DNA from: Nitrososphaeraceae archaeon
GTDB taxonomy: Archaea; Thermoproteota; Nitrososphaeria; Nitrososphaerales; Nitrososphaeraceae
Direction of reading: 5' to 3'
Assembly (NCBI GenBank): GCA_031316115.1
Contig: JALDRC010000001.1
Location: 434,001 to 498,000, forward strand
DNA: 64,000 nt
This document shows positions 1 to 64,000 of the stretch, in pieces (positions within the stretch are counted from its first letter, which is position 1; every line of letters begins with the position of its first letter). The notes below the pieces were generated by a model. It saw only the letters and a program-made list of their open reading frames with translations, had not been told where the DNA came from and did not search any database. Made by a program: the position numbers and the translations under genes.

Positions 1-1
1 A

Positions 2-886
2 ATGGATACAACAAAATTTAGGGTTCGCCATAAGTTAGAACCGCTATTAAAAGAAAAGTACATCCCTGTCATAACCGGGTTTATAGCTTCGGATCAAAAT
101 GGAAATATTACTACAATAGGCAGAGGCGGTTCAGATTATTCAGCCACAATTATTGCTGCTAGTATAGATGCTAATGAGGTTTGGCTATGGAGCGATGTTG
201 ATGGTTTAATGACTGCTGACCCGAAAATTGTACAAGATGCGATAACCATTCCGGAACTATCATTTTCTGAGGCATTAGAATTATCTATGTTTGGGCCGAA
301 ATACATGCATCCTAGAGCTCTTGAACCAGTTATGGACTCTAATATAATAGTAAGAATAAGAAATGCTAAGAATTTGAAAAATAATGGAACCGCCATTATT
401 CAAAATCCTTTAAATTCCAAGATTGTAAAATCCATTACTGCTATAAAAAATATAGCATTAATTGATGTAAGTGGAGGAGGATTGATTGGATATCCTGGTA
501 CTGCCGCAAAAATTTTTGAATCTCTTGCAAGAAATCAAGTAAATATAATAATGATTTCTCAAACACCTTCTGAGTCCAGTATCTCACTTATAGTAAAAAA
601 GATTGATTTGGATAAGGCAATTACCACTCTAGAACTAAATTTTCTTGGAAAATTGATTAAAAGGATAGATGTCAATGATAAAGTAGCGATTATTGCTGTA
701 GTAGGATCTGGGATGAGAGGAATAAAGGGGGTTGCAGGAAGAACATTTAGTGCTGTGGCAAAAAAAGATATTAATGTGATAATGATTGCTCAAGGGTCTT
801 CCGAATTGAATTTGGCTTTTGTTATTGATGAAAAGAATTGCGAAGAGGCAGTAAAGGTGTTGCATAAAGAGTTTATAACAAAATAA
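2..886 (+). CDS. Aspartate kinase, C-terminal part (cut by window edge)
   Basis: This enzyme phosphorylates aspartate to 4-phospho-aspartate, the first step to lysine, threonine and methionine. The visible 294 residues start inside the kinase domain: GRGGSD (residues 40-45) and WSDVDG (63-68) are the nucleotide-binding signatures, and FGPKYMHPRA follows at about 97-106. Two ACT regulatory domains follow (about 140-215 and 222-290), the second containing VGSGMRGIKGVAG, which points to feedback control by an amino acid. A full-length archaeal enzyme has about 460 residues, so roughly 170 N-terminal residues lie left of the window and the ATG at position 2 is probably internal. cbiH follows 53 bases later. 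Homoserine dehydrogenase, a later enzyme of the pathway, is encoded separately at 54580, so the two are not fused here. Confidence 0.93.
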   Translation: MDTTKFRVRHKLEPLLKEKYIPVITGFIASDQNGNITTIGRGGSDYSATIIAASIDANEVWLWSDVDGLMTADPKIVQDAITIPELSFSEALELSMFGPKYMHPRALEPVMDSNIIVRIRNAKNLKNNGTAIIQNPLNSKIVKSITAIKNIALIDVSGGGLIGYPGTAAKIFESLARNQVNIIMISQTPSESSISLIVKKIDLDKAITTLELNFLGKLIKRIDVNDKVAIIAVVGSGMRGIKGVAGRTFSAVAKKDINVIMIAQGSSELNLAFVIDEKNCEEAVKVLHKEFITK

Positions 887-939
887 TTTATTAAAATAAA
901 GAGATAAATTTTATAGATTTCAATATAGTTACAAGAAAT

Positions 940-1713
940 TTGACAAACGGTAAATTATATGTTGTGGGCGTAGGACCTGGAAGTCACGAGCATATGACCT
1001 TTCGTGCAAAAGAAGCGATTGAAGAAAGTCAGGTAATTGTAGGATATGAAACTTATGTATCTTTAATTGACGACTTGATTTTGGGAAAGGAAGTATATCG
1101 TTATCCAATGACCCAAGAAGTAGACAGAGCTAATCAAGCAATAAAATTTGCAGAAAATGGAAAGATCGTTTCACTCGTTTCATCTGGAGATCCCGGGATA
1201 TATGGAATGATAGGACTTATTTATGAAATTTTAGTCGAAAAAGGATGGAAGAAAAATAATGGTATTTATGTTGAATGCGTCCCAGGAGTCTCCTCGTTAA
1301 ATTCTTGTGGTGCGTTAGTAGGATCGCCCTTGATGACCGATTTCGCGGTGGTAAGTATGAGTGATTTGTTGGTTCCATGGGAAATGATCGTTAAAAGAGT
1401 AGAAGCTGCTGCTATGGGTGATTATGTTACCGTTATTTACAATCCAGCAAGTAAGAAGAGAATCCATCAGTTAAAAGACACCAGAGATATTTTTCTTAAA
1501 TATAGGGATTCACAAACGCCTGTGGCGATCATTAAGGGTGCGTACAGAGAAAGTCAAAAAATTGTAGTCACCGATCTGCAAAATATGTTAAATTACGGTG
1601 ATATGATTGGAATGATTACTACAATCATAATTGGAAACTCATCCACTTTTAAATATAATGAAATGATGATAAATCCAAGAGGATATAAATCTAAATACAG
1701 ATTGACAGGATAA
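940..1713 (+). CDS. cbiH: Cobalt-precorrin-3B / precorrin-3B C17-methyltransferase
   Basis: It methylates C17 of the corrin precursor with ring contraction, using S-adenosylmethionine. The 257 residues form a typical tetrapyrrole methylase: VVGVGPG near the N-terminus (8-14), SSGDPGIYGM (81-90), and VPGVSSLNSCGALVGSPL (from 114), which shapes the substrate pocket. The SDLLVPW segment just after is characteristic of the CbiH/CobJ subfamily rather than CbiF or CbiL. The chosen start is a TTG (940-942); no ATG lies upstream of the glycine-rich motif. Three other cobalamin methyltransferases lie at 12089-14238, so the pathway genes are split over at least two loci. Confidence 0.93.
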   Translation: MTNGKLYVVGVGPGSHEHMTFRAKEAIEESQVIVGYETYVSLIDDLILGKEVYRYPMTQEVDRANQAIKFAENGKIVSLVSSGDPGIYGMIGLIYEILVEKGWKKNNGIYVECVPGVSSLNSCGALVGSPLMTDFAVVSMSDLLVPWEMIVKRVEAAAMGDYVTVIYNPASKKRIHQLKDTRDIFLKYRDSQTPVAIIKGAYRESQKIVVTDLQNMLNYGDMIGMITTIIIGNSSTFKYNEMMINPRGYKSKYRLTG

Positions 1714-1790
1714 CCTTAGTATTTATAGTCCAATTTTTTATATCTATTTCTAAAACACATTTCCTTTCTAACTAATATATTTGTGCGTTA

Positions 1791-2837
1791 TTATTCAAAG
1801 CTTGGTTCATTACTCTCAAGATATTTTCTGACAGGTTGGATTACTTTATCTAAATATAATGCAGTAGATTTTTTTAGATCTTGTGGATGAATCCTTCTAT
1901 TCTTATAATCATGCTCTAGAGTAATAAACTTGTCATATGAAACAGTTCCCCCGTATTTTTCAGGGCGTTCTATCTGAAAATCGTCTACATATTTAAAAAG
2001 AATATATTTTACTATCTCTAGAACCGGATTATTTTCCGAAATCCCTATCGGACAAAATGCTTTGTTTATCTTTTGATGTATAATTTCTGTAGAATCTGTG
2101 ATAAAAATACTACCCATTGGTTTACTTTTACTCATCTTACTCGAAATTTTAAGATCTTCAGCGCTATCTTCAGTCATACCCAATCTCATTGGTTCCAATA
2201 ATCCTGGTAAAAGGTGATGGTGGAGACTTATTGGTACTTTCCATTTTAATTTTGGAAAGATTTCCCTAACCAACATATGGATCTTTCTTTGATCTGTGCC
2301 AGAATGAACAAGATCAAGATCGAGAGCATGTATGTCCATCGATTGCATTGCTGGATAGAGAAATTGCGAAAGATCGAGATTTTCTCTTGTAGTTCGTCCC
2401 ATAATAGTTAATGTTCTAATGGTTCTTTGTATGCTCATATGTTTGCAATAATTTACAAAATTTTTCCAATATTCGTCATTGTTCTGATATAAATCACTCC
2501 CAAGAACTATATTTACTCCTGGACAAAAAAATTTGAATGCTTGCTTGTAATAATTAGAAATTTTTTGAATTTTTTCCCAATTACTATTTAATTTATTGTT
2601 GAGAAAAGTATGCCAATCTGCTAAGAATACAGTTGTATTAAATTTAGCCTTGATTAGATCATTGATTTTTAGACCAGTAACGATAAGACTTCCAAGATGA
2701 AGTTTCCCAGAGATTTCAAGTCCTATATAATGCTTAGGCGAGGAAACTGTTTGTAACAGATGTCTAAGCTCTTCGATTGTTACGATTTCTTCTGTAGGCT
2801 CCTTAACAACTAATGAAAGTCTTTCTTCTATATCCAT
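1791..2837 (-). CDS. tyrS: Tyrosyl-tRNA synthetase
   Basis: A class I aminoacyl-tRNA synthetase that charges tRNA-Tyr. The HIGH-type motif is KLHLGS (45-50) and the second signature is KMSKS (234-238). GTDQRK (180-185) and the YPAMQSMDIH segment (161-170) are typical of the archaeal/eukaryotic TyrRS branch. At 348 residues it is close to the usual archaeal length (about 310-360) and lacks the C-terminal S4-like domain of bacterial TyrRS. The gene is convergent with cbiH, separated by 77 bases, and stands alone on its strand. The ATG at 2837 is the natural start. Confidence 0.93.
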   Translation of the reverse strand: MDIEERLSLVVKEPTEEIVTIEELRHLLQTVSSPKHYIGLEISGKLHLGSLIVTGLKINDLIKAKFNTTVFLADWHTFLNNKLNSNWEKIQKISNYYKQAFKFFCPGVNIVLGSDLYQNNDEYWKNFVNYCKHMSIQRTIRTLTIMGRTTRENLDLSQFLYPAMQSMDIHALDLDLVHSGTDQRKIHMLVREIFPKLKWKVPISLHHHLLPGLLEPMRLGMTEDSAEDLKISSKMSKSKPMGSIFITDSTEIIHQKINKAFCPIGISENNPVLEIVKYILFKYVDDFQIERPEKYGGTVSYDKFITLEHDYKNRRIHPQDLKKSTALYLDKVIQPVRKYLESNEPSFE

Positions 2838-3239
2838 GTGAAGTTTGTTAAAGTATTGGTAATTAATCCTTGCTTAATTTTAATTATTGAATATACCTGC
2901 TTCAAAGTTTATTCTACAATTTAAATTTTGATAACATAAATTTATTTTATTAGGATAATAGATTTATAAAGATATTATTAAAATTCCTCCAGATACAAAC
3001 TTCGATATTTGTAATAGTTAACTAACTAAATATGATTCTCAAATTCTAATCTAGATTAATTTCAGACCAAAATTAGAGCAATCATGTAATTAATATTATT
3101 GTTTGCTAAAATATTCTTTATCAAATCCAAAAAAATCAAACAGGAACGTTAAACCTAAACAAGAAAGGTATTTTCTAACAATAAAAAAATAGGTAAAAAT
3201 AAGATTATAAACCCAACAAAATATCGTTGTAATATAATA
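2838..3239. other. Gene-free divergent intergenic region
   Basis: About 400 bases of very AT-rich DNA between the divergent tyrS and sucC genes. It presumably holds both promoters. I could not single out one TATA box among the many AT runs, and I see no RNA gene or repeat. Confidence 0.6.
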
Positions 3240-4337
3240 ATGAATTTATTGGAATTTCAAGGAAAGGAGCTTCTTAGTTCATATGGAATAAAAATACCAA
3301 GATCTTACTTGGCCTACAAAGTAGAAGATGCAATTGCTGGTGCAAAAAAAATAGGTTACCCAATTGTTTTAAAATCTCAATTACAGGTTGGAGGCAGGGG
3401 AAAGGCAGGAGCAATTTTAAAATGCAAGACAGAAGAAGAATTAATACAAAAATTCCAAGAGCTGTTAACAAAAGAGGTCAATGGTGAACTCCCAAAATGT
3501 CTCCTGGTAGAAGAAATGGCAGATATCAAAAAAGAATTTTATCTATCATTTTTTCTCAACAGAGGTAAAAGATGTTATTCAGTAATAGCCTCGGCTGAGG
3601 GAGGAGTTGAGATAGAAAATGTTGAAAATAAAGTAATTATTGATATACAGAATGAAGGAATCACTCCTGAATTAGTTTCTGAGATTACCGACAAGATCGA
3701 ATTAAAAGGTAATGAAAGAAAAGAATTTTCTGAATTTATTATTAAGTTATCCAAATTAATTTTAGAAAAAGAAGCTGAATTAGCTGAAATAAATCCTCTC
3801 GCTCTTGTAGGAAACGGTGCATTTGTAGCCCTGGATGCAAAGATAATTCTTGATGATAATGCATTATTCAGACATGAAGATTTGAAAAAGTATGAGCAAC
3901 TTTCACCACTTGAAACTCAGGCTAAAGAAAATGGGTTTTCATTTGTTGAATTAAATGGAGATATTGCAATAATAGGAAATGGAGCCGGCTTGGTAATGTC
4001 GACATTAGATATGGTTACTGATGCCGGAGGAAAAGCTGGAGCATTTCTTGATTTTGGTGGAAGAGCAACAACAGAGTCTATTTATCAAGCTTTAAAAGTT
4101 ATTAGTAAAGTAAGAAAAATTAAAGCAATACTAGTTAATTTGTATGGTGGGATAGTAAGAACAGATCTAGTTGCCCAAGCAATTCTAAATGCATATAATG
4201 ATAACACTATTCAAGTTCCAGTATTTGCTAGAATCACTGGGACAAACTCAGATAGAGCCAGAGAAATGCTCAAAGAGAGTAAAGCGAAGTTATATAATAC
4301 GGTAGAACAAGCAATCAACTCAGCTGTAAATTATTAG
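3240..4337 (+). CDS. sucC: Succinyl-CoA ligase, beta subunit (ATP-grasp)
   Basis: With SucD it interconverts succinyl-CoA and succinate with nucleotide phosphorylation. The N-terminal ATP-grasp domain begins with LEFQGKELLSSYGI, and KSQLQVGGRGKAG lies at 45-57. The C-terminal CoA-ligase domain (from about 236) contains GNGAGLVMSTLDMV and LYGGIVRTDLVAQAI. The length of 365 residues is normal for archaeal SucC (about 360-380). sucD follows after 6 bases, so the two are one operon and should form the usual alpha/beta complex in the cytoplasm. Confidence 0.95.
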   Translation: MNLLEFQGKELLSSYGIKIPRSYLAYKVEDAIAGAKKIGYPIVLKSQLQVGGRGKAGAILKCKTEEELIQKFQELLTKEVNGELPKCLLVEEMADIKKEFYLSFFLNRGKRCYSVIASAEGGVEIENVENKVIIDIQNEGITPELVSEITDKIELKGNERKEFSEFIIKLSKLILEKEAELAEINPLALVGNGAFVALDAKIILDDNALFRHEDLKKYEQLSPLETQAKENGFSFVELNGDIAIIGNGAGLVMSTLDMVTDAGGKAGAFLDFGGRATTESIYQALKVISKVRKIKAILVNLYGGIVRTDLVAQAILNAYNDNTIQVPVFARITGTNSDRAREMLKESKAKLYNTVEQAINSAVNY

Positions 4338-4343
4338 GAAAAG

Positions 4344-5273
4344 GTGTCGTTAAAAATGAACAATAAATTTGATTTATTTGATATTTTAATTGGAAATAAG
4401 AAAGATATAGACTTTAATCACAAACCGGTAATAATCCAGGGTATAACTGGAAGTTTTGGCTCTACTCATACTAAATTAATGAAAGAATATGGGACGAACA
4501 TTGTAGCAGGTGTGACTCCGGGCAAGGGAGGAATGTCTTTTGAAGGAATTCCTGTTTATAACACAGTTTCAGATGCAGTAAAAGAAACAAAAGCAAAAAT
4601 ATCTGGGATTTTTGTTCCTGCTCCTTTTTTTCTCAATGCAGCAAAAGAAGCAATAGATAGTGGGATAAAATTGTTGGTTGCAATTCCAGAGCATGTACCA
4701 GTCCTAGATTCTTTAAAAGTATTAGAATATGCGAAAAAAAATAATGCTCGTATGATAGGTCCCAATACACCTGGAGTAATAATTCCAGAAACCATTAAGG
4801 TTGGCATAATGCCTGCGAAACCTTTTTCAAGTGGTTCCACTGTCGTTTTTTCAAGAAGTGGTACATTAATGTACGAAGTTTCTCACGTGTTAACACAGGC
4901 AGGATATGGTCAAAGATTATGTCTTGGAATTGGAGGTGATCCAATAAATGGCACTAATTTGTTAGAGGTTTTTGATCTTATCCGAGAAAGAGAAGATATA
5001 GATTCTGTGGTAGTTGTTGGAGAGATCGGAGGAGATGCTGAGGAAAAACTTTCTGAATATATAATATCATCACAATTTGACAAACCAGTTGTAGCATATG
5101 TAGCCGGCAGAGCCGCACCTAAAGAAAAAAAAATGGGACATGCTGGTGCTATAGTTTATGGTAATTATGGCTCTGCTGAATCAAAAATTTTAAATTATTC
5201 AAAAGCTGATGTTCCTGTAGCAAAAAGACCGATAGAAGTTCCAGATCTTTTAAAAATAAAATTGAAAAAGTAA
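4344..5273 (+). CDS. sucD: Succinyl-CoA ligase, alpha subunit
   Basis: This subunit binds CoA and carries the phosphorylated histidine. The CoA-binding Rossmann region starts with IIQGITGSFGSTHTK, and the active-site histidine is in MGHAGAIVYG near residues 264-273. The longest reading starts at a GTG (4344), but an ATG at 4356 is preceded at suitable spacing by AAGGTG, a plausible ribosome binding site, so the true start may be 4 codons later. Both choices leave all domains intact. It is co-transcribed with sucC. Confidence 0.94.
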   Translation: MSLKMNNKFDLFDILIGNKKDIDFNHKPVIIQGITGSFGSTHTKLMKEYGTNIVAGVTPGKGGMSFEGIPVYNTVSDAVKETKAKISGIFVPAPFFLNAAKEAIDSGIKLLVAIPEHVPVLDSLKVLEYAKKNNARMIGPNTPGVIIPETIKVGIMPAKPFSSGSTVVFSRSGTLMYEVSHVLTQAGYGQRLCLGIGGDPINGTNLLEVFDLIREREDIDSVVVVGEIGGDAEEKLSEYIISSQFDKPVVAYVAGRAAPKEKKMGHAGAIVYGNYGSAESKILNYSKADVPVAKRPIEVPDLLKIKLKK

Positions 5274-5337
5274 TAAACAAGGTAAAAAATGAATTTAATA
5301 GAAACTTAATTTTATTTATCTATAAAGTATATCAGAT

Positions 5338-5511
5338 TTGATTACCGAAAAAAGGTTTTGTGAAAAATGTATGCAAAAAACTATACAACAAATAATAGAA
5401 AAGGAGGATACCATTTACACATACAAAAGAAAACGAATATACAAGTGTCAACAATGTGGCAACCCTGTTTTCAAAAGAGGTTTAAGACCTTCTTCTGAGT
5501 CTGTCTATTAA
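5338..5511 (+). CDS. Small zinc-ribbon protein, 57 aa
   Basis: A short open frame with two CxxC knuckles: C8-E-K-C11 near the N-terminus and C37-Q-Q-C40 in the second half, 25 residues apart, with a basic linker (YTYKRKRIYK). This spacing fits a zinc ribbon that could bind nucleic acid or protein. The start is a TTG at 5338; the only downstream ATG would remove the first cysteine pair, and a stop (TAA) closes the frame just upstream. It lies between sucD and a methyltransferase-like gene on the same strand. Its specific role is unknown, and the call depends mainly on the paired cysteines. Confidence 0.55.
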   Translation: MITEKRFCEKCMQKTIQQIIEKEDTIYTYKRKRIYKCQQCGNPVFKRGLRPSSESVY

Positions 5512-5539
5512 TATTTGTCTATAATTTTAGGTTAATAAT

Positions 5540-6364
5540 TTGTATAGAACTGTTTTAGAAAATCTAATCAGCGCTAAAAATATTTATTTTGACACAGTAA
5601 GTCCAAAAAGTATAATTTCTGAAATCATTCCATCGTTTTACTCTGAAAAATTTCCAATCTATACTCCAACTTTAGAAAAATTACATCATTTTGCAAATAC
5701 TAATTCAATCTACTTTAAAAAATACCTAATAGAAATTGATAAAACTAAATTTATCTCCTATGAAGGAGATGTAAATAATTTTTATCTAAATGCAAAAAAA
5801 TACGATACCAGTTATCAGCCATTTTATCCAACATGGATTTTATCTTCATTCTTATTATGTGAATGGTTGCGTTCAAATCAGAATAAATGTGATGAGATAA
5901 TAGATATAGGCGCAGGAGATGGGAGAATACCTTATTGTGGCTCTTTGTTGGGCATAAGATCGATAGGATTAGAAATAGATAATAGTCTTACAAACTTACA
6001 GAAATATATTTCAAAACAGACAGGTGTCAATTTTGAAATAATAAATGCAGACGCATCTAATTACGACTTTGCTCAACTAGAATTAAAGGATCCGTGTTTC
6101 GTTGTATCTGCTCTTCCAGAAATGGGAGAGATGTTTATAGAAAACATAATAAAAAAAGTTAGAGAAAATCGAATAGATTCTTTTTTAATTGTTTTGCTAG
6201 GTAGTTTAGTAAAACGAAAATTTTCTAATAATAGTAACTATTTTGGGTGGGGAAAAATAATTGAAAGGAATAATCTAAGGATAATTCATTCTATGAACCT
6301 TCCTACACATTGGACAAATAATAATTCATTTGAAACAAAATATTTAATTTTAAGGCAACGTTGA
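5540..6364 (+). CDS. Class I SAM-dependent methyltransferase-like protein
   Basis: A 274-residue protein with a recognisable Rossmann SAM-binding motif: IDIGAGDGRIPY (121-132), followed by GLEIDNSL (143-150), whose acidic residue normally contacts the ribose of SAM. The SALPEMGEMF segment (about 188) would sit where motif IV of methyltransferases lies. The first 110 residues do not resemble a family I recognise. The start is a TTG at 5540. The substrate is unknown. It follows the zinc-ribbon gene by 28 bases and may be co-transcribed with it. Confidence 0.7.
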   Translation: MYRTVLENLISAKNIYFDTVSPKSIISEIIPSFYSEKFPIYTPTLEKLHHFANTNSIYFKKYLIEIDKTKFISYEGDVNNFYLNAKKYDTSYQPFYPTWILSSFLLCEWLRSNQNKCDEIIDIGAGDGRIPYCGSLLGIRSIGLEIDNSLTNLQKYISKQTGVNFEIINADASNYDFAQLELKDPCFVVSALPEMGEMFIENIIKKVRENRIDSFLIVLLGSLVKRKFSNNSNYFGWGKIIERNNLRIIHSMNLPTHWTNNNSFETKYLILRQR

Positions 6365-6573
6365 ACATCTAATTTTATGAAATATACAATTTGATATCCA
6401 TAAGTAGAGACTTTTGTAATACAAAATATTGACACAACATATACTAAACACAAAATCGATGATTTTTTATGAAGATATTTAAGTAGTACAAATAAACGAT
6501 AGAAATTATTTTTAAATTATTTATGATTCTCGAGATAAGAAATTTCAAAACAGATTATCAAAAAATATACAAT

Positions 6574-6879
6574 TTAGACCCATTTCCAAGGGTGGAAATT
6601 TCTTAGCAAACATTGTTTTTTGATAACAGCTTTTGCCTTTCTTGAGGATTCTTTTTCATCCCCAGAATTTTTTAAATAATAAATAAACAATTTTTCGTAG
6701 AGGTTTTTTGCTTTTTCTTCATTAAATTCCTTATAATTACCTCGCTTATCTTCTGATATCTCGTGTATAGGGGAAATTTTCGAATTGTCTTTTTCTAACC
6801 CTTTTAAAATAAAATATTCTTTCCTACATTCTTCACAATTTTCATCGAAATAAATTTGGTGATTAGGACAAGAAAGCAT
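6574..6879 (-). CDS. Small zinc-binding protein, 101 aa, function unknown
   Basis: The N-terminus carries C4-x2-H7 and C15-x2-C18, a compact zinc-binding pattern. The remainder is charged and mostly helical in character (KEFNEEKAKNLYEKLF; GDEKESSRKAKAVIKK) and ends with WKWV. No known family is recognised. On the minus strand a TATA-like stretch (tatataaaag, about 6921-6930) lies some 45 bases upstream of the ATG, consistent with its own promoter. The decayed insertion sequence begins 67 bases upstream of the gene. Confidence 0.6.
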   Translation of the reverse strand: MLSCPNHQIYFDENCEECRKEYFILKGLEKDNSKISPIHEISEDKRGNYKEFNEEKAKNLYEKLFIYYLKNSGDEKESSRKAKAVIKKQCLLRNFHPWKWV

Positions 6880-6945
6880 AATTTAATAATTACAATAAAA
6901 TATAAAAATCTTGATTATACTTTTATATATTAATATTTTTGTTCA

Positions 6946-7650
6946 GCTCTGTTAAGATAAGATAATATTCACCTCTTTTAATAAAAAATCATCATTTTTA
7001 TTTGTTATATTATCCTTATAGATAGAAACAAAGAATTGTATCCAGTTATACACATGAAATTGACGACATTCATTTATTACACAGGAATAACAATCATTAA
7101 AACTCTATTCTATCTTTCAAAAACTGATTTACTCTTTCCATTATACTTTTCTGGAATGTTTGGTGTAGACAGTTTTCAATCTAATTATGTTACATCAATA
7201 ATCATACCATGTACCACAATATATATAGACCGTAAATTTTCCATATTTTTGAACTAGAGAAATGAAGAATTTTTCAGCAATAATCATGTTTCATTCCTCT
7301 TAGATATAAATTGCAATCACGGAACTTAGTTCAATACATAACCATTACCAAAAATGTTGGTTATCAATCTGGATTACAGTTTCATCTATTATGAATGCGG
7401 ATATTCTTTTTCTCTTGATAATCTGTAATGAACCAAATCTTTGTTTCAAATTCCAAACAGGAACATAATTTCTCTTTTCCTCTGTAAATCCGATCAATGA
7501 TTTAGATATATTACCAAAGCTCAAATCAAGAAAGATAAATATAGAGAATAAATAACCATAGAGTCAGATGTTCTATTTCTTTCAAATTTGATTTTATTCC
7601 TGTCATAAATAGAATGTTATTCTATACCTGTTCCTTCTTAAATTAAGAGT
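6946..7650 (-). mobile_element. Decayed IS6-like insertion sequence
   Basis: This stretch aligns by eye along its whole length with the element at 50423-51141. The left end keeps the terminal motif GCTCTGTTAA (6946). The right end, near 7638-7650, keeps TTAAATTAA followed by a degenerate tail. Within it the transposase frame is interrupted by stops. A 73-codon open frame on the opposite strand (7036-7257) is only a shadow of this relic. The right boundary is approximate because the terminal repeat is eroded. Confidence 0.8.
6952..7606 (-). pseudogene. IS6-like transposase pseudogene
   Basis: Read on the minus strand from an ATG at 7606, the frame starts MTGIKSNLKEIEHLT and meets a TGA after about 26 codons. 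A second homologous block reads [17 protein letters not shown], then a TAA inside HFW*WLCIE. The C-terminus reads HVYNWIQFFVSIYKDNI. These blocks match the transposase at 50429-51088 in order. The total of 655 bases is not divisible by three, so at least one indel is present. Here the tryptophan codon in HVYNW is intact (TGG), unlike in the other copy. Confidence 0.8.
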
Positions 7651-8277
7651 CTAAAAGAGCCTAGCAGTTTACAATGTATAAAATCATAATGGGAATGTAG
7701 CATAATTTTGACTTGGTTTGGATTTAGACTTTTCAACCTAAATAAATTGTTTAATTTGATTCGATTTTTTTTGAATCAAGAATAAATAAAAGATTTTTAA
7801 AAATCTACTTCTCAATTTAATCTACATCTTAGAATAAGGCTATCTTATTACAATCTATATATTTCTCAAATTAGATTTACCACACAAATAGGTTTTCATC
7901 TTTATCTAGAAGATAATAAATAGGGATGAAGGTATTTCATTAAAAATAGGTTTTTTGATAATTCTTACCCTTCTAACTTATTTTTTTCTAATAAACGATT
8001 TTGTTTTGACGATATTAACAATTTAAGTTATGCATATCTTAGATATAATCTTAAACAATAAGAATTTGTATTCTAAAAAAATCAATATAATATCACACTA
8101 TAGAGTATATTAAAAAAATATCTCATTTCAATAAAATTGAGAATATGAAATCTTTATAAAATTTGTGTGTCAGTAACTAATGATTAATGAATAGGTTTTT
8201 TCATTCTTCCGAAATTATCATTTCAGAAAACCATTATAAATACCAAAATTTAATAAAGAAAATTGTATTGTTAAATT
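7651..8277. other. Gene-free region upstream of pyrI
   Basis: About 630 bases between the insertion-sequence relic and pyrI. No open frame of note, RNA gene or clear repeat is visible apart from the pyrI TATA box near its right end. Confidence 0.6.
8234..8242 (+). promoter_or_regulatory. TATA box of pyrI
   Basis: TTATAAATA lies about 40 bases before the pyrI ATG. With the usual archaeal spacing of about 25 bases to the transcription start, the leader would be only about 14 bases. Confidence 0.55.
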
Positions 8278-8742
8278 ATGTCAGAACCTAATCAACTTTT
8301 AGTTAGACGTATAGAACAAGGAACGGTAATCGATCATATTGATCCTAGTAAAGCATTCAACGTTCTAAAGACTCTAAATATTAATGGAAAGGAAGGAAAT
8401 ATTGTAACTGTAGCATTGAATGTACCTAGCAGTAAGAGAGAAAAAAAAGATATAATAAAAATAGAGAATAAATTTTTAAAGAGAAAAGATACAGACAGGA
8501 TTGCGCTTATTTCACCTAATGCTACCATTAATATCATAAAGAATTACAAAGTAGCAGAAAAGCGCAAGATTGAAGTTCCTGATTCCATAACAGATATATT
8601 CAAATGTCCAAATGTCAACTGTATAAGCAATAATGAAAAAAATATTTTATCTACAATTGTTGTATTAGATAAGGTGAATATTGTATTAAAATGTAAATAT
8701 TGTTCCAGGATAATAGATATCAATGACTTGGAAGAGATCTAA
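8278..8742 (+). CDS. pyrI: Aspartate carbamoyltransferase regulatory chain
   Basis: PyrI is the nucleotide-sensing subunit of aspartate transcarbamoylase in pyrimidine synthesis. The 154 residues show the allosteric domain (IEQGTVIDHIDPSKAFNVL near 12-30; RIALISPNATINII near 74-87) and the C-terminal zinc domain with four cysteines at 110, 115, 139 and 142 (CPNVNC and CKYC). The length matches the family (about 150). The catalytic partner pyrB is not adjacent: the upstream neighbour is an insertion-sequence relic and the downstream neighbour is an unrelated convergent gene, so PyrB must be encoded elsewhere. Confidence 0.94.
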   Translation: MSEPNQLLVRRIEQGTVIDHIDPSKAFNVLKTLNINGKEGNIVTVALNVPSSKREKKDIIKIENKFLKRKDTDRIALISPNATINIIKNYKVAEKRKIEVPDSITDIFKCPNVNCISNNEKNILSTIVVLDKVNIVLKCKYCSRIIDINDLEEI

Positions 8743-9075
8743 GAAATTAGTATCTTATAAAAAATAAATAATAACTATAAATTTTTAATTATGTATTAAT
8801 ATCTTATGTTACTCTCATTAGTTATTTAATTAATTTACCATACTTACGTTTATGTCTATGAAAGTAATCATATTTATAAACAATGGCCAAATTCAAAATC
8901 AAGTCATAATTGAGTTATTTTATTTGAATTAACGAGTATAAAATAACCTATATGAAATGTTATTAAATCTTATTATCAATAATCTTTTAAAATTTGAGGT
9001 ATAAAAAAATAAGACAATAATCCTGATTTTACAAAAATATACTGTTGAAGATATGAAAATTAAAATGGTATTATT
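8743..9075. other. Gene-free convergent intergenic region
   Basis: About 330 bases between the 3' ends of pyrI and the CBS-domain gene. It is AT-rich with T runs that could serve as terminators. No gene is seen. Confidence 0.6.
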
Positions 9076-9657
9076 TTATGACGCACCAACCCTACATTCT
9101 TCACAAATAAAGGTTCCATCACCATATTCTAATAAATCAGACCATTCCCCACACTCATCACAATAACCAGAAATATTCCCTCGTGTTCTTCCAACTTCTC
9201 CTCTCAACAGAGCTGATTTTTCCGAAACTACGTCTATTAATTCTGGAGTTACAGCAATTACATCGGAAGCAGAAATGATTCCTACTACCTTCTCTTTGTA
9301 GACTACACCAAGTCTTTTGATGTTATGTTTTCTAAAAAGTCTTGCTGCTTCTGTTATTGTGGCTTCTCCTTCAATAGTGTGTAATTTTTTCATTATTTCT
9401 GAAGCGTTTATTGAACTAGGTGGAATATCTTTGGATAAACCATCCGAAACTACATCCCAATCTGTTACAATACCTACTGGCTTGTCTCCTTCCAATATAA
9501 CAATGCTCCCAATTCTCTCCTGTTTCATCTTTTCAGAGATTTGTTTAAGATTTGAATTAGGGGAAGCTGAAATTATCGGGCTATTCATTATATCTCGTAC
9601 CAGGACCTTTGTATTCATATTAGCGTCCCGATGCTTACTTTTTAAACGTTCATCCAC
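9076..9657 (-). CDS. CBS-domain pair protein with C-terminal zinc ribbon
   Basis: Two CBS domains (about 18-75 and 85-140) form a Bateman module that in this family binds adenosyl ligands. Typical strings are IGSIVILEGDKPVGIVTDWDVV and RLGVVYKEKVVGIISASDV. A zinc ribbon follows at the C-terminus, with C166-x2-C169 and C185-x2-C188. The gene lies 27 bases downstream of rqcH on the same strand, so the two are probably one transcript, which hints at a link with ribosome quality control or energy sensing; that link is inference. The length of 193 residues agrees with archaeal CBS-ZnR proteins. Confidence 0.85.
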   Translation of the reverse strand: MDERLKSKHRDANMNTKVLVRDIMNSPIISASPNSNLKQISEKMKQERIGSIVILEGDKPVGIVTDWDVVSDGLSKDIPPSSINASEIMKKLHTIEGEATITEAARLFRKHNIKRLGVVYKEKVVGIISASDVIAVTPELIDVVSEKSALLRGEVGRTRGNISGYCDECGEWSDLLEYGDGTFICEECRVGAS

Positions 9658-9684
9658 GTGTTTTATTTGGGTTTCTTGGTTTAA

Positions 9685-11691
9685 TTACTTTACTGCCGAA
9701 TATGTTGAGAATATCTCTTCATATTGCCCTCCTTTTTCTATGGAAATTATTTTGATTTTGCCAGGGGGAAATAGTCTTATTATGTCATCTAAAGGCATAC
9801 TCTTTAAAAATATAATCAACTCTTCAACAATAGCATGATTTTTAATATTTTCTAAAAATCGAATAAAATCGGTTTTTATCTTCTTTGCTGCGTTCATAGG
9901 ATCAAGACCTCCAGGCAATAAAATCCCGTAAATCATAGATTTTCTTTCAATTGAAACTTGAGGACCGCAAATGAAATTGAATGAGTTTTGATCTTTAGAT
10001 AGACCGATAGCTAACTTCAATCCCATTCCTTTAATAAAATTTCTTTTTCCCTCTATTACAAATGATCCTTTTGGTAGGAATTGACCTGTTGGAGCACCTT
10101 TTTTAACTTGTTCCGGGAAAATCCAATAGGAATCTGCGGCAGATAAACCTTCGCGCCAAGCTCTACTGAATGAAACCGTTGCTATTGCCGTGTCAATAAG
10201 ATTTTGATTTTCATTATGAATATTTAAATTTGCTCTTAAATTTTTAATTAAAAAAAAAGGCGATCCATGAATTTCTGCATGAAATACAATATCTTGTTCG
10301 GTCATATGTTTTCTAATTATTGCGGAATTAGAAGAAGCATCCCTTCCTCCAATGGCTAAATATCCTTCAGGAGTAAAAAACCAACGATATCTTTCAAACC
10401 ATTCTTTTGTTTTATGTTTTTTAGTTTTAATGTTTTTCTCCATTTTTACTGTTTGTCTCTTTAGCTCGTCTATTTTTTCCAATATTTTTGATCTCAAATA
10501 ATCGATTTTTTCACTTCCTCGCTCTAGTTCTTTTGCTCTAATAAATAGATTAGAGGAAAGCTTAGGTAAGTTTTCTTCGAGAGGAATTTTCTCATCTGTT
10601 ATATTCAAATATTTTTTTCCTTTTTCAAGTATAATCTCAGTAGAGTGTTTTTTTAATAAACTATTAAATTCAGAGGGACTAGTTGGTGAAACGTACATTA
10701 ATTCTGATGCTAATTTCCTTATGGCATTAGATTTCGATAGAACATGTTGTTTTGCTTTGTCCTGTTCTGCAAGATCATGCGTAAATACAGAAATTTTTTG
10801 TTGTATTTCTTCAGTATAGACCTTTTTACCAGCATTTACTATTTCGTTTGAGAGAACTTTGTCTACTCCTTCCATGAAAGATTTTGAAGGAACAGTAATG
10901 AAATCACCAATATTAAATAATTTTTTATGTAGGACTTCCACGGGATTATTATTACTATCAAAAAGTATGACTGGTTCATGCATATCTTCATTCATAATTT
11001 CATTAATTAACTCTCGAATTGTATTATAGAGGGTAAAAAGTTCTCTTTCAGATAACTCCCCTATTTTTTTTGATGGTACTTCAGCACGTATTAGTATCTC
11101 CTCTACAAATTTCCTTGGAATTGAAAATATCTGCCCTAAAAATCGCGCTACATTGAGATTCCTGTTTTCATTAGTTATATTGGATTGAATATCTGAGATA
11201 GATATCTTGAATATATCAGATCCTCTGCTAGGAGGAAGTACATATTTCATGCCAATTCTCAATGTCCTGTGTCGAACTTCGATTGGATAAAGAAGAAAAA
11301 TAATGTTCATACTTTCATCGCATAAAATAATATTGCCATTTCCAAAAAATTCACATATCAAAAATCTGGTTCTGTTATCATAATGTGTAAATTTCATCAT
11401 TATAATTCTCTCTGAACCCAATTGTTCAATGGATATTATTTTAGATCGTTCCAGTTCTTTTTTAATATTTCTCGCTAAAACATTTTCCTCTATTTGTTTA
11501 AAGCTAGTTTTTGAGAGCCATATACCTTTAGTTGAAATTATTAAGAGTATTTCAGGATACGTGGAATGATGGAATTTTATAATTATGGTATCCTTGGTAA
11601 CTCCGGTTATTTGGCTCACATAATATCCATTGATTATTATATGATTGATATGATTTACTAAGTAACGTAATTCTAGACTAGATAACTGCAT
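9685..11691 (-). CDS. rqcH: Archaeal RqcH/NEMF (NFACT) ribosome quality control factor
   Basis: RqcH binds stalled large ribosomal subunits and, in characterised homologues, recruits tRNA for C-terminal tailing of nascent chains. The 668 residues follow the NFACT plan: an N-terminal NFACT-N domain, helix-hairpin-helix and coiled-coil region (coil about 385-430, ELERGSEKIDYLRSKI), and an NFACT-R domain with GGRDASSN (448-455), HAEIHGSPFFLIKN (471-484) and KKGAPTGQFLPKGSFVI (from about 530). It is divergent from the 103-aa membrane protein gene and precedes the CBS/zinc-ribbon gene. Older annotations call it fibronectin-binding protein A-like. Confidence 0.9.
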   Translation of the reverse strand: MQLSSLELRYLVNHINHIIINGYYVSQITGVTKDTIIIKFHHSTYPEILLIISTKGIWLSKTSFKQIEENVLARNIKKELERSKIISIEQLGSERIIMMKFTHYDNRTRFLICEFFGNGNIILCDESMNIIFLLYPIEVRHRTLRIGMKYVLPPSRGSDIFKISISDIQSNITNENRNLNVARFLGQIFSIPRKFVEEILIRAEVPSKKIGELSERELFTLYNTIRELINEIMNEDMHEPVILFDSNNNPVEVLHKKLFNIGDFITVPSKSFMEGVDKVLSNEIVNAGKKVYTEEIQQKISVFTHDLAEQDKAKQHVLSKSNAIRKLASELMYVSPTSPSEFNSLLKKHSTEIILEKGKKYLNITDEKIPLEENLPKLSSNLFIRAKELERGSEKIDYLRSKILEKIDELKRQTVKMEKNIKTKKHKTKEWFERYRWFFTPEGYLAIGGRDASSNSAIIRKHMTEQDIVFHAEIHGSPFFLIKNLRANLNIHNENQNLIDTAIATVSFSRAWREGLSAADSYWIFPEQVKKGAPTGQFLPKGSFVIEGKRNFIKGMGLKLAIGLSKDQNSFNFICGPQVSIERKSMIYGILLPGGLDPMNAAKKIKTDFIRFLENIKNHAIVEELIIFLKSMPLDDIIRLFPPGKIKIISIEKGGQYEEIFSTYSAVK

Positions 11692-11780
11692 TATAAGTTA
11701 GATGAGAATAGCTAAATATTAACTAAAAAATAAAAAAATGCCTTCTTGTAACCGGAAGGAATTAAACTTGGTTACATTTA

Positions 11781-12092
11781 ATGAAAATAAATCCATTGGA
11801 GTTAATAGATAAGATTTACTACATGAGAGCAATTTTTGGAATTATTGCAGGTATAACATTAGGGTCGGTAATTTCACCAGGAACATCACAGGAAGCAATT
11901 TTGGGATTGGTAATAGTTATAGGTATTTTCTTTTATATGATTTCATATTTTGCGGCAAGGAAAATAGCATTAGATGACACAAAAATTGAAAAGAAAAAAT
12001 TCATTACGAATGGTATATTTCCTTATATGTTTCTCCTATTGTTATTCATGATAATGATCTATACTGGTTTGCATCAATCATTGGCACTATGA
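11781..12092 (+). CDS. Small integral membrane protein, three TM segments (EMC6-like?)
   Basis: The 103 residues contain three hydrophobic spans (about 15-33, 38-58 and 78-96). A conserved-looking MRAIFGIIAGITLG opens the first, and a charged loop KIALDDTKIEKKKF lies before the third. Size and topology resemble archaeal proteins related to subunit 6 of the eukaryotic ER membrane complex, but this is a pattern impression only. The stop codon overlaps the ATG of cbiT by four bases (ATGA), so the genes are translationally coupled. Confidence 0.65.
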   Translation: MKINPLELIDKIYYMRAIFGIIAGITLGSVISPGTSQEAILGLVIVIGIFFYMISYFAARKIALDDTKIEKKKFITNGIFPYMFLLLLFMIMIYTGLHQSLAL

Positions 12093-12691
12093 AGGTAAAT
12101 ATGTTATGGAATTATAAAACAACTGGAATACCAGATGAATTATTTTTAAGAGCAGAACTGGTACCAATAACCAAAGAGGAAATTCGAGCAATAGTATTAA
12201 GTAAGCTTAGATTAAAAGAAACTGATTCAATAATTGATATAGGATGTGGAAGCGGCAGTATAACTGTTGAATTATGTTTACAGTGTACTAAGGGGAATGT
12301 TTATGCAGTAGACATGGATAAAAAAGCATTAGATTTAACAAAAAAAAATCTAGATCGATTTAGAGTAAATGCAATATTGAGATATGGAAAGTTTCAAGAT
12401 ATAATCGATTCATTTCCTACTGTGAATGGAATAGTTATTGGAGGAACAAATGGAGAGATTGAATATATAATAGAAAGATCTATAAACAAACTTGAAAAGG
12501 AAGGTAGATTAGTAATAACTACAATACAGATAGACACTATGTATAGAGGAATTAAATCCGTAAAAGAGTCTAATCTTCTCAAAGATCTAGACTTTACTCA
12601 AATTTCTGTTTTGAAAGGAAAAAATACTCCTACTGGTACAATGATGTTGGCCCGCAATCCAGTATTAATAATTTCTGCCACGAAGAAGTAA
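12089..12691 (+). CDS. cbiT: Cobalt-precorrin-6B C15-methyltransferase (decarboxylating)
   Basis: CbiT methylates C15 and decarboxylates the acetate side chain in cobalamin synthesis. The 200-residue protein has the SAM-binding motif DIGCGSGSITVE at 50-61 and the family opening GIPDELF...PITKEEIRAIVLSKL (13-40). NGIVIGGTNGEIEYII corresponds to the later core strand. The size matches stand-alone archaeal CbiT (about 190-200). It is followed by cbiL and cbiF in the same direction. Confidence 0.9.
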   Translation: MKVNMLWNYKTTGIPDELFLRAELVPITKEEIRAIVLSKLRLKETDSIIDIGCGSGSITVELCLQCTKGNVYAVDMDKKALDLTKKNLDRFRVNAILRYGKFQDIIDSFPTVNGIVIGGTNGEIEYIIERSINKLEKEGRLVITTIQIDTMYRGIKSVKESNLLKDLDFTQISVLKGKNTPTGTMMLARNPVLIISATKK

Positions 12692-12740
12692 GTTAAGGTA
12701 TCTTCCATGATTTAAATAACTCGTATTTGAATAAATTTCG

Positions 12741-13466
12741 ATGAAACTTTTCTGTATTGGTTGTGGTCCTGGAGATCCAGATCTATTAACTTTAAAAGCT
12801 TTAAATCTTATTAAAGATGCTGAAGTAATTTTTGTTCCGACATCTAGGCCTAATAAAGAAAGCATTGTTCTGTCCATAGTTCAAAAATTCATTATGAGCA
12901 AGACTCAAATCAAAAATTTAATTTTTCCGATGGTAAAAAATAGAGATTCATTGCAAGATCAATGGAAATATAATGCAGAAGAAATTGCAAAGGTAGTTCG
13001 TGAGGGAAAAAGAACCATCTATTTAACAGTTGGTGATCCATCCCTGTATAGTACCTGGATATATATACATCGGGAAATTAGAAAAAATCATTCGGATATA
13101 GAAATTGAAATAATCCCAGGCATTACTTCAATTTTTGCATTTGCAGCCGAAGCAAGATTAAGTCTAGTTGAAGGAGATGAAACTCTTTCGATTGTTCCTG
13201 CGTGTTATGACTTAAATAAAGTAAAAAAAACAGTAATGAGTTCAGACACAATAGTTTTCCTTAAAGATGGAAGATATTTTGATAATGTAATAGAAATGCT
13301 ATCTGATGTAGGATTTACTGATGACTCTCAAATTGCAATCGCCACAGATGTATCTACAAATAAGAACACATTAGAAATGAAAACCCTTGGAACGATAAAA
13401 GGTAAAAAACAACAAAATCAAAAATATTTTTCAATAATGGTAGTCAAAAGAAATGATAGAAAGTAA
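12741..13466 (+). CDS. cbiL: Cobalt-precorrin-2 / precorrin-2 C20-methyltransferase
   Basis: It transfers a methyl group to C20 of precorrin-2. The tetrapyrrole methylase signatures are CIGCGPGDPDLLTLKA (5-20), LTVGDPSLYSTW (95-106) and IPGITSIFAFAAEA (about 122). The VGDPSLYST form is typical of CbiL/CobI. At 241 residues it has the family length. An AT-rich, TATA-like stretch (gatttaaataac, near 12709) lies about 30 bases before the ATG, which would give a nearly leaderless mRNA. Its end overlaps cbiF by 14 bases. Confidence 0.92.
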   Translation: MKLFCIGCGPGDPDLLTLKALNLIKDAEVIFVPTSRPNKESIVLSIVQKFIMSKTQIKNLIFPMVKNRDSLQDQWKYNAEEIAKVVREGKRTIYLTVGDPSLYSTWIYIHREIRKNHSDIEIEIIPGITSIFAFAAEARLSLVEGDETLSIVPACYDLNKVKKTVMSSDTIVFLKDGRYFDNVIEMLSDVGFTDDSQIAIATDVSTNKNTLEMKTLGTIKGKKQQNQKYFSIMVVKRNDRK

Positions 13467-14238
13467 TACAGTTTATTTTGTGGGTTCTGGTCCTGGGGAT
13501 CCCGAGTTGATCACTCTAAAGGCGAAGAGAATATTAGAGAAAGCGGATATAGTAATTTATTCTGGATCATTGTTAAATCCTGAGATTTTAAGTTATACAA
13601 AAAAAGATGTAAGGTTATTCGACGCAGCGTTACTGAATAGAGAAGAAATTTTTAAAATTTTAAGAGACAACACCAAGAATGGTAAATTGGCTATAAGATT
13701 TCATGATGGCGATCCTGGATTATTTAGTACAATCAGAGAACAAATTGATAAGTTAGAGAAGGAAGGTATAAAATGTAGAGTAATTCCTGGCATTACTGCA
13801 ATACTTGGAGCGGCATCATCTATTAACCTGGAATTAACATTACCTGGTATAACTCAAACTGTGATCATAACAAGGGCTGAATTTAGAACAGCAGTACCAG
13901 AGAGAGAAAAAATAGCTGAATTAGCAAAACATGGCGCTACAATGGTTTTTTATTTAAGCGTTCATTTAATAGACAGAATTGTAGCTGAATTATTGAAAGG
14001 AGGAACATATACTACAAAAACTCCTGTTGTAATTATTTATAAAGCTACTTGGAAAGAAGAAAGAATAATCAAGGGAACTTTAGAAGATATAATACAAAAA
14101 ACGTTAAAAGAAAAAATCATAAAAACTGCTATAATAATAGTAGGAGAGGTTATTGAACCTTCAAGTTATAAGTTTTCGAAGGTATATGATTCTCAATTTA
14201 CTCATGGATACAGAAAGGGAATGACACGAAAATATTGA
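13453..14238 (+). CDS. cbiF: Cobalt-precorrin-4 / precorrin-4 C11-methyltransferase
   Basis: It methylates C11 of the contracted corrin ring. The 261 residues contain VGSGPGDPELITLKA (10-24), IRFHDGDPGLFSTI (about 75-88), and IPGITAILGAASSINLELTL followed by TQTVIITRAE. The last stretch distinguishes CbiF/CobM from the other methylases. The ATG lies inside the last codons of cbiL, a sign of coupled translation. cbiT, cbiL and cbiF form one compact cobalamin locus. Confidence 0.93.
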   Translation: MIESNTVYFVGSGPGDPELITLKAKRILEKADIVIYSGSLLNPEILSYTKKDVRLFDAALLNREEIFKILRDNTKNGKLAIRFHDGDPGLFSTIREQIDKLEKEGIKCRVIPGITAILGAASSINLELTLPGITQTVIITRAEFRTAVPEREKIAELAKHGATMVFYLSVHLIDRIVAELLKGGTYTTKTPVVIIYKATWKEERIIKGTLEDIIQKTLKEKIIKTAIIIVGEVIEPSSYKFSKVYDSQFTHGYRKGMTRKY

Positions 14239-14253
14239 TCATTACACCTTAAA

Positions 14254-14955
14254 TTATATCCTCGCGTAATTACCATGTCTTTTTATATATTCAATATGAA
14301 TCTTGTATTGGGGATCATATTTTTTTACAATTTCCCAAAAATTAGCAGAATGATTAAATTCCTTGATATGAGCTAATTCGTGAATTAAGATATAATCTAT
14401 TATTTCAATAGGAAAGGCACTCAGGTAAAGACTAAAATTAAGATTGTTATTACTCGAACAGCTTCCCCAAACAGTAGAATTATCTTTAACTCTTACTCTA
14501 TTGAAATCAACTTTCATTTGTTTATTAAGTTCTGGAAGCCTCTCATTGATTATTTTATTTGTTTGTTCCCTATACCAATTTTTAATAATAGTTTTATAGT
14601 TTCTCTTGTTATTTACATGAAACGTTATCTTCTTTAAAGATTCAGAAAAAATTACCGTTTCATTATATGATTTAATAATATTGAGATAAAACTTTTTGCC
14701 TATGAATAGTATATATTTCTCTTCGTATCTTTTTGCATATTCAAAATTATTTTTTTTGTATCGATGATAATTTTTGGATATCCATATTCTATTTTCGTCC
14801 AAAAATTTTGTTAAACAATAGTCAGGTATTTTCTTCGGTACCGTAATAAAAAAACCATGGATATTAGCAGTTAGAGATATTTTGGATGCTCGATTTGATA
14901 TTCTTTTTTTTAAAAATATATGTTCTTTTCCTGAAATTAAAAAAGGAATCAGCAT
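14254..14955 (-). CDS. YgjP-like metallopeptidase-domain protein (DUF45)
   Basis: The C-terminal half carries a zinc-protease motif: H192-E-L-A-H196 and a third likely ligand H202 in EFNHSANFW. WGSCSSNNNLNFS (from 163) precedes it, as in the YgjP/WLM superfamily. The total of 233 residues agrees with this family, whose physiological role is largely unknown. It sits 16 bases downstream of cdc48 on the same strand and may be transcribed with it, which would suit a role in protein quality control; that is inference. Confidence 0.85.
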   Translation of the reverse strand: MLIPFLISGKEHIFLKKRISNRASKISLTANIHGFFITVPKKIPDYCLTKFLDENRIWISKNYHRYKKNNFEYAKRYEEKYILFIGKKFYLNIIKSYNETVIFSESLKKITFHVNNKRNYKTIIKNWYREQTNKIINERLPELNKQMKVDFNRVRVKDNSTVWGSCSSNNNLNFSLYLSAFPIEIIDYILIHELAHIKEFNHSANFWEIVKKYDPQYKIHIEYIKRHGNYARI

Positions 14956-14971
14956 TACAATATTTGAATGG

Positions 14972-17281
14972 TTATCTATACTGTACTAGTCCACTTTTCA
15001 TTCCAGGTTTCATCTCTCTCTGATTCTTTACCTTTCTTACTGCATCCTCAAAGTGATGCATTGTTACTTTAGCTTCCATAGCATGTTTTGATGCTTCTTC
15101 TGGTGTCGGATATTTTGCAATATATTCATGCAGTACAAGAGATATAGCGGTATTTACAACAGCTGCAACATCTGCTCCACTAAAGCTATCAGTAATTTCT
15201 GCTATACGTTTTAGGTCCAGATCATTGCTAACAGGTTTTCCTTGGATATTAAGATCCAATATTCTCTCTCTTGTCTTGACATCTGGATTTGGAACATAAA
15301 CTATCTTATCAAATCTTCCTGGTCTCAGTAGGGCAGGATCAATCATATCTGCACGATTAGTAGCAGCAAGAACGACAACACCAGACAAGGCTTGAATACC
15401 ATCCATTTCGGTTAGTAATTGAGAAACCATTCTCTCTGTGCTTGCATGACCAGCTCCTTCTAGTCCTCTGATTGGAGCTATAGAATCTACTTCATCAAAG
15501 AATATAACACAAGGTGAAGCCTGTCTTGCACGTCTAAAGATTTCACGTATACCTTTTTCAGATTCTCCTACCCATTTTGACAAAAGTTCTGGGCCTTTAA
15601 CACTTATGAAGTTGGCTTCCGATTCTGTTGCAACTGCTTTAGCTAACATGGTCTTGCCTGTTCCAGATGGACCATGTAATAGCACACCTTTTGGTATTGT
15701 ATGTCCAAGTTTGTTATACATATCTGGAAAACGCATGGGCCATTCTACTGCTTCCTGTAGTTCATGTTTAACTTCTTCTAGACCACCTATTTCTGACCAA
15801 TGTACGTCTGGGGGTTCCAGATAAACTTCTCTCATAGCTGATGGCAATACATCTTTTATAGCATGTTCAAAATCACTCATGGTTATGATTAGTTTGTTCA
15901 ATACGTCTGGTGCTAGTTTTTCGTCTTCCAAATTAAGTTGTGGGAGAAGACGTCTAAGGCATTTCATTGCTGCTTCTTTGCATAGATATTCTAGATCAGC
16001 TCCAACAAATCCATGAGTTATTCCTGCAATCTTGTCTTGATCTACATCTGTATCAAGTGGCATGTTACGAGTATGGATTTGTAAAATCTCAAGTCTACCT
16101 CGTTTGTCTGGAACCTTTATCTCGATCTCTCTATCAAACCTTCCTGGACGTCTTAGTGCTTGGTCTAGTGCATTTGGTCTGTTTGTTGCCGCTATTACGA
16201 TAACTTTACCTCTTGCTTCAAGACCGTCCATTAAGGATAACAATTGTGATACAACTCTTCTTTCTACCTCTCCTGTTACTTCCTCTCTTTTTGGAGCAAT
16301 AGAATCTATCTCGTCAACAAACATTATAGAAGGAGCTTTTTCTTTTGCTTCTTTGAATATCTCTCTAAGACGAGCTTCAGATTCACCGTAGAATTTGCTC
16401 ATGATTTCTGGACCAGAGATACTGATGAAATGAGAGTTACTTTCATTGGCAACTGCCTTTGCCAAAAGTGTCTTGCCTGTTCCAGGTGGTCCATGTAATA
16501 GTACACCTTTTGGAGCTTCTATTCCAAGTTTCTCAAATATTTCGGGATGTCTTAATGGAAGTTCAATCATTTCTCGTACTTTTTGTATCTCTTCTCTTAA
16601 CCCACCAATATCTTCATATGTAACTTGAGGGACTCCACGGAGGGTTTCGCCTTTTTCTGCGATATGAAATATAGTTTTTTGAGTTACAAGTACAGCGTCT
16701 GCATTGGCAGGGGATACACCAATAACTTGGAATGTTAGACGTCCTCCAAAATATGGAACCATGACATTATCTCCCTTAATAATTGGAACACTTTCTAATG
16801 CGTCAGCAAGATAGCGTTCATCTATTGGGGGAATAGCTTCAAGAGGAGCTACAATTGCTTTTTCAGCTGGAACTGCTTTTATCTTTCTTACTATAACATT
16901 ATCACCTATAGCAATTCCAGAATTATTTCTTACAAGACCATCAATTCTTATAATGCCTTTTCCTTCGTCTGAAGGATAAAGTGGTAAACACTTTGCAGTG
17001 GTTCTACGTTTGCCCCTGATTTCTATGACATCACCAGTAGAAACAGCTAAAGAATCCATAGTATCATAATCAATTCGAGCAATGCCACGACCTACATCAC
17101 GTGTGTAAGCCTCTAGTACTTTAAGAGAAGCACTATGATCAGGTAGTCCACCGCTACCACCGCCACCGGAAGGTCCTCCTGCAATACTACTTCCGCCTCC
17201 GCCTTTATTGTTGGCGCTTCCTCCTGTTCCTCCTACACCTCCGGAACTGCTAACACCACTGTCTGGCAAATTACTATTCAC
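14972..17281 (-). CDS. cdc48: Cdc48/VCP-type AAA+ ATPase
   Basis: A hexameric unfoldase that remodels or extracts proteins. Domains in order: a Gly/Ser-rich tail (1-48), the CDC48 N-domain (about 52-215), AAA1 with Walker A GPPGTGKT (264-271) and Walker B IMFVDEID (319-326), and AAA2 with GPSGTGKT (537-544) and IFFDEVD (593-599). Arginine-finger segments ([21 protein letters not shown]) are present in both rings. The 769 residues slightly exceed the usual 730-750 because of the N-terminal tail, which is locally GC-rich in an AT-rich genome. The C-terminus ends in VQYR, close to but not a clear HbYX proteasome-docking motif. An internal start after the tail cannot be excluded. Confidence 0.95.
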
Positions 17282-17425
17282 GTCAAATAATTTGAAATGA
17301 CTACATATACATTTTTTCTTTTAGTAATATTTCTAGAAAAAAATAACTATAAGATAAAGTAACTAGATGATAGTTATTAATATTACAATTATAGTGAAAA
17401 TTTTATTATAGGGTAAATTACAGAA

Positions 17426-18847
17426 GTGGTATTGGAGATATTAAATTATACACTGTATATTATTCTATTAACGTTTTGGTTTTCAACAATTCCTGTAGCA
17501 TTTTTAACATTAATTAGGTTTATAAGAAACAGAAATATCCTCATAGAAAAAGATCTTCGGAGAATATACAATGATCCTATTATTATTTTTCAAATTACAA
17601 CTCGATCAGCAACAAAAACAAAAGTAGTAGAAAGAGGAATTCGATCTATCATATCAGCATCGAGAGAAGTCAATTACAAGAATTATAAAATTTCTATAGT
17701 CACAGAAGATGAAAATGATCGAACAAATTTTAATCAATTAAAAAATTCTGAAATAATTGTTGTAAAAAGAAGTTATAAAACCAATGCAATTAAGAAAGCA
17801 AGAGCTCTTCAATATGCAGTAGATTATAGAAGAAACAAAGGAGAAAATACTAAAAAAATTTGGATATTTCATATGGATGATGAAAGCTATGTTACCAATC
17901 AAACTTTATTGTCTTTATTAAAATACATTAGAGAAGGAAGAGGGGTAGCATCAGAAGGACCAATAGTATATCCGTTGAAATTTGATAATGCAAATCCGGT
18001 TACTGCTCTGGCAGAATCTGTAAGACCATTTGGTTGCTATGATTGTGTCTCGCAGATGACAAACCCTCCTCCACTCCATTTACATGGAAGTAATCTACTC
18101 GTAAGATCAGATGTAGAAGATATGATAGGATGGAATTTTGGTGAAACACTAGCAGAGGATCAGGTTTTTGGATATAAGATTTATGAAAAATTCGGAGTAA
18201 ATGGGTTAGGCTGGCACGGAGGTATTCTTTTAGAACAGCCACCTTTAAATATTAAAGACCACTTCATGCAGAGAAGAAGATGGATTTTAGGATCATTACA
18301 AAATATCAATAGATTCCCTTTCTGGCATAAATTTAAGCTGGGTTTTAAATTAGCTAGCTATTTTATGGGATTTATTTCAGGCATGCTATCAACTATATTA
18401 TATGTTAGTACTTTTGTGCCAATGGTAATCACATCAGTTCAAGTATTAATTGAAAAAAGTGAATACAATCCATTAACATGGGGTCAATATCTTATTTCTT
18501 CTTTTTTCCCCTTTGTTTTTCCGCAAACTACCAATTACTTAAACTCAATCGCAGCCAATCACATTTATAATCCGGTAGATTTAGGATCATTCGCCTTATT
18601 ATTGCTATTTCCTTACATTATGTGGTTATTATCATATCAAATAGGATTAACATTAAATTTAAGATATAATAATTATAGGATAGTTAAAAGAATTAGTTTA
18701 CATAGTTATGCGTTAGTGTTATCTATTTTATTAGGTTTGCTCGAAACTTTTCCTGCGTTTGTTGCAATACTAGAATATCAAGTAAGAAAAAGAGTTAAAA
18801 CTATAGAAGGATTACCTAATTATGATTTTTATGTTGTAAACAAATGA
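17426..18847 (+). CDS. Membrane glycosyltransferase, family 2 (egghead-like)
   Basis: A processive-type GT2 enzyme anchored in the membrane. It has one N-terminal TM span (about 8-30), then the catalytic domain with the acidic motif MDDE (150-153), LAEDQ (232-236, the general-base region) and QRRRW (272-276). Several TM spans follow in the last 170 residues. DDE, AED and QRRRW together define cellulose-synthase/egghead-type transferases that act on nucleotide sugars. The start is a GTG at 17426, with a TTG two codons later as an alternative. Acceptor and product are unknown; a role in surface glycan or lipid glycosylation is likely. A small membrane-protein gene follows after 39 bases. Confidence 0.85.
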   Translation: MVLEILNYTLYIILLTFWFSTIPVAFLTLIRFIRNRNILIEKDLRRIYNDPIIIFQITTRSATKTKVVERGIRSIISASREVNYKNYKISIVTEDENDRTNFNQLKNSEIIVVKRSYKTNAIKKARALQYAVDYRRNKGENTKKIWIFHMDDESYVTNQTLLSLLKYIREGRGVASEGPIVYPLKFDNANPVTALAESVRPFGCYDCVSQMTNPPPLHLHGSNLLVRSDVEDMIGWNFGETLAEDQVFGYKIYEKFGVNGLGWHGGILLEQPPLNIKDHFMQRRRWILGSLQNINRFPFWHKFKLGFKLASYFMGFISGMLSTILYVSTFVPMVITSVQVLIEKSEYNPLTWGQYLISSFFPFVFPQTTNYLNSIAANHIYNPVDLGSFALLLLFPYIMWLLSYQIGLTLNLRYNNYRIVKRISLHSYALVLSILLGLLETFPAFVAILEYQVRKRVKTIEGLPNYDFYVVNK

Positions 18848-18886
18848 TAATAGTTGATGTCCAAAGATAACTTTCTGTTAAAGTAG

Positions 18887-19456
18887 ATGATAGCAATTAA
18901 TAAAAAATTAGTTAGTTCAAAGAAACACATCATAGCAATTTTTTATTTAAGTGTAACTATTATGTTAATTATAACGGGATATGGTGTTTTCAATAGTGCA
19001 GAAAATTACAAAGATAAGAAAAAAATTATTATTGGAGATGTGTTGCTAGATACAGAATTTCCTAGTGGTTCTGTGAATTTAGTTACTTATTTAATGATTT
19101 TTTCGCTGATTTCATGGTTTGCGGCTATAAAGATTTTTGAAGATAATATTCAGAATCTACCTTCGTATATTCAAACTATCCTACAGATTTTCAGTCTTGT
19201 TGCTATTATTATTTCTGGTTATGAATTATTTTATAATTTTACGGTATGGAATTCTGTGATAATTGATAATTTAATTAATGGTAATTTTGAACCTGACCAA
19301 GATTTGATAAATTATCCTAAACCAGATACACCATGGAATCTGGCATTCGCTACACAAATGTTCCTAGCTGCATTAATAATTTCTTGTCATTGTTTCTATG
19401 TAATTACAAAATCAAAAAATATAAATGATAACACCCACATGAAGATAAAAACATAA
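18887..19456 (+). CDS. Four-TM membrane protein, unknown function
   Basis: The 189 residues show four hydrophobic stretches (about 14-32, 63-81, 95-116 and 151-172) separated by polar loops. The loop at about 120-150 (NGNFEPDQDLINYPKPDTPW) probably lies outside the membrane. No known domain is recognised. It follows the glycosyltransferase in the same direction by 39 bases and may assist it, but this rests on position alone. Confidence 0.6.
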   Translation: MIAINKKLVSSKKHIIAIFYLSVTIMLIITGYGVFNSAENYKDKKKIIIGDVLLDTEFPSGSVNLVTYLMIFSLISWFAAIKIFEDNIQNLPSYIQTILQIFSLVAIIISGYELFYNFTVWNSVIIDNLINGNFEPDQDLINYPKPDTPWNLAFATQMFLAALIISCHCFYVITKSKNINDNTHMKIKT

Positions 19457-19491
19457 AAAAAATCTTAAATTCATGTTAATCCATGACTACA

Positions 19492-19500
19492 TTTATAAAA
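19492..19500 (+). promoter_or_regulatory. TATA box of the secreted protein gene
   Basis: TTTATAAAA is centred about 30 bases upstream of the ATG at 19526. At normal archaeal spacing transcription would start at or near the start codon, implying a leaderless mRNA. Confidence 0.5.
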
Positions 19501-19525
19501 TTTATGAAATATATAATAACAAATA

Positions 19526-20125
19526 ATGAACGTTAGAGGTATTAAGCTATCATACATAAGATTTCCAAATAGCAAGAAATCTACTATCTTATTTGGAATG
19601 TTTTTGATATCATTATTTTTTGGTAATATTTATTCGTGGAATTCAGCTATAGCACAGACTGAAAATTCAATTCTAAAAGATGACAAAATTATCGTAAAAG
19701 AATTAGGGAAAGAAGTTCCAGAATTGAAGGGCATATCCGAAGGAAAGGAAATTGATTTTGATCCCTATATTTCGGTTCAGAATAAAACTATTTCCCAAAT
19801 AGGAATACCCAAACTATTTGAGACTCAGACTCAAGGACAAACTCAAATTACAATGAAACATGGAGACAAAATATCATTAGAGTATGGAAAACAACCCCTA
19901 CAGACTAGAGCTTATCTAATTGATTATGACACAGATGATGTAAATGAAATATATCCAATTAAACAGATAGACTATTCTACGATAATGATTTCGGATGATG
20001 TTCCGTACGGGTTGAAGAATTTAGAAATAAGATGTATCTATGAAAACGATGAGGAGATTACTTATACTACTTCAGTAAATATTGAACCACAAGAGGTTAT
20101 TGAGGAAAAGAGTGACGAAGACTAA
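19526..20125 (+). CDS. Secreted or membrane-anchored protein, unknown function
   Basis: The 199-residue protein begins with a basic stretch and a hydrophobic segment (about 19-36) ending in AIAQ (41-44), which reads as a signal peptide or anchor. The mature part is acidic and beta-rich in appearance and ends in a glutamate/aspartate-rich tail (VIEEKSDED). No family is recognised. It is probably an extracellular or surface-associated thaumarchaeal protein. Confidence 0.6.
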   Translation: MNVRGIKLSYIRFPNSKKSTILFGMFLISLFFGNIYSWNSAIAQTENSILKDDKIIVKELGKEVPELKGISEGKEIDFDPYISVQNKTISQIGIPKLFETQTQGQTQITMKHGDKISLEYGKQPLQTRAYLIDYDTDDVNEIYPIKQIDYSTIMISDDVPYGLKNLEIRCIYENDEEITYTTSVNIEPQEVIEEKSDED

Positions 20126-20180
20126 TAATTCTTTTATGATTTTTTATAAATTTGGCCAGGTAACTTTATTTTTACTCTAA

Positions 20181-20408
20181 TCAAGAACTTCTATTTGCCC
20201 ATTTTATGATCGTCGCTGTACTCAATATTGAACCTATTATACCGACTATCAATGCTCCTAACATTGATTGATCAAGAAAATGAGGTGCCATAGTTTCAAA
20301 CCATCTAGCAATAGTTGGAAATGCGAGATAACCACCAAATCCGATCCCAAAACCAAATAACCAAAACAAAAAGATCGCGAATTTTCTAGGCACATAAATC
20401 ACCTTCAT
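20181..20408 (-). CDS. Small membrane protein, two TM segments
   Basis: The 75 residues contain two hydrophobic spans (about 10-30 and 48-68), the first rich in Gly and Phe (FLFWLFGFGIGFGGYLAF). The N-terminus MKVIYVPRKFA is basic, so it likely stays in the cytoplasm. No relative is recognised. The gene is convergent with the secreted protein gene. Confidence 0.5.
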   Translation of the reverse strand: MKVIYVPRKFAIFLFWLFGFGIGFGGYLAFPTIARWFETMAPHFLDQSMLGALIVGIIGSILSTATIIKWANRSS

Positions 20409-20631
20409 TTAGAAATAAATTGATTTTTATATAAAATATATTATTATTTTCCATTTAAAATTAATAATTTAACAGATAATAAGATAGCTTGTTAAAATTG
20501 ATATAATTGAATGTTTAACAAATTTATACCAGAAGAAAATCTACATGATAATTTAATTCTATATGAATTCGAGCTAATTCTTAATATCAAAAAGTAATAA
20601 TATTTATAATAATATATATAATTGATATAGC

Positions 20632-20841
20632 ATGGAGAAGATAAATGGAGAAACGATAACCGGCATAGCACTTGTACTTTTAGCGTTACTTTTCATTTAT
20701 GCAGGATCAGTTAATGAAGTTTGGGCAATCATTCTTCCTGGGGATTATCTTATTTTGGGACTAGGAGTTGCATTCATAGCCTTAGGAGTAGTGACACTGA
20801 TAAGAAATAAAGATTTGCCTCAAGAGACAACTCACCATTAA
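20632..20841 (+). CDS. Small membrane protein, two TM segments, 69 aa
   Basis: Two hydrophobic stretches (about 9-24 and 37-57) are joined by a short loop (NEVWAIILPGDY). The C-terminus is polar (RNKDLPQETTHH). A TATA-like run (tttataataatatata) lies about 25-30 bases before the ATG. Function unknown. The next gene, dedA-like, follows in the same direction after 74 bases. Confidence 0.5.
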   Translation: MEKINGETITGIALVLLALLFIYAGSVNEVWAIILPGDYLILGLGVAFIALGVVTLIRNKDLPQETTHH

Positions 20842-20915
20842 TTTGTGAAATCTAGGGTTCAGATACATAGTTCCAAAAGTTTAATTAACAATACTATTTT
20901 TACTTTTTTTATATT

Positions 20916-21605
20916 TTGATCATTTTGTATCTTTCTGTAATTCTCGCTTCATCATCATTTTCCATAATAAATGATTTATTAGATTCGATTTCAAAAATTA
21001 TCTATGATTTTGGTTATCTTGGAATTTTTATTGCAGCACTGGTTGAAACTTTATTTCCTATCATTCCGAGTGAGTTAATTTTTCCTCTAGCTGGGTATGT
21101 AGCACACACCCAAGACCTTGGTATATTGAATGCAATTATGTTTGCATTAATCGGTGCAGGTGGTTCTACAGTTGGTGCATTGATTATTTATTTGATATCT
21201 TTGAAATTAGGACGAAAAGTAATCCTGAGATTAGGAAAATATTTGTTGATAAACGAGAAAAAATTGGAAAAGTCAGAGGAATGGTTCAGTAAACATGGTA
21301 ATATTGCAATTTTTTTAGGAAGACTTGCCCCCGGGGTTAGAGAATTAATATCAATTCCAGCTGGACTAGCAAAGATGAACATTCTTTATTTTACAATATT
21401 TACCTTTATCGGATCGGCTATTTGGAGCATATGTCTTACTTTAGTAGGTTATTATTTGGGTGAAGCTTGGGATAAATTTTTTAGAGAATCTTCGTCGATT
21501 TTCAATATTACTGCCATAATAATTATTTCTGTCATTGCAATCATTATTCTCTTGAAGTATTTACAAAGAAATAAACATGATAAAAAACAGACAGATATAG
21601 CTTGA
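20916..21605 (+). CDS. DedA-family membrane protein
   Basis: DedA/VTT-domain proteins are membrane proteins implicated in lipid flipping and envelope homeostasis. The 229 residues contain the family hallmarks: ETLFPIIPSELIFPLAGY (44-61) and the FLGRLAPGVRELISIPAG motif (133-150) with its conserved arginines and proline. Re-entrant and TM helices surround these motifs, and the C-terminus is basic. The start is a TTG at 20916 in a strongly AT-rich context. Confidence 0.88.
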   Translation: MIILYLSVILASSSFSIINDLLDSISKIIYDFGYLGIFIAALVETLFPIIPSELIFPLAGYVAHTQDLGILNAIMFALIGAGGSTVGALIIYLISLKLGRKVILRLGKYLLINEKKLEKSEEWFSKHGNIAIFLGRLAPGVRELISIPAGLAKMNILYFTIFTFIGSAIWSICLTLVGYYLGEAWDKFFRESSSIFNITAIIIISVIAIIILLKYLQRNKHDKKQTDIA

Positions 21606-21625
21606 TTATTGTTGAATGGTATTTT

Positions 21626-22675
21626 TCACGATATGTTCGTTATTGGATTAACTACCTTTTTAGATCTTAATTCTCTATATTCTCGATAAGCTGAATCTAT
21701 TTCCATTGCAGATTGCAATATTTTACTTTTAATTTTTTGTGATGAAGCAATGAACATTTTAGTATCCTTTGGCAAACAATGTCCATCTATCCCATCCCTA
21801 GGCTCCAATATGTCTACATTCCATTTAGTATTTAATGCATCTCTTAATTCTGAAAAAGGGATATTATTTGCTTGGCAGTATAAATATAGTTCCTCTGCAA
21901 AAGCAATTTGTAGATACCTATGAGAATTTTCTATGATTTTTGTTAATTCTGCTAATTCTATTGAAGATACTGGATGCATTTTTATTCCTAAACTATTCAT
22001 GCTATTTTTTGATTTGGTTTCATCAATTGTGTATTGGACTGATTCGAGATTACTTTTGTTTGATTCATCTACAAATGTAAGAGAATTTAAATTTGGAGAC
22101 TTTTCTACATAGGAGAAATTGTTTTCCCCGCAATAAAAATTCAATCCGATCTTTAAACAGCAGGAATTTACCCCTCCTATAACTCGTAATTGATTTACAC
22201 CGTGTTTTTCTTCATCCAAAGAGTACCATCTATGTGGTGCATGTACCAAATGAATTCTATGTTCCAATAGATCAAATATCTTCCTGCAAGTTCCAGCTGG
22301 GATAGTACTCTCAATAGATATTAATGCTCCATCACTAGCTTCGTAGGAGATTTTCTTTACTATTGATAAGAGATCATCGACTTGAGGAAGATGAATATTA
22401 TCTCTATCATGAGTTGAAATACAGACTATATATATATCGAAATTTTTAAAGCTATTTGATAATTTGATTCCATGAATTTGATTAGCTACTATCATAGCCC
22501 CTTCACGGATATCATAACCATAAACATCAAATCCTTTACTTTTCACATATTTTGCTACTGGTAGACCCAATTGTCCTAATCCGATGATTAAAACTGATTT
22601 AGGTTTTAAAGGATAAATGTTAGACATGATAAAAATTTCAACTTTTTTATTATATATATTGGCGAAAAAAGACAT
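21626..22675 (-). CDS. UDP-glucose/UDP-ManNAc dehydrogenase-like protein, short form
   Basis: The protein resembles nucleotide-sugar 6-dehydrogenases: an NAD-binding motif (IIGLGQLGLPVAKYV), IESTIPAGTC, a central helical region (AELTKIIENSHRYLQIAFAEEL), and the catalytic cysteine in DGIDGHCLPKD. The annotated frame has 349 residues, but an internal ATG at 22627 directly before the Rossmann fold is the more natural start, giving 333. Family members usually have 400-440 residues; here the chain ends about 50 residues after the cysteine, so the C-terminal UDP-sugar-binding domain is missing. The substrate is therefore uncertain. Confidence 0.75.
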   Translation of the reverse strand: MSFFANIYNKKVEIFIMSNIYPLKPKSVLIIGLGQLGLPVAKYVKSKGFDVYGYDIREGAMIVANQIHGIKLSNSFKNFDIYIVCISTHDRDNIHLPQVDDLLSIVKKISYEASDGALISIESTIPAGTCRKIFDLLEHRIHLVHAPHRWYSLDEEKHGVNQLRVIGGVNSCCLKIGLNFYCGENNFSYVEKSPNLNSLTFVDESNKSNLESVQYTIDETKSKNSMNSLGIKMHPVSSIELAELTKIIENSHRYLQIAFAEELYLYCQANNIPFSELRDALNTKWNVDILEPRDGIDGHCLPKDTKMFIASSQKIKSKILQSAMEIDSAYREYRELRSKKVVNPITNIS

Positions 22676-22863
22676 TATCGATTTACATAATTAATTTTAC
22701 ACAATTTTTGAAAAGTAAAATTTATCGAGAATTTTTTTCAAGTGGATTGTATCCGAAATTTTTTATATTTTTTATTATAAAAAATAGTTCTAGTACTTTA
22801 AAAAATGTATTTATTTTCTAAAGAGTATAAATGAAATATGACTTGTTTTCTAACTAATAAATA

Positions 22864-23658
22864 TTGACATTATTAATCACCACAGCCAGATTGAATAAAT
22901 TAATAAAAAAAAAAGATAACATAAGGATTATCGATACTAGACCTTTTCCTGATTATCTTTGTGAACATATCCCTAAATCTATAAACATAGATCTAATGCA
23001 ATTTCATTGGAGTGATACTTCCAAATCAGGAATAAAAGAATTTACTAATCAAAGTTGTAAATTATTTTCCAATTTTGGGATTAATAATAACACCTTTCTG
23101 ATTTTTTATGATAAAATTTCTGGACCTTCCGCGGCAAGGGGTGTTTGGCTTTCATTATATCTTTCTCATGATAAGGTTGCTATGCTAGATGGAGGATTTG
23201 ATAAATGGAAACTGGAAAATCGAACAATTAGCAAAGAAACCCACAAAATGTGTCATATACCATACAATTGCAAGCCTAATACTCTTGTTTTAACAACTGC
23301 CAATGAATTAAATAGTAAAATTAAAAATGATAAAAATATTCAGATTATCGATTCACGTACCAGTAAAGAATTTTCTGGAGAACATGTTAGGGCTTGCAGA
23401 GGAGGACATATTCCCTATTCCACAAACATAGATTGGGTTACAAACCTGAAAAATGGTAGATTTAAAACTGTTAGGGAATTAGAAAAAATTTATAGAAATT
23501 TTTCTCAACAAACTGAAATATTTACATATTGTCAAGGTGGGTATAGAGCGGCTAACAGTTTTGTTATATTGAGAGAGATTGGATTTAAAAAAGCTAAAAT
23601 GTATCTTGGCTCATGGAATGAATGGGGAAATAATGATAGTTTGCCAATTGACATCTAA
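22864..23658 (+). CDS. Thiosulfate sulfurtransferase (two-domain rhodanese)
   Basis: Rhodaneses move sulfane sulfur between donors and acceptors. The first domain (about 1-115) is structural and has no catalytic cysteine (KISGPSAARG at the loop). The second (about 140-264) has the active loop C223-QGGYR in TYCQGGYRAANS, and LGSWNEWGN near the end is the typical C-terminal motif. The 264 residues fit the tandem-rhodanese family (about 270-290). The start is a TTG at 22864. Confidence 0.9.
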   Translation: MTLLITTARLNKLIKKKDNIRIIDTRPFPDYLCEHIPKSINIDLMQFHWSDTSKSGIKEFTNQSCKLFSNFGINNNTFLIFYDKISGPSAARGVWLSLYLSHDKVAMLDGGFDKWKLENRTISKETHKMCHIPYNCKPNTLVLTTANELNSKIKNDKNIQIIDSRTSKEFSGEHVRACRGGHIPYSTNIDWVTNLKNGRFKTVRELEKIYRNFSQQTEIFTYCQGGYRAANSFVILREIGFKKAKMYLGSWNEWGNNDSLPIDI

Positions 23659-23862
23659 TGGAAAATTACAATAATTAAATCTGTTTTCTTGAACAGAGGT
23701 AAAAGAACTATTGTTCCCTACAACAACTATATAGAAATTATTTATTTATAGAAAATTGATTATAAAATTTGAGCAGCCACGACTACAATAGATACTACTA
23801 GAAACATCACAAAGACCAACATACTTGAGGGAGAGCTTCATGAATCTCAAAAAATAAAAAAA

Positions 23863-24609
23863 ATGAAAATAAATAATTTGAATGTAGGATTTAACAAAAA
23901 AGAAGTTTTAAAAAAAATTAACTTAGACATTACAGCAAAAAAAGTAACTGCATTCATTGGACCTTCCGGGTGTGGTAAAACAACTCTAATAAGATGTCTT
24001 AATAGAATGCATGAGATGACTCAAGGGGCTTATGTAAAAGGTGATATATTTTTAGATAATACCAATATTTATGATCAAAAGGTTAATCCCATAACTGTCA
24101 AGAGGAGAATAGGAATGGTTTTTCAAAAACCAAATCCATTCCCAACAATGAGTATTTTTGATAATGTTGCCTCTGGATTGAAACTTAATGGTGTAAAAGA
24201 TAAGGCTCTAATCCAACGAATAGTAAAAGAAAGTCTTGAGGGTGCAGCATTATGGGAAGAAGTAAAAAATGAATTAAACCAACCTGGAATAAGCTTATCG
24301 GGAGGTCAACAGCAGAGACTTTGTATTGCTAGATCCTTGGCAATGCATCCCGAAGTACTATTAATGGATGAACCTACGTCTGCATTAGATCCCATTGCAT
24401 CCGCCAAGATTGAGGATTTGATCCATGAATTAAAAAAGTATTTAACAATAGTTATAGTCACGCATAACATGCAACAAGCAGCTAGAGTTTCTGACTATAC
24501 TGCATTTATGTATTTAGGTGAATTGATCGAGTTCGGAAAAACAAAGGAAATTTTTGAGAATCCGAAAAAGGAACTTACAGAAAGATACCTGTCTGGAAAA
24601 TTTGGCTAG
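23863..24609 (+). CDS. pstB: Phosphate ABC transporter ATP-binding protein
   Basis: The ATPase of the high-affinity phosphate uptake system. Walker [10 protein letters not shown] lies at 33-41, the Q-loop and PstB-specific [17 protein letters not shown] at 87-103, the ABC signature LSGGQQQR at 145-152 and Walker B LLMDEP at 166-171. At 248 residues it is full length. phoU follows after 25 bases. The permeases (pstA, pstC) and binding protein (pstS) are not in the neighbourhood. The frame stays open for some 30 codons upstream of the ATG without a usual start codon. Confidence 0.93.
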
Positions 24610-24634
24610 ATAGATAGACAAATATTTATAAAAA

Positions 24635-25297
24635 ATGACGAAGTTACTAGATTTAGGTATCATTAGGATTCATGATTTATTAAAAAATATGATGAGTCTA
24701 GCTGAAATAACTTATGTAGATGCTATAGAAGCTTATAAAAAGGACGATATAATACCTAAAAGTAGCTATAAAAATTCGGAAAAATTAAGAATGTTACAGG
24801 AAGAGATTACGGAATTGGCTACTGAGTTAATTGCAAGATATCAGCCTGTTGCTACTGATTTGAGGTTTATAAAATCATCACTTGAAATATCATACAATAT
24901 TTCAAGATTTGGACGATATTCGTTTGATATTGTGGATTTATTACAAGAAAGCGGACCTTTAATTGATTGTGACAAGAGTTCGGTTTTGGAGATGTCTAAA
25001 ACCGTTATGAATATTATTTCAATTTGTTTCAACTCCATCCTAACACAAGATACTAAAAAATTGGAAGAATTGTATGAGTTAGAAAATAAAGTAGACATAC
25101 AATACAAGAAATTTTTGAGAGATATCATCCAAAACCAAAAAAGCCTGAAGAATAATTTTGAGAGACGAGACAGTATTAATTGTAGTCTTACTAGCTTGTT
25201 GATTTTACGATATTTAGAAAGAATATCAGATCATGCTTGTAGTATAGCAGATTCAGTTAACTATATAAAAACAGGAAAATCTAGCCCTAGGCTTTAA
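24635..25297 (+). CDS. phoU: PhoU-family phosphate regulator
   Basis: PhoU proteins damp the Pst transporter and phosphate signalling through a helical bundle that binds metals. The 220 residues consist of two PhoU repeats; the expected pieces are IARYQPVATDLRFIKSSLEISYNISRFGRYS (in the first) and LLILRYLERISDHACSIADSV (in the second), both with the conserved E/D-x-x-R-x-x-D/H pattern. It is almost certainly co-transcribed with pstB, whose activity it likely controls. Confidence 0.85.
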   Translation: MTKLLDLGIIRIHDLLKNMMSLAEITYVDAIEAYKKDDIIPKSSYKNSEKLRMLQEEITELATELIARYQPVATDLRFIKSSLEISYNISRFGRYSFDIVDLLQESGPLIDCDKSSVLEMSKTVMNIISICFNSILTQDTKKLEELYELENKVDIQYKKFLRDIIQNQKSLKNNFERRDSINCSLTSLLILRYLERISDHACSIADSVNYIKTGKSSPRL

Positions 25298-25366
25298 ACA
25301 TTTAAAGCCAGTTATTTTGAGTAATTGGAATTAATATTAAATATTTAGAATAGTTTATTAATTTTC

Positions 25367-25828
25367 ATGAGTTATGCGAATTGCGAAATAGTAGTAAGAG
25401 AAATACATGAACGAGATCTGGGAATAGATTTTTGTACGACACTTTCAAATTTAGCAGACGTTGGTGAATTGATACTTGATAAAAACCTTATCTTAGAACT
25501 TTACTTTGCTATAAAAAAAAAATCTAACTCCAAAATTTTTGTGGCGATTTTGGAGAATAAAATAGTAGGTTCAATTACCACAATCATTGAACAAAAGTTT
25601 ATCCATAACGGTGGAAAAGTCTGTCATATAGAAGATGTCGTGACAAGAAAAGGATATGAAAAAATGGGAATAGGTTCCTTGTTAGTTAAAAAAGCAATAG
25701 AATTTGCCATTTTAGAAAATTGTTACAAGGTTATTTTGAGTTGTTCAGAACAAAATTTCTCATTTTATCAGAAAAATGGTTTTTACAAACATGAAATTAC
25801 AATGAGGTTAGACATAGATAAAATTTAA
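25367..25828 (+). CDS. GNAT acetyltransferase, glucosamine-6-phosphate N-acetyltransferase (GNA1)-like
   Basis: The 153 residues form a GNAT fold close to eukaryotic GNA1: GKVCHIEDVV (83-92), the acetyl-CoA loop KGYEKMGIGSLLV (95-107), and SCSEQNFSFYQKNGF (125-139). The HIEDVV and CYKVILSCSEQN strings are hallmark GNA1 residues that recognise the sugar phosphate. The enzyme would make N-acetylglucosamine-6-phosphate for UDP-GlcNAc synthesis; archaea were long thought to use a bifunctional GlmU-like enzyme instead. The substrate is inferred from sequence pattern only. Confidence 0.75.
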   Translation: MSYANCEIVVREIHERDLGIDFCTTLSNLADVGELILDKNLILELYFAIKKKSNSKIFVAILENKIVGSITTIIEQKFIHNGGKVCHIEDVVTRKGYEKMGIGSLLVKKAIEFAILENCYKVILSCSEQNFSFYQKNGFYKHEITMRLDIDKI

Positions 25829-26495
25829 TTGGGAAACAACAACATCCTATTCTAACTTGAAATAGTTCACGATATTATTTTTATACAATATCCTTGAATA
25901 ACGACATATTGATTTAAGTGAAAAATTCCAGATTGAAAGATCAACTCATATTTGAGATAATCCAATTTCATTTTTTACAATTTGGTTGGAATAATTTGAA
26001 TTTTTTATGCATATTGGATCCATGTTTTACGCATTATCTGTATTTGACAAAATGCTATTTTCACTAAAAATTTCATCAAATTATGATCGAGATATTCCTT
26101 TTAAATATTGTCTTTTTCATAGCATAGAGTACTAAATATGAATTAAATATTAAAAATCATAAATCAATTTAGAACTAAACTAGGCGATATGTAAGTATAT
26201 TAGAAGGATAGGAATTTCTAATTAAAAAAAATAAATTTTAGATACCATTTAAAATAGATACATATTTCTGGCTTTATACAGGAAGTTAAAATTTTTGTTA
26301 TGACTGTCTTCAAGGTAAATTGAATTTATAATTTATATGATCTTCATAGGTTTGATTATAATTTGTGTTCTACGATTAATCCAAATTTAAGACAAATGTG
26401 AGAAAATTCTTGATAAAATTTTACAAATTTTATATTATTAAACCCTTAATCAGATAGAAATTATTATTAATGCCTTTTTTCTTCGATTATTAAAT
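25829..26495. other. Gene-free intergenic region
   Basis: About 670 AT-rich bases. No frame, RNA gene or repeat that I can support. AT-rich stretches near 26440-26480 may hold the promoter of the next gene. Confidence 0.6.
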
Positions 26496-27287
26496 ATGCC
26501 GTTTGAACCGCTTCTAGTTTTTGATTCGGGAATTGGTTCAATATCTATAATAAAAGAATTGAGGAAGGAAATACCAAACGAAAACATATTGTATTTTGCA
26601 GATAAGGCAAATTTTCCTTATGGAAATAAAACGCATAAAGAATTAGTAATGATTATTGAAAATACAATAAATTACTTGAAAAGATATAATCCAAAGTTAA
26701 TAATAATCGCTTCAAATACTCCTTCAATTCAAGTTTTAGATGAAATAAAGGAAAAGGTCCATATCCCAATATTAGGCGTTATACCGCCGCTGAAAGAAGC
26801 TATAAGAATAACAAAAAAAAATCATATAGGAATAATGGCCACAGAATCGGTGATCAATAGTGAAGAGTTAAGTAGACAAATACAAAAAGATATCCCTCAA
26901 AATATTTTTGTGAATAGATATAATGCATCGCCTTTGATATCTCTTATTGAAAATGGTGACTTCATAAAAAAGAGAGACAAAGTGAAAAATTATATTCATT
27001 GTTTATTAAATGATTTAGGCGACATAGACGTAATAATCTTATCAAGTACTCATCTTCCTTTTATAAAAGATCAATTATCCGAAGCATATCCATTTGTTAA
27101 ATTTATTGATCCTGCCAAAATAGTAGCAAAAAATGTAAAACATCTATTACAAGAAAAAAAAATTATCAAAAAACAAAAACAGGGACGAATGAGAATTCTA
27201 GTTTCCCATGGATTAGATGAATTTCAAGAATTGTTAGGACTGGTGGGGATAAAAGAAAAGGCAGAAGAGGTTTTTTGGTCAGTTTAA
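26496..27287 (+). CDS. Asp/Glu racemase-family protein lacking both catalytic cysteines
   Basis: The 263 residues align with glutamate racemase (MurI): FDSGIGS at the N-terminus (D10, S11), YFADKANFPYGNKT (33-46), then ASNTPS (72-77) and SSTHLP (183-188). In active MurI the last two motifs are (A)CNTA(S) and (G)CTHxP and supply the two catalytic cysteines; both are serine here (S73 and S184), while the aspartate (D10) and histidine (H186) neighbours are kept. Classical cysteine-based racemisation is therefore unlikely. The gene lies 60 bases before a HyuA-like gene on the same strand, and the pair may act together. Archaea lack murein, so no D-glutamate need is obvious. Confidence 0.75.
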   Translation: MPFEPLLVFDSGIGSISIIKELRKEIPNENILYFADKANFPYGNKTHKELVMIIENTINYLKRYNPKLIIIASNTPSIQVLDEIKEKVHIPILGVIPPLKEAIRITKKNHIGIMATESVINSEELSRQIQKDIPQNIFVNRYNASPLISLIENGDFIKKRDKVKNYIHCLLNDLGDIDVIILSSTHLPFIKDQLSEAYPFVKFIDPAKIVAKNVKHLLQEKKIIKKQKQGRMRILVSHGLDEFQELLGLVGIKEKAEEVFWSV

Positions 27288-27347
27288 TAACCAATAAAGA
27301 AAATATATATCATATTCATAACGTCATTCAGTTCAGACAACCCTAAT

Positions 27348-29480
27348 TTGTTAACACCTATGACTAGAAAGATAAGAATAGGAATTGATGTTGGAGGAAC
27401 ATTTACTAAAGCGGTTGCGCTAGATTTAATCAATGCTAAACTAATTGGCAAGGCAACTGTTCCTACTACCCATGATTCAGATCAAGGTGTAGCTAAAGGC
27501 ATAATCATGGCTCTCAAAGATTTAATTTACAATTTCAATATAGATAGGTCTGAAATAGAATTAATCTCTCATAGCACTACTCAAGCAGTAAATGCACTAC
27601 TTGAGGGGGATACTGTTAAAGTAGGAATAATTGGAATGGGAGTGGGTTTAGAGAAATCTAATGTCATAAAAAGAACTAACTTAAAAAATGTAAAATTATC
27701 CTTAAACAAGTATCTATACACATGTCATAGATTTTTGGATACATCAAAATATTTAGAAAAGGACGAAGTTCTTAACGTAATTTCTGCTCTAAAAAACGAA
27801 GGGGCAGAGGTTTTGGTGGTCAGTGAAGCCTATGGCGTAGATGATCCCAGTAACGAGCAATATGTTATGTCAAATTCTGATATTCCTACTACAGCTGGTC
27901 ATGAATTAACTGGTATTTATGGTTTAGAAATTAGAACTTTAACAGCAGCTATCAACGCTGGAATAATGCCAAAGTCAATAAATACTGCCAAATATGTGGA
28001 ATCTGTTGTCAGGAGTGAGAGGATTACTTGTCCTATTATGATAATGAAAGGTGATGGAGGTGTTACAGATATTGAGACATTCAAGAAAAAACCAATCCTC
28101 ACTATTTTATCGGGTCCAGCTGCCAGTGTCGCTGGAGCATTATTACATTCACACGTCTTACAAGGGATATTCATAGAGGTTGGAGGAACTTCTACTAACA
28201 TCTCGATAATCAAAAATGGCAAACCAGAAATCCGATATGTCACTATAATGGAACATCCTACATGTATTCGCTCCCTGGATGTCAGGGTTGCAGGAGTAGC
28301 TGGAGGTTCGCTTATCAGATTCTCTGATAAAAAACTGATTGATGTAGGTCCAAGATCTGCTCATATTGCCGGATTAGAATATTCTTGTTTTGTAAGAGCA
28401 GATGAACTTGAAGATGCTACTGTAATTAATTTCAAACCAACCAATGGAGATCCTGATGACTATATATGTATCCAAACTACATCTCAAAAATTAATAGCAA
28501 TAACTAATACATGTGCAGCAAATGCATTAGGATTGATTAATGAGAACGATTATGCCTATGGAAATAAAGAAGCAGCCATAAAGGCTCTATCACTTTTAGC
28601 AAAAAAAATGAGGATCCAAGATTACAAGGAAGCTGCTAAAATTATTTTAAATCATTCCGTAAAGAAGATCATACACATAATTGAACCGATGATCAAACAA
28701 TATGAATTAAACTCAGAACAAATCAGCTTGATTGGTGGAGGAGGAGGTGCATCTGTTTTAGTTCCATATATGGCAAAGCAACTTGCAGTACCTTTTGAGT
28801 TAGTTGAGAATGCAGAGGTAGTTTCTTCTATCGGAGTAGCTGCGGCAATGATATATGAGGAGATAGAAAAAACAATAAATGAACCAAATCCTGATGAGGT
28901 TTCGTTCTTAATTGAAGAAGCTAAATCTAAAGCACTAAAGAAAGGAGCGCTTCCTGAGTCTATATCCATTCAGACAGAATACGTTACTGAACGTTCAATT
29001 TTGAGGGCTATAGCCTCTGGAAATGTCGAATTAGATATAGGGAAAAAAAATAGAAAGGAATTGAGCCTCGAAGAAGCAAGGAATATCGCGATAGATGCAT
29101 TAGGTAATAAGGATGTTAAACAAATTTTAAAGATGGAAAATTATTTTGGGTTTACATGTGAGATCGTAAAGAAACATTTTTTCATCAAAGAGAAGAAAAC
29201 TCCAGTAATTGTAATTGACAAGTTTGGTAAGATAAGACTCATGCTAGAAAATGCATATGTAATTTTTGGACAAACAGCCCTAAATAACATAGAATCATTG
29301 ATTTATGAAATAAAAAACGAGACGAAAAAAGATCTAGCTCCGCAAGTTCATTTTTTAGATGATATAAAAATAATTGATTTTTCAAGCTTAAATTCTGTAG
29401 AGCATCTTATTAATGCAATCAAAAACGAGTTAGATAAATCAGATATGGAAAATGTAACGATTATAATACGAAAAAATTAA
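27348..29480 (+). CDS. Hydantoinase/oxoprolinase-family protein (HyuA-like)
   Basis: A 710-residue member of the HyuA/acetone carboxylase beta-type ATP-binding superfamily. It opens with the nucleotide-binding IGIDVGGTFTKAVALD, followed by SHSTTQAVNALLEGD; GIFIEVGGTSTNIS and LIGGGGGASVLVPYMA are the later ASKHA-fold motifs. The last 200 residues form a C-terminal extension. A TTG at 27348 gives the longest frame, but the ATG at 27360 (MTRKIRIGIDVGG) fits better. No HyuB partner is adjacent. Likely substrates are cyclic amides or small carboxylates; the exact reaction is unknown. Confidence 0.8.
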   Translation: MLTPMTRKIRIGIDVGGTFTKAVALDLINAKLIGKATVPTTHDSDQGVAKGIIMALKDLIYNFNIDRSEIELISHSTTQAVNALLEGDTVKVGIIGMGVGLEKSNVIKRTNLKNVKLSLNKYLYTCHRFLDTSKYLEKDEVLNVISALKNEGAEVLVVSEAYGVDDPSNEQYVMSNSDIPTTAGHELTGIYGLEIRTLTAAINAGIMPKSINTAKYVESVVRSERITCPIMIMKGDGGVTDIETFKKKPILTILSGPAASVAGALLHSHVLQGIFIEVGGTSTNISIIKNGKPEIRYVTIMEHPTCIRSLDVRVAGVAGGSLIRFSDKKLIDVGPRSAHIAGLEYSCFVRADELEDATVINFKPTNGDPDDYICIQTTSQKLIAITNTCAANALGLINENDYAYGNKEAAIKALSLLAKKMRIQDYKEAAKIILNHSVKKIIHIIEPMIKQYELNSEQISLIGGGGGASVLVPYMAKQLAVPFELVENAEVVSSIGVAAAMIYEEIEKTINEPNPDEVSFLIEEAKSKALKKGALPESISIQTEYVTERSILRAIASGNVELDIGKKNRKELSLEEARNIAIDALGNKDVKQILKMENYFGFTCEIVKKHFFIKEKKTPVIVIDKFGKIRLMLENAYVIFGQTALNNIESLIYEIKNETKKDLAPQVHFLDDIKIIDFSSLNSVEHLINAIKNELDKSDMENVTIIIRKN

Positions 29481-30755
29481 AAAGAGAACTTGTATTTAAA
29501 ACAATTTTAGTTTTTAATTTAATAAAGCGCTACTTTGTTAATCGCATAAATCAGATCTAATTAAATATTATTACCATATTAAATTATTTATCCTTTTTAA
29601 AATTAATACATTTATTTGGGGCTTTTGTTAGTTTAAGACTAACTCACATATATTATTGAAACCTACAGAGATTTATTTAAGCTTATTTGTACAAATAAAA
29701 AATTGATGTATTTAATTGCAACTATTGTATAGAAACAATTGTTTAGTCAACTAAACATTGGTAGTTATCCCCAAAACATTTAATCAGAATTACCCTTGAA
29801 ATATTGCATCATTCTTTCATTTAAGCTTTTTGTCAAAGTAATCTATAACTCACATGTAAAAGGTACATACTTGTTGAGAATTTCACTACGTAATACCATA
29901 TGTATAAACTGTCTGTCTACCATCCATTTCAACGAATGGACGATAAAGTTCCATTTTACAGACATCTTTCTTCATACATCAATTCCATTGAGATTTCTTA
30001 ACAGTTTATCTACAACCCCTAACCTAAAATAGAGAACCACAATCCTTAACAGTTTCATTTATAGATAAACAGGTTCTTCTATACTTATTATAAATCGACA
30101 ATAAAACAAAAAATTAGTTGAATCTAATTCCAAACAGCACAATAACTTTTATGTTTATACTTAAGTTCAAATGCTGTATAAATAGTAATAAACATATATT
30201 AGGAAAATAAAAATACATAGAATGGAATACTATACTTTTATGATTATACGGATATTGTGAAAATCTTATTTAATTTAATAACCATACAATGGATACTAAT
30301 ATAAAATATTATACCAAAATCTCTTTCTCAGGGCGCTATTATTCAATATATATTAGGTTTTTACTATAAGCTTGAGCAAATAATAATAAAATTTTCTGAG
30401 ATTTATTTATTATCAAGGTCTATTTCGTATGTCTAATTGATTAAAATACATATATTTTTTAAATAACGGTTTTGGTAACATATATAATTGATTTGGAGTA
30501 TTTGTATGATCAGAATATATGCAGGTTATGATTTAGTTATACTTTATATTCCTACTATTTAACTTTTAGATTTTGTGGAAAATCTTACTAGTTTCTTTCT
30601 GGGAGTATCCTAGTAATTCAATTGATTTTATTATAACTCAGATTTGAATCAATTATATAATTCAACATAAAGGAATTATAAAACTTTATAATTTCGTCTT
30701 TAACAAAAGATAGCTCACAAAGTTTTTATGATTGAATAGATTTTAATGTCATTAT
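29481..30755. other. Long gene-free region
   Basis: About 1.3 kb of AT-rich DNA. A 78-codon frame on the plus strand (29796-30032) has no recognisable domain and a composition like that of an antisense shadow. The minus strand shows only short broken frames. It may be the remains of a decayed gene, but I could not identify one. Confidence 0.5.
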
Positions 30756-31646
30756 TTGTTGAAAAATAGAGTAATAATTACAGGGCCAGCATCTGAAGAG
30801 TTAGGAACAAATCTTTCAAGAAAATATGGAATGCAATTAATGAAACCAGAAATTAAAATATTTTCTGATGGAGAAAGTAAAATAACAATGGAATCAGTTA
30901 AAAATAAAAATTGTACAATAATTCAATCTCTTTGTCCACCTATAGATAGACATATAATCCAACTCTTAATGATGATTCACAAGTGTAAACTAGACAGAGC
31001 TTCAAAAATAACTGTTATAATCCCTTATATGGCATATGCTAGACAAGACAAGGAATTTGTCAAAGGAGAAGTAATCACTATAGCGCTTTTAGCAAAATTA
31101 ATCAAATATTTCAATATCTTTAAATTAATAACTGTTGATATCCATAGTAAAGAATCATTGTCCTATTTTGGCAGTAATATAATAAATGTTTCAGCAATCC
31201 CGCTATTAGCAAGATATGTTTTAGATAATATCGATACAGATAACGTGATTGTTGTTTCTCCAGATTATGGAGGATTTTCGAGAGCACAAAAATTTGCAAA
31301 AATCTTAAAAAAGGATGTAATATATCTTAATAAAAATCGGAACAGACAAACAGGTGATATCAAAATCGAAACAAAACATGGAGGAGATTTGAAGGGAAAA
31401 AAAATTATAATAGTAGATGATATGATTAGCACAGGTAATAGTATAATAAAATCTTGTGAATTATTAAAAAAAAATGGAGTCGCTAATATTTTTGTGGTTT
31501 GTACTCATGCATTATTACTGAATGAAGCTTTAATTAAAATAAAACAATCTGGAGCTTATGAGATAATTTCTACAAATTCTGTACCTAATGTCTGTTCCAA
31601 AGTGGACCTATCGGATATTTTATATTCATCAATAGAAGACAAATGA
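30756..31646 (+). CDS. prs: Ribose-phosphate pyrophosphokinase (PRPP synthase)
   Basis: It makes phosphoribosyl pyrophosphate for purine, pyrimidine and histidine synthesis. The 296 residues show FSDGESKITM, the flexible-loop segment IIPYMAYARQDKEF, DIHSKESLSYF and the PRPP-binding VDDMISTGNSIIKS. The length is normal for archaeal class enzymes (about 285-300). Two TTG codons lie in tandem at 30756 and 30759; either may be the start. RNase Z follows after 39 bases in the same direction. Confidence 0.93.
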   Translation: MLKNRVIITGPASEELGTNLSRKYGMQLMKPEIKIFSDGESKITMESVKNKNCTIIQSLCPPIDRHIIQLLMMIHKCKLDRASKITVIIPYMAYARQDKEFVKGEVITIALLAKLIKYFNIFKLITVDIHSKESLSYFGSNIINVSAIPLLARYVLDNIDTDNVIVVSPDYGGFSRAQKFAKILKKDVIYLNKNRNRQTGDIKIETKHGGDLKGKKIIIVDDMISTGNSIIKSCELLKKNGVANIFVVCTHALLLNEALIKIKQSGAYEIISTNSVPNVCSKVDLSDILYSSIEDK

Positions 31647-31685
31647 TAGTCTTTGCACACATAAGTTCTAGATGAAATAAAATAA

Positions 31686-32606
31686 ATGACTGAAATGAAA
31701 CTCATATTCCTAGGCACTGCGGGAGCTGTTCCCACAGAAAATAGAGGATTATCTTCGCTTGCAATAGTTAGGGGAAATGAATTATTAATTTTTGACACCG
31801 GAGAAGGGATGCAAATGAGATTCATCAAGTCAAAGATCGGAATGAATAAAAAAATGAAAATTTTCATAACTCACATGCATGGTGATCATTGCATAGGATT
31901 ACTTGGTTTACTTCAGACTCTTTCTATAATGGGAAGGCAAAAACCTATTGATATTTATGGAGAACCGAATCTGAGGAAATTTATAATGCAAAATATCAAG
32001 ATTATCAATTTTAAATTAAATTATCGGATAATTATTCATACTGTGACTAAGGAAGGAATTATAGTTAAGGAAAAAGAGTATAAAATAACTTGTTGTTTAG
32101 CAGAGCATTCGAAATTAAATTATTCCTTTTGTCTAGAAGAATTTAACAGACCTGGTATTTTTTATGTTCAAAAAGTCAAGAATTTGGGAGTCCCAGAAGG
32201 AAAAAAATACAGTTATTTGCAGCATGGAAAAGATATTATGTTTAAAGGTAAAAAACTAATTTCAACAGAATTCACTGGTCCACCTAGACCAGGGAGAAAA
32301 ATAGGGATATCAGGAGATACGAGACCCACAAGTAAATTAGAAAAGTTTTTTCAAAATTGTGATATCCTAGTTTTTGAAGCCACTTTCTCAGATAAAGAAA
32401 CTGAAAAGGCTAAAAAAAGCTATCATTCGACTGCTTCTGAGGCCGCCATTTTAGCAAAAAAATCAAATAGTAAAAAACTAATTTTAACACATTTTAGTGC
32501 AAGGTATAAGAAGATAGAAAAGATGGCTTCAGAAGCTAAACAGTTTTTTAAAAATGTATTTATTGCCAATGATTTAGATATTATTTCAATTCCTTACTCC
32601 AATTAA
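31686..32606 (+). CDS. rnz: Ribonuclease Z
   Basis: The endonuclease trims the 3' trailer of precursor tRNAs. Zinc ligands are in THMHGDH (H63, H65, D67, H68). FLGTAGAVPTENRG (8-21) opens the metallo-beta-lactamase fold, and SGDTRPTSKL and LTHFSARY supply the later metal and phosphate contacts. FEATF marks the RNase Z subfamily. It is 306 residues long, typical of the short form. Intron-bearing tRNA genes in this window would need both this enzyme and EndA. Confidence 0.93.
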   Translation: MTEMKLIFLGTAGAVPTENRGLSSLAIVRGNELLIFDTGEGMQMRFIKSKIGMNKKMKIFITHMHGDHCIGLLGLLQTLSIMGRQKPIDIYGEPNLRKFIMQNIKIINFKLNYRIIIHTVTKEGIIVKEKEYKITCCLAEHSKLNYSFCLEEFNRPGIFYVQKVKNLGVPEGKKYSYLQHGKDIMFKGKKLISTEFTGPPRPGRKIGISGDTRPTSKLEKFFQNCDILVFEATFSDKETEKAKKSYHSTASEAAILAKKSNSKKLILTHFSARYKKIEKMASEAKQFFKNVFIANDLDIISIPYSN

Positions 32607-32639
32607 TGATTTAAATTTACAGTTTGTATACAGGGAATT

Positions 32640-33056
32640 CTAACTAATTGGAATGTTTTTTGTTATACTTTCTTTTGTTGCATTAAGAACGTATTCTGCT
32701 ACAATCTTAGAAGCATTAGTATTCTTTAACGTCTCAATCAATAAAGGAATTCTATCTTTTGCCATCTGTTCTAACGCAGATGTATCCAATACGCTATTAT
32801 TCACTTGATTAATAACAAAGTCGATTACAGTGTCTGTTGCATTAGAATTTTTCGTAATATTTATTACAAGTGGAATTTTTTCTAATACCTGTTGACTATT
32901 GATTGTGGTGTTTTCTACAACTTCTTGTAATGTTGTACTAGTTTGATTAGCATTATCTAATTTTTCTGCATATGATTGATTAAATGAGATCAAGTTTAAG
33001 AGTAAATATCCAACTACAAGAAATGTAGTTATTCGATGTTGTCTTTCCATTTTCAT
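32640..33056 (-). CDS. Secreted protein of unknown function
   Basis: The 138 residues start with a signal peptide: basic MKMERQHR, a hydrophobic core (about 10-25) and SYAEK (28-32) as a likely cleavage site. The mature part contains two related units of about 45 residues (IPLVINITKNSNATDTVIDFV and IPLLIETLKNTNASKIVAEYV), an internal duplication. Asn-x-Ser/Thr sites are frequent, consistent with an exported glycoprotein. No family is recognised. Confidence 0.6.
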   Translation of the reverse strand: MKMERQHRITTFLVVGYLLLNLISFNQSYAEKLDNANQTSTTLQEVVENTTINSQQVLEKIPLVINITKNSNATDTVIDFVINQVNNSVLDTSALEQMAKDRIPLLIETLKNTNASKIVAEYVLNATKESITKNIPIS

Positions 33057-34430
33057 TAGAGTATTACGGAAAGAGAAATTTATTAATTTTACTAATTTAG
33101 TCTTTTATTCCCTGGTAACATAATTTTATCTCAATTGTTAATTAATGTTTTACAAAATATCAGGATTATAATCTGTTATTTTTATTTCAACTAGATGATT
33201 AAAAAGGAATAATCACGTCTTAGTTACTTCATCTACAATTAGATGGTGTTGTTTTTCAATATTAAAGGTTGAATTAAGATCTTAATTGTTTTTTCGAAAT
33301 AGTTGGTTGAGGGAAAAGCTCATGAACCAAATTCATTCTAGATCTAAACTATAACTAGTGAGAATCACGAATAATGGAGAACAGAAAATATCGAGATTAT
33401 CACATCCAAAAAATCCGTTTGAAAGTATATAAATCTCTAAAATGAATAAAATATCTTATTTCTAATTATTTTATGAATAGAAGAGGTGTATGTAAATCAT
33501 ATTCTCCAAAGAGATCCAACCATAATCTACATTTTTTAGATCTTTAAAGATAATATAATTATATTTACAGTATATCTTAGGATTTACATGTCAATCATGT
33601 GGGTTGCATAGAATAATTCAATAGTAGAATTGGAAATGTTAAAAGATGATCCTTACCAACCCGATCGACATTTAGTTATTATAATATCAGGTTATGAATT
33701 TCTCACATACCTCTATTCTGTGGGCGATTCAAACATGCTAATTTGAACACTGTAGTTGGTATTATGCGGCTTGATTAATTTGCTTTTTTCAAATATTATT
33801 GGAGGTAATAGAGCTTTTTTATTTGCTAAAAATGTATAAGTGCATATTTTTATACTTAAATATACCCGGAGTGACTTAAACTGCTAACTATCTAGAAATT
33901 AAGTTCAAATCAAATTCGTGTAAATTGAATATTATACAAGATAATAATAAAAATTTTTTTCAGTGTTAGATATGTGGACCCTTTTTTATTGGAAAACATG
34001 CTCAAATTCTATGGAAAATATGTATAATTAATCCATGCATAAATAAATTTTTATCACATTTAATCCAATTTAGGATTAGGGAGATCAAGAGTATAAAGAT
34101 ATTGCGATTAATATCTCAATACTTTTTTCGATTACCTTATATTGAATACCCGATATATATCAGGAAGGGCTTTTGAATTGTCATCCATCAAGAAAATAAA
34201 ATGATTTCTGATGATTTCTATTTTAGTTCGTAGCTTTCACATATCACAATGAAGGTAAATCCAATAACGAGGTTAACAAATTAATTGAAAATTTATCTGG
34301 ATTTTCTATTGAGTTCGACTAATTTTCCTTCAAAAAAGTCTTTTGGCATAACTAAATTTTTCTGAGCAAACGAAGAATTATAAATTAATTATATTAGATT
34401 ATTAAAAATTTCCTAATAATTCTTAATTGT
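33057..34430. other. Long gene-free region
   Basis: About 1.4 kb of AT-rich DNA without a frame or RNA gene that I can support. No insertion-sequence end matching the other elements is visible. Confidence 0.55.
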
Positions 34431-34619
34431 TTATGTTCTTGTTTGTGGGGATGTAAGATCAGGATGTTCCTTACGCAGATGAATTTTGAGATCTTTCTTA
34501 TTATAACATATTCTATTACAAATTTGACAAGTGATCCTTTCATATTCTTCGTCAGATCTTTTCTTGCCCATTCCCATTTGTTCAAATACTTTTGAAAAAT
34601 AGTCTTTCAGACCAAACAT
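34431..34619 (-). CDS. Small C2H2 zinc-finger protein, 62 aa
   Basis: The finger is C31-x2-C34-x12-H47-x4-H52 (CQICNRIC...KIHLRKEH), very close to the classical eukaryotic C2H2 spacing. The first 25 residues (MFGLKDYFSKVFEQMGMGKK) look like an amphipathic helix. A partly overlapping frame at 34394-34585 is out of phase and has no motif, so it is a shadow. Thaumarchaea encode several such small finger proteins; binding to nucleic acid is likely but not shown. Confidence 0.65.
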   Translation of the reverse strand: MFGLKDYFSKVFEQMGMGKKRSDEEYERITCQICNRICYNKKDLKIHLRKEHPDLTSPQTRT

Positions 34620-34775
34620 GTATCTTATATGATTAATTCACTTTATAAAGTTATTCATAAATAACAAGTTTTCCTACTGTAGTATACTAACTTATTTTTC
34701 TTCATAAAATACCTACAATGTTTAAAAAATAACAGAGGATAATAATTAATAATAAAGATGGTTTTGATATAATTA

Positions 34776-35552
34776 TTGAAGATCAATGAATTTATAGATA
34801 ATATTCCTCCTGAAATAATCTCAGGTGAGAATATAAGTATTTCAAGTAATGTTTTTAGAAAAATTTTTAGTTTCTCTCAACTTTCCCCTAATGATATTTT
34901 TTATTATTTAAATTTTGGAAATAACTATAATGCTTTGCATATTGCAAAAAAAGAATTCAACGCAAAGGAAGTATACGGAATTCATGGTAGAAAGGAATTT
35001 TTAGGAAATCATGAAGAAGGAATACAAAATCCTGCTATTAACATTATAAATAAAAAAATTAATGAAGTAGATTTATCCAAAGCTACTGTGATTTTGTATT
35101 GGTTGACCGATATCAATCAGTCAAGTGATTTGGTACTTAAATTTGAAAAGGAATTAAAGAGAGATGCAAGAGTAGTAACATTGTTTTCTCCTCTTGGAAT
35201 GGTCCTTCCTTCAAGAGTCGATTTTCCATTTATCTTAAGTAAATATCCTTTTTATTACGCTACTAATATAAGAGAACAAATTCAAGCGATATATGGCAAA
35301 TCATGTGTGGATTTCACTACCTCATGGATGTTAGCAGAAAAATACGTCAAAGAGATGGAGATAGACAATACCTACTCTAGATTTACTATTATTTTATTGA
35401 GTATGATATTGTGGATTAATTCATGGAATCTAAAAGTAACTTGTGAGGAATCTATTCCTCCTCCTGTTGAAAGCTATGAGGGAATTCTTCGTATGTTTTT
35501 TAATATTGATCTCAAAGATATGTTTGTTAGAAGAGATACCGAAAAAACCTAA
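34776..35552 (+). CDS. Methyltransferase-fold-like protein, unknown function
   Basis: The 258 residues suggest a degenerate class I methyltransferase fold: DIFYYLNFGNNYNALHIAKKEF (about 40-61) takes the place of the SAM loop, GIHGRKE follows where the acidic loop would be, and ATVILYWLTD (about 104-113) resembles strand 4. The glycine-rich loop is weak, so SAM binding is doubtful. The start is a TTG at 34776. It has no close operon partner. Confidence 0.5.
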   Translation: MKINEFIDNIPPEIISGENISISSNVFRKIFSFSQLSPNDIFYYLNFGNNYNALHIAKKEFNAKEVYGIHGRKEFLGNHEEGIQNPAINIINKKINEVDLSKATVILYWLTDINQSSDLVLKFEKELKRDARVVTLFSPLGMVLPSRVDFPFILSKYPFYYATNIREQIQAIYGKSCVDFTTSWMLAEKYVKEMEIDNTYSRFTIILLSMILWINSWNLKVTCEESIPPPVESYEGILRMFFNIDLKDMFVRRDTEKT

Positions 35553-36020
35553 AAAAAATAACTTTGTATTATTTCAATATGACTCTGATTGTAGTGTGAA
35601 TGTTTTTTTATTTTAAATAGTTCCTCTAGATTTTCTTGTCTTGTTAGGTCTGCAGTATTGAAAAATACAGTTGGTGTTTATTAATAATTATGTAATAATC
35701 TTAGATAAGGATTACTAATTAGAAAACTAATGATTTTGGATTCAAAGGATACTTCAATATAATCATGATTAATTCATTATGAAAATATAGATTCAAAATC
35801 TCAATCTAAAAGGCCTTTGATATTCTATCAAGGTTAGCCTATAATAAATATATTATTAGGAATTAGTGCATTGTATAACTGATAGGTTCTTTCAGAATTA
35901 TATAACTTCAATACTCCGAATTGGTGGAGTCTTTGAAATTTGTTTAGATGTATGGATAATTCCAATCCTAGAAAGGAAATCAATTAAATAATGCTAGCAT
36001 TTATTGGTTAAGTTGTCGTC
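35553..36020. other. Gene-free region upstream of pckA
   Basis: About 470 AT-rich bases. No frame or RNA gene is supported. It should contain the pckA promoter. Confidence 0.6.
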
Positions 36021-37634
36021 ATGGCCAAAGATTCCGAGCGAAGGTATTCAAAAAGTTTAGCTATGATTAAAAGGATGGGATTCCAGCCTAAAAAAATTTA
36101 TTTCAATCTTTCAGTTTCCGAATTAGTTGAAACTTCCTTGATAAGAAAGGAAGCGAAAATATCTTCGACGGGAGCTTTATCAGTTTTTACAGGAAAATTT
36201 ACTGGTAGATCCCCAGATGACAGATACATAGTAGATGACAATTCAACGAACGAAAAAGTCAATTGGGGAAAAGTTAATCATCCAATTTCGCAAGAAAATT
36301 TTAATAAAATTTATGATAGAATGAAAAAATTTGTGAGGGGAAAAGAAGTCTTTCTATTCAATGGCTTTGTGGGAGCAGATAAAGATACACGTTTTCCTAT
36401 AAGTGTTATAACAGATAAAGCATGGCAATCGCTTTTTGCTAATCAAATTTTTATAAAACCAAAAAATGATGAATTGAAAAATTTTTTGCCTAAAATTATT
36501 CTCTTTTCTATAAACGATTTTAAGGCGATTCCAAAAAAAGAAAAAACCCATTCAGAAACTTTCATTATTATTAATTTAAAAAAGAAAATAATATTGATTG
36601 GTTCTACTTCTTATGCAGGAGAAATAAAAAAATCAATATTCTCTATTATGAATTACTTCTTACCGGAAAGAGGAATCTTTCCAATGCATTGTTCAGCAAA
36701 TATAGGCAAGGATGGCGATACAGCACTGTTTTTTGGACTTTCAGGTACCGGAAAAACAACATTGTCTGCTGATCCTCAGAGATTTTTAATTGGGGATGAC
36801 GAACATGGATGGTCGGAAAAAGGAATATTTAATTTTGAAGGTGGTTGTTATGCGAAATGTATAAATCTTAGGAAGGAGACAGAGCCGCAAATTTGGAATG
36901 CGATAAGATTTGGTTCTGTTATGGAGAATGTAATTGTTTCAAATGACAACAGGATTCCCGACTATAAAGATAACTCAATAACAGAGAACACACGTGTAGT
37001 CTACCCTTTAGAATTCATACCTGGAGCGAGAATGCCAAGCATTGGGAGTCATCCTAAGGCTATAATTTTCCTTACTGCTGATGCATTTGGAGTCATGCCA
37101 CCTATTGCAAAATTAACTAGAGAAGGAGCTATGTATCATTTTATGTCCGGGTATACAAGCAAGTTAGCTGGAACAGAAAGAGGGATTACACAACCTAAGG
37201 AAACATTTTCGCAATGTTTTGGTGCTCCTTTCATGCCTCTTCATGCCATGGAATATGCTACTATGTTAGGTCAGAAGATGACTCAACACAAGTCTAGAGT
37301 TTACTTAATTAACACTGGGTGGCACGGTGGTCCTTATGGAATAGGACAACGTATCGATTTAAAATATACTAGAGCAATGGTAACAGCAACCTTAAATGGA
37401 GAAATTGAAAAATCCTCTTTTAAATTCCATCCAATTTTTAATTTGGAGATTCCACTTTCCTGTCCTGGAGTACCCAATGAATTACTTGACCCCAGTCAAA
37501 CTTGGAAGAATAAAAAAGATTACAATCTAGCGGCTAGGAAGCTAGCTAGATTGTTCACACAGAATTTTAAAAAATTCGGTAATGTTTCAGATGACATACT
37601 AAATGCAGGACCAAAACCTGATTTATTGAAGTAG
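36021..37634 (+). CDS. pckA: Phosphoenolpyruvate carboxykinase (ATP)
   Basis: The enzyme converts oxaloacetate to phosphoenolpyruvate in gluconeogenesis. The ATP-type kinase loop GLSGTGKTTLSADP (from about 235) is followed by the metal-binding FLIGDDEHGW. TGRSPDDRYIV (about 62-72) and the YHFMSGYTSKLAGTERG block are also ATP-type signatures. The 537 residues are full length. Many archaea use the GTP-type enzyme, so the ATP-type form suggests an ancient acquisition from bacteria. The stop codon TAG overlaps the 3' end of the oppositely oriented tRNA-Gln gene. Confidence 0.95.
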   Translation: MAKDSERRYSKSLAMIKRMGFQPKKIYFNLSVSELVETSLIRKEAKISSTGALSVFTGKFTGRSPDDRYIVDDNSTNEKVNWGKVNHPISQENFNKIYDRMKKFVRGKEVFLFNGFVGADKDTRFPISVITDKAWQSLFANQIFIKPKNDELKNFLPKIILFSINDFKAIPKKEKTHSETFIIINLKKKIILIGSTSYAGEIKKSIFSIMNYFLPERGIFPMHCSANIGKDGDTALFFGLSGTGKTTLSADPQRFLIGDDEHGWSEKGIFNFEGGCYAKCINLRKETEPQIWNAIRFGSVMENVIVSNDNRIPDYKDNSITENTRVVYPLEFIPGARMPSIGSHPKAIIFLTADAFGVMPPIAKLTREGAMYHFMSGYTSKLAGTERGITQPKETFSQCFGAPFMPLHAMEYATMLGQKMTQHKSRVYLINTGWHGGPYGIGQRIDLKYTRAMVTATLNGEIEKSSFKFHPIFNLEIPLSCPGVPNELLDPSQTWKNKKDYNLAARKLARLFTQNFKKFGNVSDDILNAGPKPDLLK

Positions 37635-37666
37635 CCCGGAGCAGATTCGAACTGCTGTCTCCAGGT

Positions 37667-37680
37667 TTCTTCTCTTTGAT
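37667..37680 (-). other. Canonical tRNA intron (14 bases) of tRNA-Gln
   Basis: It interrupts the anticodon loop one base 3' of the anticodon. CTCT of the exon can pair with AGAG of the intron, giving the central helix of a bulge-helix-bulge structure, the substrate of EndA. Confidence 0.7.
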
Positions 37681-37727
37681 CCAGAGCCTGAAATCCTTAG
37701 CCCTACCATGGAGTTTGGCCACTAGAT

Positions 37728-37754
37728 TCGGCATCAATGTTTTAACAATGATTC
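37728..37754 (-). other. Putative tRNA-Gln intron between position 9 and the D stem
   Basis: The segment is flanked by a short repeat (CGAATC occurs at both ends), so the cut site can shift. It can fold into a hairpin from ATCA-T-TG and CA-T-TGAT around a TTAAAA loop. Removing it restores ATCT for pairing with GGAT of the D stem. Confidence 0.55.
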
Positions 37755-37852
37755 GACCGGGCTCCTCGAGCTACATTCTTAGTATTATTTTCTGATATTT
37801 ATTTTATATGATGTTACGTTATGATCTGAATTTTAAATTATTGCATAAGAAA

Positions 37853-37862
37853 AAATATAAAT
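37853..37862 (+). promoter_or_regulatory. TATA box before a possible microprotein gene
   Basis: An AATATAAATA stretch preceded by an A run (gaaaaaatataaatac) lies about 75 bases before the ATG at 37932. It could drive a short transcript on the plus strand, divergent from the tRNA-Gln gene. Confidence 0.4.
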
Positions 37863-37931
37863 ACATTTGAAAACTCATTTCTGATTGAATTTAAGTCCAT
37901 ATATAATATCAACCATCAACCAATATAATTC

Positions 37932-38039
37932 ATGTTACTTTTTTTTGAAAACGCAAGGAGAATGGTTTTAGAACTAGCATTAATACTTTTAGTAATTATG
38001 GTAACATATATCAGTATATATCAAGATCTAAATAAATAA
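37932..38039 (+). CDS. Possible single-TM microprotein, 35 aa
   Basis: The frame reads MLLFFENARRM, then a hydrophobic run LELALILLVIMVTYISIY and ends QDLNK. An in-frame ATG at 37962 directly after AAGGAG could be an alternative start. One TM helix with a short basic N-terminus is the only visible feature. A TATA box lies upstream. It may be chance, since short hydrophobic frames are common in AT-rich DNA. Confidence 0.35.
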   Translation: MLLFFENARRMVLELALILLVIMVTYISIYQDLNK

Positions 38040-38104
38040 AAATAATTTCTTGAAACCTAAAAATTTCAAAATACATTTAAGGGTAGTTGGGTTATTTTAT
38101 GTTG

Positions 38105-40024
38105 CTATCCGTACTTAAAAAAGATACCCTTTTCGCCTCGTGGATGTTTCCAACTAGTTTCCTTAGAACAAGTACCACATTCAATACATCCTTCATGTTG
38201 AATAACAACATTTTGGTCTTCTATACTATAACACTTTGTTGGACACAGAACTGTCATTTTTTTCATGAATTCAATTTGCGGTTTAGTCACTATTATATGT
38301 GAATTATTGTCTTCATAATATTTTAATTTTGAAATTCGTTCACTTAATTCAGGGATATCGAATTTAGTCGATGTATTTATTTTTCTTCCTAACTTTTCTG
38401 CTAACAAAATAGGTATATCAATATAAATTTTAGGTGATTCTACGAAAGAGAGGAATTTATAGAAACCGACTTTGTTAATAGTAGAAACTGCAAAATTCCG
38501 AAGAAAATCATTAGACATACATCTGATAAGAAAATTATTTTTAGCACCTAAATCTTCCAATGGTATTTTTTTTACCGCTTTTAAAAGTACTTTAAGATAA
38601 TCTTTATCAATTTTCTTCATGTCTCGTGTATACGGACTTTCATGGATAGATTGACTATAGATTTCTCCAATATTTGGATCCGTTAAATTATTTTTAATAT
38701 ATTTAATGATTGTTTTTGCAGCTCTTACGGCATCGTCCATTCCTACGTTTAACCCTTCAATCCTAGGACCTAAGAATATTCCTCGACCTGCAGCATCCCC
38801 TACAAATAAAACATTTTTATAATATGGTTTATTCATCATACATCTTTTTCCATCAGGAACAACCTTTGCACTATATTCTAATTCTACATAATTGGTAACG
38901 AACTTTGTGTTGAATTCTTCGACTAATCTTCTTCTAGTTGTATTTATCTTGTCTTTTATTTCTTCTATTGATTTGAACTTTCCGTTTGCAATAGTTTTTT
39001 CTCTATTTTTTGGGGAGTAATAAATTTCCCTTAATTCATTCCATGTACGTATCAGTTTACTTATCGTAAACGATTTTTTTGTTTGTTCCTCTTTAGACAA
39101 ATTTTTTTCTATATTTTTTATCGGTACCTCATCTTGGATTAGATCTTTTACCAAAGGATTATTGATTAAACTATTGACAAGTTGATCAGGTTCAACTGGA
39201 TTTTCCAACAAAGAACTGAGATGATATACTCCACCTATTGATATAGAATCTCTATTTGTATATAAGAACCCACCTCCCACTTGGTTGAGAGATATATCGC
39301 CACTAAAAAGATGAGCAGCGCCTTCATCTGGACCAATTTCAAATCTTTTTTCGATTATCTCTTCCGGTAATTTTATTACGACTTTAACTCCTTGATAGAG
39401 TTGATCTGGTGAAAATTTTTCTCTTGCTCTTAATAGAGATGCGATTTCTGAATTAACTCCATCAGCTGCAATTATGGCACGACTTCTAAACTCTTCAAGT
39501 TCGTCAGTTTCAACAATCAGAGAATTGTCATATGTTGAAGAATTTTGTTTTCCGCCATCTAATTCTATTGGAGTGTTTTCGTTATTCCATTTAATATTCT
39601 TCACATGTACACCCGTTACTATTCCACCGCCTTGTTTCTGGGCTTCTTCTTGCGCTTCCTTTGCAAACCAAGTGTTTAACTTATTCAAAAGAACAGAACA
39701 ACCAAAATTGGACTGAAAGTCATGAATAGAGGTGAGATCAATTGAACAAACTTTATCTTTTGAAGTTGCATTAAGAATATACTTTGTAATCCGACGTTCA
39801 TATGGTTCCTCTTCTAGAAATTTTTGACCATAAATATCTTCTACATTATGAACCTGTCCGTATTCTTTATTTTTAGAGTATAATATACCACCAGATACAT
39901 TTTTTGAGCCAATCTCCTTGCCTGATTCAATTAATATAGCCTGTTTCCCTAAGGCTGAAATGTGTTTTAACGCTGCAAGTCCAGCGGATCCTCCGCCTAT
40001 TATAATAACGTCAAAATCTTCCAT
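38105..40024 (-). CDS. Electron transfer flavoprotein:quinone oxidoreductase (FixC/FixX fusion type)
   Basis: It passes electrons from reduced ETF to the quinone pool. The N-terminal FAD motif is VIIIGGGSAGLAALKHI (6-22), and FVGDAAGRGIFLGPRIEGLNVGMDDAVRAAKTI is the second FAD-binding block. The C-terminus is a ferredoxin-like domain with cysteines at 594, 598, 613, 616 and 619 (CPTKC; CIECGTC) for an iron-sulfur cluster. Fusion of the flavoprotein and ferredoxin-like parts in 639 residues resembles ETF-QO. It follows etfA by 43 bases; etfB, etfA and this gene form one operon. Confidence 0.88.
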   Translation of the reverse strand: MEDFDVIIIGGGSAGLAALKHISALGKQAILIESGKEIGSKNVSGGILYSKNKEYGQVHNVEDIYGQKFLEEEPYERRITKYILNATSKDKVCSIDLTSIHDFQSNFGCSVLLNKLNTWFAKEAQEEAQKQGGGIVTGVHVKNIKWNNENTPIELDGGKQNSSTYDNSLIVETDELEEFRSRAIIAADGVNSEIASLLRAREKFSPDQLYQGVKVVIKLPEEIIEKRFEIGPDEGAAHLFSGDISLNQVGGGFLYTNRDSISIGGVYHLSSLLENPVEPDQLVNSLINNPLVKDLIQDEVPIKNIEKNLSKEEQTKKSFTISKLIRTWNELREIYYSPKNREKTIANGKFKSIEEIKDKINTTRRRLVEEFNTKFVTNYVELEYSAKVVPDGKRCMMNKPYYKNVLFVGDAAGRGIFLGPRIEGLNVGMDDAVRAAKTIIKYIKNNLTDPNIGEIYSQSIHESPYTRDMKKIDKDYLKVLLKAVKKIPLEDLGAKNNFLIRCMSNDFLRNFAVSTINKVGFYKFLSFVESPKIYIDIPILLAEKLGRKINTSTKFDIPELSERISKLKYYEDNNSHIIVTKPQIEFMKKMTVLCPTKCYSIEDQNVVIQHEGCIECGTCSKETSWKHPRGEKGIFFKYG

Positions 40025-40067
40025 CTATTCACTCATATCCTAGCAAACTATAACTATTTAGTTTTAA

Positions 40068-41306
40068 TCACTTTCGTTTTGCCTGCACTTCCAAAGGAGA
40101 AATTATTCTTTTGATTTCTTCTATTAGAACAGGTAATACATCTTCCATTTTCCCTTTGATAAATATATCACACTCATTTATAATGGGAGCGTTTTCATCA
40201 GTATTTATTGCTATAACGAATTCAGCTTCTTTCATTCCTTCGATATGTTGTATTGCACCACTTATTCCTATAGCGATATAAATTTTGGGTGTTATTTTCC
40301 TTCCAGAAGTACCTATTACTCTGCCAGGTATCATATATTTTGAATTTATTTTTTCATCGAGCTTGAATATTTTTTTTGATAATGGCAAGGATATACCTAT
40401 TTCTGCTCCTGTTAACTTTGACAGGGTTTCAATTAGTTTGATATTATCTTCTGGAAATTCTTTTATTCCCTTTCCGAAACTGATTACTATCTTAAAGGAA
40501 TCAAAATCGATTTTATCTTTGTCTATACTCCTATTCAAAACTTTTATTTTAAGATCTTTTTTATCAAATTTAGGAGTAAATTCAATAAGTTGTCCTTTTC
40601 TTTTGGGATCAGGTTCTAATGGAGCGAAAGCTCCAGGAATTATACTACATGCTTGTGGATGAAAATCTCTTCTGATTTCAGGATTTTTATTATCAAGACA
40701 TAATATTGTAGTCCATAGAAAACCGGAAAAATCTGGTCTATACATTTCTAATACCTTACCGTATTTAAGTGCATTACCTTTTGTTTTATGCTGATGTTTA
40801 ATTTCAAGATCGCTGATTTCGAGTTTATTAACATCAGAAGCTAAACCAGAATCGAGTTCTGCTAATACAGTAGCAGACAAATGTCTACCTATACTATCTG
40901 CAGCAAAAAACATGTACCTCGGTTTTTTATAGTGATTTACAAAATCTGGGGATATTTTTGATATTATGTCTTTATCCATTGCAATGCTTGAAATAACTTT
41001 GGTAGATGTTTGATTTACCATATATCTTAAATTGGGGTCGTCTGCATATACTACAACATCAGCTCCATAATTTATTAATTCATTACAAAGATCCTTAATG
41101 TTTTGACCTAATACAACAGCAATCACCTTCTCATTGCTATTATATTGCTTGTTAAAAAAATCCATTAATCGGCGGGCCTCTCCCAACATTTCATAATTAA
41201 CGGGTAATACAACACCGTCTACGACTTCTATAATTACCAACATATGATGATATGAGTTGCTATTATTACCATCTTCTAAATCTGATAATTTTTTATTTTC
41301 AATCAA
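40068..41306 (-). CDS. etfA: Electron transfer flavoprotein, alpha subunit
   Basis: The subunit holds the FAD. The N-terminal ETF domain (VNYEMLGEARRLMDFF, then AAGADVVVYAD-like YGADVVVYADD) is followed by the C-terminal FAD domain with PGRVIGTSGRKITPKIYIAIGIS, ISGAIQHIEGMKEAEFVIAIN and NECDIFIKGKMEDVLPVL. At 412 residues it is longer than bacterial EtfA (about 310-330), the extra length being in the N-terminal half. It lies 20 bases downstream of etfB. Confidence 0.9.
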   Translation of the reverse strand: MIENKKLSDLEDGNNSNSYHHMLVIIEVVDGVVLPVNYEMLGEARRLMDFFNKQYNSNEKVIAVVLGQNIKDLCNELINYGADVVVYADDPNLRYMVNQTSTKVISSIAMDKDIISKISPDFVNHYKKPRYMFFAADSIGRHLSATVLAELDSGLASDVNKLEISDLEIKHQHKTKGNALKYGKVLEMYRPDFSGFLWTTILCLDNKNPEIRRDFHPQACSIIPGAFAPLEPDPKRKGQLIEFTPKFDKKDLKIKVLNRSIDKDKIDFDSFKIVISFGKGIKEFPEDNIKLIETLSKLTGAEIGISLPLSKKIFKLDEKINSKYMIPGRVIGTSGRKITPKIYIAIGISGAIQHIEGMKEAEFVIAINTDENAPIINECDIFIKGKMEDVLPVLIEEIKRIISPLEVQAKRK

Positions 41307-41326
41307 ATTAAATCACCTTCTTTTTA

Positions 41327-42223
41327 TTAACTGCGTCCATATTGTCCATTTAAAATCAATATTTTTTCCGCGATATTTTTTATTTGATTTCTATCTCTAC
41401 CATCAATTATTTCAGCCTTCCTATTCATTTTTCCTTTAGGTATTCTTTCGACTTTATAAACTATAGTAGGAGAACCAGATAAACCTACCTCTTTTGGATC
41501 TAATTCTAAAGAATTATGGTCAAACATCTTTAGATAAGATTTGAAATTAGCTACCTTTTTTTCAGCGTTCTTTTCAAATATTGTAGCTTTCAGTCTAGAT
41601 GACAGGGTAGTAAAAGATGGTTTGTAAGATGGATCAAGAGCAATAAAAACAGGTAATGGTGATTCGATTTCTTCTATAATATTGTCCATACCGTTTAATA
41701 CCACAAGACGTTTAAGGGTTACAACTCTATCTTTTAAATTCAAATGATAATCTATCACATTTCCAAAAAAAGGATACCCAAGTTTCCATGCAGTTTGTGG
41801 ACCTGTCTGGCCAGTCTCACCATCTGAGGCTCTATGTCCTGAAAATATTATATCAATCCCATTATTATTTTCATTCTCATTTTCTTTCATTTTTTGTATC
41901 CCTTTTTTGAGGACTTCAGCAGTTGCTAAGGTATCTGCACTGGCAAATATTCTATCTGTATATAGATGAAGGGAATCAGCATCACATATTGATTGTGCTT
42001 CACTTAGAGCTATTTCTGACATTGGAGGTCCCATAGTGGCAACAGAAATATTAGCTCCATAGTTTACCTTTGCATAAAAAGCAGCTAGACATGCTACGGA
42101 ACTATGAGCACCTAATTTGCTTTTTGTCTCCGCTCTATTTAATGTTCCATCTGCATTATAGCTAATATTACCTTCAGAGAAATCTGGCTCTAGCTTTACA
42201 ATTACCGCAACATTTAATGACAC
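41327..42223 (-). CDS. etfB: Electron transfer flavoprotein, beta subunit
   Basis: The partner of EtfA that binds AMP or a second flavin. The 298 residues contain the nucleotide-binding SDGETGQTGPQTAWKLG and IPKGKMNRKAEIIDGRD at the C-terminus. LGAHSSVACLAAFYAK replaces the more usual 'DxxAlEaAl' helix. First gene of the etf operon. Whether this complex bifurcates electrons or only feeds quinone cannot be told from sequence alone. Confidence 0.9.
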   Translation of the reverse strand: MSLNVAVIVKLEPDFSEGNISYNADGTLNRAETKSKLGAHSSVACLAAFYAKVNYGANISVATMGPPMSEIALSEAQSICDADSLHLYTDRIFASADTLATAEVLKKGIQKMKENENENNNGIDIIFSGHRASDGETGQTGPQTAWKLGYPFFGNVIDYHLNLKDRVVTLKRLVVLNGMDNIIEEIESPLPVFIALDPSYKPSFTTLSSRLKATIFEKNAEKKVANFKSYLKMFDHNSLELDPKEVGLSGSPTIVYKVERIPKGKMNRKAEIIDGRDRNQIKNIAEKILILNGQYGRS

Positions 42224-42482
42224 GAAATATAATTCTGATTTGAATACTTAAATGCGTTTGTCATAATTGATATTGATTGTAAAGAATATTTTTATTTTAC
42301 CGAAATTTTGGGAGAATTTTTTAACTTTGTTACCGTAAAATCATATATATTTATCTTACGAAGTTAACATGGTTTAAATTAAATAAAAAACAGAAAAGTC
42401 AATTAATAAATAAAACAGTCTATTGAAAGTTAAAATAGAAATAGCTATTTGAAATTGATAAAATATATGGATATTTTAATGT

Positions 42483-42893
42483 TTATGATGAAGAAAATTT
42501 TAATTCAATGTCTTTATGAGGACAGATTTGTACTATTTCCATTGCTAGTTTATAACTCCCTTCATTTAGATTTTCGTCTGGTGGAAATTCAAAAATCGTT
42601 TTAGCATTGGGAAGGTATACATGTTTGATATTAAGATCCCCTTCTCCTTCCTCACCTTTCTTAAAGACATACTTTTCTCCTCTTTTTGTTATTGGGTTCC
42701 AGCTTCTCAGTAATACACCTTGATTCTCGATATTTTGATTTGTTTTTTTATCGTAGATTTTGGTATTTATGAATAGATGGAAAAATATATCACTTGAATT
42801 ATATAAATATTTTAAAGTATATTTTTCATAGTTTGTAACATCTTCTTTGTTATGTTTTGAATCTACTTCATTATCCAACTTATTAACAAACAT
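42483..42893 (-). CDS. Conserved-looking protein of unknown function, 136 aa
   Basis: No known domain is recognised. The chain is polar with beta-strand-like segments (GVLLRSWNPITKRGEKYVFKKG; KTIFEFPPDENLNEGSYKLAMEIVQI) and looks like a small beta-sandwich. It has no signal peptide or TM span. It stands alone between etfB and the universal stress gene on the same strand. Confidence 0.55.
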   Translation of the reverse strand: MFVNKLDNEVDSKHNKEDVTNYEKYTLKYLYNSSDIFFHLFINTKIYDKKTNQNIENQGVLLRSWNPITKRGEKYVFKKGEEGEGDLNIKHVYLPNAKTIFEFPPDENLNEGSYKLAMEIVQICPHKDIELKFSSS

Positions 42894-43243
42894 TTTTTCC
42901 TAATATTAATCTCCTATGTTATATTATTACAAGCATTTTATTTAGATTTTACTGTTAGTCAAAAAACGAAATATATTCTTGACGAAATCGAATTCGTATG
43001 GTTTTTAATCCTTGAGTCGAATATTTTAATCAGAAATCTGATGCTATGTTAAATATTTCCTTTGGATTTATGAAGATCGAATTTAAAGATTATCAAGAAA
43101 GACATCAACCAATTCAATGGAAATACCTTATTATTGACAATATTCTCGAATTATCTGGGCAAATATTTAACGCCACAATTTAGTATTTTAAAAATATCAT
43201 CAGTTGTTTCTAAATCAAAAATAATGACAAAAAATTCAAACTT
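42894..43243. other. Gene-free region
   Basis: About 350 AT-rich bases. No frame or RNA gene is supported. Confidence 0.6.
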
Positions 43244-43708
43244 TTATTTAATCATCAATACTGGACACTTAGAGTAACTCAATACTCCTATACTCACACT
43301 TCCCAATAATAGTTTTTTTAAACCTGATTTTCCCCGTGTGCCAATTACTATAAGGTCAATTTTTTCTCTTATTGAAAAATCAAGAATTGCGGAAACTACA
43401 GAGGAACTTACGATTACTTGAGACTTAAATTTGATAACAGTGGTAGGATTTGAGAGGTTTGCTCTTTGCTTAACACTTTCAAACCAAAGTTCAGCTTGTT
43501 TTTTTTCTTTTTCAAGCAATGCATTAAGGGAATCCCCACCTATTATCCTTTTAGATGAATAAGTAAAGGCTGTTTCTGAAACTACGACATAAAGTCCTAT
43601 AACTAAACTACCTAACTGTACAGATAAAGAAATAGCGTACTCAGCTGCTTTAAAGGATTTCTCTGAACCATCAATCGGTACTAGTATTTTAGAAATTGAT
43701 TTTTTCAT
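43244..43708 (-). CDS. Universal stress protein (UspA family)
   Basis: A 154-residue single Usp domain. It begins with ILVPIDGSEKSFKAAEYA and ends with the ATP-binding loop VIGTRGKSGLKKLLLGSVS (121-139), matching the G-x2-G-x9-G-S/T pattern of nucleotide-binding members. Such proteins respond to stress or energy status and act in the cytoplasm as dimers. The gene is monocistronic. Confidence 0.9.
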   Translation of the reverse strand: MKKSISKILVPIDGSEKSFKAAEYAISLSVQLGSLVIGLYVVVSETAFTYSSKRIIGGDSLNALLEKEKKQAELWFESVKQRANLSNPTTVIKFKSQVIVSSSVVSAILDFSIREKIDLIVIGTRGKSGLKKLLLGSVSIGVLSYSKCPVLMIK

Positions 43709-44706
43709 AGACCATTTGTTGATTTAAAATATAAAAAACATACCTAAATTCTTTAACTGAGAAATGTTACTTGCAAGATAAAATTACCTCTTTCATTTTA
43801 TCTATTAATCCGTCTTGTCCATATGACAAGAAGACAAAAACCAGAATTGTACGTATTTTTTATTGATGAGATAATAGAGGATTTTGACGAATAATGATCG
43901 TTATAAAAAATATAACTTTTACTTTAAGCAAATAAGGATCTAGCTGATAATGTTCTAAATTTTCTAAATAATAATAAAATTAGAAAGAACTATAAGCTTT
44001 AACTAATGTAATGTATTCTTTTTATCTATACTTTATATCTCAATATATCAAAATCCTTGATAATATTTCAATATGAGAAAACATATTACGTGTGTGCGAT
44101 ATACTAGATACAAATCTTGATCTCTTTAGAATAGAAAATGAAAATCTTTATTTATTATAGATGAAACTGTTCTACATAATAGTAATAAATATCTGATTAT
44201 GGTTTTGTATGAAACCAAGAAATATTTTTGTAATAGGAGTAAACATTTCAGATGAGAAAAACACGAGTATTCCTAAAAAATCCATTAGATCTTGTAGACA
44301 AAGCAAGAAACCTTACAATGTACACTCACAGAGATAAGGCATGATGACGTATGTTATATGATTGGATTATAACACTGTCGACATTAGTCATTTAAGAAAT
44401 TTTTGGTAGAGTAAACCAGTATTTGAAGGATAGGACAATAGATTTGATTATTAATATTCCTATCTCAATAGAAATAGTGTTCTTTTTTATATATATCCGA
44501 ATACAAAGGATTGTATCCAGATATACTTATACTGTGAAATAATTCATGTATGTTAAAATCTGTGAATACTTTTGTTAATAGATTATAAGAAACCGAGCAA
44601 CTATCTAAAACATGCAGAATCTTTTTTTAGAACTCTTCTCTCCGATGTTCTGTTCAAGAACAGAGTATTTAACTTCAATCTCGAGTTATTTGATATTATA
44701 ATGATT
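43709..44706. other. Gene-free region before an insertion sequence
   Basis: About 1 kb of AT-rich DNA. A 30-codon frame at 44252-44344 (MRKTRVFLKNPLDLVDKARN...) reads like a piece of protein but has no match I can name. A stretch near 44507-44527 faintly resembles the C-terminal codons of the IS6-like transposase. Neither is enough for a call. Confidence 0.5.
44698..44706. repeat. Left target-site duplication of the IS5-like element
   Basis: ATAATGATT occurs here and again at 45715-45723, just outside the terminal inverted repeats. A 9-base copy (or 8 plus one chance match) is what insertion of an IS5/ISH1-type element would leave. Confidence 0.75.
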
Positions 44707-45714
44707 TGCTTTGTTGCGTAATCCATTTAGATAATCAATTTATTATGTTATAACTAACGATTATCTAACAGTTATGCTCTGAAACAAGTTATACAACGAT
44801 GCTTTTAACATAATCTCTTTGATCATGTTCTCAAATCTGATAGCAGTAACATATTCTCCAAACATTCTCTTGATATATGAAAAGACAGTTTCTGCAATCC
44901 ATCTCTGTCCATAGCTGACGCTAATCCTTCCATTGTTGTAAATTATTTTTCTGCATCTTTACAGAATTGTTTCTGAGATGATGATTTGTTTTCCTACATC
45001 TTGAATTCTTTCTAACCTTTATTGCTGGCTTGATTCCTTTAAATGATAATATCTGGAAAATTTTGTTATTATCATAAGCACCATCTGAAATTACAGTATC
45101 TATTTCCTTATTCTGTTTTATTGTAACATCTTCAACTATTTTAGATAATACTTTACCATCATGTATACTTCTTCACTTGTGACATCTACGGATAAAATTC
45201 TCTTTTTTCTTATGTCAACTGCTATATGTATTTTGAGATAACCTCTTTTTACATTCCATTTATGTCTGATCCATCCACCTCTTCTGTTTGTAACTTTAAC
45301 ACCAGTTGCATCAATTGCAATTACAAAATTATCATCATGTGTATTGGATTTATCATCACAAATTTTGATAGTTAATTTGTTAATCCTTCTACAAATCCTA
45401 CTATAATCTGGAATAGATGGTAATGTGTTTGAAGCATGTTCTTTTACTACTCCTTCAGTCTGTCTGTATGGTAGGTGAAAGTATGCTCTCATATATCCAA
45501 GCAATCTGATAAATGAATCTGGATAAACAAATTTTCTACCTTTCTTGTTCTTATTCATCTTCTCCAGTTCATATTCCCAATTATCTATAACATCAAAATC
45601 TAGCAATATCTCACCTCTTCTTACCAGAGATTCATTGTATTTCTTCCAGTTCACATAATATGACTACAATTGGTTAGCTAAATGTGTTAGCAATGATGAA
45701 TTAGGCAACAAAGC
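44707..45714 (-). mobile_element. IS5-like insertion sequence, inactive
   Basis: The element is about 1.0 kb. Imperfect terminal inverted repeats of 18 bases lie at 44708-44725 (GCTTTGTTGCGTAATCCA) and 45697-45714 (its complement, with two differences). A direct repeat flanks both ends. The interior is a broken DDE transposase on the minus strand. The intact ends and duplication suggest a more recent insertion than the relic at 6946. Confidence 0.85.
44755..45654 (-). pseudogene. IS5-family transposase, frameshifted
   Basis: The first 165 codons from the ATG at 45654 are intact and read as a haloarchaeal-type IS5 transposase (YPDSFIRLLGYMRAYFHLPYRQTEGVV; first catalytic Asp in VIAIDATGVKV). 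The frame then shifts: the true continuation reads VHDGKVLSKIVEDV, and the second Asp lies in VISDGAYDNNK. A stop after LQQWKD and another shift follow before IAETVF (third acidic residue) and FENMIKEIMLKASLYNL. At least two or three lesions therefore inactivate it. The intact N-terminal frame (45136-45654) is not a functional gene by itself. Confidence 0.85.
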
Positions 45715-45723
45715 ATAATGATT
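45715..45723. repeat. Right target-site duplication of the IS5-like element
   Basis: ATAATGATT, the second copy of the direct repeat at 44698-44706. Confidence 0.75.
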
Positions 45724-45780
45724 CAATCTATATACAATGTATATCTGAGACAATAAAATGTAGTGAACATCTTTTATTAT

Positions 45781-45871
45781 CGGGCCCAGAGGGATTTGAA
45801 CCCTCGACCTGACGCTTAGGAGGCGTCTGCGCTGTCCATTCTTCGCCTACTAAAGTCTGCGCTATGAGCCC
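45781..45871 (-). tRNA. tRNA-Arg (CCT) with a D-loop intron
   Basis: Acceptor strands GGGCTCA (45871-45865) and TGGGCCC (45788-45782) pair with one G-T. The anticodon arm is GACGC-CTCCTAA-GCGTC with anticodon CCT at 45818-45820, and the T arm is GAGGG-TTCAAAT-CCCTC. The D stem GCGC/GCGC encloses 26 bases instead of the usual 8-10, so an intron of about 16-17 bases sits in the D loop (within 45833-45858). Without it the tRNA has about 74-75 bases. The gene lies 58 bases from the right duplication of the IS5-like element. Confidence 0.85.
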
Positions 45872-46138
45872 ATTTTTTATGAGTCAACATGTCTTAATTT
45901 GAATTTATTGTTGGTAATAACTAATTTCAAATATTAAATTTTACCAAAGAGAACAAATTATAAAAATAACAAAATAATACCAAGCACTGTTAGGTTTAAG
46001 TTTAAATGTTTTAACCCTTTACCAATTTAAATATCTATCAAATTTTAGAATGTATGTTGAATAATATACATTAAAACCTTTGAAAGGAATGAATATATTA
46101 ATATTTATCATAGTATTAGTATAAACATCAATGAAAAT

Positions 46139-47635
46139 TTGACAAATTCAAATTTAAATACGGGGAGATATCTATATGGAGATTATACTGTATTTGAGGA
46201 AAATAAGAATTTTATATATCTATTAAAAGACCATATATCTTTAGTAAATAATATATTAATTAACCATAACAAAATCAATGAATTAGAAGAACTAGATGAG
46301 GAAATATACAAATTTCACAAAAATATTCAAAATCAATTTGCAGATTTTACAAAATCAATAGAATCGACGATTTTTGATTTTTATTCATTGCATCATCTGA
46401 AGGTTTTACATGTATTGAATGAAAAATCTAATCAGAGTAAAAATTTTTTTGACACAAAACAATCATTCCTTAATTCATTACAAAATATCGAAAAAGATTA
46501 TACCGGAAATATGAAGAAATATCAAGTGGATATAAATATCAAAATTAAAGATCATCTAGAACATTTAGTTGAATTATTTCAGATTTGGTTAGTAAAAGCT
46601 TCAGAAAATTTTCCTTCTTCCTTAATAGAAAAATCAGAAAATATAATCGAAATTAATTTTGCAGCCACAGAAGATAAAAATTCTATCATAAATATCACAA
46701 ATTCTATTAACCTCAGTAACGATGTGATGAGCGAGTCTATATCTAAGACGATAACATATTGTTTTTTAAAACAAGGTTCTTTGGAAGATCTTTTCCCACA
46801 AAGAAAGCTGGCAGATTTTAACTTTAAGAATTTTACTTTCCCTATCGGATATAAGGTATCTATTTCAGATAAATTGAAAAAATCTTTTAAATTATCATCG
46901 AAAATTCAACCAAATAATCACAGCACAGATAAAGAACCTAATACTATTTCTTTGGATAATTATTATTTATCACATATCAGATTCGAAAAAAATAAAAGTC
47001 TAGTCATAGGAATTACTAATGAATATAGTGATATTAAAAGTGGTAGAATTCTTCAAATACATCTAAATTTATCAGATAACAATATAGACAAATATTTAAT
47101 CGAGACATTTGATAAACAAAAATTAAAAGAGAATGAAAAAAATGATTTGTTGCAAATTTATTATTTAGCAGACAATAAAAAAATAAGTATTAATGCTATC
47201 TTGATGGATTTTTTTGATTTTGTTGATTTTAAAAAACTATTTAGGTTTTGTCTATTCATACTTAATACTTTAGAAAAAGTAATAGACCCGCTAAATTTAT
47301 CGAGTGATTTTAAATTAGAATACTTCAAATTTAATGATAAAAAAATAATTGATATTATTAGAGACAAAGACCAAAAAAAAGATAAGATTTATTATGATAA
47401 AAGCCTAATATTACTTATTCTTAAAATAGTATCTGGTCATATTGCTCCAATAGTAACCAAAATAAGAGATAAAAGTCCAGTCAAAGGGGAATTAATTCTT
47501 AGATATGAGTTAGAAGGTCAGCCAAGAAATGAATTTGTATTGAAGGAGAATGATCTAATCGCTCAATTAAATAACTTTGAAGAAGGTGAAAAATTTATGG
47601 AAATATTACATTTTAAGTCTAATGAAGATATTTGA
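46139..47635 (+). CDS. Large protein of unknown function, 498 aa
   Basis: No domain is recognised. The first 170 residues are strongly helical with heptad-like spacing (HKNIQNQFADFTKSIESTIFDF; SFLNSLQNIEKDYTGNMKKYQ), a likely coiled coil. The remainder is mixed alpha/beta and rich in Lys, Asn and Ile. There is no signal peptide or TM span, so it is probably cytoplasmic. The start is a TTG at 46139; an ATG just upstream is out of frame. It stands alone next to tRNA-Arg. Confidence 0.6.
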   Translation: MTNSNLNTGRYLYGDYTVFEENKNFIYLLKDHISLVNNILINHNKINELEELDEEIYKFHKNIQNQFADFTKSIESTIFDFYSLHHLKVLHVLNEKSNQSKNFFDTKQSFLNSLQNIEKDYTGNMKKYQVDINIKIKDHLEHLVELFQIWLVKASENFPSSLIEKSENIIEINFAATEDKNSIINITNSINLSNDVMSESISKTITYCFLKQGSLEDLFPQRKLADFNFKNFTFPIGYKVSISDKLKKSFKLSSKIQPNNHSTDKEPNTISLDNYYLSHIRFEKNKSLVIGITNEYSDIKSGRILQIHLNLSDNNIDKYLIETFDKQKLKENEKNDLLQIYYLADNKKISINAILMDFFDFVDFKKLFRFCLFILNTLEKVIDPLNLSSDFKLEYFKFNDKKIIDIIRDKDQKKDKIYYDKSLILLILKIVSGHIAPIVTKIRDKSPVKGELILRYELEGQPRNEFVLKENDLIAQLNNFEEGEKFMEILHFKSNEDI

Positions 47636-48934
47636 TAAATCAACACCATTTTAATCATATTTGTAATAATTCATTTAAAGATTAATTTTAAAAAAGATGA
47701 TGGAGAATTTATTATGTACGTTTATATTATTTTTTCACTTGCGATTTTAACAGTATTGTTTCATTAATCCTTAAATTAGACATATAAACTATAAATAAAT
47801 TCAATTATATATTTGCCGTAGATAACAATATATCTTCTGGTTTAAGCTTCGAATAACAACGCTAAAAAGAATTGATACAATATTTACAATAATTGAATTA
47901 CCATTTAAATTAAATACTTCTCTAATAGCGAATGTAACCTGTGTTTCAAATGTAAAAAGTTGTATGCGGAAGATCTTTTGTACCTACAACATTGTAACCG
48001 ATATTTTTACAATATTAGGAAAAGAGAGATATGATAAAATTCACTATCACTGGCACAATCCTGTCTACTATTAACCGTACATATTTTCTAAAAAAACAGA
48101 TTTATTAATAAACCAATTACACACATATTCACGCCTATGAATTCTGATTGATGATCTGAGTTATAGTTAGCATCATCAATAAATGTCGATACTCTAAGAA
48201 ATAGACCGTCTGCCAACTAGTCTATTAAGCCCATTCCAAGTTTGTTAAATGTTTTTTTTTCTTATGTCTTAAGATTACTTATTATTTGGATGAAATTTGT
48301 AAATCCACAGTCAAGGTAGTACAAAGATTAAAATAAATTAGTTTAGACATTGATATCCCGTTTCAAAAATTAGGCCATAAGTAGAGAGTAGAAATAGAAC
48401 TTCCTGTAAAACTCTCGTCAAATTGACAGCAGCTTCAAGAGGTGGAATAAATATATAGTTTACTCCGAATTTAGAATTAATGTTTCTAAATCAATTTCAG
48501 ATCTGTTATTCAGTATCTACTCCTTGATGTTTGTATACCATAAAAATCCTAACAAGGGTAATTTGGATATCTCTTAATTTGGAGCAAAGGGCAAGTTTAA
48601 TTAAACCTTATATGGTAATTAATTACTATTTCATTGAAGTGTATTAAATTCTATTGATTTTTTCTCATATAGTTCCAAGGTATTTTAGTGATGAAAAATT
48701 CATTAATAATTATTGTTTGTAGTGATTAAATTTTTAGATTCAGTTGGTAGCTATTTAGAAGAGTTGTCGCAAATCCATATAGTATTGAGGAAATAATATT
48801 TAAAATTCAATAGATACATTTAAAGAAAATCCTACTTTAAACTTTGTGTGAAAGTATATCACTTATGAAAACGATGTCCTGAAAGGATTGTCTTACAAGA
48901 TATAGCATTTTCTGAGATAAAGAAAATATATGGG
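47636..48934. other. Long gene-free region
   Basis: About 1.3 kb of AT-rich DNA. It holds a 17-codon hydrophobic frame (47714-47767), too short to judge. No RNA gene or mobile-element end is seen. Confidence 0.55.
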
Positions 48935-49339
48935 TTATTCCACAGAAAGGAATTCAATAACTTCCAAAATATTTTCACTAGTTAGAGATATCTTGATAGG
49001 TCCGAGTGGCGACTCCAGAAACTTCTCCACCAATATAATCAATCCTTTCGTCGCGGCTTGTTTATTAATATAAAACCAAGTACTATTCTGATTTAAATTA
49101 GAGAGTAGAAGTCTATTAAATACAGATATAACGGATCGGTTTCTAATCTGATCATATGTATTAATTAATACCTCCTTTTTATTGGTAGTTCCTAAAAGAA
49201 AATTGTTGGCTTGATCCAAGTCTATTTTCATTCCCATTACTAAGTTAATAGCTTCGATTACTTTTGAGACTGATTCTGATGGGAATATTGGAGTGAAAAC
49301 CTGAATTTCAATATCCACATTAGTTAGAAATTTAGCCAT
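48935..49339 (-). CDS. UPF0201-family RNA-binding-like protein
   Basis: The 134 residues resemble the archaeal UPF0201 (DUF54) family, a ribosomal-protein-L5-like fold related to putative exosome-associated RNA binders: IEIQVFTPIFPSESVSKVIEAI at the N-terminus and FYINKQAATKGLIILVEKFLESPLGPI in the second half. It overlaps the upstream kinase-like gene by 8 bases. In some archaea the two are a single fused protein (UPF0200/UPF0201), so a joint function is likely though unknown. Confidence 0.75.
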   Translation of the reverse strand: MAKFLTNVDIEIQVFTPIFPSESVSKVIEAINLVMGMKIDLDQANNFLLGTTNKKEVLINTYDQIRNRSVISVFNRLLLSNLNQNSTWFYINKQAATKGLIILVEKFLESPLGPIKISLTSENILEVIEFLSVE

Positions 49340-49898
49340 TTTCGGTTCTCACCGTGTAGTTTTGATATAATACAGACCATTGTTTGGCGATTTTTCGTGC
49401 TTGATTTAATAATTGATGTAATGTAATCTCGTTGTTAGAAATAATCTCGTCTGCAAAAGCTATAGCTTCGCTGACTCCAACTGACAACTCTCTCTTATCT
49501 CTGATCAAACAATCCTCGATCGTAGAAGGTGCATCACTTCTTCCTCTATCTTTTAAATGTTTAAACCGTGTAATTAACGACCCGTGGATGGATAAAATTT
49601 TTACAAATCCTATCTTTTTTAATTCCTCTATCTCATTAATACTTCTTATTCCATCTATAACAAATTTAGAATAGGTGTCATCTTCATATTCACTTTTGAT
49701 TTTATGAACAATAAGAACAGCAATAGCTCCAGGACCTAATTCTTTTCTTAACTTTAGCATCAAGTAACCTAGATTTTCATCCGAAGGTTTCAAATTTTGT
49801 TTATATGCCTCTATTCTTATACAATCACCCATGTTTAAAGTGATAAAACCATCTTGTTCTAATGCATTAGCAACAGTGCTTTTTCCAGCTCCAGGCAT
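49332..49898 (-). CDS. UPF0200 family P-loop kinase (dephospho-CoA kinase/adenylate kinase-like)
   Basis: The P-loop is GMPGAGKSTVANAL, but the first ATG (49898) falls inside it. The reading frame continues upstream as KKKFIICLTG, matching the usual N-terminal beta strand, yet contains no ATG, GTG or TTG before a stop; it runs through a 10-base A tract (49920-49929). One A fewer would connect to a TTG (MYYKKKFIICLTGMPG). The protein is thus longer than 188 residues and its start is unresolved. DGIRSINEIEELK and the arginine-rich lid (RFKHLKDRGRSD) support a nucleotide kinase fold. The physiological substrate of UPF0200 is not established. Confidence 0.8.
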   Translation of the reverse strand: MPGAGKSTVANALEQDGFITLNMGDCIRIEAYKQNLKPSDENLGYLMLKLRKELGPGAIAVLIVHKIKSEYEDDTYSKFVIDGIRSINEIEELKKIGFVKILSIHGSLITRFKHLKDRGRSDAPSTIEDCLIRDKRELSVGVSEAIAFADEIISNNEITLHQLLNQARKIAKQWSVLYQNYTVRTENG

Positions 49899-49931
49899 AC
49901 CTGTCAGACAAATGATGAATTTTTTTTTTAT

Positions 49932-50422
49932 AATACAATCACAATCTTATTCAAAATAAAAAGAGGTTATCAACCTTATGATATAATTACGATATTTGGA
50001 ATTTTGAAAATTCGCATCACTATTAAACATACTAAATCCCTAATTATTCTAGTTTATATACCCATTTATCGTAGATTTGTTCAATCAAAATTTCAATTTT
50101 GTACCAATCTAATATAATCCACTGGTGAGTTAATCCTCCAATAATTTATTACTACCAAACAGATTACATAGAAATAGTTTAGAAACAAAATACAGAAGAT
50201 GACAAATATTACTATTAAAGCATTATCATCTAAAAACGAATCTTTTATTGACCTTGTCTGAAATACGTTCAATACACACTCTAAGTTTGTTTTTTTAGGA
50301 GATTAATCATTTAGATCTTTTACCTTAATTAATACTAGACGATTTCCCGAGTAAATGATATGATATATTATATCCATTTATTCGACAAAAACAAATGGAG
50401 ATTTGAAAATGGTGTAAAACCT
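49932..50422. other. Gene-free region between the kinase-like gene and the IS6-like element
   Basis: About 490 AT-rich bases with no supported frame or RNA gene. Confidence 0.6.
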
Positions 50423-51141
50423 GCTCTGTTAATTTAAGATAATACTCACCTCTTTTTCTAACTCAAAATGATTATCGTTTGCTATAGTATCATTGTACAT
50501 AGAAATAAAGAATTGTATCTAGTTATTAACATGAAATAAATTACATTCCTCTTGTCTACATGGATAGTAATCATCAAAACTTTCTATACGATCTTTCAGG
50601 TACTGATTTACTCTTTCTATCAAACTTTTCTCTATTGAAGAATGCAGATAGTGTTTTAATCCAATTACGTCACAGGCTTGATCATACCAGGTACCACCAT
50701 CTGTATAGATGGTATGTTTTCCATATTTTGATACAAGAGATCTGATAAAATTCTCTGCTACAAGCATGTTTCTATCTTCAGAGATATAGATTCCAAGCAC
50801 AGAACCGTGAACTGGTTCTATACATATCCATAACCAAAAATGATGATCTCCTATTTGGATCACAGTCTCATCTATGATAAAAGCAGTTACTCTTTTTCTT
50901 TTGTAGATCTGACAAGAACCAAATCTTTGTATCCAATTCCAAACAGCAACATGACTTCTCTTTTCTTCTCTAAATATTACTAATGCTTTAGATGTATTAC
51001 TTAAACTCAAACCAAGAAAGTACAGATAAAGAGAATACATCACTATACATGTGGATGTTCTGTTTCTTTCAAATTTGATTTGATTCATATGATAGATAGA
51101 ATGTTCCTAGCTATAGCTGTTTCTGATTAAATTAACAGAGC
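50423..51141 (-). mobile_element. IS6-like insertion sequence
   Basis: Terminal inverted repeats GCTCTGTTAATTTAA match perfectly at 50423-50437 and, inverted, at 51127-51141. The 719-base element has one transposase gene reading leftwards. AAAACCT is present just outside the left end (50416-50422) and again at 51145-51151, a possible target duplication offset by three bases. Its decayed relative is at 6946-7650. Confidence 0.85.
50429..51088 (-). pseudogene. IS6-like (IS240-type DDE) transposase with internal amber stop
   Basis: Read from the ATG at 51088, the frame would give 219 residues, but codon 190 is TAG. It reads HVNN*IQFFISMYNDTIAND. In the homologous relic at 6952-7606 this position is TGG in HVYNW, so a tryptophan codon mutated to amber. 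The DDE residues lie before the stop: D in [12 protein letters not shown] in IYTDGGTWY and E in [13 protein letters not shown]. The catalytic core is therefore complete and about 30 C-terminal residues are lost. Truncated activity or read-through is conceivable but not shown. Confidence 0.85.
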
Positions 51142-51327
51142 CGAAAAACCTGAATTTATCTACACGTTAATTTTATAAAAAAAATTCTGAGCCTTGGAAA
51201 TCATATATTCATTCTTATAAATCTGGTTTAAATTTAAAAAAATGTGTATTGATTGTTCTGGCTTTAAAAGTTAATAATATCAAAAATAACAGAAAAATAC
51301 AAATAATCAGACTTTTGTTTCTCTATT

Positions 51328-51495
51328 ATGCCAATAACAGATACAATAAAAAAGCAAATTGCTCAGCAGAGGAGATTGTTTTATAGAATTTGTTTTAAGT
51401 GTGGTGGTCGAAATCCAATTTCAGCGGTTAGATGCAGAAAATGTCACAGTCAAAATTTGAGATTAAAAAATCGCAATACGGCGTCTAAAAAATAA
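51328..51495 (+). CDS. rpl40e: Large ribosomal subunit protein L40e
   Basis: A 55-residue ribosomal protein with one zinc finger of four cysteines (C22-x2-C25 and C36-x2-C39) in a basic context: RRLFYRICFKCGGRNPIS then RCRKCHSQNLRLKN. This matches archaeal L40e, which in eukaryotes is the C-terminal part of a ubiquitin fusion; no ubiquitin part is present here. It is convergent with the radical SAM gene, separated by 43 bases. Confidence 0.93.
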   Translation: MPITDTIKKQIAQQRRLFYRICFKCGGRNPISAVRCRKCHSQNLRLKNRNTASKK

Positions 51496-51538
51496 TAATT
51501 TTTTTGATAATAAATTCAAAAATGCTCTAATAAATCCT

Positions 51539-53263
51539 TTACCAGAAATTAGCCTTGATTTTTTCTATTGCCTTCTCATGTTCAGGTCCTTGTTTAATTG
51601 CATACTTTTCCATAGATGTTAAAGGAATACCGCCTAGAGTACGAGCTAATCCTGAGAAAAACATATTTTTTATTGGATTATCTCTACCTACCCTTGACAT
51701 GAATTTTTGAATACCATGTTTAAAATTATGTTGCCAAGTTTTATACATGACGCCTAGTTTACCTGGATCCATAGTATTTCCAATATCAAAAAAACTAGAT
51801 TTTTCTAATAAACCTATAGGAACGAATGTTAGGGGTGTAACTGTAAATTTAGAATCAGGTTGCTCTTGTTCCAATTCATGAATTAGCCTTATGGTTTCCC
51901 AACTATCATCCATTGTTTCGTCATTATCAAGTCCCATAATAAGGGTAAAAGCTGGAACCCAATAATGTTCATTCAAGGTTTTTACTCCCTCTTTAACGAC
52001 CCAATGCCACTCAGATGGTTTGAATGGAGCTAATTTTCTATCTGCATATTTTCCTATTAACCTTGTACTGCCAGTTTCAAAGCCACATTGGATTCCTATA
52101 AAGTTTTCTGGACCTGATCTTATTATTTTAGAAACATTTGGAATCAATCTCTCGTCTGCTATCGCTCCGGCTAATGTACCGTGGGTTGGATTTGTATGTT
52201 CAATTCCCGTATCCATAATTCCTTTGAAAAGTTCCTCTATAGCTTCTCTATTTGGCTGCATATTCTTTGTTGTTCTTGGATTAAGTCCATAAACAAAAAT
52301 ATCATCGCTATGTATCCATGCATTTTTAAGACCTCCATATTTCATGTTAATTTCTATTTCCTGTTGAACTTTTTCAACTGGATAATATCTTAGCGGACGT
52401 AAAGTTACATCGCAAAATTTGCAACCTCTGCCACAACCCCTCATCACTTCTATCATTCCATGCATACTTGGATGGACGATATTAGGAATTTCATCTACGG
52501 ATGGTTCATCAGAATAATGAATAAAGCGTCCGTGATATTTCCTATCTTCTCTTGTGAATTCTTTAATTTCAACCTTAAACTCACTTTTTTTAAATGGGTT
52601 AGCAGTTTCTAGATCGCCATTTATCAGTGAATCAAAAAATCTTGCACCTGCTCCATCTATTTCAGGGCCTATACCACCAAGGTCTCCTTCTACAATTCCA
52701 TAAATACCGTACTCTTCTATCTTTGCCGGATCATAATTGTACTGCCAAGTTCCAGAAGCACCCACAACCACCTTTGCATTGCTCCCATTTTTTCTTTTAG
52801 CTGAATTAATCTTCATATGTAATTCCCTATTATAGAATTCATCATATGACATTGTTTTTCTTCCATATGTAAATGTCATTGTAACAGGACCCATACCTAA
52901 CGGATCCATTTCATAGGTGCCTATAACTTCGGTTTCTGGACCTATGAACTTATCAATGTAATCAGGATGTGCTACAACCACATCTTCAGCTTTGTATCCA
53001 TCTCGTAAAAGAGAAGCTTCAACTTTACGTAATCCATATGGAGCATAATTTGCTAATCCATTATTCTCGCTTATAGGATTACAAATAAAATCAAATAACA
53101 CTCTAGGAGTAACTTGATTTCTAAGAATATAATACCAAAACGACTCCCTAGTCCTATTGTTGTCAATAGCTGGTGCGCATCCAAAAAATGATGCCAAAGA
53201 AATCCCTCGATAAGGAGACATTAACGTACGATCTGCTGATAAAACAACTTTTGGATATCTCAT
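51539..53263 (-). CDS. Radical SAM protein with B12-binding-type N-terminal domain
   Basis: The radical SAM cluster motif is C277-x3-C281-x2-C284 (GCGRGCKFCDVT). The N-terminal 200 residues form a cobalamin-binding-type region (KVVVGASGTWQYN; YGIYGIVEGDLGGIGPEID), though no DxHxxG motif is visible, so cobalamin binding is uncertain. The 574 residues and overall plan match archaeal class B radical SAM enzymes that include those acting on membrane tetraether lipids (Tes and GDGT ring synthases), but I cannot assign the substrate. Cobalamin genes cbiH, cbiT, cbiL and cbiF in the same window fit a B12 need. Confidence 0.85.
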   Translation of the reverse strand: MRYPKVVLSADRTLMSPYRGISLASFFGCAPAIDNNRTRESFWYYILRNQVTPRVLFDFICNPISENNGLANYAPYGLRKVEASLLRDGYKAEDVVVAHPDYIDKFIGPETEVIGTYEMDPLGMGPVTMTFTYGRKTMSYDEFYNRELHMKINSAKRKNGSNAKVVVGASGTWQYNYDPAKIEEYGIYGIVEGDLGGIGPEIDGAGARFFDSLINGDLETANPFKKSEFKVEIKEFTREDRKYHGRFIHYSDEPSVDEIPNIVHPSMHGMIEVMRGCGRGCKFCDVTLRPLRYYPVEKVQQEIEINMKYGGLKNAWIHSDDIFVYGLNPRTTKNMQPNREAIEELFKGIMDTGIEHTNPTHGTLAGAIADERLIPNVSKIIRSGPENFIGIQCGFETGSTRLIGKYADRKLAPFKPSEWHWVVKEGVKTLNEHYWVPAFTLIMGLDNDETMDDSWETIRLIHELEQEQPDSKFTVTPLTFVPIGLLEKSSFFDIGNTMDPGKLGVMYKTWQHNFKHGIQKFMSRVGRDNPIKNMFFSGLARTLGGIPLTSMEKYAIKQGPEHEKAIEKIKANFW

Positions 53264-53404
53264 TCTAATTCTTGGTCCTAGTTATACACTGTAAAATTTG
53301 GGTAGATTTTAACTTTTCCCAACGTTCCCTTTGGTTAATGGATTTTATAATATCATTTTGAAAAAAATAACTAATAAATAATAAGAGGTTTAAAGTTCAC
53401 GAAG

Positions 53405-53602
53405 ATGATTGAAGATTTACTCAGATGTAATATCTGTAAGCTATCGGTAAATGAAAGAGAGTTGGGAAAGCACATTTGTTCTGAAGATCATCTTAATAAA
53501 AAGATTGGTTTGATGAATAATGCAAAGATTCAAGAGAATGATAAAGAAGATCATCTAAATGTAATGTCAGTCATCGATAAATGGAAGGAATATCAAGATT
53601 AA
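53405..53602 (+). CDS. Small zinc-finger protein, 65 aa
   Basis: C8-x2-C11-x11-H23-x5-H29 (RCNICKLSVNERELGKHICSEDHL) forms a C2H2-type finger with the wider His spacing seen in U1-like and matrin fingers. The C-terminal half is polar and helical (DHLNVMSVIDKWKEYQD). It resembles the other finger proteins in this window only in type, not in sequence. Function unknown; nucleic-acid binding is plausible. Confidence 0.6.
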   Translation: MIEDLLRCNICKLSVNERELGKHICSEDHLNKKIGLMNNAKIQENDKEDHLNVMSVIDKWKEYQD

Positions 53603-53616
53603 AGATAAAATAACTT

Positions 53617-54369
53617 TTATGATGAAAGAAACAAACCCATAGCAACTATTACAAGCGAGATCGAAAAAATATTTCTTAATAGATCTTCTTTGAAGTGATG
53701 CAAGTATTTGGAACCTATTTGTGCTCCTAAAAAAGATCCTGAAGCCAACGCTAGCCCTAGAATATATTCTGGGTTCTCTAGAATAATATGAGTTAGAAGA
53801 CCTGTACTCGAAGTTAATAATAAAGCGAATTGGGAAGTTGGACTAGCATTGATCATTTTCAGTTGAAAAATTATTAACAAGATAGGTACAAAAATTATTC
53901 CGCCTCCTATTCCAAAAAAACTTGAGATTATTCCTGCAGTAAAGGTTCCTAGTATAAACAGTGGATAAAATAGATTTTTTGGAAATTCGAAATTTAATCT
54001 GGTTATTATTCTATTTTTAAATATTATGTATATTGCTACTAGTATTAATAATACAGCAAATAGTATTTTGAACGAATCTAATGAGCTATCTTTCGATAAG
54101 AAACTTCCTAAGATAGCTCCTGGAATAGCAGGAATACCTAATTTTAACCCTAGTGTGTAATCTATGTATTTTTTTTTTATAAAGATTAAAGTAGACGATA
54201 AACTAGTTGCCGTTACTGCTAAGAGACTTGAGCTAGCTATCACATAAGGAGGGAAGCCAATAAATGCCAGTGCGGGGCTCATTATTATCCCTCCTCCTAC
54301 TCCTATTAAGGCTCCCAAAAGACCGCCTCCAAATCCAACTAGAAATAATATCATTATGAGATCTAGCAC
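53617..54369 (-). CDS. TauE/SafE-family membrane transporter
   Basis: The 250-residue protein has about eight hydrophobic spans and two related halves with the family signature: GFGGGLLGALIGVGGGIIMSPAL (12-34) and IISSFFGIGGGIIFVPILLI in the second. Such proteins export sulfite, sulfoacetate or related anions. A neighbouring substrate-specific enzyme is absent, so the substrate is unknown. It is convergent with the zinc-finger gene, 14 bases apart. Confidence 0.9.
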   Translation of the reverse strand: MLDLIMILFLVGFGGGLLGALIGVGGGIIMSPALAFIGFPPYVIASSSLLAVTATSLSSTLIFIKKKYIDYTLGLKLGIPAIPGAILGSFLSKDSSLDSFKILFAVLLILVAIYIIFKNRIITRLNFEFPKNLFYPLFILGTFTAGIISSFFGIGGGIIFVPILLIIFQLKMINASPTSQFALLLTSSTGLLTHIILENPEYILGLALASGSFLGAQIGSKYLHHFKEDLLRNIFSISLVIVAMGLFLSS

Positions 54370-54579
54370 TTCTTATACACACTATTCCATATTTTGATGA
54401 TATACATTATCATGATCAGGAATTGACCCTAATGAAATAAATTAAAACTAATATCTTATTTAACATTGTTGAAAAAACAAAAACATCTAGTCGAATAAAT
54501 ACGACTATTCTTGGATACCGTATTCTGTTATTTAGATTATAAAATTATAAGTATATTACAATAACTCTCATATTTAGAA

Positions 54580-55593
54580 ATGCGGATTATAGTAATTGGT
54601 TTCGGAGTCATTGGTCAAAATTTTACAAAGCTTCTGTTATCTAAATCAGTAGATTTATACAATCAATATGGAATGAAACCCAGAATTGTTGCATGTGTAG
54701 ACAGCAAAGGATCAGTAATCAATCAATCTGGTATTGACCTTAAGAAATTGCTAGACATCAAAAAAAATAGACAGACTGTTGGAGAATATAATCTTCATCA
54801 GACCCAACAGGATGTTTTACAAATTATTGAATCGGTTGATGCAGAAGTTGTTTTAGAGTTAACACCAACAAATCTAGAAAATGGAGAGCCAGGTTTATCT
54901 CATATAATTACAGCAATGAAAAGCGGAAAAAATGTGATTACAGTTAATAAAGGTCCACTTTCAGTCGCATTTCCTTCATTGATAGAATTAGCCAAATTTA
55001 ATGGAATATTTTTTAGGTTCAGTGGAACTGTGGGTGGGGGAACACCTATTCTGGAATTTGCAAAGAGATGTCTTAAAGGAGATAGAATTGTTTCCTTTAG
55101 AGGAATATTAAATGGAACAACTAATTACATTCTATCAAAAATGGAAGAAAGATTATCTTTCACTGAAGCCTTAAAGGATGCGCAGATTAGAGGTTATGCG
55201 GAAACCGCACCTGCATTGGATATTGAAGGTCTTGACGCTGCTGCAAAGTTAGTAATTATGTCGAACTGGTTGATGGATATGAAGGTAACCTTAGAGGATG
55301 TAGAAAGGATTGGGATTTCAAAGGTTACCACAAATGATGTGATTGACTCTGAAAAAAGAGGAAATTCTATAAAGTTAATAGCTAGCTGTGAAAATAAAAA
55401 CCTAATTGTAAAACCTCTAGAAGTTTCTAAATTGGATCCTATATGTGTAAACGGAACTTTAAACGCAGTTACTTTTTCCTTGGAATACTCAGGTGAACAA
55501 ACTATAATCGGGAGAGGTGCAGGTGGAATTGAGACCGCAAGTGCTGTATTAAGAGATATGATAGAAATAAGGGAAAATATTGTTACCGTTTAA
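54580..55593 (+). CDS. hom: Homoserine dehydrogenase
   Basis: It reduces aspartate semialdehyde to homoserine on the way to threonine and methionine. NAD(P) binding is by VIGFGVIGQNF (5-15). ELTPTNLENGEPG and VITVNKGPLS follow in the dinucleotide domain, and the catalytic domain begins with SGTVGGGTPILEF and ILNGTTNYILSKM. At 337 residues it is the short form without an ACT domain. The aspartate kinase is encoded separately at the left edge of the window. Confidence 0.93.
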   Translation: MRIIVIGFGVIGQNFTKLLLSKSVDLYNQYGMKPRIVACVDSKGSVINQSGIDLKKLLDIKKNRQTVGEYNLHQTQQDVLQIIESVDAEVVLELTPTNLENGEPGLSHIITAMKSGKNVITVNKGPLSVAFPSLIELAKFNGIFFRFSGTVGGGTPILEFAKRCLKGDRIVSFRGILNGTTNYILSKMEERLSFTEALKDAQIRGYAETAPALDIEGLDAAAKLVIMSNWLMDMKVTLEDVERIGISKVTTNDVIDSEKRGNSIKLIASCENKNLIVKPLEVSKLDPICVNGTLNAVTFSLEYSGEQTIIGRGAGGIETASAVLRDMIEIRENIVTV

Positions 55594-56190
55594 TATACTA
55601 TTTAGAACTATTAATCATGAATACCGCTAAAAATGAGAGGAATTTGATTATGGACTATTATATATAGATTCTAAAATGATTTGATGATTTTTTATAACCT
55701 GTACTAGAATTAGAAATTAAGATATTCCAATTTGTAATTAAGACTACTATTCATAACTGGGATAATTTTGAATAGGGATTAATAGAAAAGAAAAAAGAAA
55801 AAAAGAATCAGGAATCACACCATTTCACATGGTTAATAGAAATAGGATCAAAGAATATTGCCAGGGTAAAAAATAAAAAAATTTAAGTTTCTTTAATGCT
55901 ATAGAATCTTGATTTTCGCAAAAAATTCAATAACGAGAAAGATATTAAAATATCAATAAAATTGAGAGTGGATTCTAACACCAATTTAAAAAGCAATATC
56001 CGATCAGCAGCTATGGAGTTAACATTAAGTGTTGAATTACTTCTCATCCGAGTTTTTAAAAATAAGGTTTTTTCTCAAAATATACATAAAAAAAATAGAA
56101 TTCTTATCTGAACTAAACCTGACATACTGGATAAAGAGAAATCAATGGATCATGTATATATTATGATTTGAGTTTTGATTAATAATCTCT
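55594..56190. other. Gene-free region
   Basis: About 600 AT-rich bases, with a purine-rich stretch near 55785-55815. No frame or RNA gene is supported. Confidence 0.6.
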
Positions 56191-56757
56191 ATGTCTAAAA
56201 GAATGAAAGTAAAAAAAATATTAGGAGAATTGATTGAAAATCGTGTGATTATTTGGAATCTAAATGATTCCAAAAATCTTTTTGGTAGTGGATATTATGG
56301 AAAACCTTTGGGAATTTCAAAGCCCAAAGGTATTAATTTTGAGGCTCCTTTGATCTTAGATTTGATAGAGAGTTATTACCTGATCCAAAGAGGAAAACTT
56401 AAGGTGATGTCTAAAAACAATTTAGTACCTGGCAAGTATTTAAAGGAAATTTGCAGAAAACAATATGATAAATTTGATATAAAGTATATTGTTTTTCAGA
56501 ATTTAAGGGATATGGGTTATGTCGTATCTCCTGGAATAAAATTTGGTTGTGATTTTGCAGTATATGAACAAGGGCCTGGGATAGATCACGCTCCTTTTCT
56601 TGTCCAGGTATCCAACAAAGAAGAAATAATCTCCGCTACAAATATTGTGTTAAGTGGAAGATTAGCTACTACAGTCAAAAAACAATTTGTTATTGCAGTA
56701 CCTCAAGTTAGAGAGAGAAAAGTTGAATTTATAGGATTTGATTGGTGGAAAGCTTAA
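56191..56757 (+). CDS. endA: tRNA-splicing endonuclease
   Basis: EndA cuts bulge-helix-bulge structures in precursor tRNAs. The catalytic triad fits Y125 (FAVYE), H133 (GIDHAPF) and K164 (TVKKQF), with the usual spacing. GIKFGCDFAVYEQGPG is the family signature. The 188 residues match the short archaeal subunit. Window tRNAs with introns outside the anticodon loop imply broad specificity, either of this enzyme or of a heteromer with a second subunit encoded elsewhere. Confidence 0.93.
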   Translation: MSKRMKVKKILGELIENRVIIWNLNDSKNLFGSGYYGKPLGISKPKGINFEAPLILDLIESYYLIQRGKLKVMSKNNLVPGKYLKEICRKQYDKFDIKYIVFQNLRDMGYVVSPGIKFGCDFAVYEQGPGIDHAPFLVQVSNKEEIISATNIVLSGRLATTVKKQFVIAVPQVRERKVEFIGFDWWKA

Positions 56758-57152
56758 CTTTTAGTATCAATTTGTGAAATATATTACAAGAGTTGTTTTC
56801 TTAATTTCGACAGTACAACTAAAAAATATACAAGGACGGTATTTTTCTAATATAATATTAAAAAATCATAAAATGAGTATTTTAACATATATTATATGTT
56901 TTTTAATATTAATAACAGATTAAAATGGCGATATAAAATCAAGCAATACACAAGTATTTCCAGAGATTCTTGATTTTAGAGATAATTGTGGGAAATGTAC
57001 TCGACAGTCTACTCATCTTCGGAAATATCGCATCATATCAATAATTCAAGCATAATACATAAAATAAAATTGAATGGATAATAGGAAAATGAAAATTAAA
57101 AGATGAGAATCACAAAGATAAAATAAGTAAAATTTGTCATTATAATCGATAT
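56758..57152. other. Gene-free region upstream of the S17e operon
   Basis: About 395 AT-rich bases with no supported frame. A palindromic AT stretch near 56875-56920 (aacatatattatatgtt) may form a hairpin. The promoter of rps17e should lie near its right end. Confidence 0.5.
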
Positions 57153-57377
57153 ATGAACAGGATAAAACGATTATCTAATGAGTTGTTGTCCAAATATCCT
57201 AATCAATTCACAATTAATTTTGATGAGAATAAAAAAATGATTTCGGATATTGCGACAGTTCGATCAAAGATTTTGAGGAATAAGGTTGCAGGATATATCA
57301 CCTCTAAATTAAGAAAAGAATCAGATAAAGAAAAGAATCAACAAACAGACAATCAAACTGATGATGAATTAAATTAA
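57153..57377 (+). CDS. rps17e: Small ribosomal subunit protein S17e
   Basis: The 74 residues match archaeal S17e: IKRLSNELLSKYPNQFT, then NFDENKKMISDIATVRSK and LRNKVAGYITSKLRKE, with a polar C-terminal tail (DKEKNQQTDNQTDDELN). The N-terminus is a few residues shorter than usual, but the frame is open upstream without another good start codon. A ubiquitin-like gene follows with one base between, and cgi121 follows that: a translation-linked operon. Confidence 0.9.
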   Translation: MNRIKRLSNELLSKYPNQFTINFDENKKMISDIATVRSKILRNKVAGYITSKLRKESDKEKNQQTDNQTDDELN

Positions 57378-57378
57378 C

Positions 57379-57633
57379 TTGATAACATTTCGCTTACTGG
57401 GTGGATTGAGATTTACTGTTGGAGAAAATATCTTATTAGTTGACAAATCTAAAATGACTATAAATGAAATTTTTGAATTTTTAAAAATGAACTCTAAAAA
57501 CAAAAATACAATAGATCCCCAAAATGTTTTGATATCCATCAATGGGACAGATTCAAGTGTATTAGGGGGGAAGGATGCCGTAATAAAGGATGGTGACCAT
57601 GTCACTTTAGTAACAATTGTGCATGGTGGTTGA
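57379..57633 (+). CDS. MoaD/ThiS/Urm1-like ubiquitin-fold protein ending in Gly-Gly
   Basis: The 84 residues form a beta-grasp fold and end in VTIVHGG, the Gly-Gly tail that is adenylated and thiocarboxylated in sulfur carriers or conjugated to lysines in archaeal SAMPs. FRLLGGLRFTVGENILLVD and VLISINGTDSSVLGGKDAVIKDGDHV are typical. The start is a TTG at 57379, one base after the S17e stop codon. The position in a translation operon suggests tRNA thiolation (Urm1/SAMP2 type) rather than molybdopterin synthesis; this is inference. Confidence 0.85.
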   Translation: MITFRLLGGLRFTVGENILLVDKSKMTINEIFEFLKMNSKNKNTIDPQNVLISINGTDSSVLGGKDAVIKDGDHVTLVTIVHGG

Positions 57634-57654
57634 GAAATACTGTTTTAGAGCAAA

Positions 57655-58182
57655 ATGATTTATGAAAAAATCAAAGGAAAATATATTTATTTTCATACTT
57701 TTTATGCTAAGAACCATATAAATTATAATTTTGAAATCGAACAGATAAGGAAAGATTTTTTAAATTCGAAAGTGCAGATAATAAATGCTGATTCTTTCTT
57801 TAATTTAGAACACATAATAGAAGTTTTAAAAATATCTTTATCTGCAGAGGAACGTTTTACCATGGTTGCAAAAAAAATTGAAGTAGATTTTCTAATGCGC
57901 ATTATAGGAACTAATAACATTCAAAATGCATTGAAAAAAGGCGGTATAAAAAATAATCAATATAATACCCTTATAGCAATTAATAACAATCTATGCCATA
58001 ATATTAAAATGAAAGAAAAAATAACTTTATTGTTTGGACCATCTAATGATGACATATTTTTCAACAAAGAAGAAAAGGAGAAAAAACTAGAATTTTTCAA
58101 AAAAGAATTAGGTCTTGAATTTATTAATGAAGAATCAATATTAAAATTTTTAATTGAAAAATCTGTGTTAATTTACAGATGA
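57655..58182 (+). CDS. cgi121: KEOPS complex subunit Cgi121
   Basis: Cgi121 is the KEOPS subunit that binds the 3' CCA end of tRNA for N6-threonylcarbamoyl-adenosine synthesis. Family features: QIINADSFFNLEHIIEVLKIS (about 42-62), the AKK helix in FTMVAKKIEVDFLMRIIG and IQNALKKGGI. The 175 residues fit the archaeal protein. It follows the ubiquitin-like gene by 21 bases, in line with the link between tRNA modification and S17e seen in the operon. Confidence 0.88.
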   Translation: MIYEKIKGKYIYFHTFYAKNHINYNFEIEQIRKDFLNSKVQIINADSFFNLEHIIEVLKISLSAEERFTMVAKKIEVDFLMRIIGTNNIQNALKKGGIKNNQYNTLIAINNNLCHNIKMKEKITLLFGPSNDDIFFNKEEKEKKLEFFKKELGLEFINEESILKFLIEKSVLIYR

Positions 58183-59678
58183 ATAGTTATTTATTAGAAG
58201 AGATAAATTTAAATGAGCATATTTTTATATTTACCTAATGAGTTGACAAATATTATCAAGGATTATAGCAAATAAATTAAAACAGATTGAATGTTCAAAC
58301 AAATTATTTTATTGCTTGTAGATATTATCAAAATAATAAGTCTCTATTTAAATCCTATGTTTTAGAACATGTATAATTGATCATAAATTTAATACTTACT
58401 CCTAGAGATCTTATAAGAAGGTTTTGAGAAATATGAAAAAGATTTCAATTTGATATCGAACATCTAGATAATTATGCATAGTCCTTAACATAATTTAAAG
58501 GAAAAATTTCTGTATTTAGAATGTAGATGTTTTGAAATATTTGTTGAAACAAATGTTCTTTCTTTAAAGGATGTTAATCATATAATTGTTTCCGGTATAA
58601 GAAATATCCTTGGTGTTAATAACTTTAAATAAGAATAGTGACTTATAACTGGAATCATGGCTTTATGAGAAAAGAAATTTAAATACAGTTACAAATGAGT
58701 TTACTACCAGATCTTTTTCTATTCTTATCTAAAAAGTTCAAGAGGATACATAAAAGATATAATCCAACTTGAAATAAAATATTATCTCATCAGGTATTTG
58801 ACACCTACTTTATGTCCCTACGCTAGTATCATGTTTTTCAATACCACAAATACTCTTTTGCGGTATTACAATAAATATGTTATTTTAATTTAGAATATGA
58901 ATTTTAAAATAAAATGTGAGTCAGAGCATATCAATATTTGTATTAGTTTTCCATAAATTCATTGCTGTTCGTACATTGTAATATACCAATAAAAGTTTTT
59001 GATGTACAGTCGTCAGTTGAAATATGATAATATAAACCTATTATGGTTAATAAAAAGGTCTTATCAAGCAAATTTCTTTAATTTCGTATCTATCAAGGAA
59101 TTTAAAGGCAATTTATGATATTTTGTTTGAAATTGAAATGCCAAATAATCTTTTCAATATATCCAGTATTTCTGGTTTTAATGATACCGAGAATTTTTGT
59201 TCAACTTTTTTAACATAAAATTTTTGAAATACTATCATTTATCTTTCCAATCCATTTTATAGTGATTATTATGGGAAATTAAATCTTACATCGAGCATAA
59301 GGATATTTATCTCCTAGCGGGATCATTTTGTTCTACCTTTTTATCGGTTCTTTGGATTGTACATGATTGTGTATAATCCTCTTTCACTACATCCAACCTA
59401 TCTTTTTTGAAACACTTTGATTAAAGGTATAAATGCAGTCTTGATACTAGCATGTATCTCTTTTCAAGTTCTATTACTTTCTATCTATTAATTTCCTTTT
59501 AATTATTCCTTATTTCCATTTCTAGGACCTTATTATAGTGCAGTCGGTTAAACAAAACTTTTCTTAATTCTAAGTTTGTTACTGTTATTATTGTATAATA
59601 TAGTTACTCTATTAGATAAATAAAACGAAATACTTTATAACCGTTCAAAGAAATAATGTTTAACACTGAAAAACAGAT
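58183..59678. other. Longest gene-free region (about 1.5 kb)
   Basis: AT-rich DNA without a supported gene. A 37-codon open stretch on the minus strand (59310-59420) has protein-like composition but no start and no match. No insertion-sequence ends were found. It may be a graveyard of decayed sequence. Confidence 0.5.
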
Positions 59679-60548
59679 TCAGTGAGGATTTTCCAAGATA
59701 TTCATAAATTTATACATTTTACTGTAGGACACACCTAAATCTTTAGAACTCTGTGCTGAGCTTTTTAAATTGGTTAAATTCTTTAAAAATTTAGATTTAT
59801 GCTGGTTGTTAATTAACTTCTTGTATTCGTTTAAGCTTTTGTTAAATTTCAAAAGTTCCTTTTGAAAAAAATGATTATCAAAAAGAAGAGAACTGATTAA
59901 GTGGAGGTCATCATTCAAAATGCTTTCGGATATAATAGATTGGATTCTAAAAGTAGTTCCTCCGAAGGTCAATAAATCATTATAATTTTCATCTTTTATA
60001 GCATCGATAAACAGGATATTGATAAAATATGTTAGACCTAGAACTATACTCATCATGCGGTCATGTAGATCTACATCTTTAACCTCGAAGATCTGAAATC
60101 CTGGAAATATTTTTTTGACAATTCTTATTTCCTTTTGACGATTCTTAACTGGGATAAATATTATTTTCGATTTTGTTAAAATGGAAGCTCCTGGACCAAA
60201 CATAGGATGTATACAAATAGGAACGATTTTGTTGTGAATATTCATCAATTCATTGAAGGATTTATTTTTAATTGATGATATTTCAAGTAATATAGATTTT
60301 GGCTTCATTAGATTTGAGCATTTTTCAATCATTTTTGCTGTAACTCTCAAAGGTACACAAAGAATCACTACATCAGACGATTTAACACAATCTTCAATTG
60401 TATATGCTACGATTGAATTATGTATACCTTTTAATGATTCAGGATTAATATCAAAGATCTTGAGTGTTATATCTTTTTTATGAGAAAAAAAATTGATAAA
60501 CCAAGATCCCATTTTGCCTCCTGCACCAATTATTGAAACCTCTTTCAT
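59679..60548 (-). CDS. tyrA: Prephenate dehydrogenase (TyrA family)
   Basis: It oxidises prephenate (or arogenate) in tyrosine synthesis. The dinucleotide motif is IIGAGGKMGSWFINFF (6-21), and ICIHPMFGPGAS carries the catalytic histidine and substrate loop. The 289 residues include a C-terminal extension of about 35 residues beyond the core. It is 12 bases downstream of the chorismate mutase/aminotransferase gene, closing the visible aromatic operon. The neighbouring mutase domain makes its substrate. Confidence 0.88.
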   Translation of the reverse strand: MKEVSIIGAGGKMGSWFINFFSHKKDITLKIFDINPESLKGIHNSIVAYTIEDCVKSSDVVILCVPLRVTAKMIEKCSNLMKPKSILLEISSIKNKSFNELMNIHNKIVPICIHPMFGPGASILTKSKIIFIPVKNRQKEIRIVKKIFPGFQIFEVKDVDLHDRMMSIVLGLTYFINILFIDAIKDENYNDLLTFGGTTFRIQSIISESILNDDLHLISSLLFDNHFFQKELLKFNKSLNEYKKLINNQHKSKFLKNLTNLKSSAQSSKDLGVSYSKMYKFMNILENPH

Positions 60549-60560
60549 TTGCTATTATCA

Positions 60561-61940
60561 TTATTCAATATAGTTTTCTATTATATCTAACCCTCTATTA
60601 AGGACGTCTTCTGGTTGACATGCTGATAGTCTTATAAATTGCTTATAATTTGAACCGAATCCACTTCCTGGTGCTACGGCTACATTATTTTCCAATAATT
60701 TTTCCACTAAAACAACGTCGGAGGTCTCAAGGCCTGAATTAATCTGAGTAAAAACATACATTGCACCATCAGGATATAGGAATTTCATTTTCATTTTTTG
60801 AATTCTATTACATATCAGATCAATACGTGATTTAATTAAGTCTACATTGTCTTTGATATCATTCCCTAGTGCAGCCATTGCGCAATATTGCATTGGTTCT
60901 GCGACAGATGTCATAGAGGTTGCCTGAATTCCTTTCATCTTTCCGATAATTTCTTTATTTGCAATTCCATATCCTACTCTAAATCCAGTCATACCAAATG
61001 TTTTTGAGAAAGAAGAGATCATGATTTTTTTATCATATTCATTTTGTAATACACTATTAAAATCTACAAAAGAGTAATCCGAATAAACTTCATCACTTAA
61101 CAGGAATAATTTATGATCCTTTGCTAAAGATATTATCTTGTCAAGTATACTTTGAGGAAGGATTTTACCCGTTGGATTGTTTGGATAATTTAGTACTATC
61201 ATTTTAGTATTATCGTTAACTAGTTTTTCCAGTTTTGAAATATTAGGATTCCATTTTTCGTTTAATGAGGTTCTTAAAGTTCTTGTTTTTACATCGATTA
61301 AATCTGCACATTCTTTATATGCTGGCCATGTAGGCTCGATATTAATCAATTCATCACCAGGTTTAAGTAAAGATGTTATAGCACAAAATACTGCAAATCT
61401 ACCGCCTGGCGTCACAAGTACTTGATCTGACTTTATCCCACACCCAACGGTATCCGCTATTTTAGCGCGAAGCTGAGGAATTCCTAAGAGATCCGTATAA
61501 TGATAGTTTTTATTCCTATAGATTTTTGAAAGTTCTTTTTTCACAGATAAAGGAGGCGGGAAATCTGGTTCGCCCACTTCCAAATGAAGGATTTTTTTTC
61601 CTTTTTTTTCCATCTCTTTTGCTTTCATGAAAATTGCCACATGCGGTGAGATTTTCTGGGAATCGACTTGATCATTTTGTAGTCGGACTGATTCCAACAA
61701 AAGTAAATTCAATAATCGACCTGACAATTCTAAATCCATGCCAAGATTTTCAGCAAGTTTAATGACAGAATCTTTGATATCCTTCTCCACTTTTTCGTCT
61801 TCTACATCAATGGACAGATTTTGTTTTACTGTTCCAATTTTCTTCGCTATTTCCATTCTGGTATGGACTAATTGGATTATTTTACCAGTTACCTCCTTCA
61901 TTTCTGTTCGCAATTTTGATAGTTCTTCCGTATTGTTCAT
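60561..61940 (-). CDS. Chorismate mutase - aminotransferase fusion protein
   Basis: Two domains are joined. Residues 1-88 are an AroQ-type chorismate mutase helix bundle (LRTEMKEVTGKIIQLVHTRMEIAKKIGTVK). Residues 95-459 are a class I PLP aminotransferase with NYPNNPTG (251-258), SDEVY (282-286) and the lysine K313 in SSFSKTFG. The first domain would convert chorismate to prephenate and the second transaminate an aromatic oxo-acid or prephenate. The ATG directly follows the aroC stop codon, and AGGTGAT at the aroC end can serve as ribosome binding site. Free-standing versions are more usual. Confidence 0.88.
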   Translation of the reverse strand: MNNTEELSKLRTEMKEVTGKIIQLVHTRMEIAKKIGTVKQNLSIDVEDEKVEKDIKDSVIKLAENLGMDLELSGRLLNLLLLESVRLQNDQVDSQKISPHVAIFMKAKEMEKKGKKILHLEVGEPDFPPPLSVKKELSKIYRNKNYHYTDLLGIPQLRAKIADTVGCGIKSDQVLVTPGGRFAVFCAITSLLKPGDELINIEPTWPAYKECADLIDVKTRTLRTSLNEKWNPNISKLEKLVNDNTKMIVLNYPNNPTGKILPQSILDKIISLAKDHKLFLLSDEVYSDYSFVDFNSVLQNEYDKKIMISSFSKTFGMTGFRVGYGIANKEIIGKMKGIQATSMTSVAEPMQYCAMAALGNDIKDNVDLIKSRIDLICNRIQKMKMKFLYPDGAMYVFTQINSGLETSDVVLVEKLLENNVAVAPGSGFGSNYKQFIRLSACQPEDVLNRGLDIIENYIE

Positions 61941-63044
61941 TTAATCACCTTTTAATACATTAGGAATAAATCCACATTTGATAGCATGATCTGCCAAGAT
62001 AAATGAAACTAAATTCTCTACAACCGGAGGAGCTCTTGGAACTACGCACGGGTCATGTCTTCCAGGAACCTTAAGATCAACGATTGTATTTGTGTTTAAA
62101 TCTAGTGTTCTTTGTACTTTTGCTATTGAAGCAGCTGGTTTAAATCCTATTCTGATAACCAAAGGCATGCCGTCAGACAATCCTCCTAAGATACCTCCTG
62201 AATTATTAGTTATTGTAACGATTTGTCCATCTTTATTAATGAAAAGATCATTGTTTTCTGACCCCGATAATCTACTACCAGTAAATCCAGAACCAAATTC
62301 GACCGCTTTAACAGCAGGAATACTAAAAAGTGCTTTGCTCAGGTCAGATTCAAGGGATGAAAAAACAGGTTCTCCTAGCCCCACAGGAAGACCAATACTA
62401 ACGCATTCAATTATCCCTCCTAGTGAATCTCCTGATCTTCTAGATGAAAGAATTGCTTCCTTCATTTTTTCTGCAATCCCCAAATCCGGACATCTTACAT
62501 CATTTGAATATCGATATTTCTTGGCAATTTCAAATGATATATCATTGGATTTTATTCCACCTATTTCTATAGTATAAGCAACAGTTTCTATTCCTAATGT
62601 ATGCTTTAACAATTTTTTTCCGACCGACCCTGCCATAACATAACTAGCTGTAAGTCTGCCAGAAAATCTTCCACTCCCCCTGAAATCTGAATATCCTCCG
62701 TATTTCAACAAAGCTGGATAGTCAGAATGACCTGGTCGTGGTATATTTTTTATTTTCTCATAAGGTGTAGAATCAGAATCTTTGTTCCAAATTATCATAC
62801 AAATAGGTGCACCGGTAGTAAATCCATTAAAAGTACCTGAAAAAATTTCTAGCTTGTCTTCTTCTTTTCTTTGGGTAGTAATAATAGATTGGCCTGGTTT
62901 TCTTAGATCTAGATCTGGTTGTATGTCAGATTCGGATAATGGAAGTCCAGCTGGGCATCCGTCTAGTAGAGAGCCAACGCATTTTCCATGGCTTTCACCA
63001 AAACTCGTGACAACAAAACGTTCACCTAGGCTATTTCCCACCAT
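61941..63044 (-). CDS. aroC: Chorismate synthase
   Basis: It removes phosphate from EPSP to make chorismate, using reduced FMN. The three family signatures are visible: GESHGKCVGSLLDGCPAG near the N-terminus, RPGHSDYPALLKYG in the middle, and SSRRSGDSLGG later. The C-terminal RHDPCVVPRAPPVVENL is typical too. At 367 residues it is full length. It lies 84 bases downstream of aroA and directly abuts the mutase/aminotransferase gene. Confidence 0.95.
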   Translation of the reverse strand: MVGNSLGERFVVTSFGESHGKCVGSLLDGCPAGLPLSESDIQPDLDLRKPGQSIITTQRKEEDKLEIFSGTFNGFTTGAPICMIIWNKDSDSTPYEKIKNIPRPGHSDYPALLKYGGYSDFRGSGRFSGRLTASYVMAGSVGKKLLKHTLGIETVAYTIEIGGIKSNDISFEIAKKYRYSNDVRCPDLGIAEKMKEAILSSRRSGDSLGGIIECVSIGLPVGLGEPVFSSLESDLSKALFSIPAVKAVEFGSGFTGSRLSGSENNDLFINKDGQIVTITNNSGGILGGLSDGMPLVIRIGFKPAASIAKVQRTLDLNTNTIVDLKVPGRHDPCVVPRAPPVVENLVSFILADHAIKCGFIPNVLKGD

Positions 63045-63128
63045 AATACCACTACTAATTGTTTACTATATATAATGACTTTTAAATCTGAAACTTCAGT
63101 CTTTCTTAGAAATTAATTTATTTAGATT

Positions 63129-64000
63129 TCATTTGAGGAGGTTAATATTCGCACCTAACCTTTTCAAATCATTTAAGAAAACGGGGTATGATACATCCAC
63201 AGACTCTGCACCGGTCACTATAGATTTTTCTGTAAGAAGGGAAGCTATTGCAAACGCCATGAATAACCTGTGATCATTGTGTGAATCAAGTGTTGCGTTT
63301 CTGATTCGTCTTATTGGATAGATAACCATTTTGTCCTTCCATGTAGAAATAGATACTCCCAATTTCCTCAATTCAGAAGATAGAACAGATACCCTATCCG
63401 TTTCCTTTAGTCTTGCATGGGAGATACCATATATTTTTATTGGAGAGGTAGTTTTTAGTGATAAAATTGCAATTGCCGGCAAGAGATCTGGAGTATTACT
63501 TAAATTACACTCTATTCCCTTTAATTGGTTAGAACCAGTAACTGTTACTTCTCCCTTTTCTTTATATACTCTTATATTTCCACCCATATTTTTAACTATA
63601 TCTAGTATTTGTTTATCTCCTTGAGGATAATCAAAATTTAATCCTTTTATATTGATTTTTCCTCCACATAATACGCCTGCTGAAATCATAAGAGCTGCAG
63701 CTGAAAAATCACCTGGAATAGTAAATGTAGTTCCTTTATACCTTCCCAAGGGAACAATATATTGCGAATAGTCTGGGTTATGATTTATTTGAACACCAAA
63801 ATTTTTCATTGTTTCCATTGTGGCTTGAATATATGGGGTGGAAACTTGTTTTCCTTTAACATTCAAGGTTACTTCAGAACGTGCATAAATACATGAGACA
63901 ATAAGAGAAGAAATAAATTGACTTGAAATATTGCCGTCAATATTGACATTTCCCCCAGTTATCCCTCCTCCTTTTATCACTATTGGAGGGGTTCCTTTAT
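63129..64000 (-). CDS. aroA: EPSP synthase, C-terminal part (cut by window edge)
   Basis: 3-phosphoshikimate 1-carboxyvinyltransferase forms EPSP, the substrate of the next step but one. The visible part contains GGNVNIDGNISSQFISSL, PGDFSAAALMISAG, the ARLKETDRV segment and SHNDHRLFMAFAIASLL, all hallmark AroA motifs. The frame is still open at the window edge (KGTPPIVIKGGG), so the GTG at 63980 is internal and about 130-140 N-terminal residues lie to the right. The full chain is normally about 420-430 residues. Confidence 0.93.
   Translation of the reverse strand, partial: KGTPPIVIKGGGITGGNVNIDGNISSQFISSLIVSCIYARSEVTLNVKGKQVSTPYIQATMETMKNFGVQINHNPDYSQYIVPLGRYKGTTFTIPGDFSAAALMISAGVLCGGKINIKGLNFDYPQGDKQILDIVKNMGGNIRVYKEKGEVTVTGSNQLKGIECNLSNTPDLLPAIAILSLKTTSPIKIYGISHARLKETDRVSVLSSELRKLGVSISTWKDKMVIYPIRRIRNATLDSHNDHRLFMAFAIASLLTEKSIVTGAESVDVSYPVFLNDLKRLGANINLLK

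Follow-up and report, generated by a model that had tools for sequence, protein, structure and literature searches.

A glutamate-racemase-like protein of ammonia-oxidizing archaea (AOA) with serine at both catalytic cysteine positions

The window, a 64,000-nucleotide stretch of archaeal DNA, comes from a Nitrososphaeraceae genome of 3.16 Mb that carries archaeal amoA; the host, as an archaeon, is without murein, as the first-pass annotation had rightly supposed. At the locus under study, a gene for a MurI-fold protein is followed on the same strand by a gene for a HyuA-like protein (Table 1). The MurI-fold protein matches the NCBIfam glutamate racemase model TIGR00067 with 166.5 bits, above the curated cut-off of 146.65, and also matches PF01177, whereas its match to TIGR00035 is weak (38.9 bits). 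The closest solved structures are those of MurI (1zuw, RacE, E = 4e-31). Its AlphaFold2 model (mean pLDDT 87, pTM 0.84) aligns with MurI structures in the PDB over almost the whole chain, with TM values of 0.80–0.90 for the top matches, at 22–31% sequence identity to the best MurI chains.

Table 1. Genes and active-site codons at the locus, in window coordinates
Feature	Position	Strand	Basis
MurI-fold (glutamate-racemase-like) protein, Ser/Ser active site, 263 aa	26496..27287	+	ORF, TIGR00067, PF01177, AlphaFold2 model
Ser73 codon TCA, at the MurI first catalytic cysteine position (ASNTPS)	26712..26714	+	Alignment to RacE CNTA motif
Ser184 codon AGT, at the MurI second catalytic cysteine position (SSTHLP)	27045..27047	+	Alignment to GCTH motif
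HyuA-like (hydantoinase/5-oxoprolinase A, ASKHA-type), about 706 aa	27360..29480 (TTG start 27348 possible)	+	PF05378 + PF01968

In MurI, two thiols, one on each face of the alpha carbon, carry out a two-base proton transfer with the help of Asp10, Asp36, Glu152 and His186. A HMMER alignment to RacE places the motifs IIASNTPS (Ser73) and LSSTHLP (Ser184) of the window protein opposite the CNTA and CTHYP motifs, so that serine occupies both catalytic cysteine positions. The rest of the active site is kept: Asp10, Asp36, P41-Y42-G43, Glu152, Thr185 and His186 are all present, and alignment with 13 Cys/Cys MurI proteins shows these residues to be common to both groups with single exceptions, leaving the two cysteines as the only systematic change within the catalytic set. 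The first-pass reading of a double Cys-to-Ser replacement among otherwise preserved MurI motifs is thereby confirmed. MurI / RacE (EC 5.1.1.3; TIGR00067, PF01177) and the window protein share the whole fold, the domain layout, D10, D36, PYG, E152 and the THx motif, but the MurI / RacE motifs ACNTA(S/T), GVxxPGA and GCTHYP are replaced by ASNTPS, GVxPPLK and SSTHLP in the window protein, a member of what we propose as a Ser/Ser subfamily. Aspartate racemase, hydantoin racemase and other PF01177 members belong to the same superfamily but match much more weakly; to our knowledge these enzymes keep at least one catalytic cysteine, whereas the window protein has none.

We compared the window protein with 149 further distinct AOA sequences (150 in all). 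Serine occupies site 73 in 149/149 readable sequences and site 184 in 150/150, including the protein of a diverged high-GC genome (G246) at 29–34% identity. The auxiliary acid/base residues of MurI are near-invariant: D10, D36 and H186 are invariant, as are S11 and PYG, and E152 is found in 147/150 and T185 in 149/150. Further recurring marks of the subfamily are S15, P76, PPL(K/Q) at about positions 98–100, and L187. Other positions are less constant. Site 74 is Asn, the residue present in nearly all MurI examined, in 124 of the AOA sequences, and Ile, Met, Val or Ser in 25 (Ile in 20), and position 119 is variable. Given this variability at positions 74 and 119, the ligand may differ between AOA groups.

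AOA pairs for which dN/dS could be computed gave values of ~0.08–0.24, indicating strong purifying selection. Because Ser/Ser is fixed in all readable AOA sequences and the gene is under such selection, the replacement is not a sign of decay; conservation and dN/dS likewise rule out sequencing error as its cause. The first-pass annotation had asked whether Ser/Ser is conserved in thaumarchaea and had named close homologues with intact cysteines as a sign of decay; the former proved to be so, and none of the AOA sequences examined was a close homologue that retains the cysteines.

A match to the racemase-like gene was found in 176 of 300 genomes drawn from the order Nitrososphaerales, and four families (f1, f2, f3 and f9) hold every such gene among the matches listed. 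All 33 tested genomes of these four families carry amoA, while the other families gave no racemase-like match and no amoA in 22 tested genomes. Within Nitrososphaerales, the gene is restricted to AOA and carried by nearly all of them. The TIGR00067 cut-off was passed in 8 of 28 AOA genomes tested, many AOA members scoring below it, and a second TIGR00067 gene, which would be a canonical MurI, was absent from all 28. The gene can be lost and is not universally essential, being missing or a pseudogene in some Nitrosopumilaceae and Nitrososphaeraceae: genomes G101, G110, G132 and G152 gave no match, and within Nitrosopumilaceae genus g44 the copies in G150 (L100) and G168 (L195) are broken and G153 (L102) retains traces only.

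The Ser/Ser form is not confined to the AOA. In a tree built without the two catalytic columns from 34 Ser/Ser and 13 Cys/Cys MurI rows, the Ser/Ser proteins form one clade apart from the Cys/Cys MurI (support 99/98), corresponding to a single change of state. The clade includes proteins from Fusobacterium vincentii (L118; LASNAPS / LSSTHLP) and Phyllobacterium zundukense (P0001; IASNAPS / LSSTHLP), the two bacterial Ser/Ser members among the matches listed, bacterial sampling having consisted of plasmid and phage collections. Both score below the TIGR00067 cut-off, and both have Ala at positions 11 and 75, where AOA keep S11 and T75. The Fusobacterium record also carries a normal Cys/Cys MurI; the Ser/Ser copy is therefore an additional gene and probably not the peptidoglycan racemase of this bacterium. 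Ser/Ser proteins are found, unlike MurI / RacE, in hosts without peptidoglycan or beside a normal MurI. A more distant MurI from the same archaeal phylum (G430) is Cys/Cys. Viral sequence scans found no viral relatives of the Ser/Ser protein. On a Phyllobacterium zundukense plasmid (L133:8995-10872), the Ser/Ser gene and a gene for a PLP-dependent serine/threonine dehydratase-like protein point towards each other.

The downstream HyuA-like gene begins 72 bp after the racemase-like stop codon if the ATG at 27360 is used. Its product shares PF05378 and PF01968 with the HyuA of N-methylhydantoinase / 5-oxoprolinase systems, and its PDB relatives are N-methylhydantoinase (7hk5, E = 1e-18) and 5-oxoprolinase (6yra, E = 8e-18); the best named models fall far under their cut-off (81 vs 1000 bits). 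HyuA/HyuB systems have a HyuB partner, whereas HyuB (PF02538) is absent from the whole window genome, bearing out the first-pass observation. The coupling of the two genes that the same annotation had proposed did not hold up more widely. HyuA directly follows the racemase-like gene in the same direction, with gaps of about 37–92 bp, in genera g1, g2, g9 and g11 of Nitrososphaeraceae only; it is unlinked in most other genera (e.g. G049, G063, G009 and G024). Seven of seven tested f2/f3 genomes, as well as G022, G173, G087 and Nitrosopumilus maritimus (G093), have the racemase-like gene and no HyuA, and G101 and G152 have HyuA and no racemase-like gene. The limited pairing and the genomes that have the racemase-like gene without HyuA rule out an obligate partnership; the HyuA-like gene is an occasional neighbour and not a required partner. 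In two Nitrosopumilaceae genomes inspected (L116:2783-7109 and L117:4986-9318), the stand-alone HyuA-like gene overlaps the end of a 741–742 aa FTR1-family (iron permease) gene, suggesting that the two form an operon and that HyuA may be connected with iron in these genomes.

The distribution of the Ser/Ser gene bears on a published claim. A 2025 mSystems paper describes glutamate racemase as ubiquitous in AOA, with the necessary catalytic sites said to be present, citing A9A551 of N. maritimus, which matches B. anthracis MurI structurally with TM 0.83 (PMC12363236). The same paper credits AOA with 32–72% of glutamate racemase genes in deep-sea samples, above all in sediment, and builds on the racemase-like gene a role for AOA in D-amino-acid cycling (PMC12363236). 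The genome G093 can be assigned to N. maritimus, since its crotonyl-CoA hydratase matches PDB 7EUM (Nmar_1308) with full-length identity. Its sole TIGR00067 match, L048, is Ser/Ser (VASNTPSL, LSSTHLPF), and we equate it with A9A551 on the ground that the genome offers no other candidate. The published "GLUR" is of the same protein family as the Ser/Ser gene and has the same AOA-only distribution, but where its catalytic sites are described as complete (PMC12363236), the sequences examined here have Ser at both cysteine positions. Since none of the AOA versions examined has the catalytic cysteines, the assignment as glutamate racemase is doubtful, and so is the cycling role built on it. AOA are among the most abundant cells of ocean and soil, and the gene at issue is conserved AOA-wide and would be an instance of the thoroughly studied active site of MurI put to renewed use. 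That the same Ser/Ser form occurs in nearly all AOA, and in bacteria too, goes beyond what the first-pass annotation had noted.

The explanation that we put forward, and to which we give about an even chance as a whole, is that the Ser/Ser proteins form an old and selectively maintained subfamily within the MurI fold, one that the common ancestor of AOA already had and that a few bacteria share, which would not be a cysteine-type glutamate racemase and probably carries out another acid-base or hydrolytic reaction or binds a small acid. The inter-lobe pocket would still bind a small ligand resembling an amino or dicarboxylic acid, and the hydroxyls of Ser73 and Ser184 would lie at helix ends in the thiolate positions, with D10 and H186 behind them. 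The hydroxyl of serine is far weaker as an acid or base than the thiol of cysteine, so that racemization of free Glu by a two-base mechanism would be unlikely in such a site. Lower-barrier chemistry would be more likely, for instance hydrolysis assisted by Ser and His, or a more acidic substrate undergoing elimination, tautomerization or isomerization. Judged from the aligned sequences, retention of the acid/base set favours chemistry over a purely binding function, and two serines in place of the thiols speak against rapid racemization of free glutamate, although conserved catalytic-type residues may also be compatible with a binding role or with slow Ser-based racemization. More tentatively, the Ser/Ser subfamily of nearly all AOA and scattered bacteria may catalyse a reaction new to the fold, in which case the D-glutamate metabolism credited to AOA would be a misannotation. 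The new activity proposed in the first-pass annotation stands to the extent that, within the limits of sequence evidence, the protein is unlikely to be an ordinary glutamate racemase; the cyclic-amide isomerase or hydrolase that it had envisaged finds no specific support, because the pairing with HyuA is local and many genomes with the racemase-like gene have no HyuA.

The main rival to altered chemistry is a binding role, which we regard as possible although rather improbable: the protein would be a non-catalytic binding protein or sensor, whose MurI anion-binding pocket holds glutamate, aspartate, 2-oxoglutarate or a similar small acid. The loss of both catalytic thiols from a retained binding scaffold would fit such a role, as would the variability of residues 74 and 119. 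It is harder to reconcile with the near-invariance of D10, D36, E152 and H186, which mere binding could dispense with, and the gene has neither a fused output domain nor a constant partner. MurI mutants with a single Cys-to-Ser change are impaired, though some activity may persist. Histidine racemase HisR, a two-cysteine enzyme of a different fold, turns over far more slowly when either cysteine is changed to Ser (PMC11602996), in line with the explanation that we put forward. Cys-to-Ser forms of a cofactor-independent racemase hold sulfate or phosphate in the crystal (PMC11602996), in keeping with a binding role. A genuine racemase of glutamate or another amino acid, with the serine hydroxyls as its two bases, is what the published assignment implies (PMC12363236), and this we consider unlikely. 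The window protein does pass the TIGR00067 cut-off, AOA do keep S11, T75, T185, H186, D10, D36 and E152, and the structural similarity of the N. maritimus protein to B. anthracis MurI points the same way; yet neither catalytic cysteine is present in any AOA sequence, that of N. maritimus included, and the bacterial Ser/Ser proteins have lost S11 and T75 as well. Also counting against a Ser-based racemase, we know of no need for D-Glu in AOA.

It is very improbable, in our estimate, that the protein works together with the HyuA-like ATPase on cyclic amides such as hydantoins or 5-oxoproline. The co-directional adjacency in four genera and the PDB relatives of HyuA would favour such a functional pair, but the two genes occur without each other in both directions and are unlinked in most other genera, HyuA is joined to an FTR1-like gene instead in the two Nitrosopumilaceae genomes, and the window genome has no HyuB. 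Least credible is a decaying remnant of a laterally acquired MurI: the broken copies and traces in genus g44 are what decay would leave, but strong purifying selection, fixation of Ser/Ser and active-site neighbours intact in all intact copies led us to reject it for the window gene and for most AOA.

Several further neighbourhoods of the gene recur. At the Nitrosopumilaceae loci (L048 on G093:C1 of N. maritimus; L037-L049, L062-L076), a Snf7/CdvB-like gene lies about 100–125 bp from the Ser/Ser gene in head-to-head orientation, and at most of these loci the Ser/Ser gene also has a tail-to-tail overlap with a cbiF/cobM-like gene belonging to a cobalamin cluster. The CdvB-cobalamin-racemase-like neighbourhood is retained in families f2 and f3, though in a different arrangement. 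We treat this linkage as old synteny; a role in cobalamin synthesis was rejected, as the gene is not co-transcribed with the cbiF/cobM-like or the Snf7/CdvB-like gene and most Nitrososphaeraceae no longer show the linkage. Replacement of CbiJ, which thaumarchaea lack (PMC4303638), by the Ser/Ser protein was also rejected, no reductase feature being present. In genus g2 (L050, L051, L052, L082-L087), a gene for a DtxR-type iron-dependent repressor lies 43–101 bp upstream of the racemase-like gene on the same strand, and in genus g4 (L053, L090) a cis-prenyltransferase (PF01255) gene follows it after 76–109 bp.
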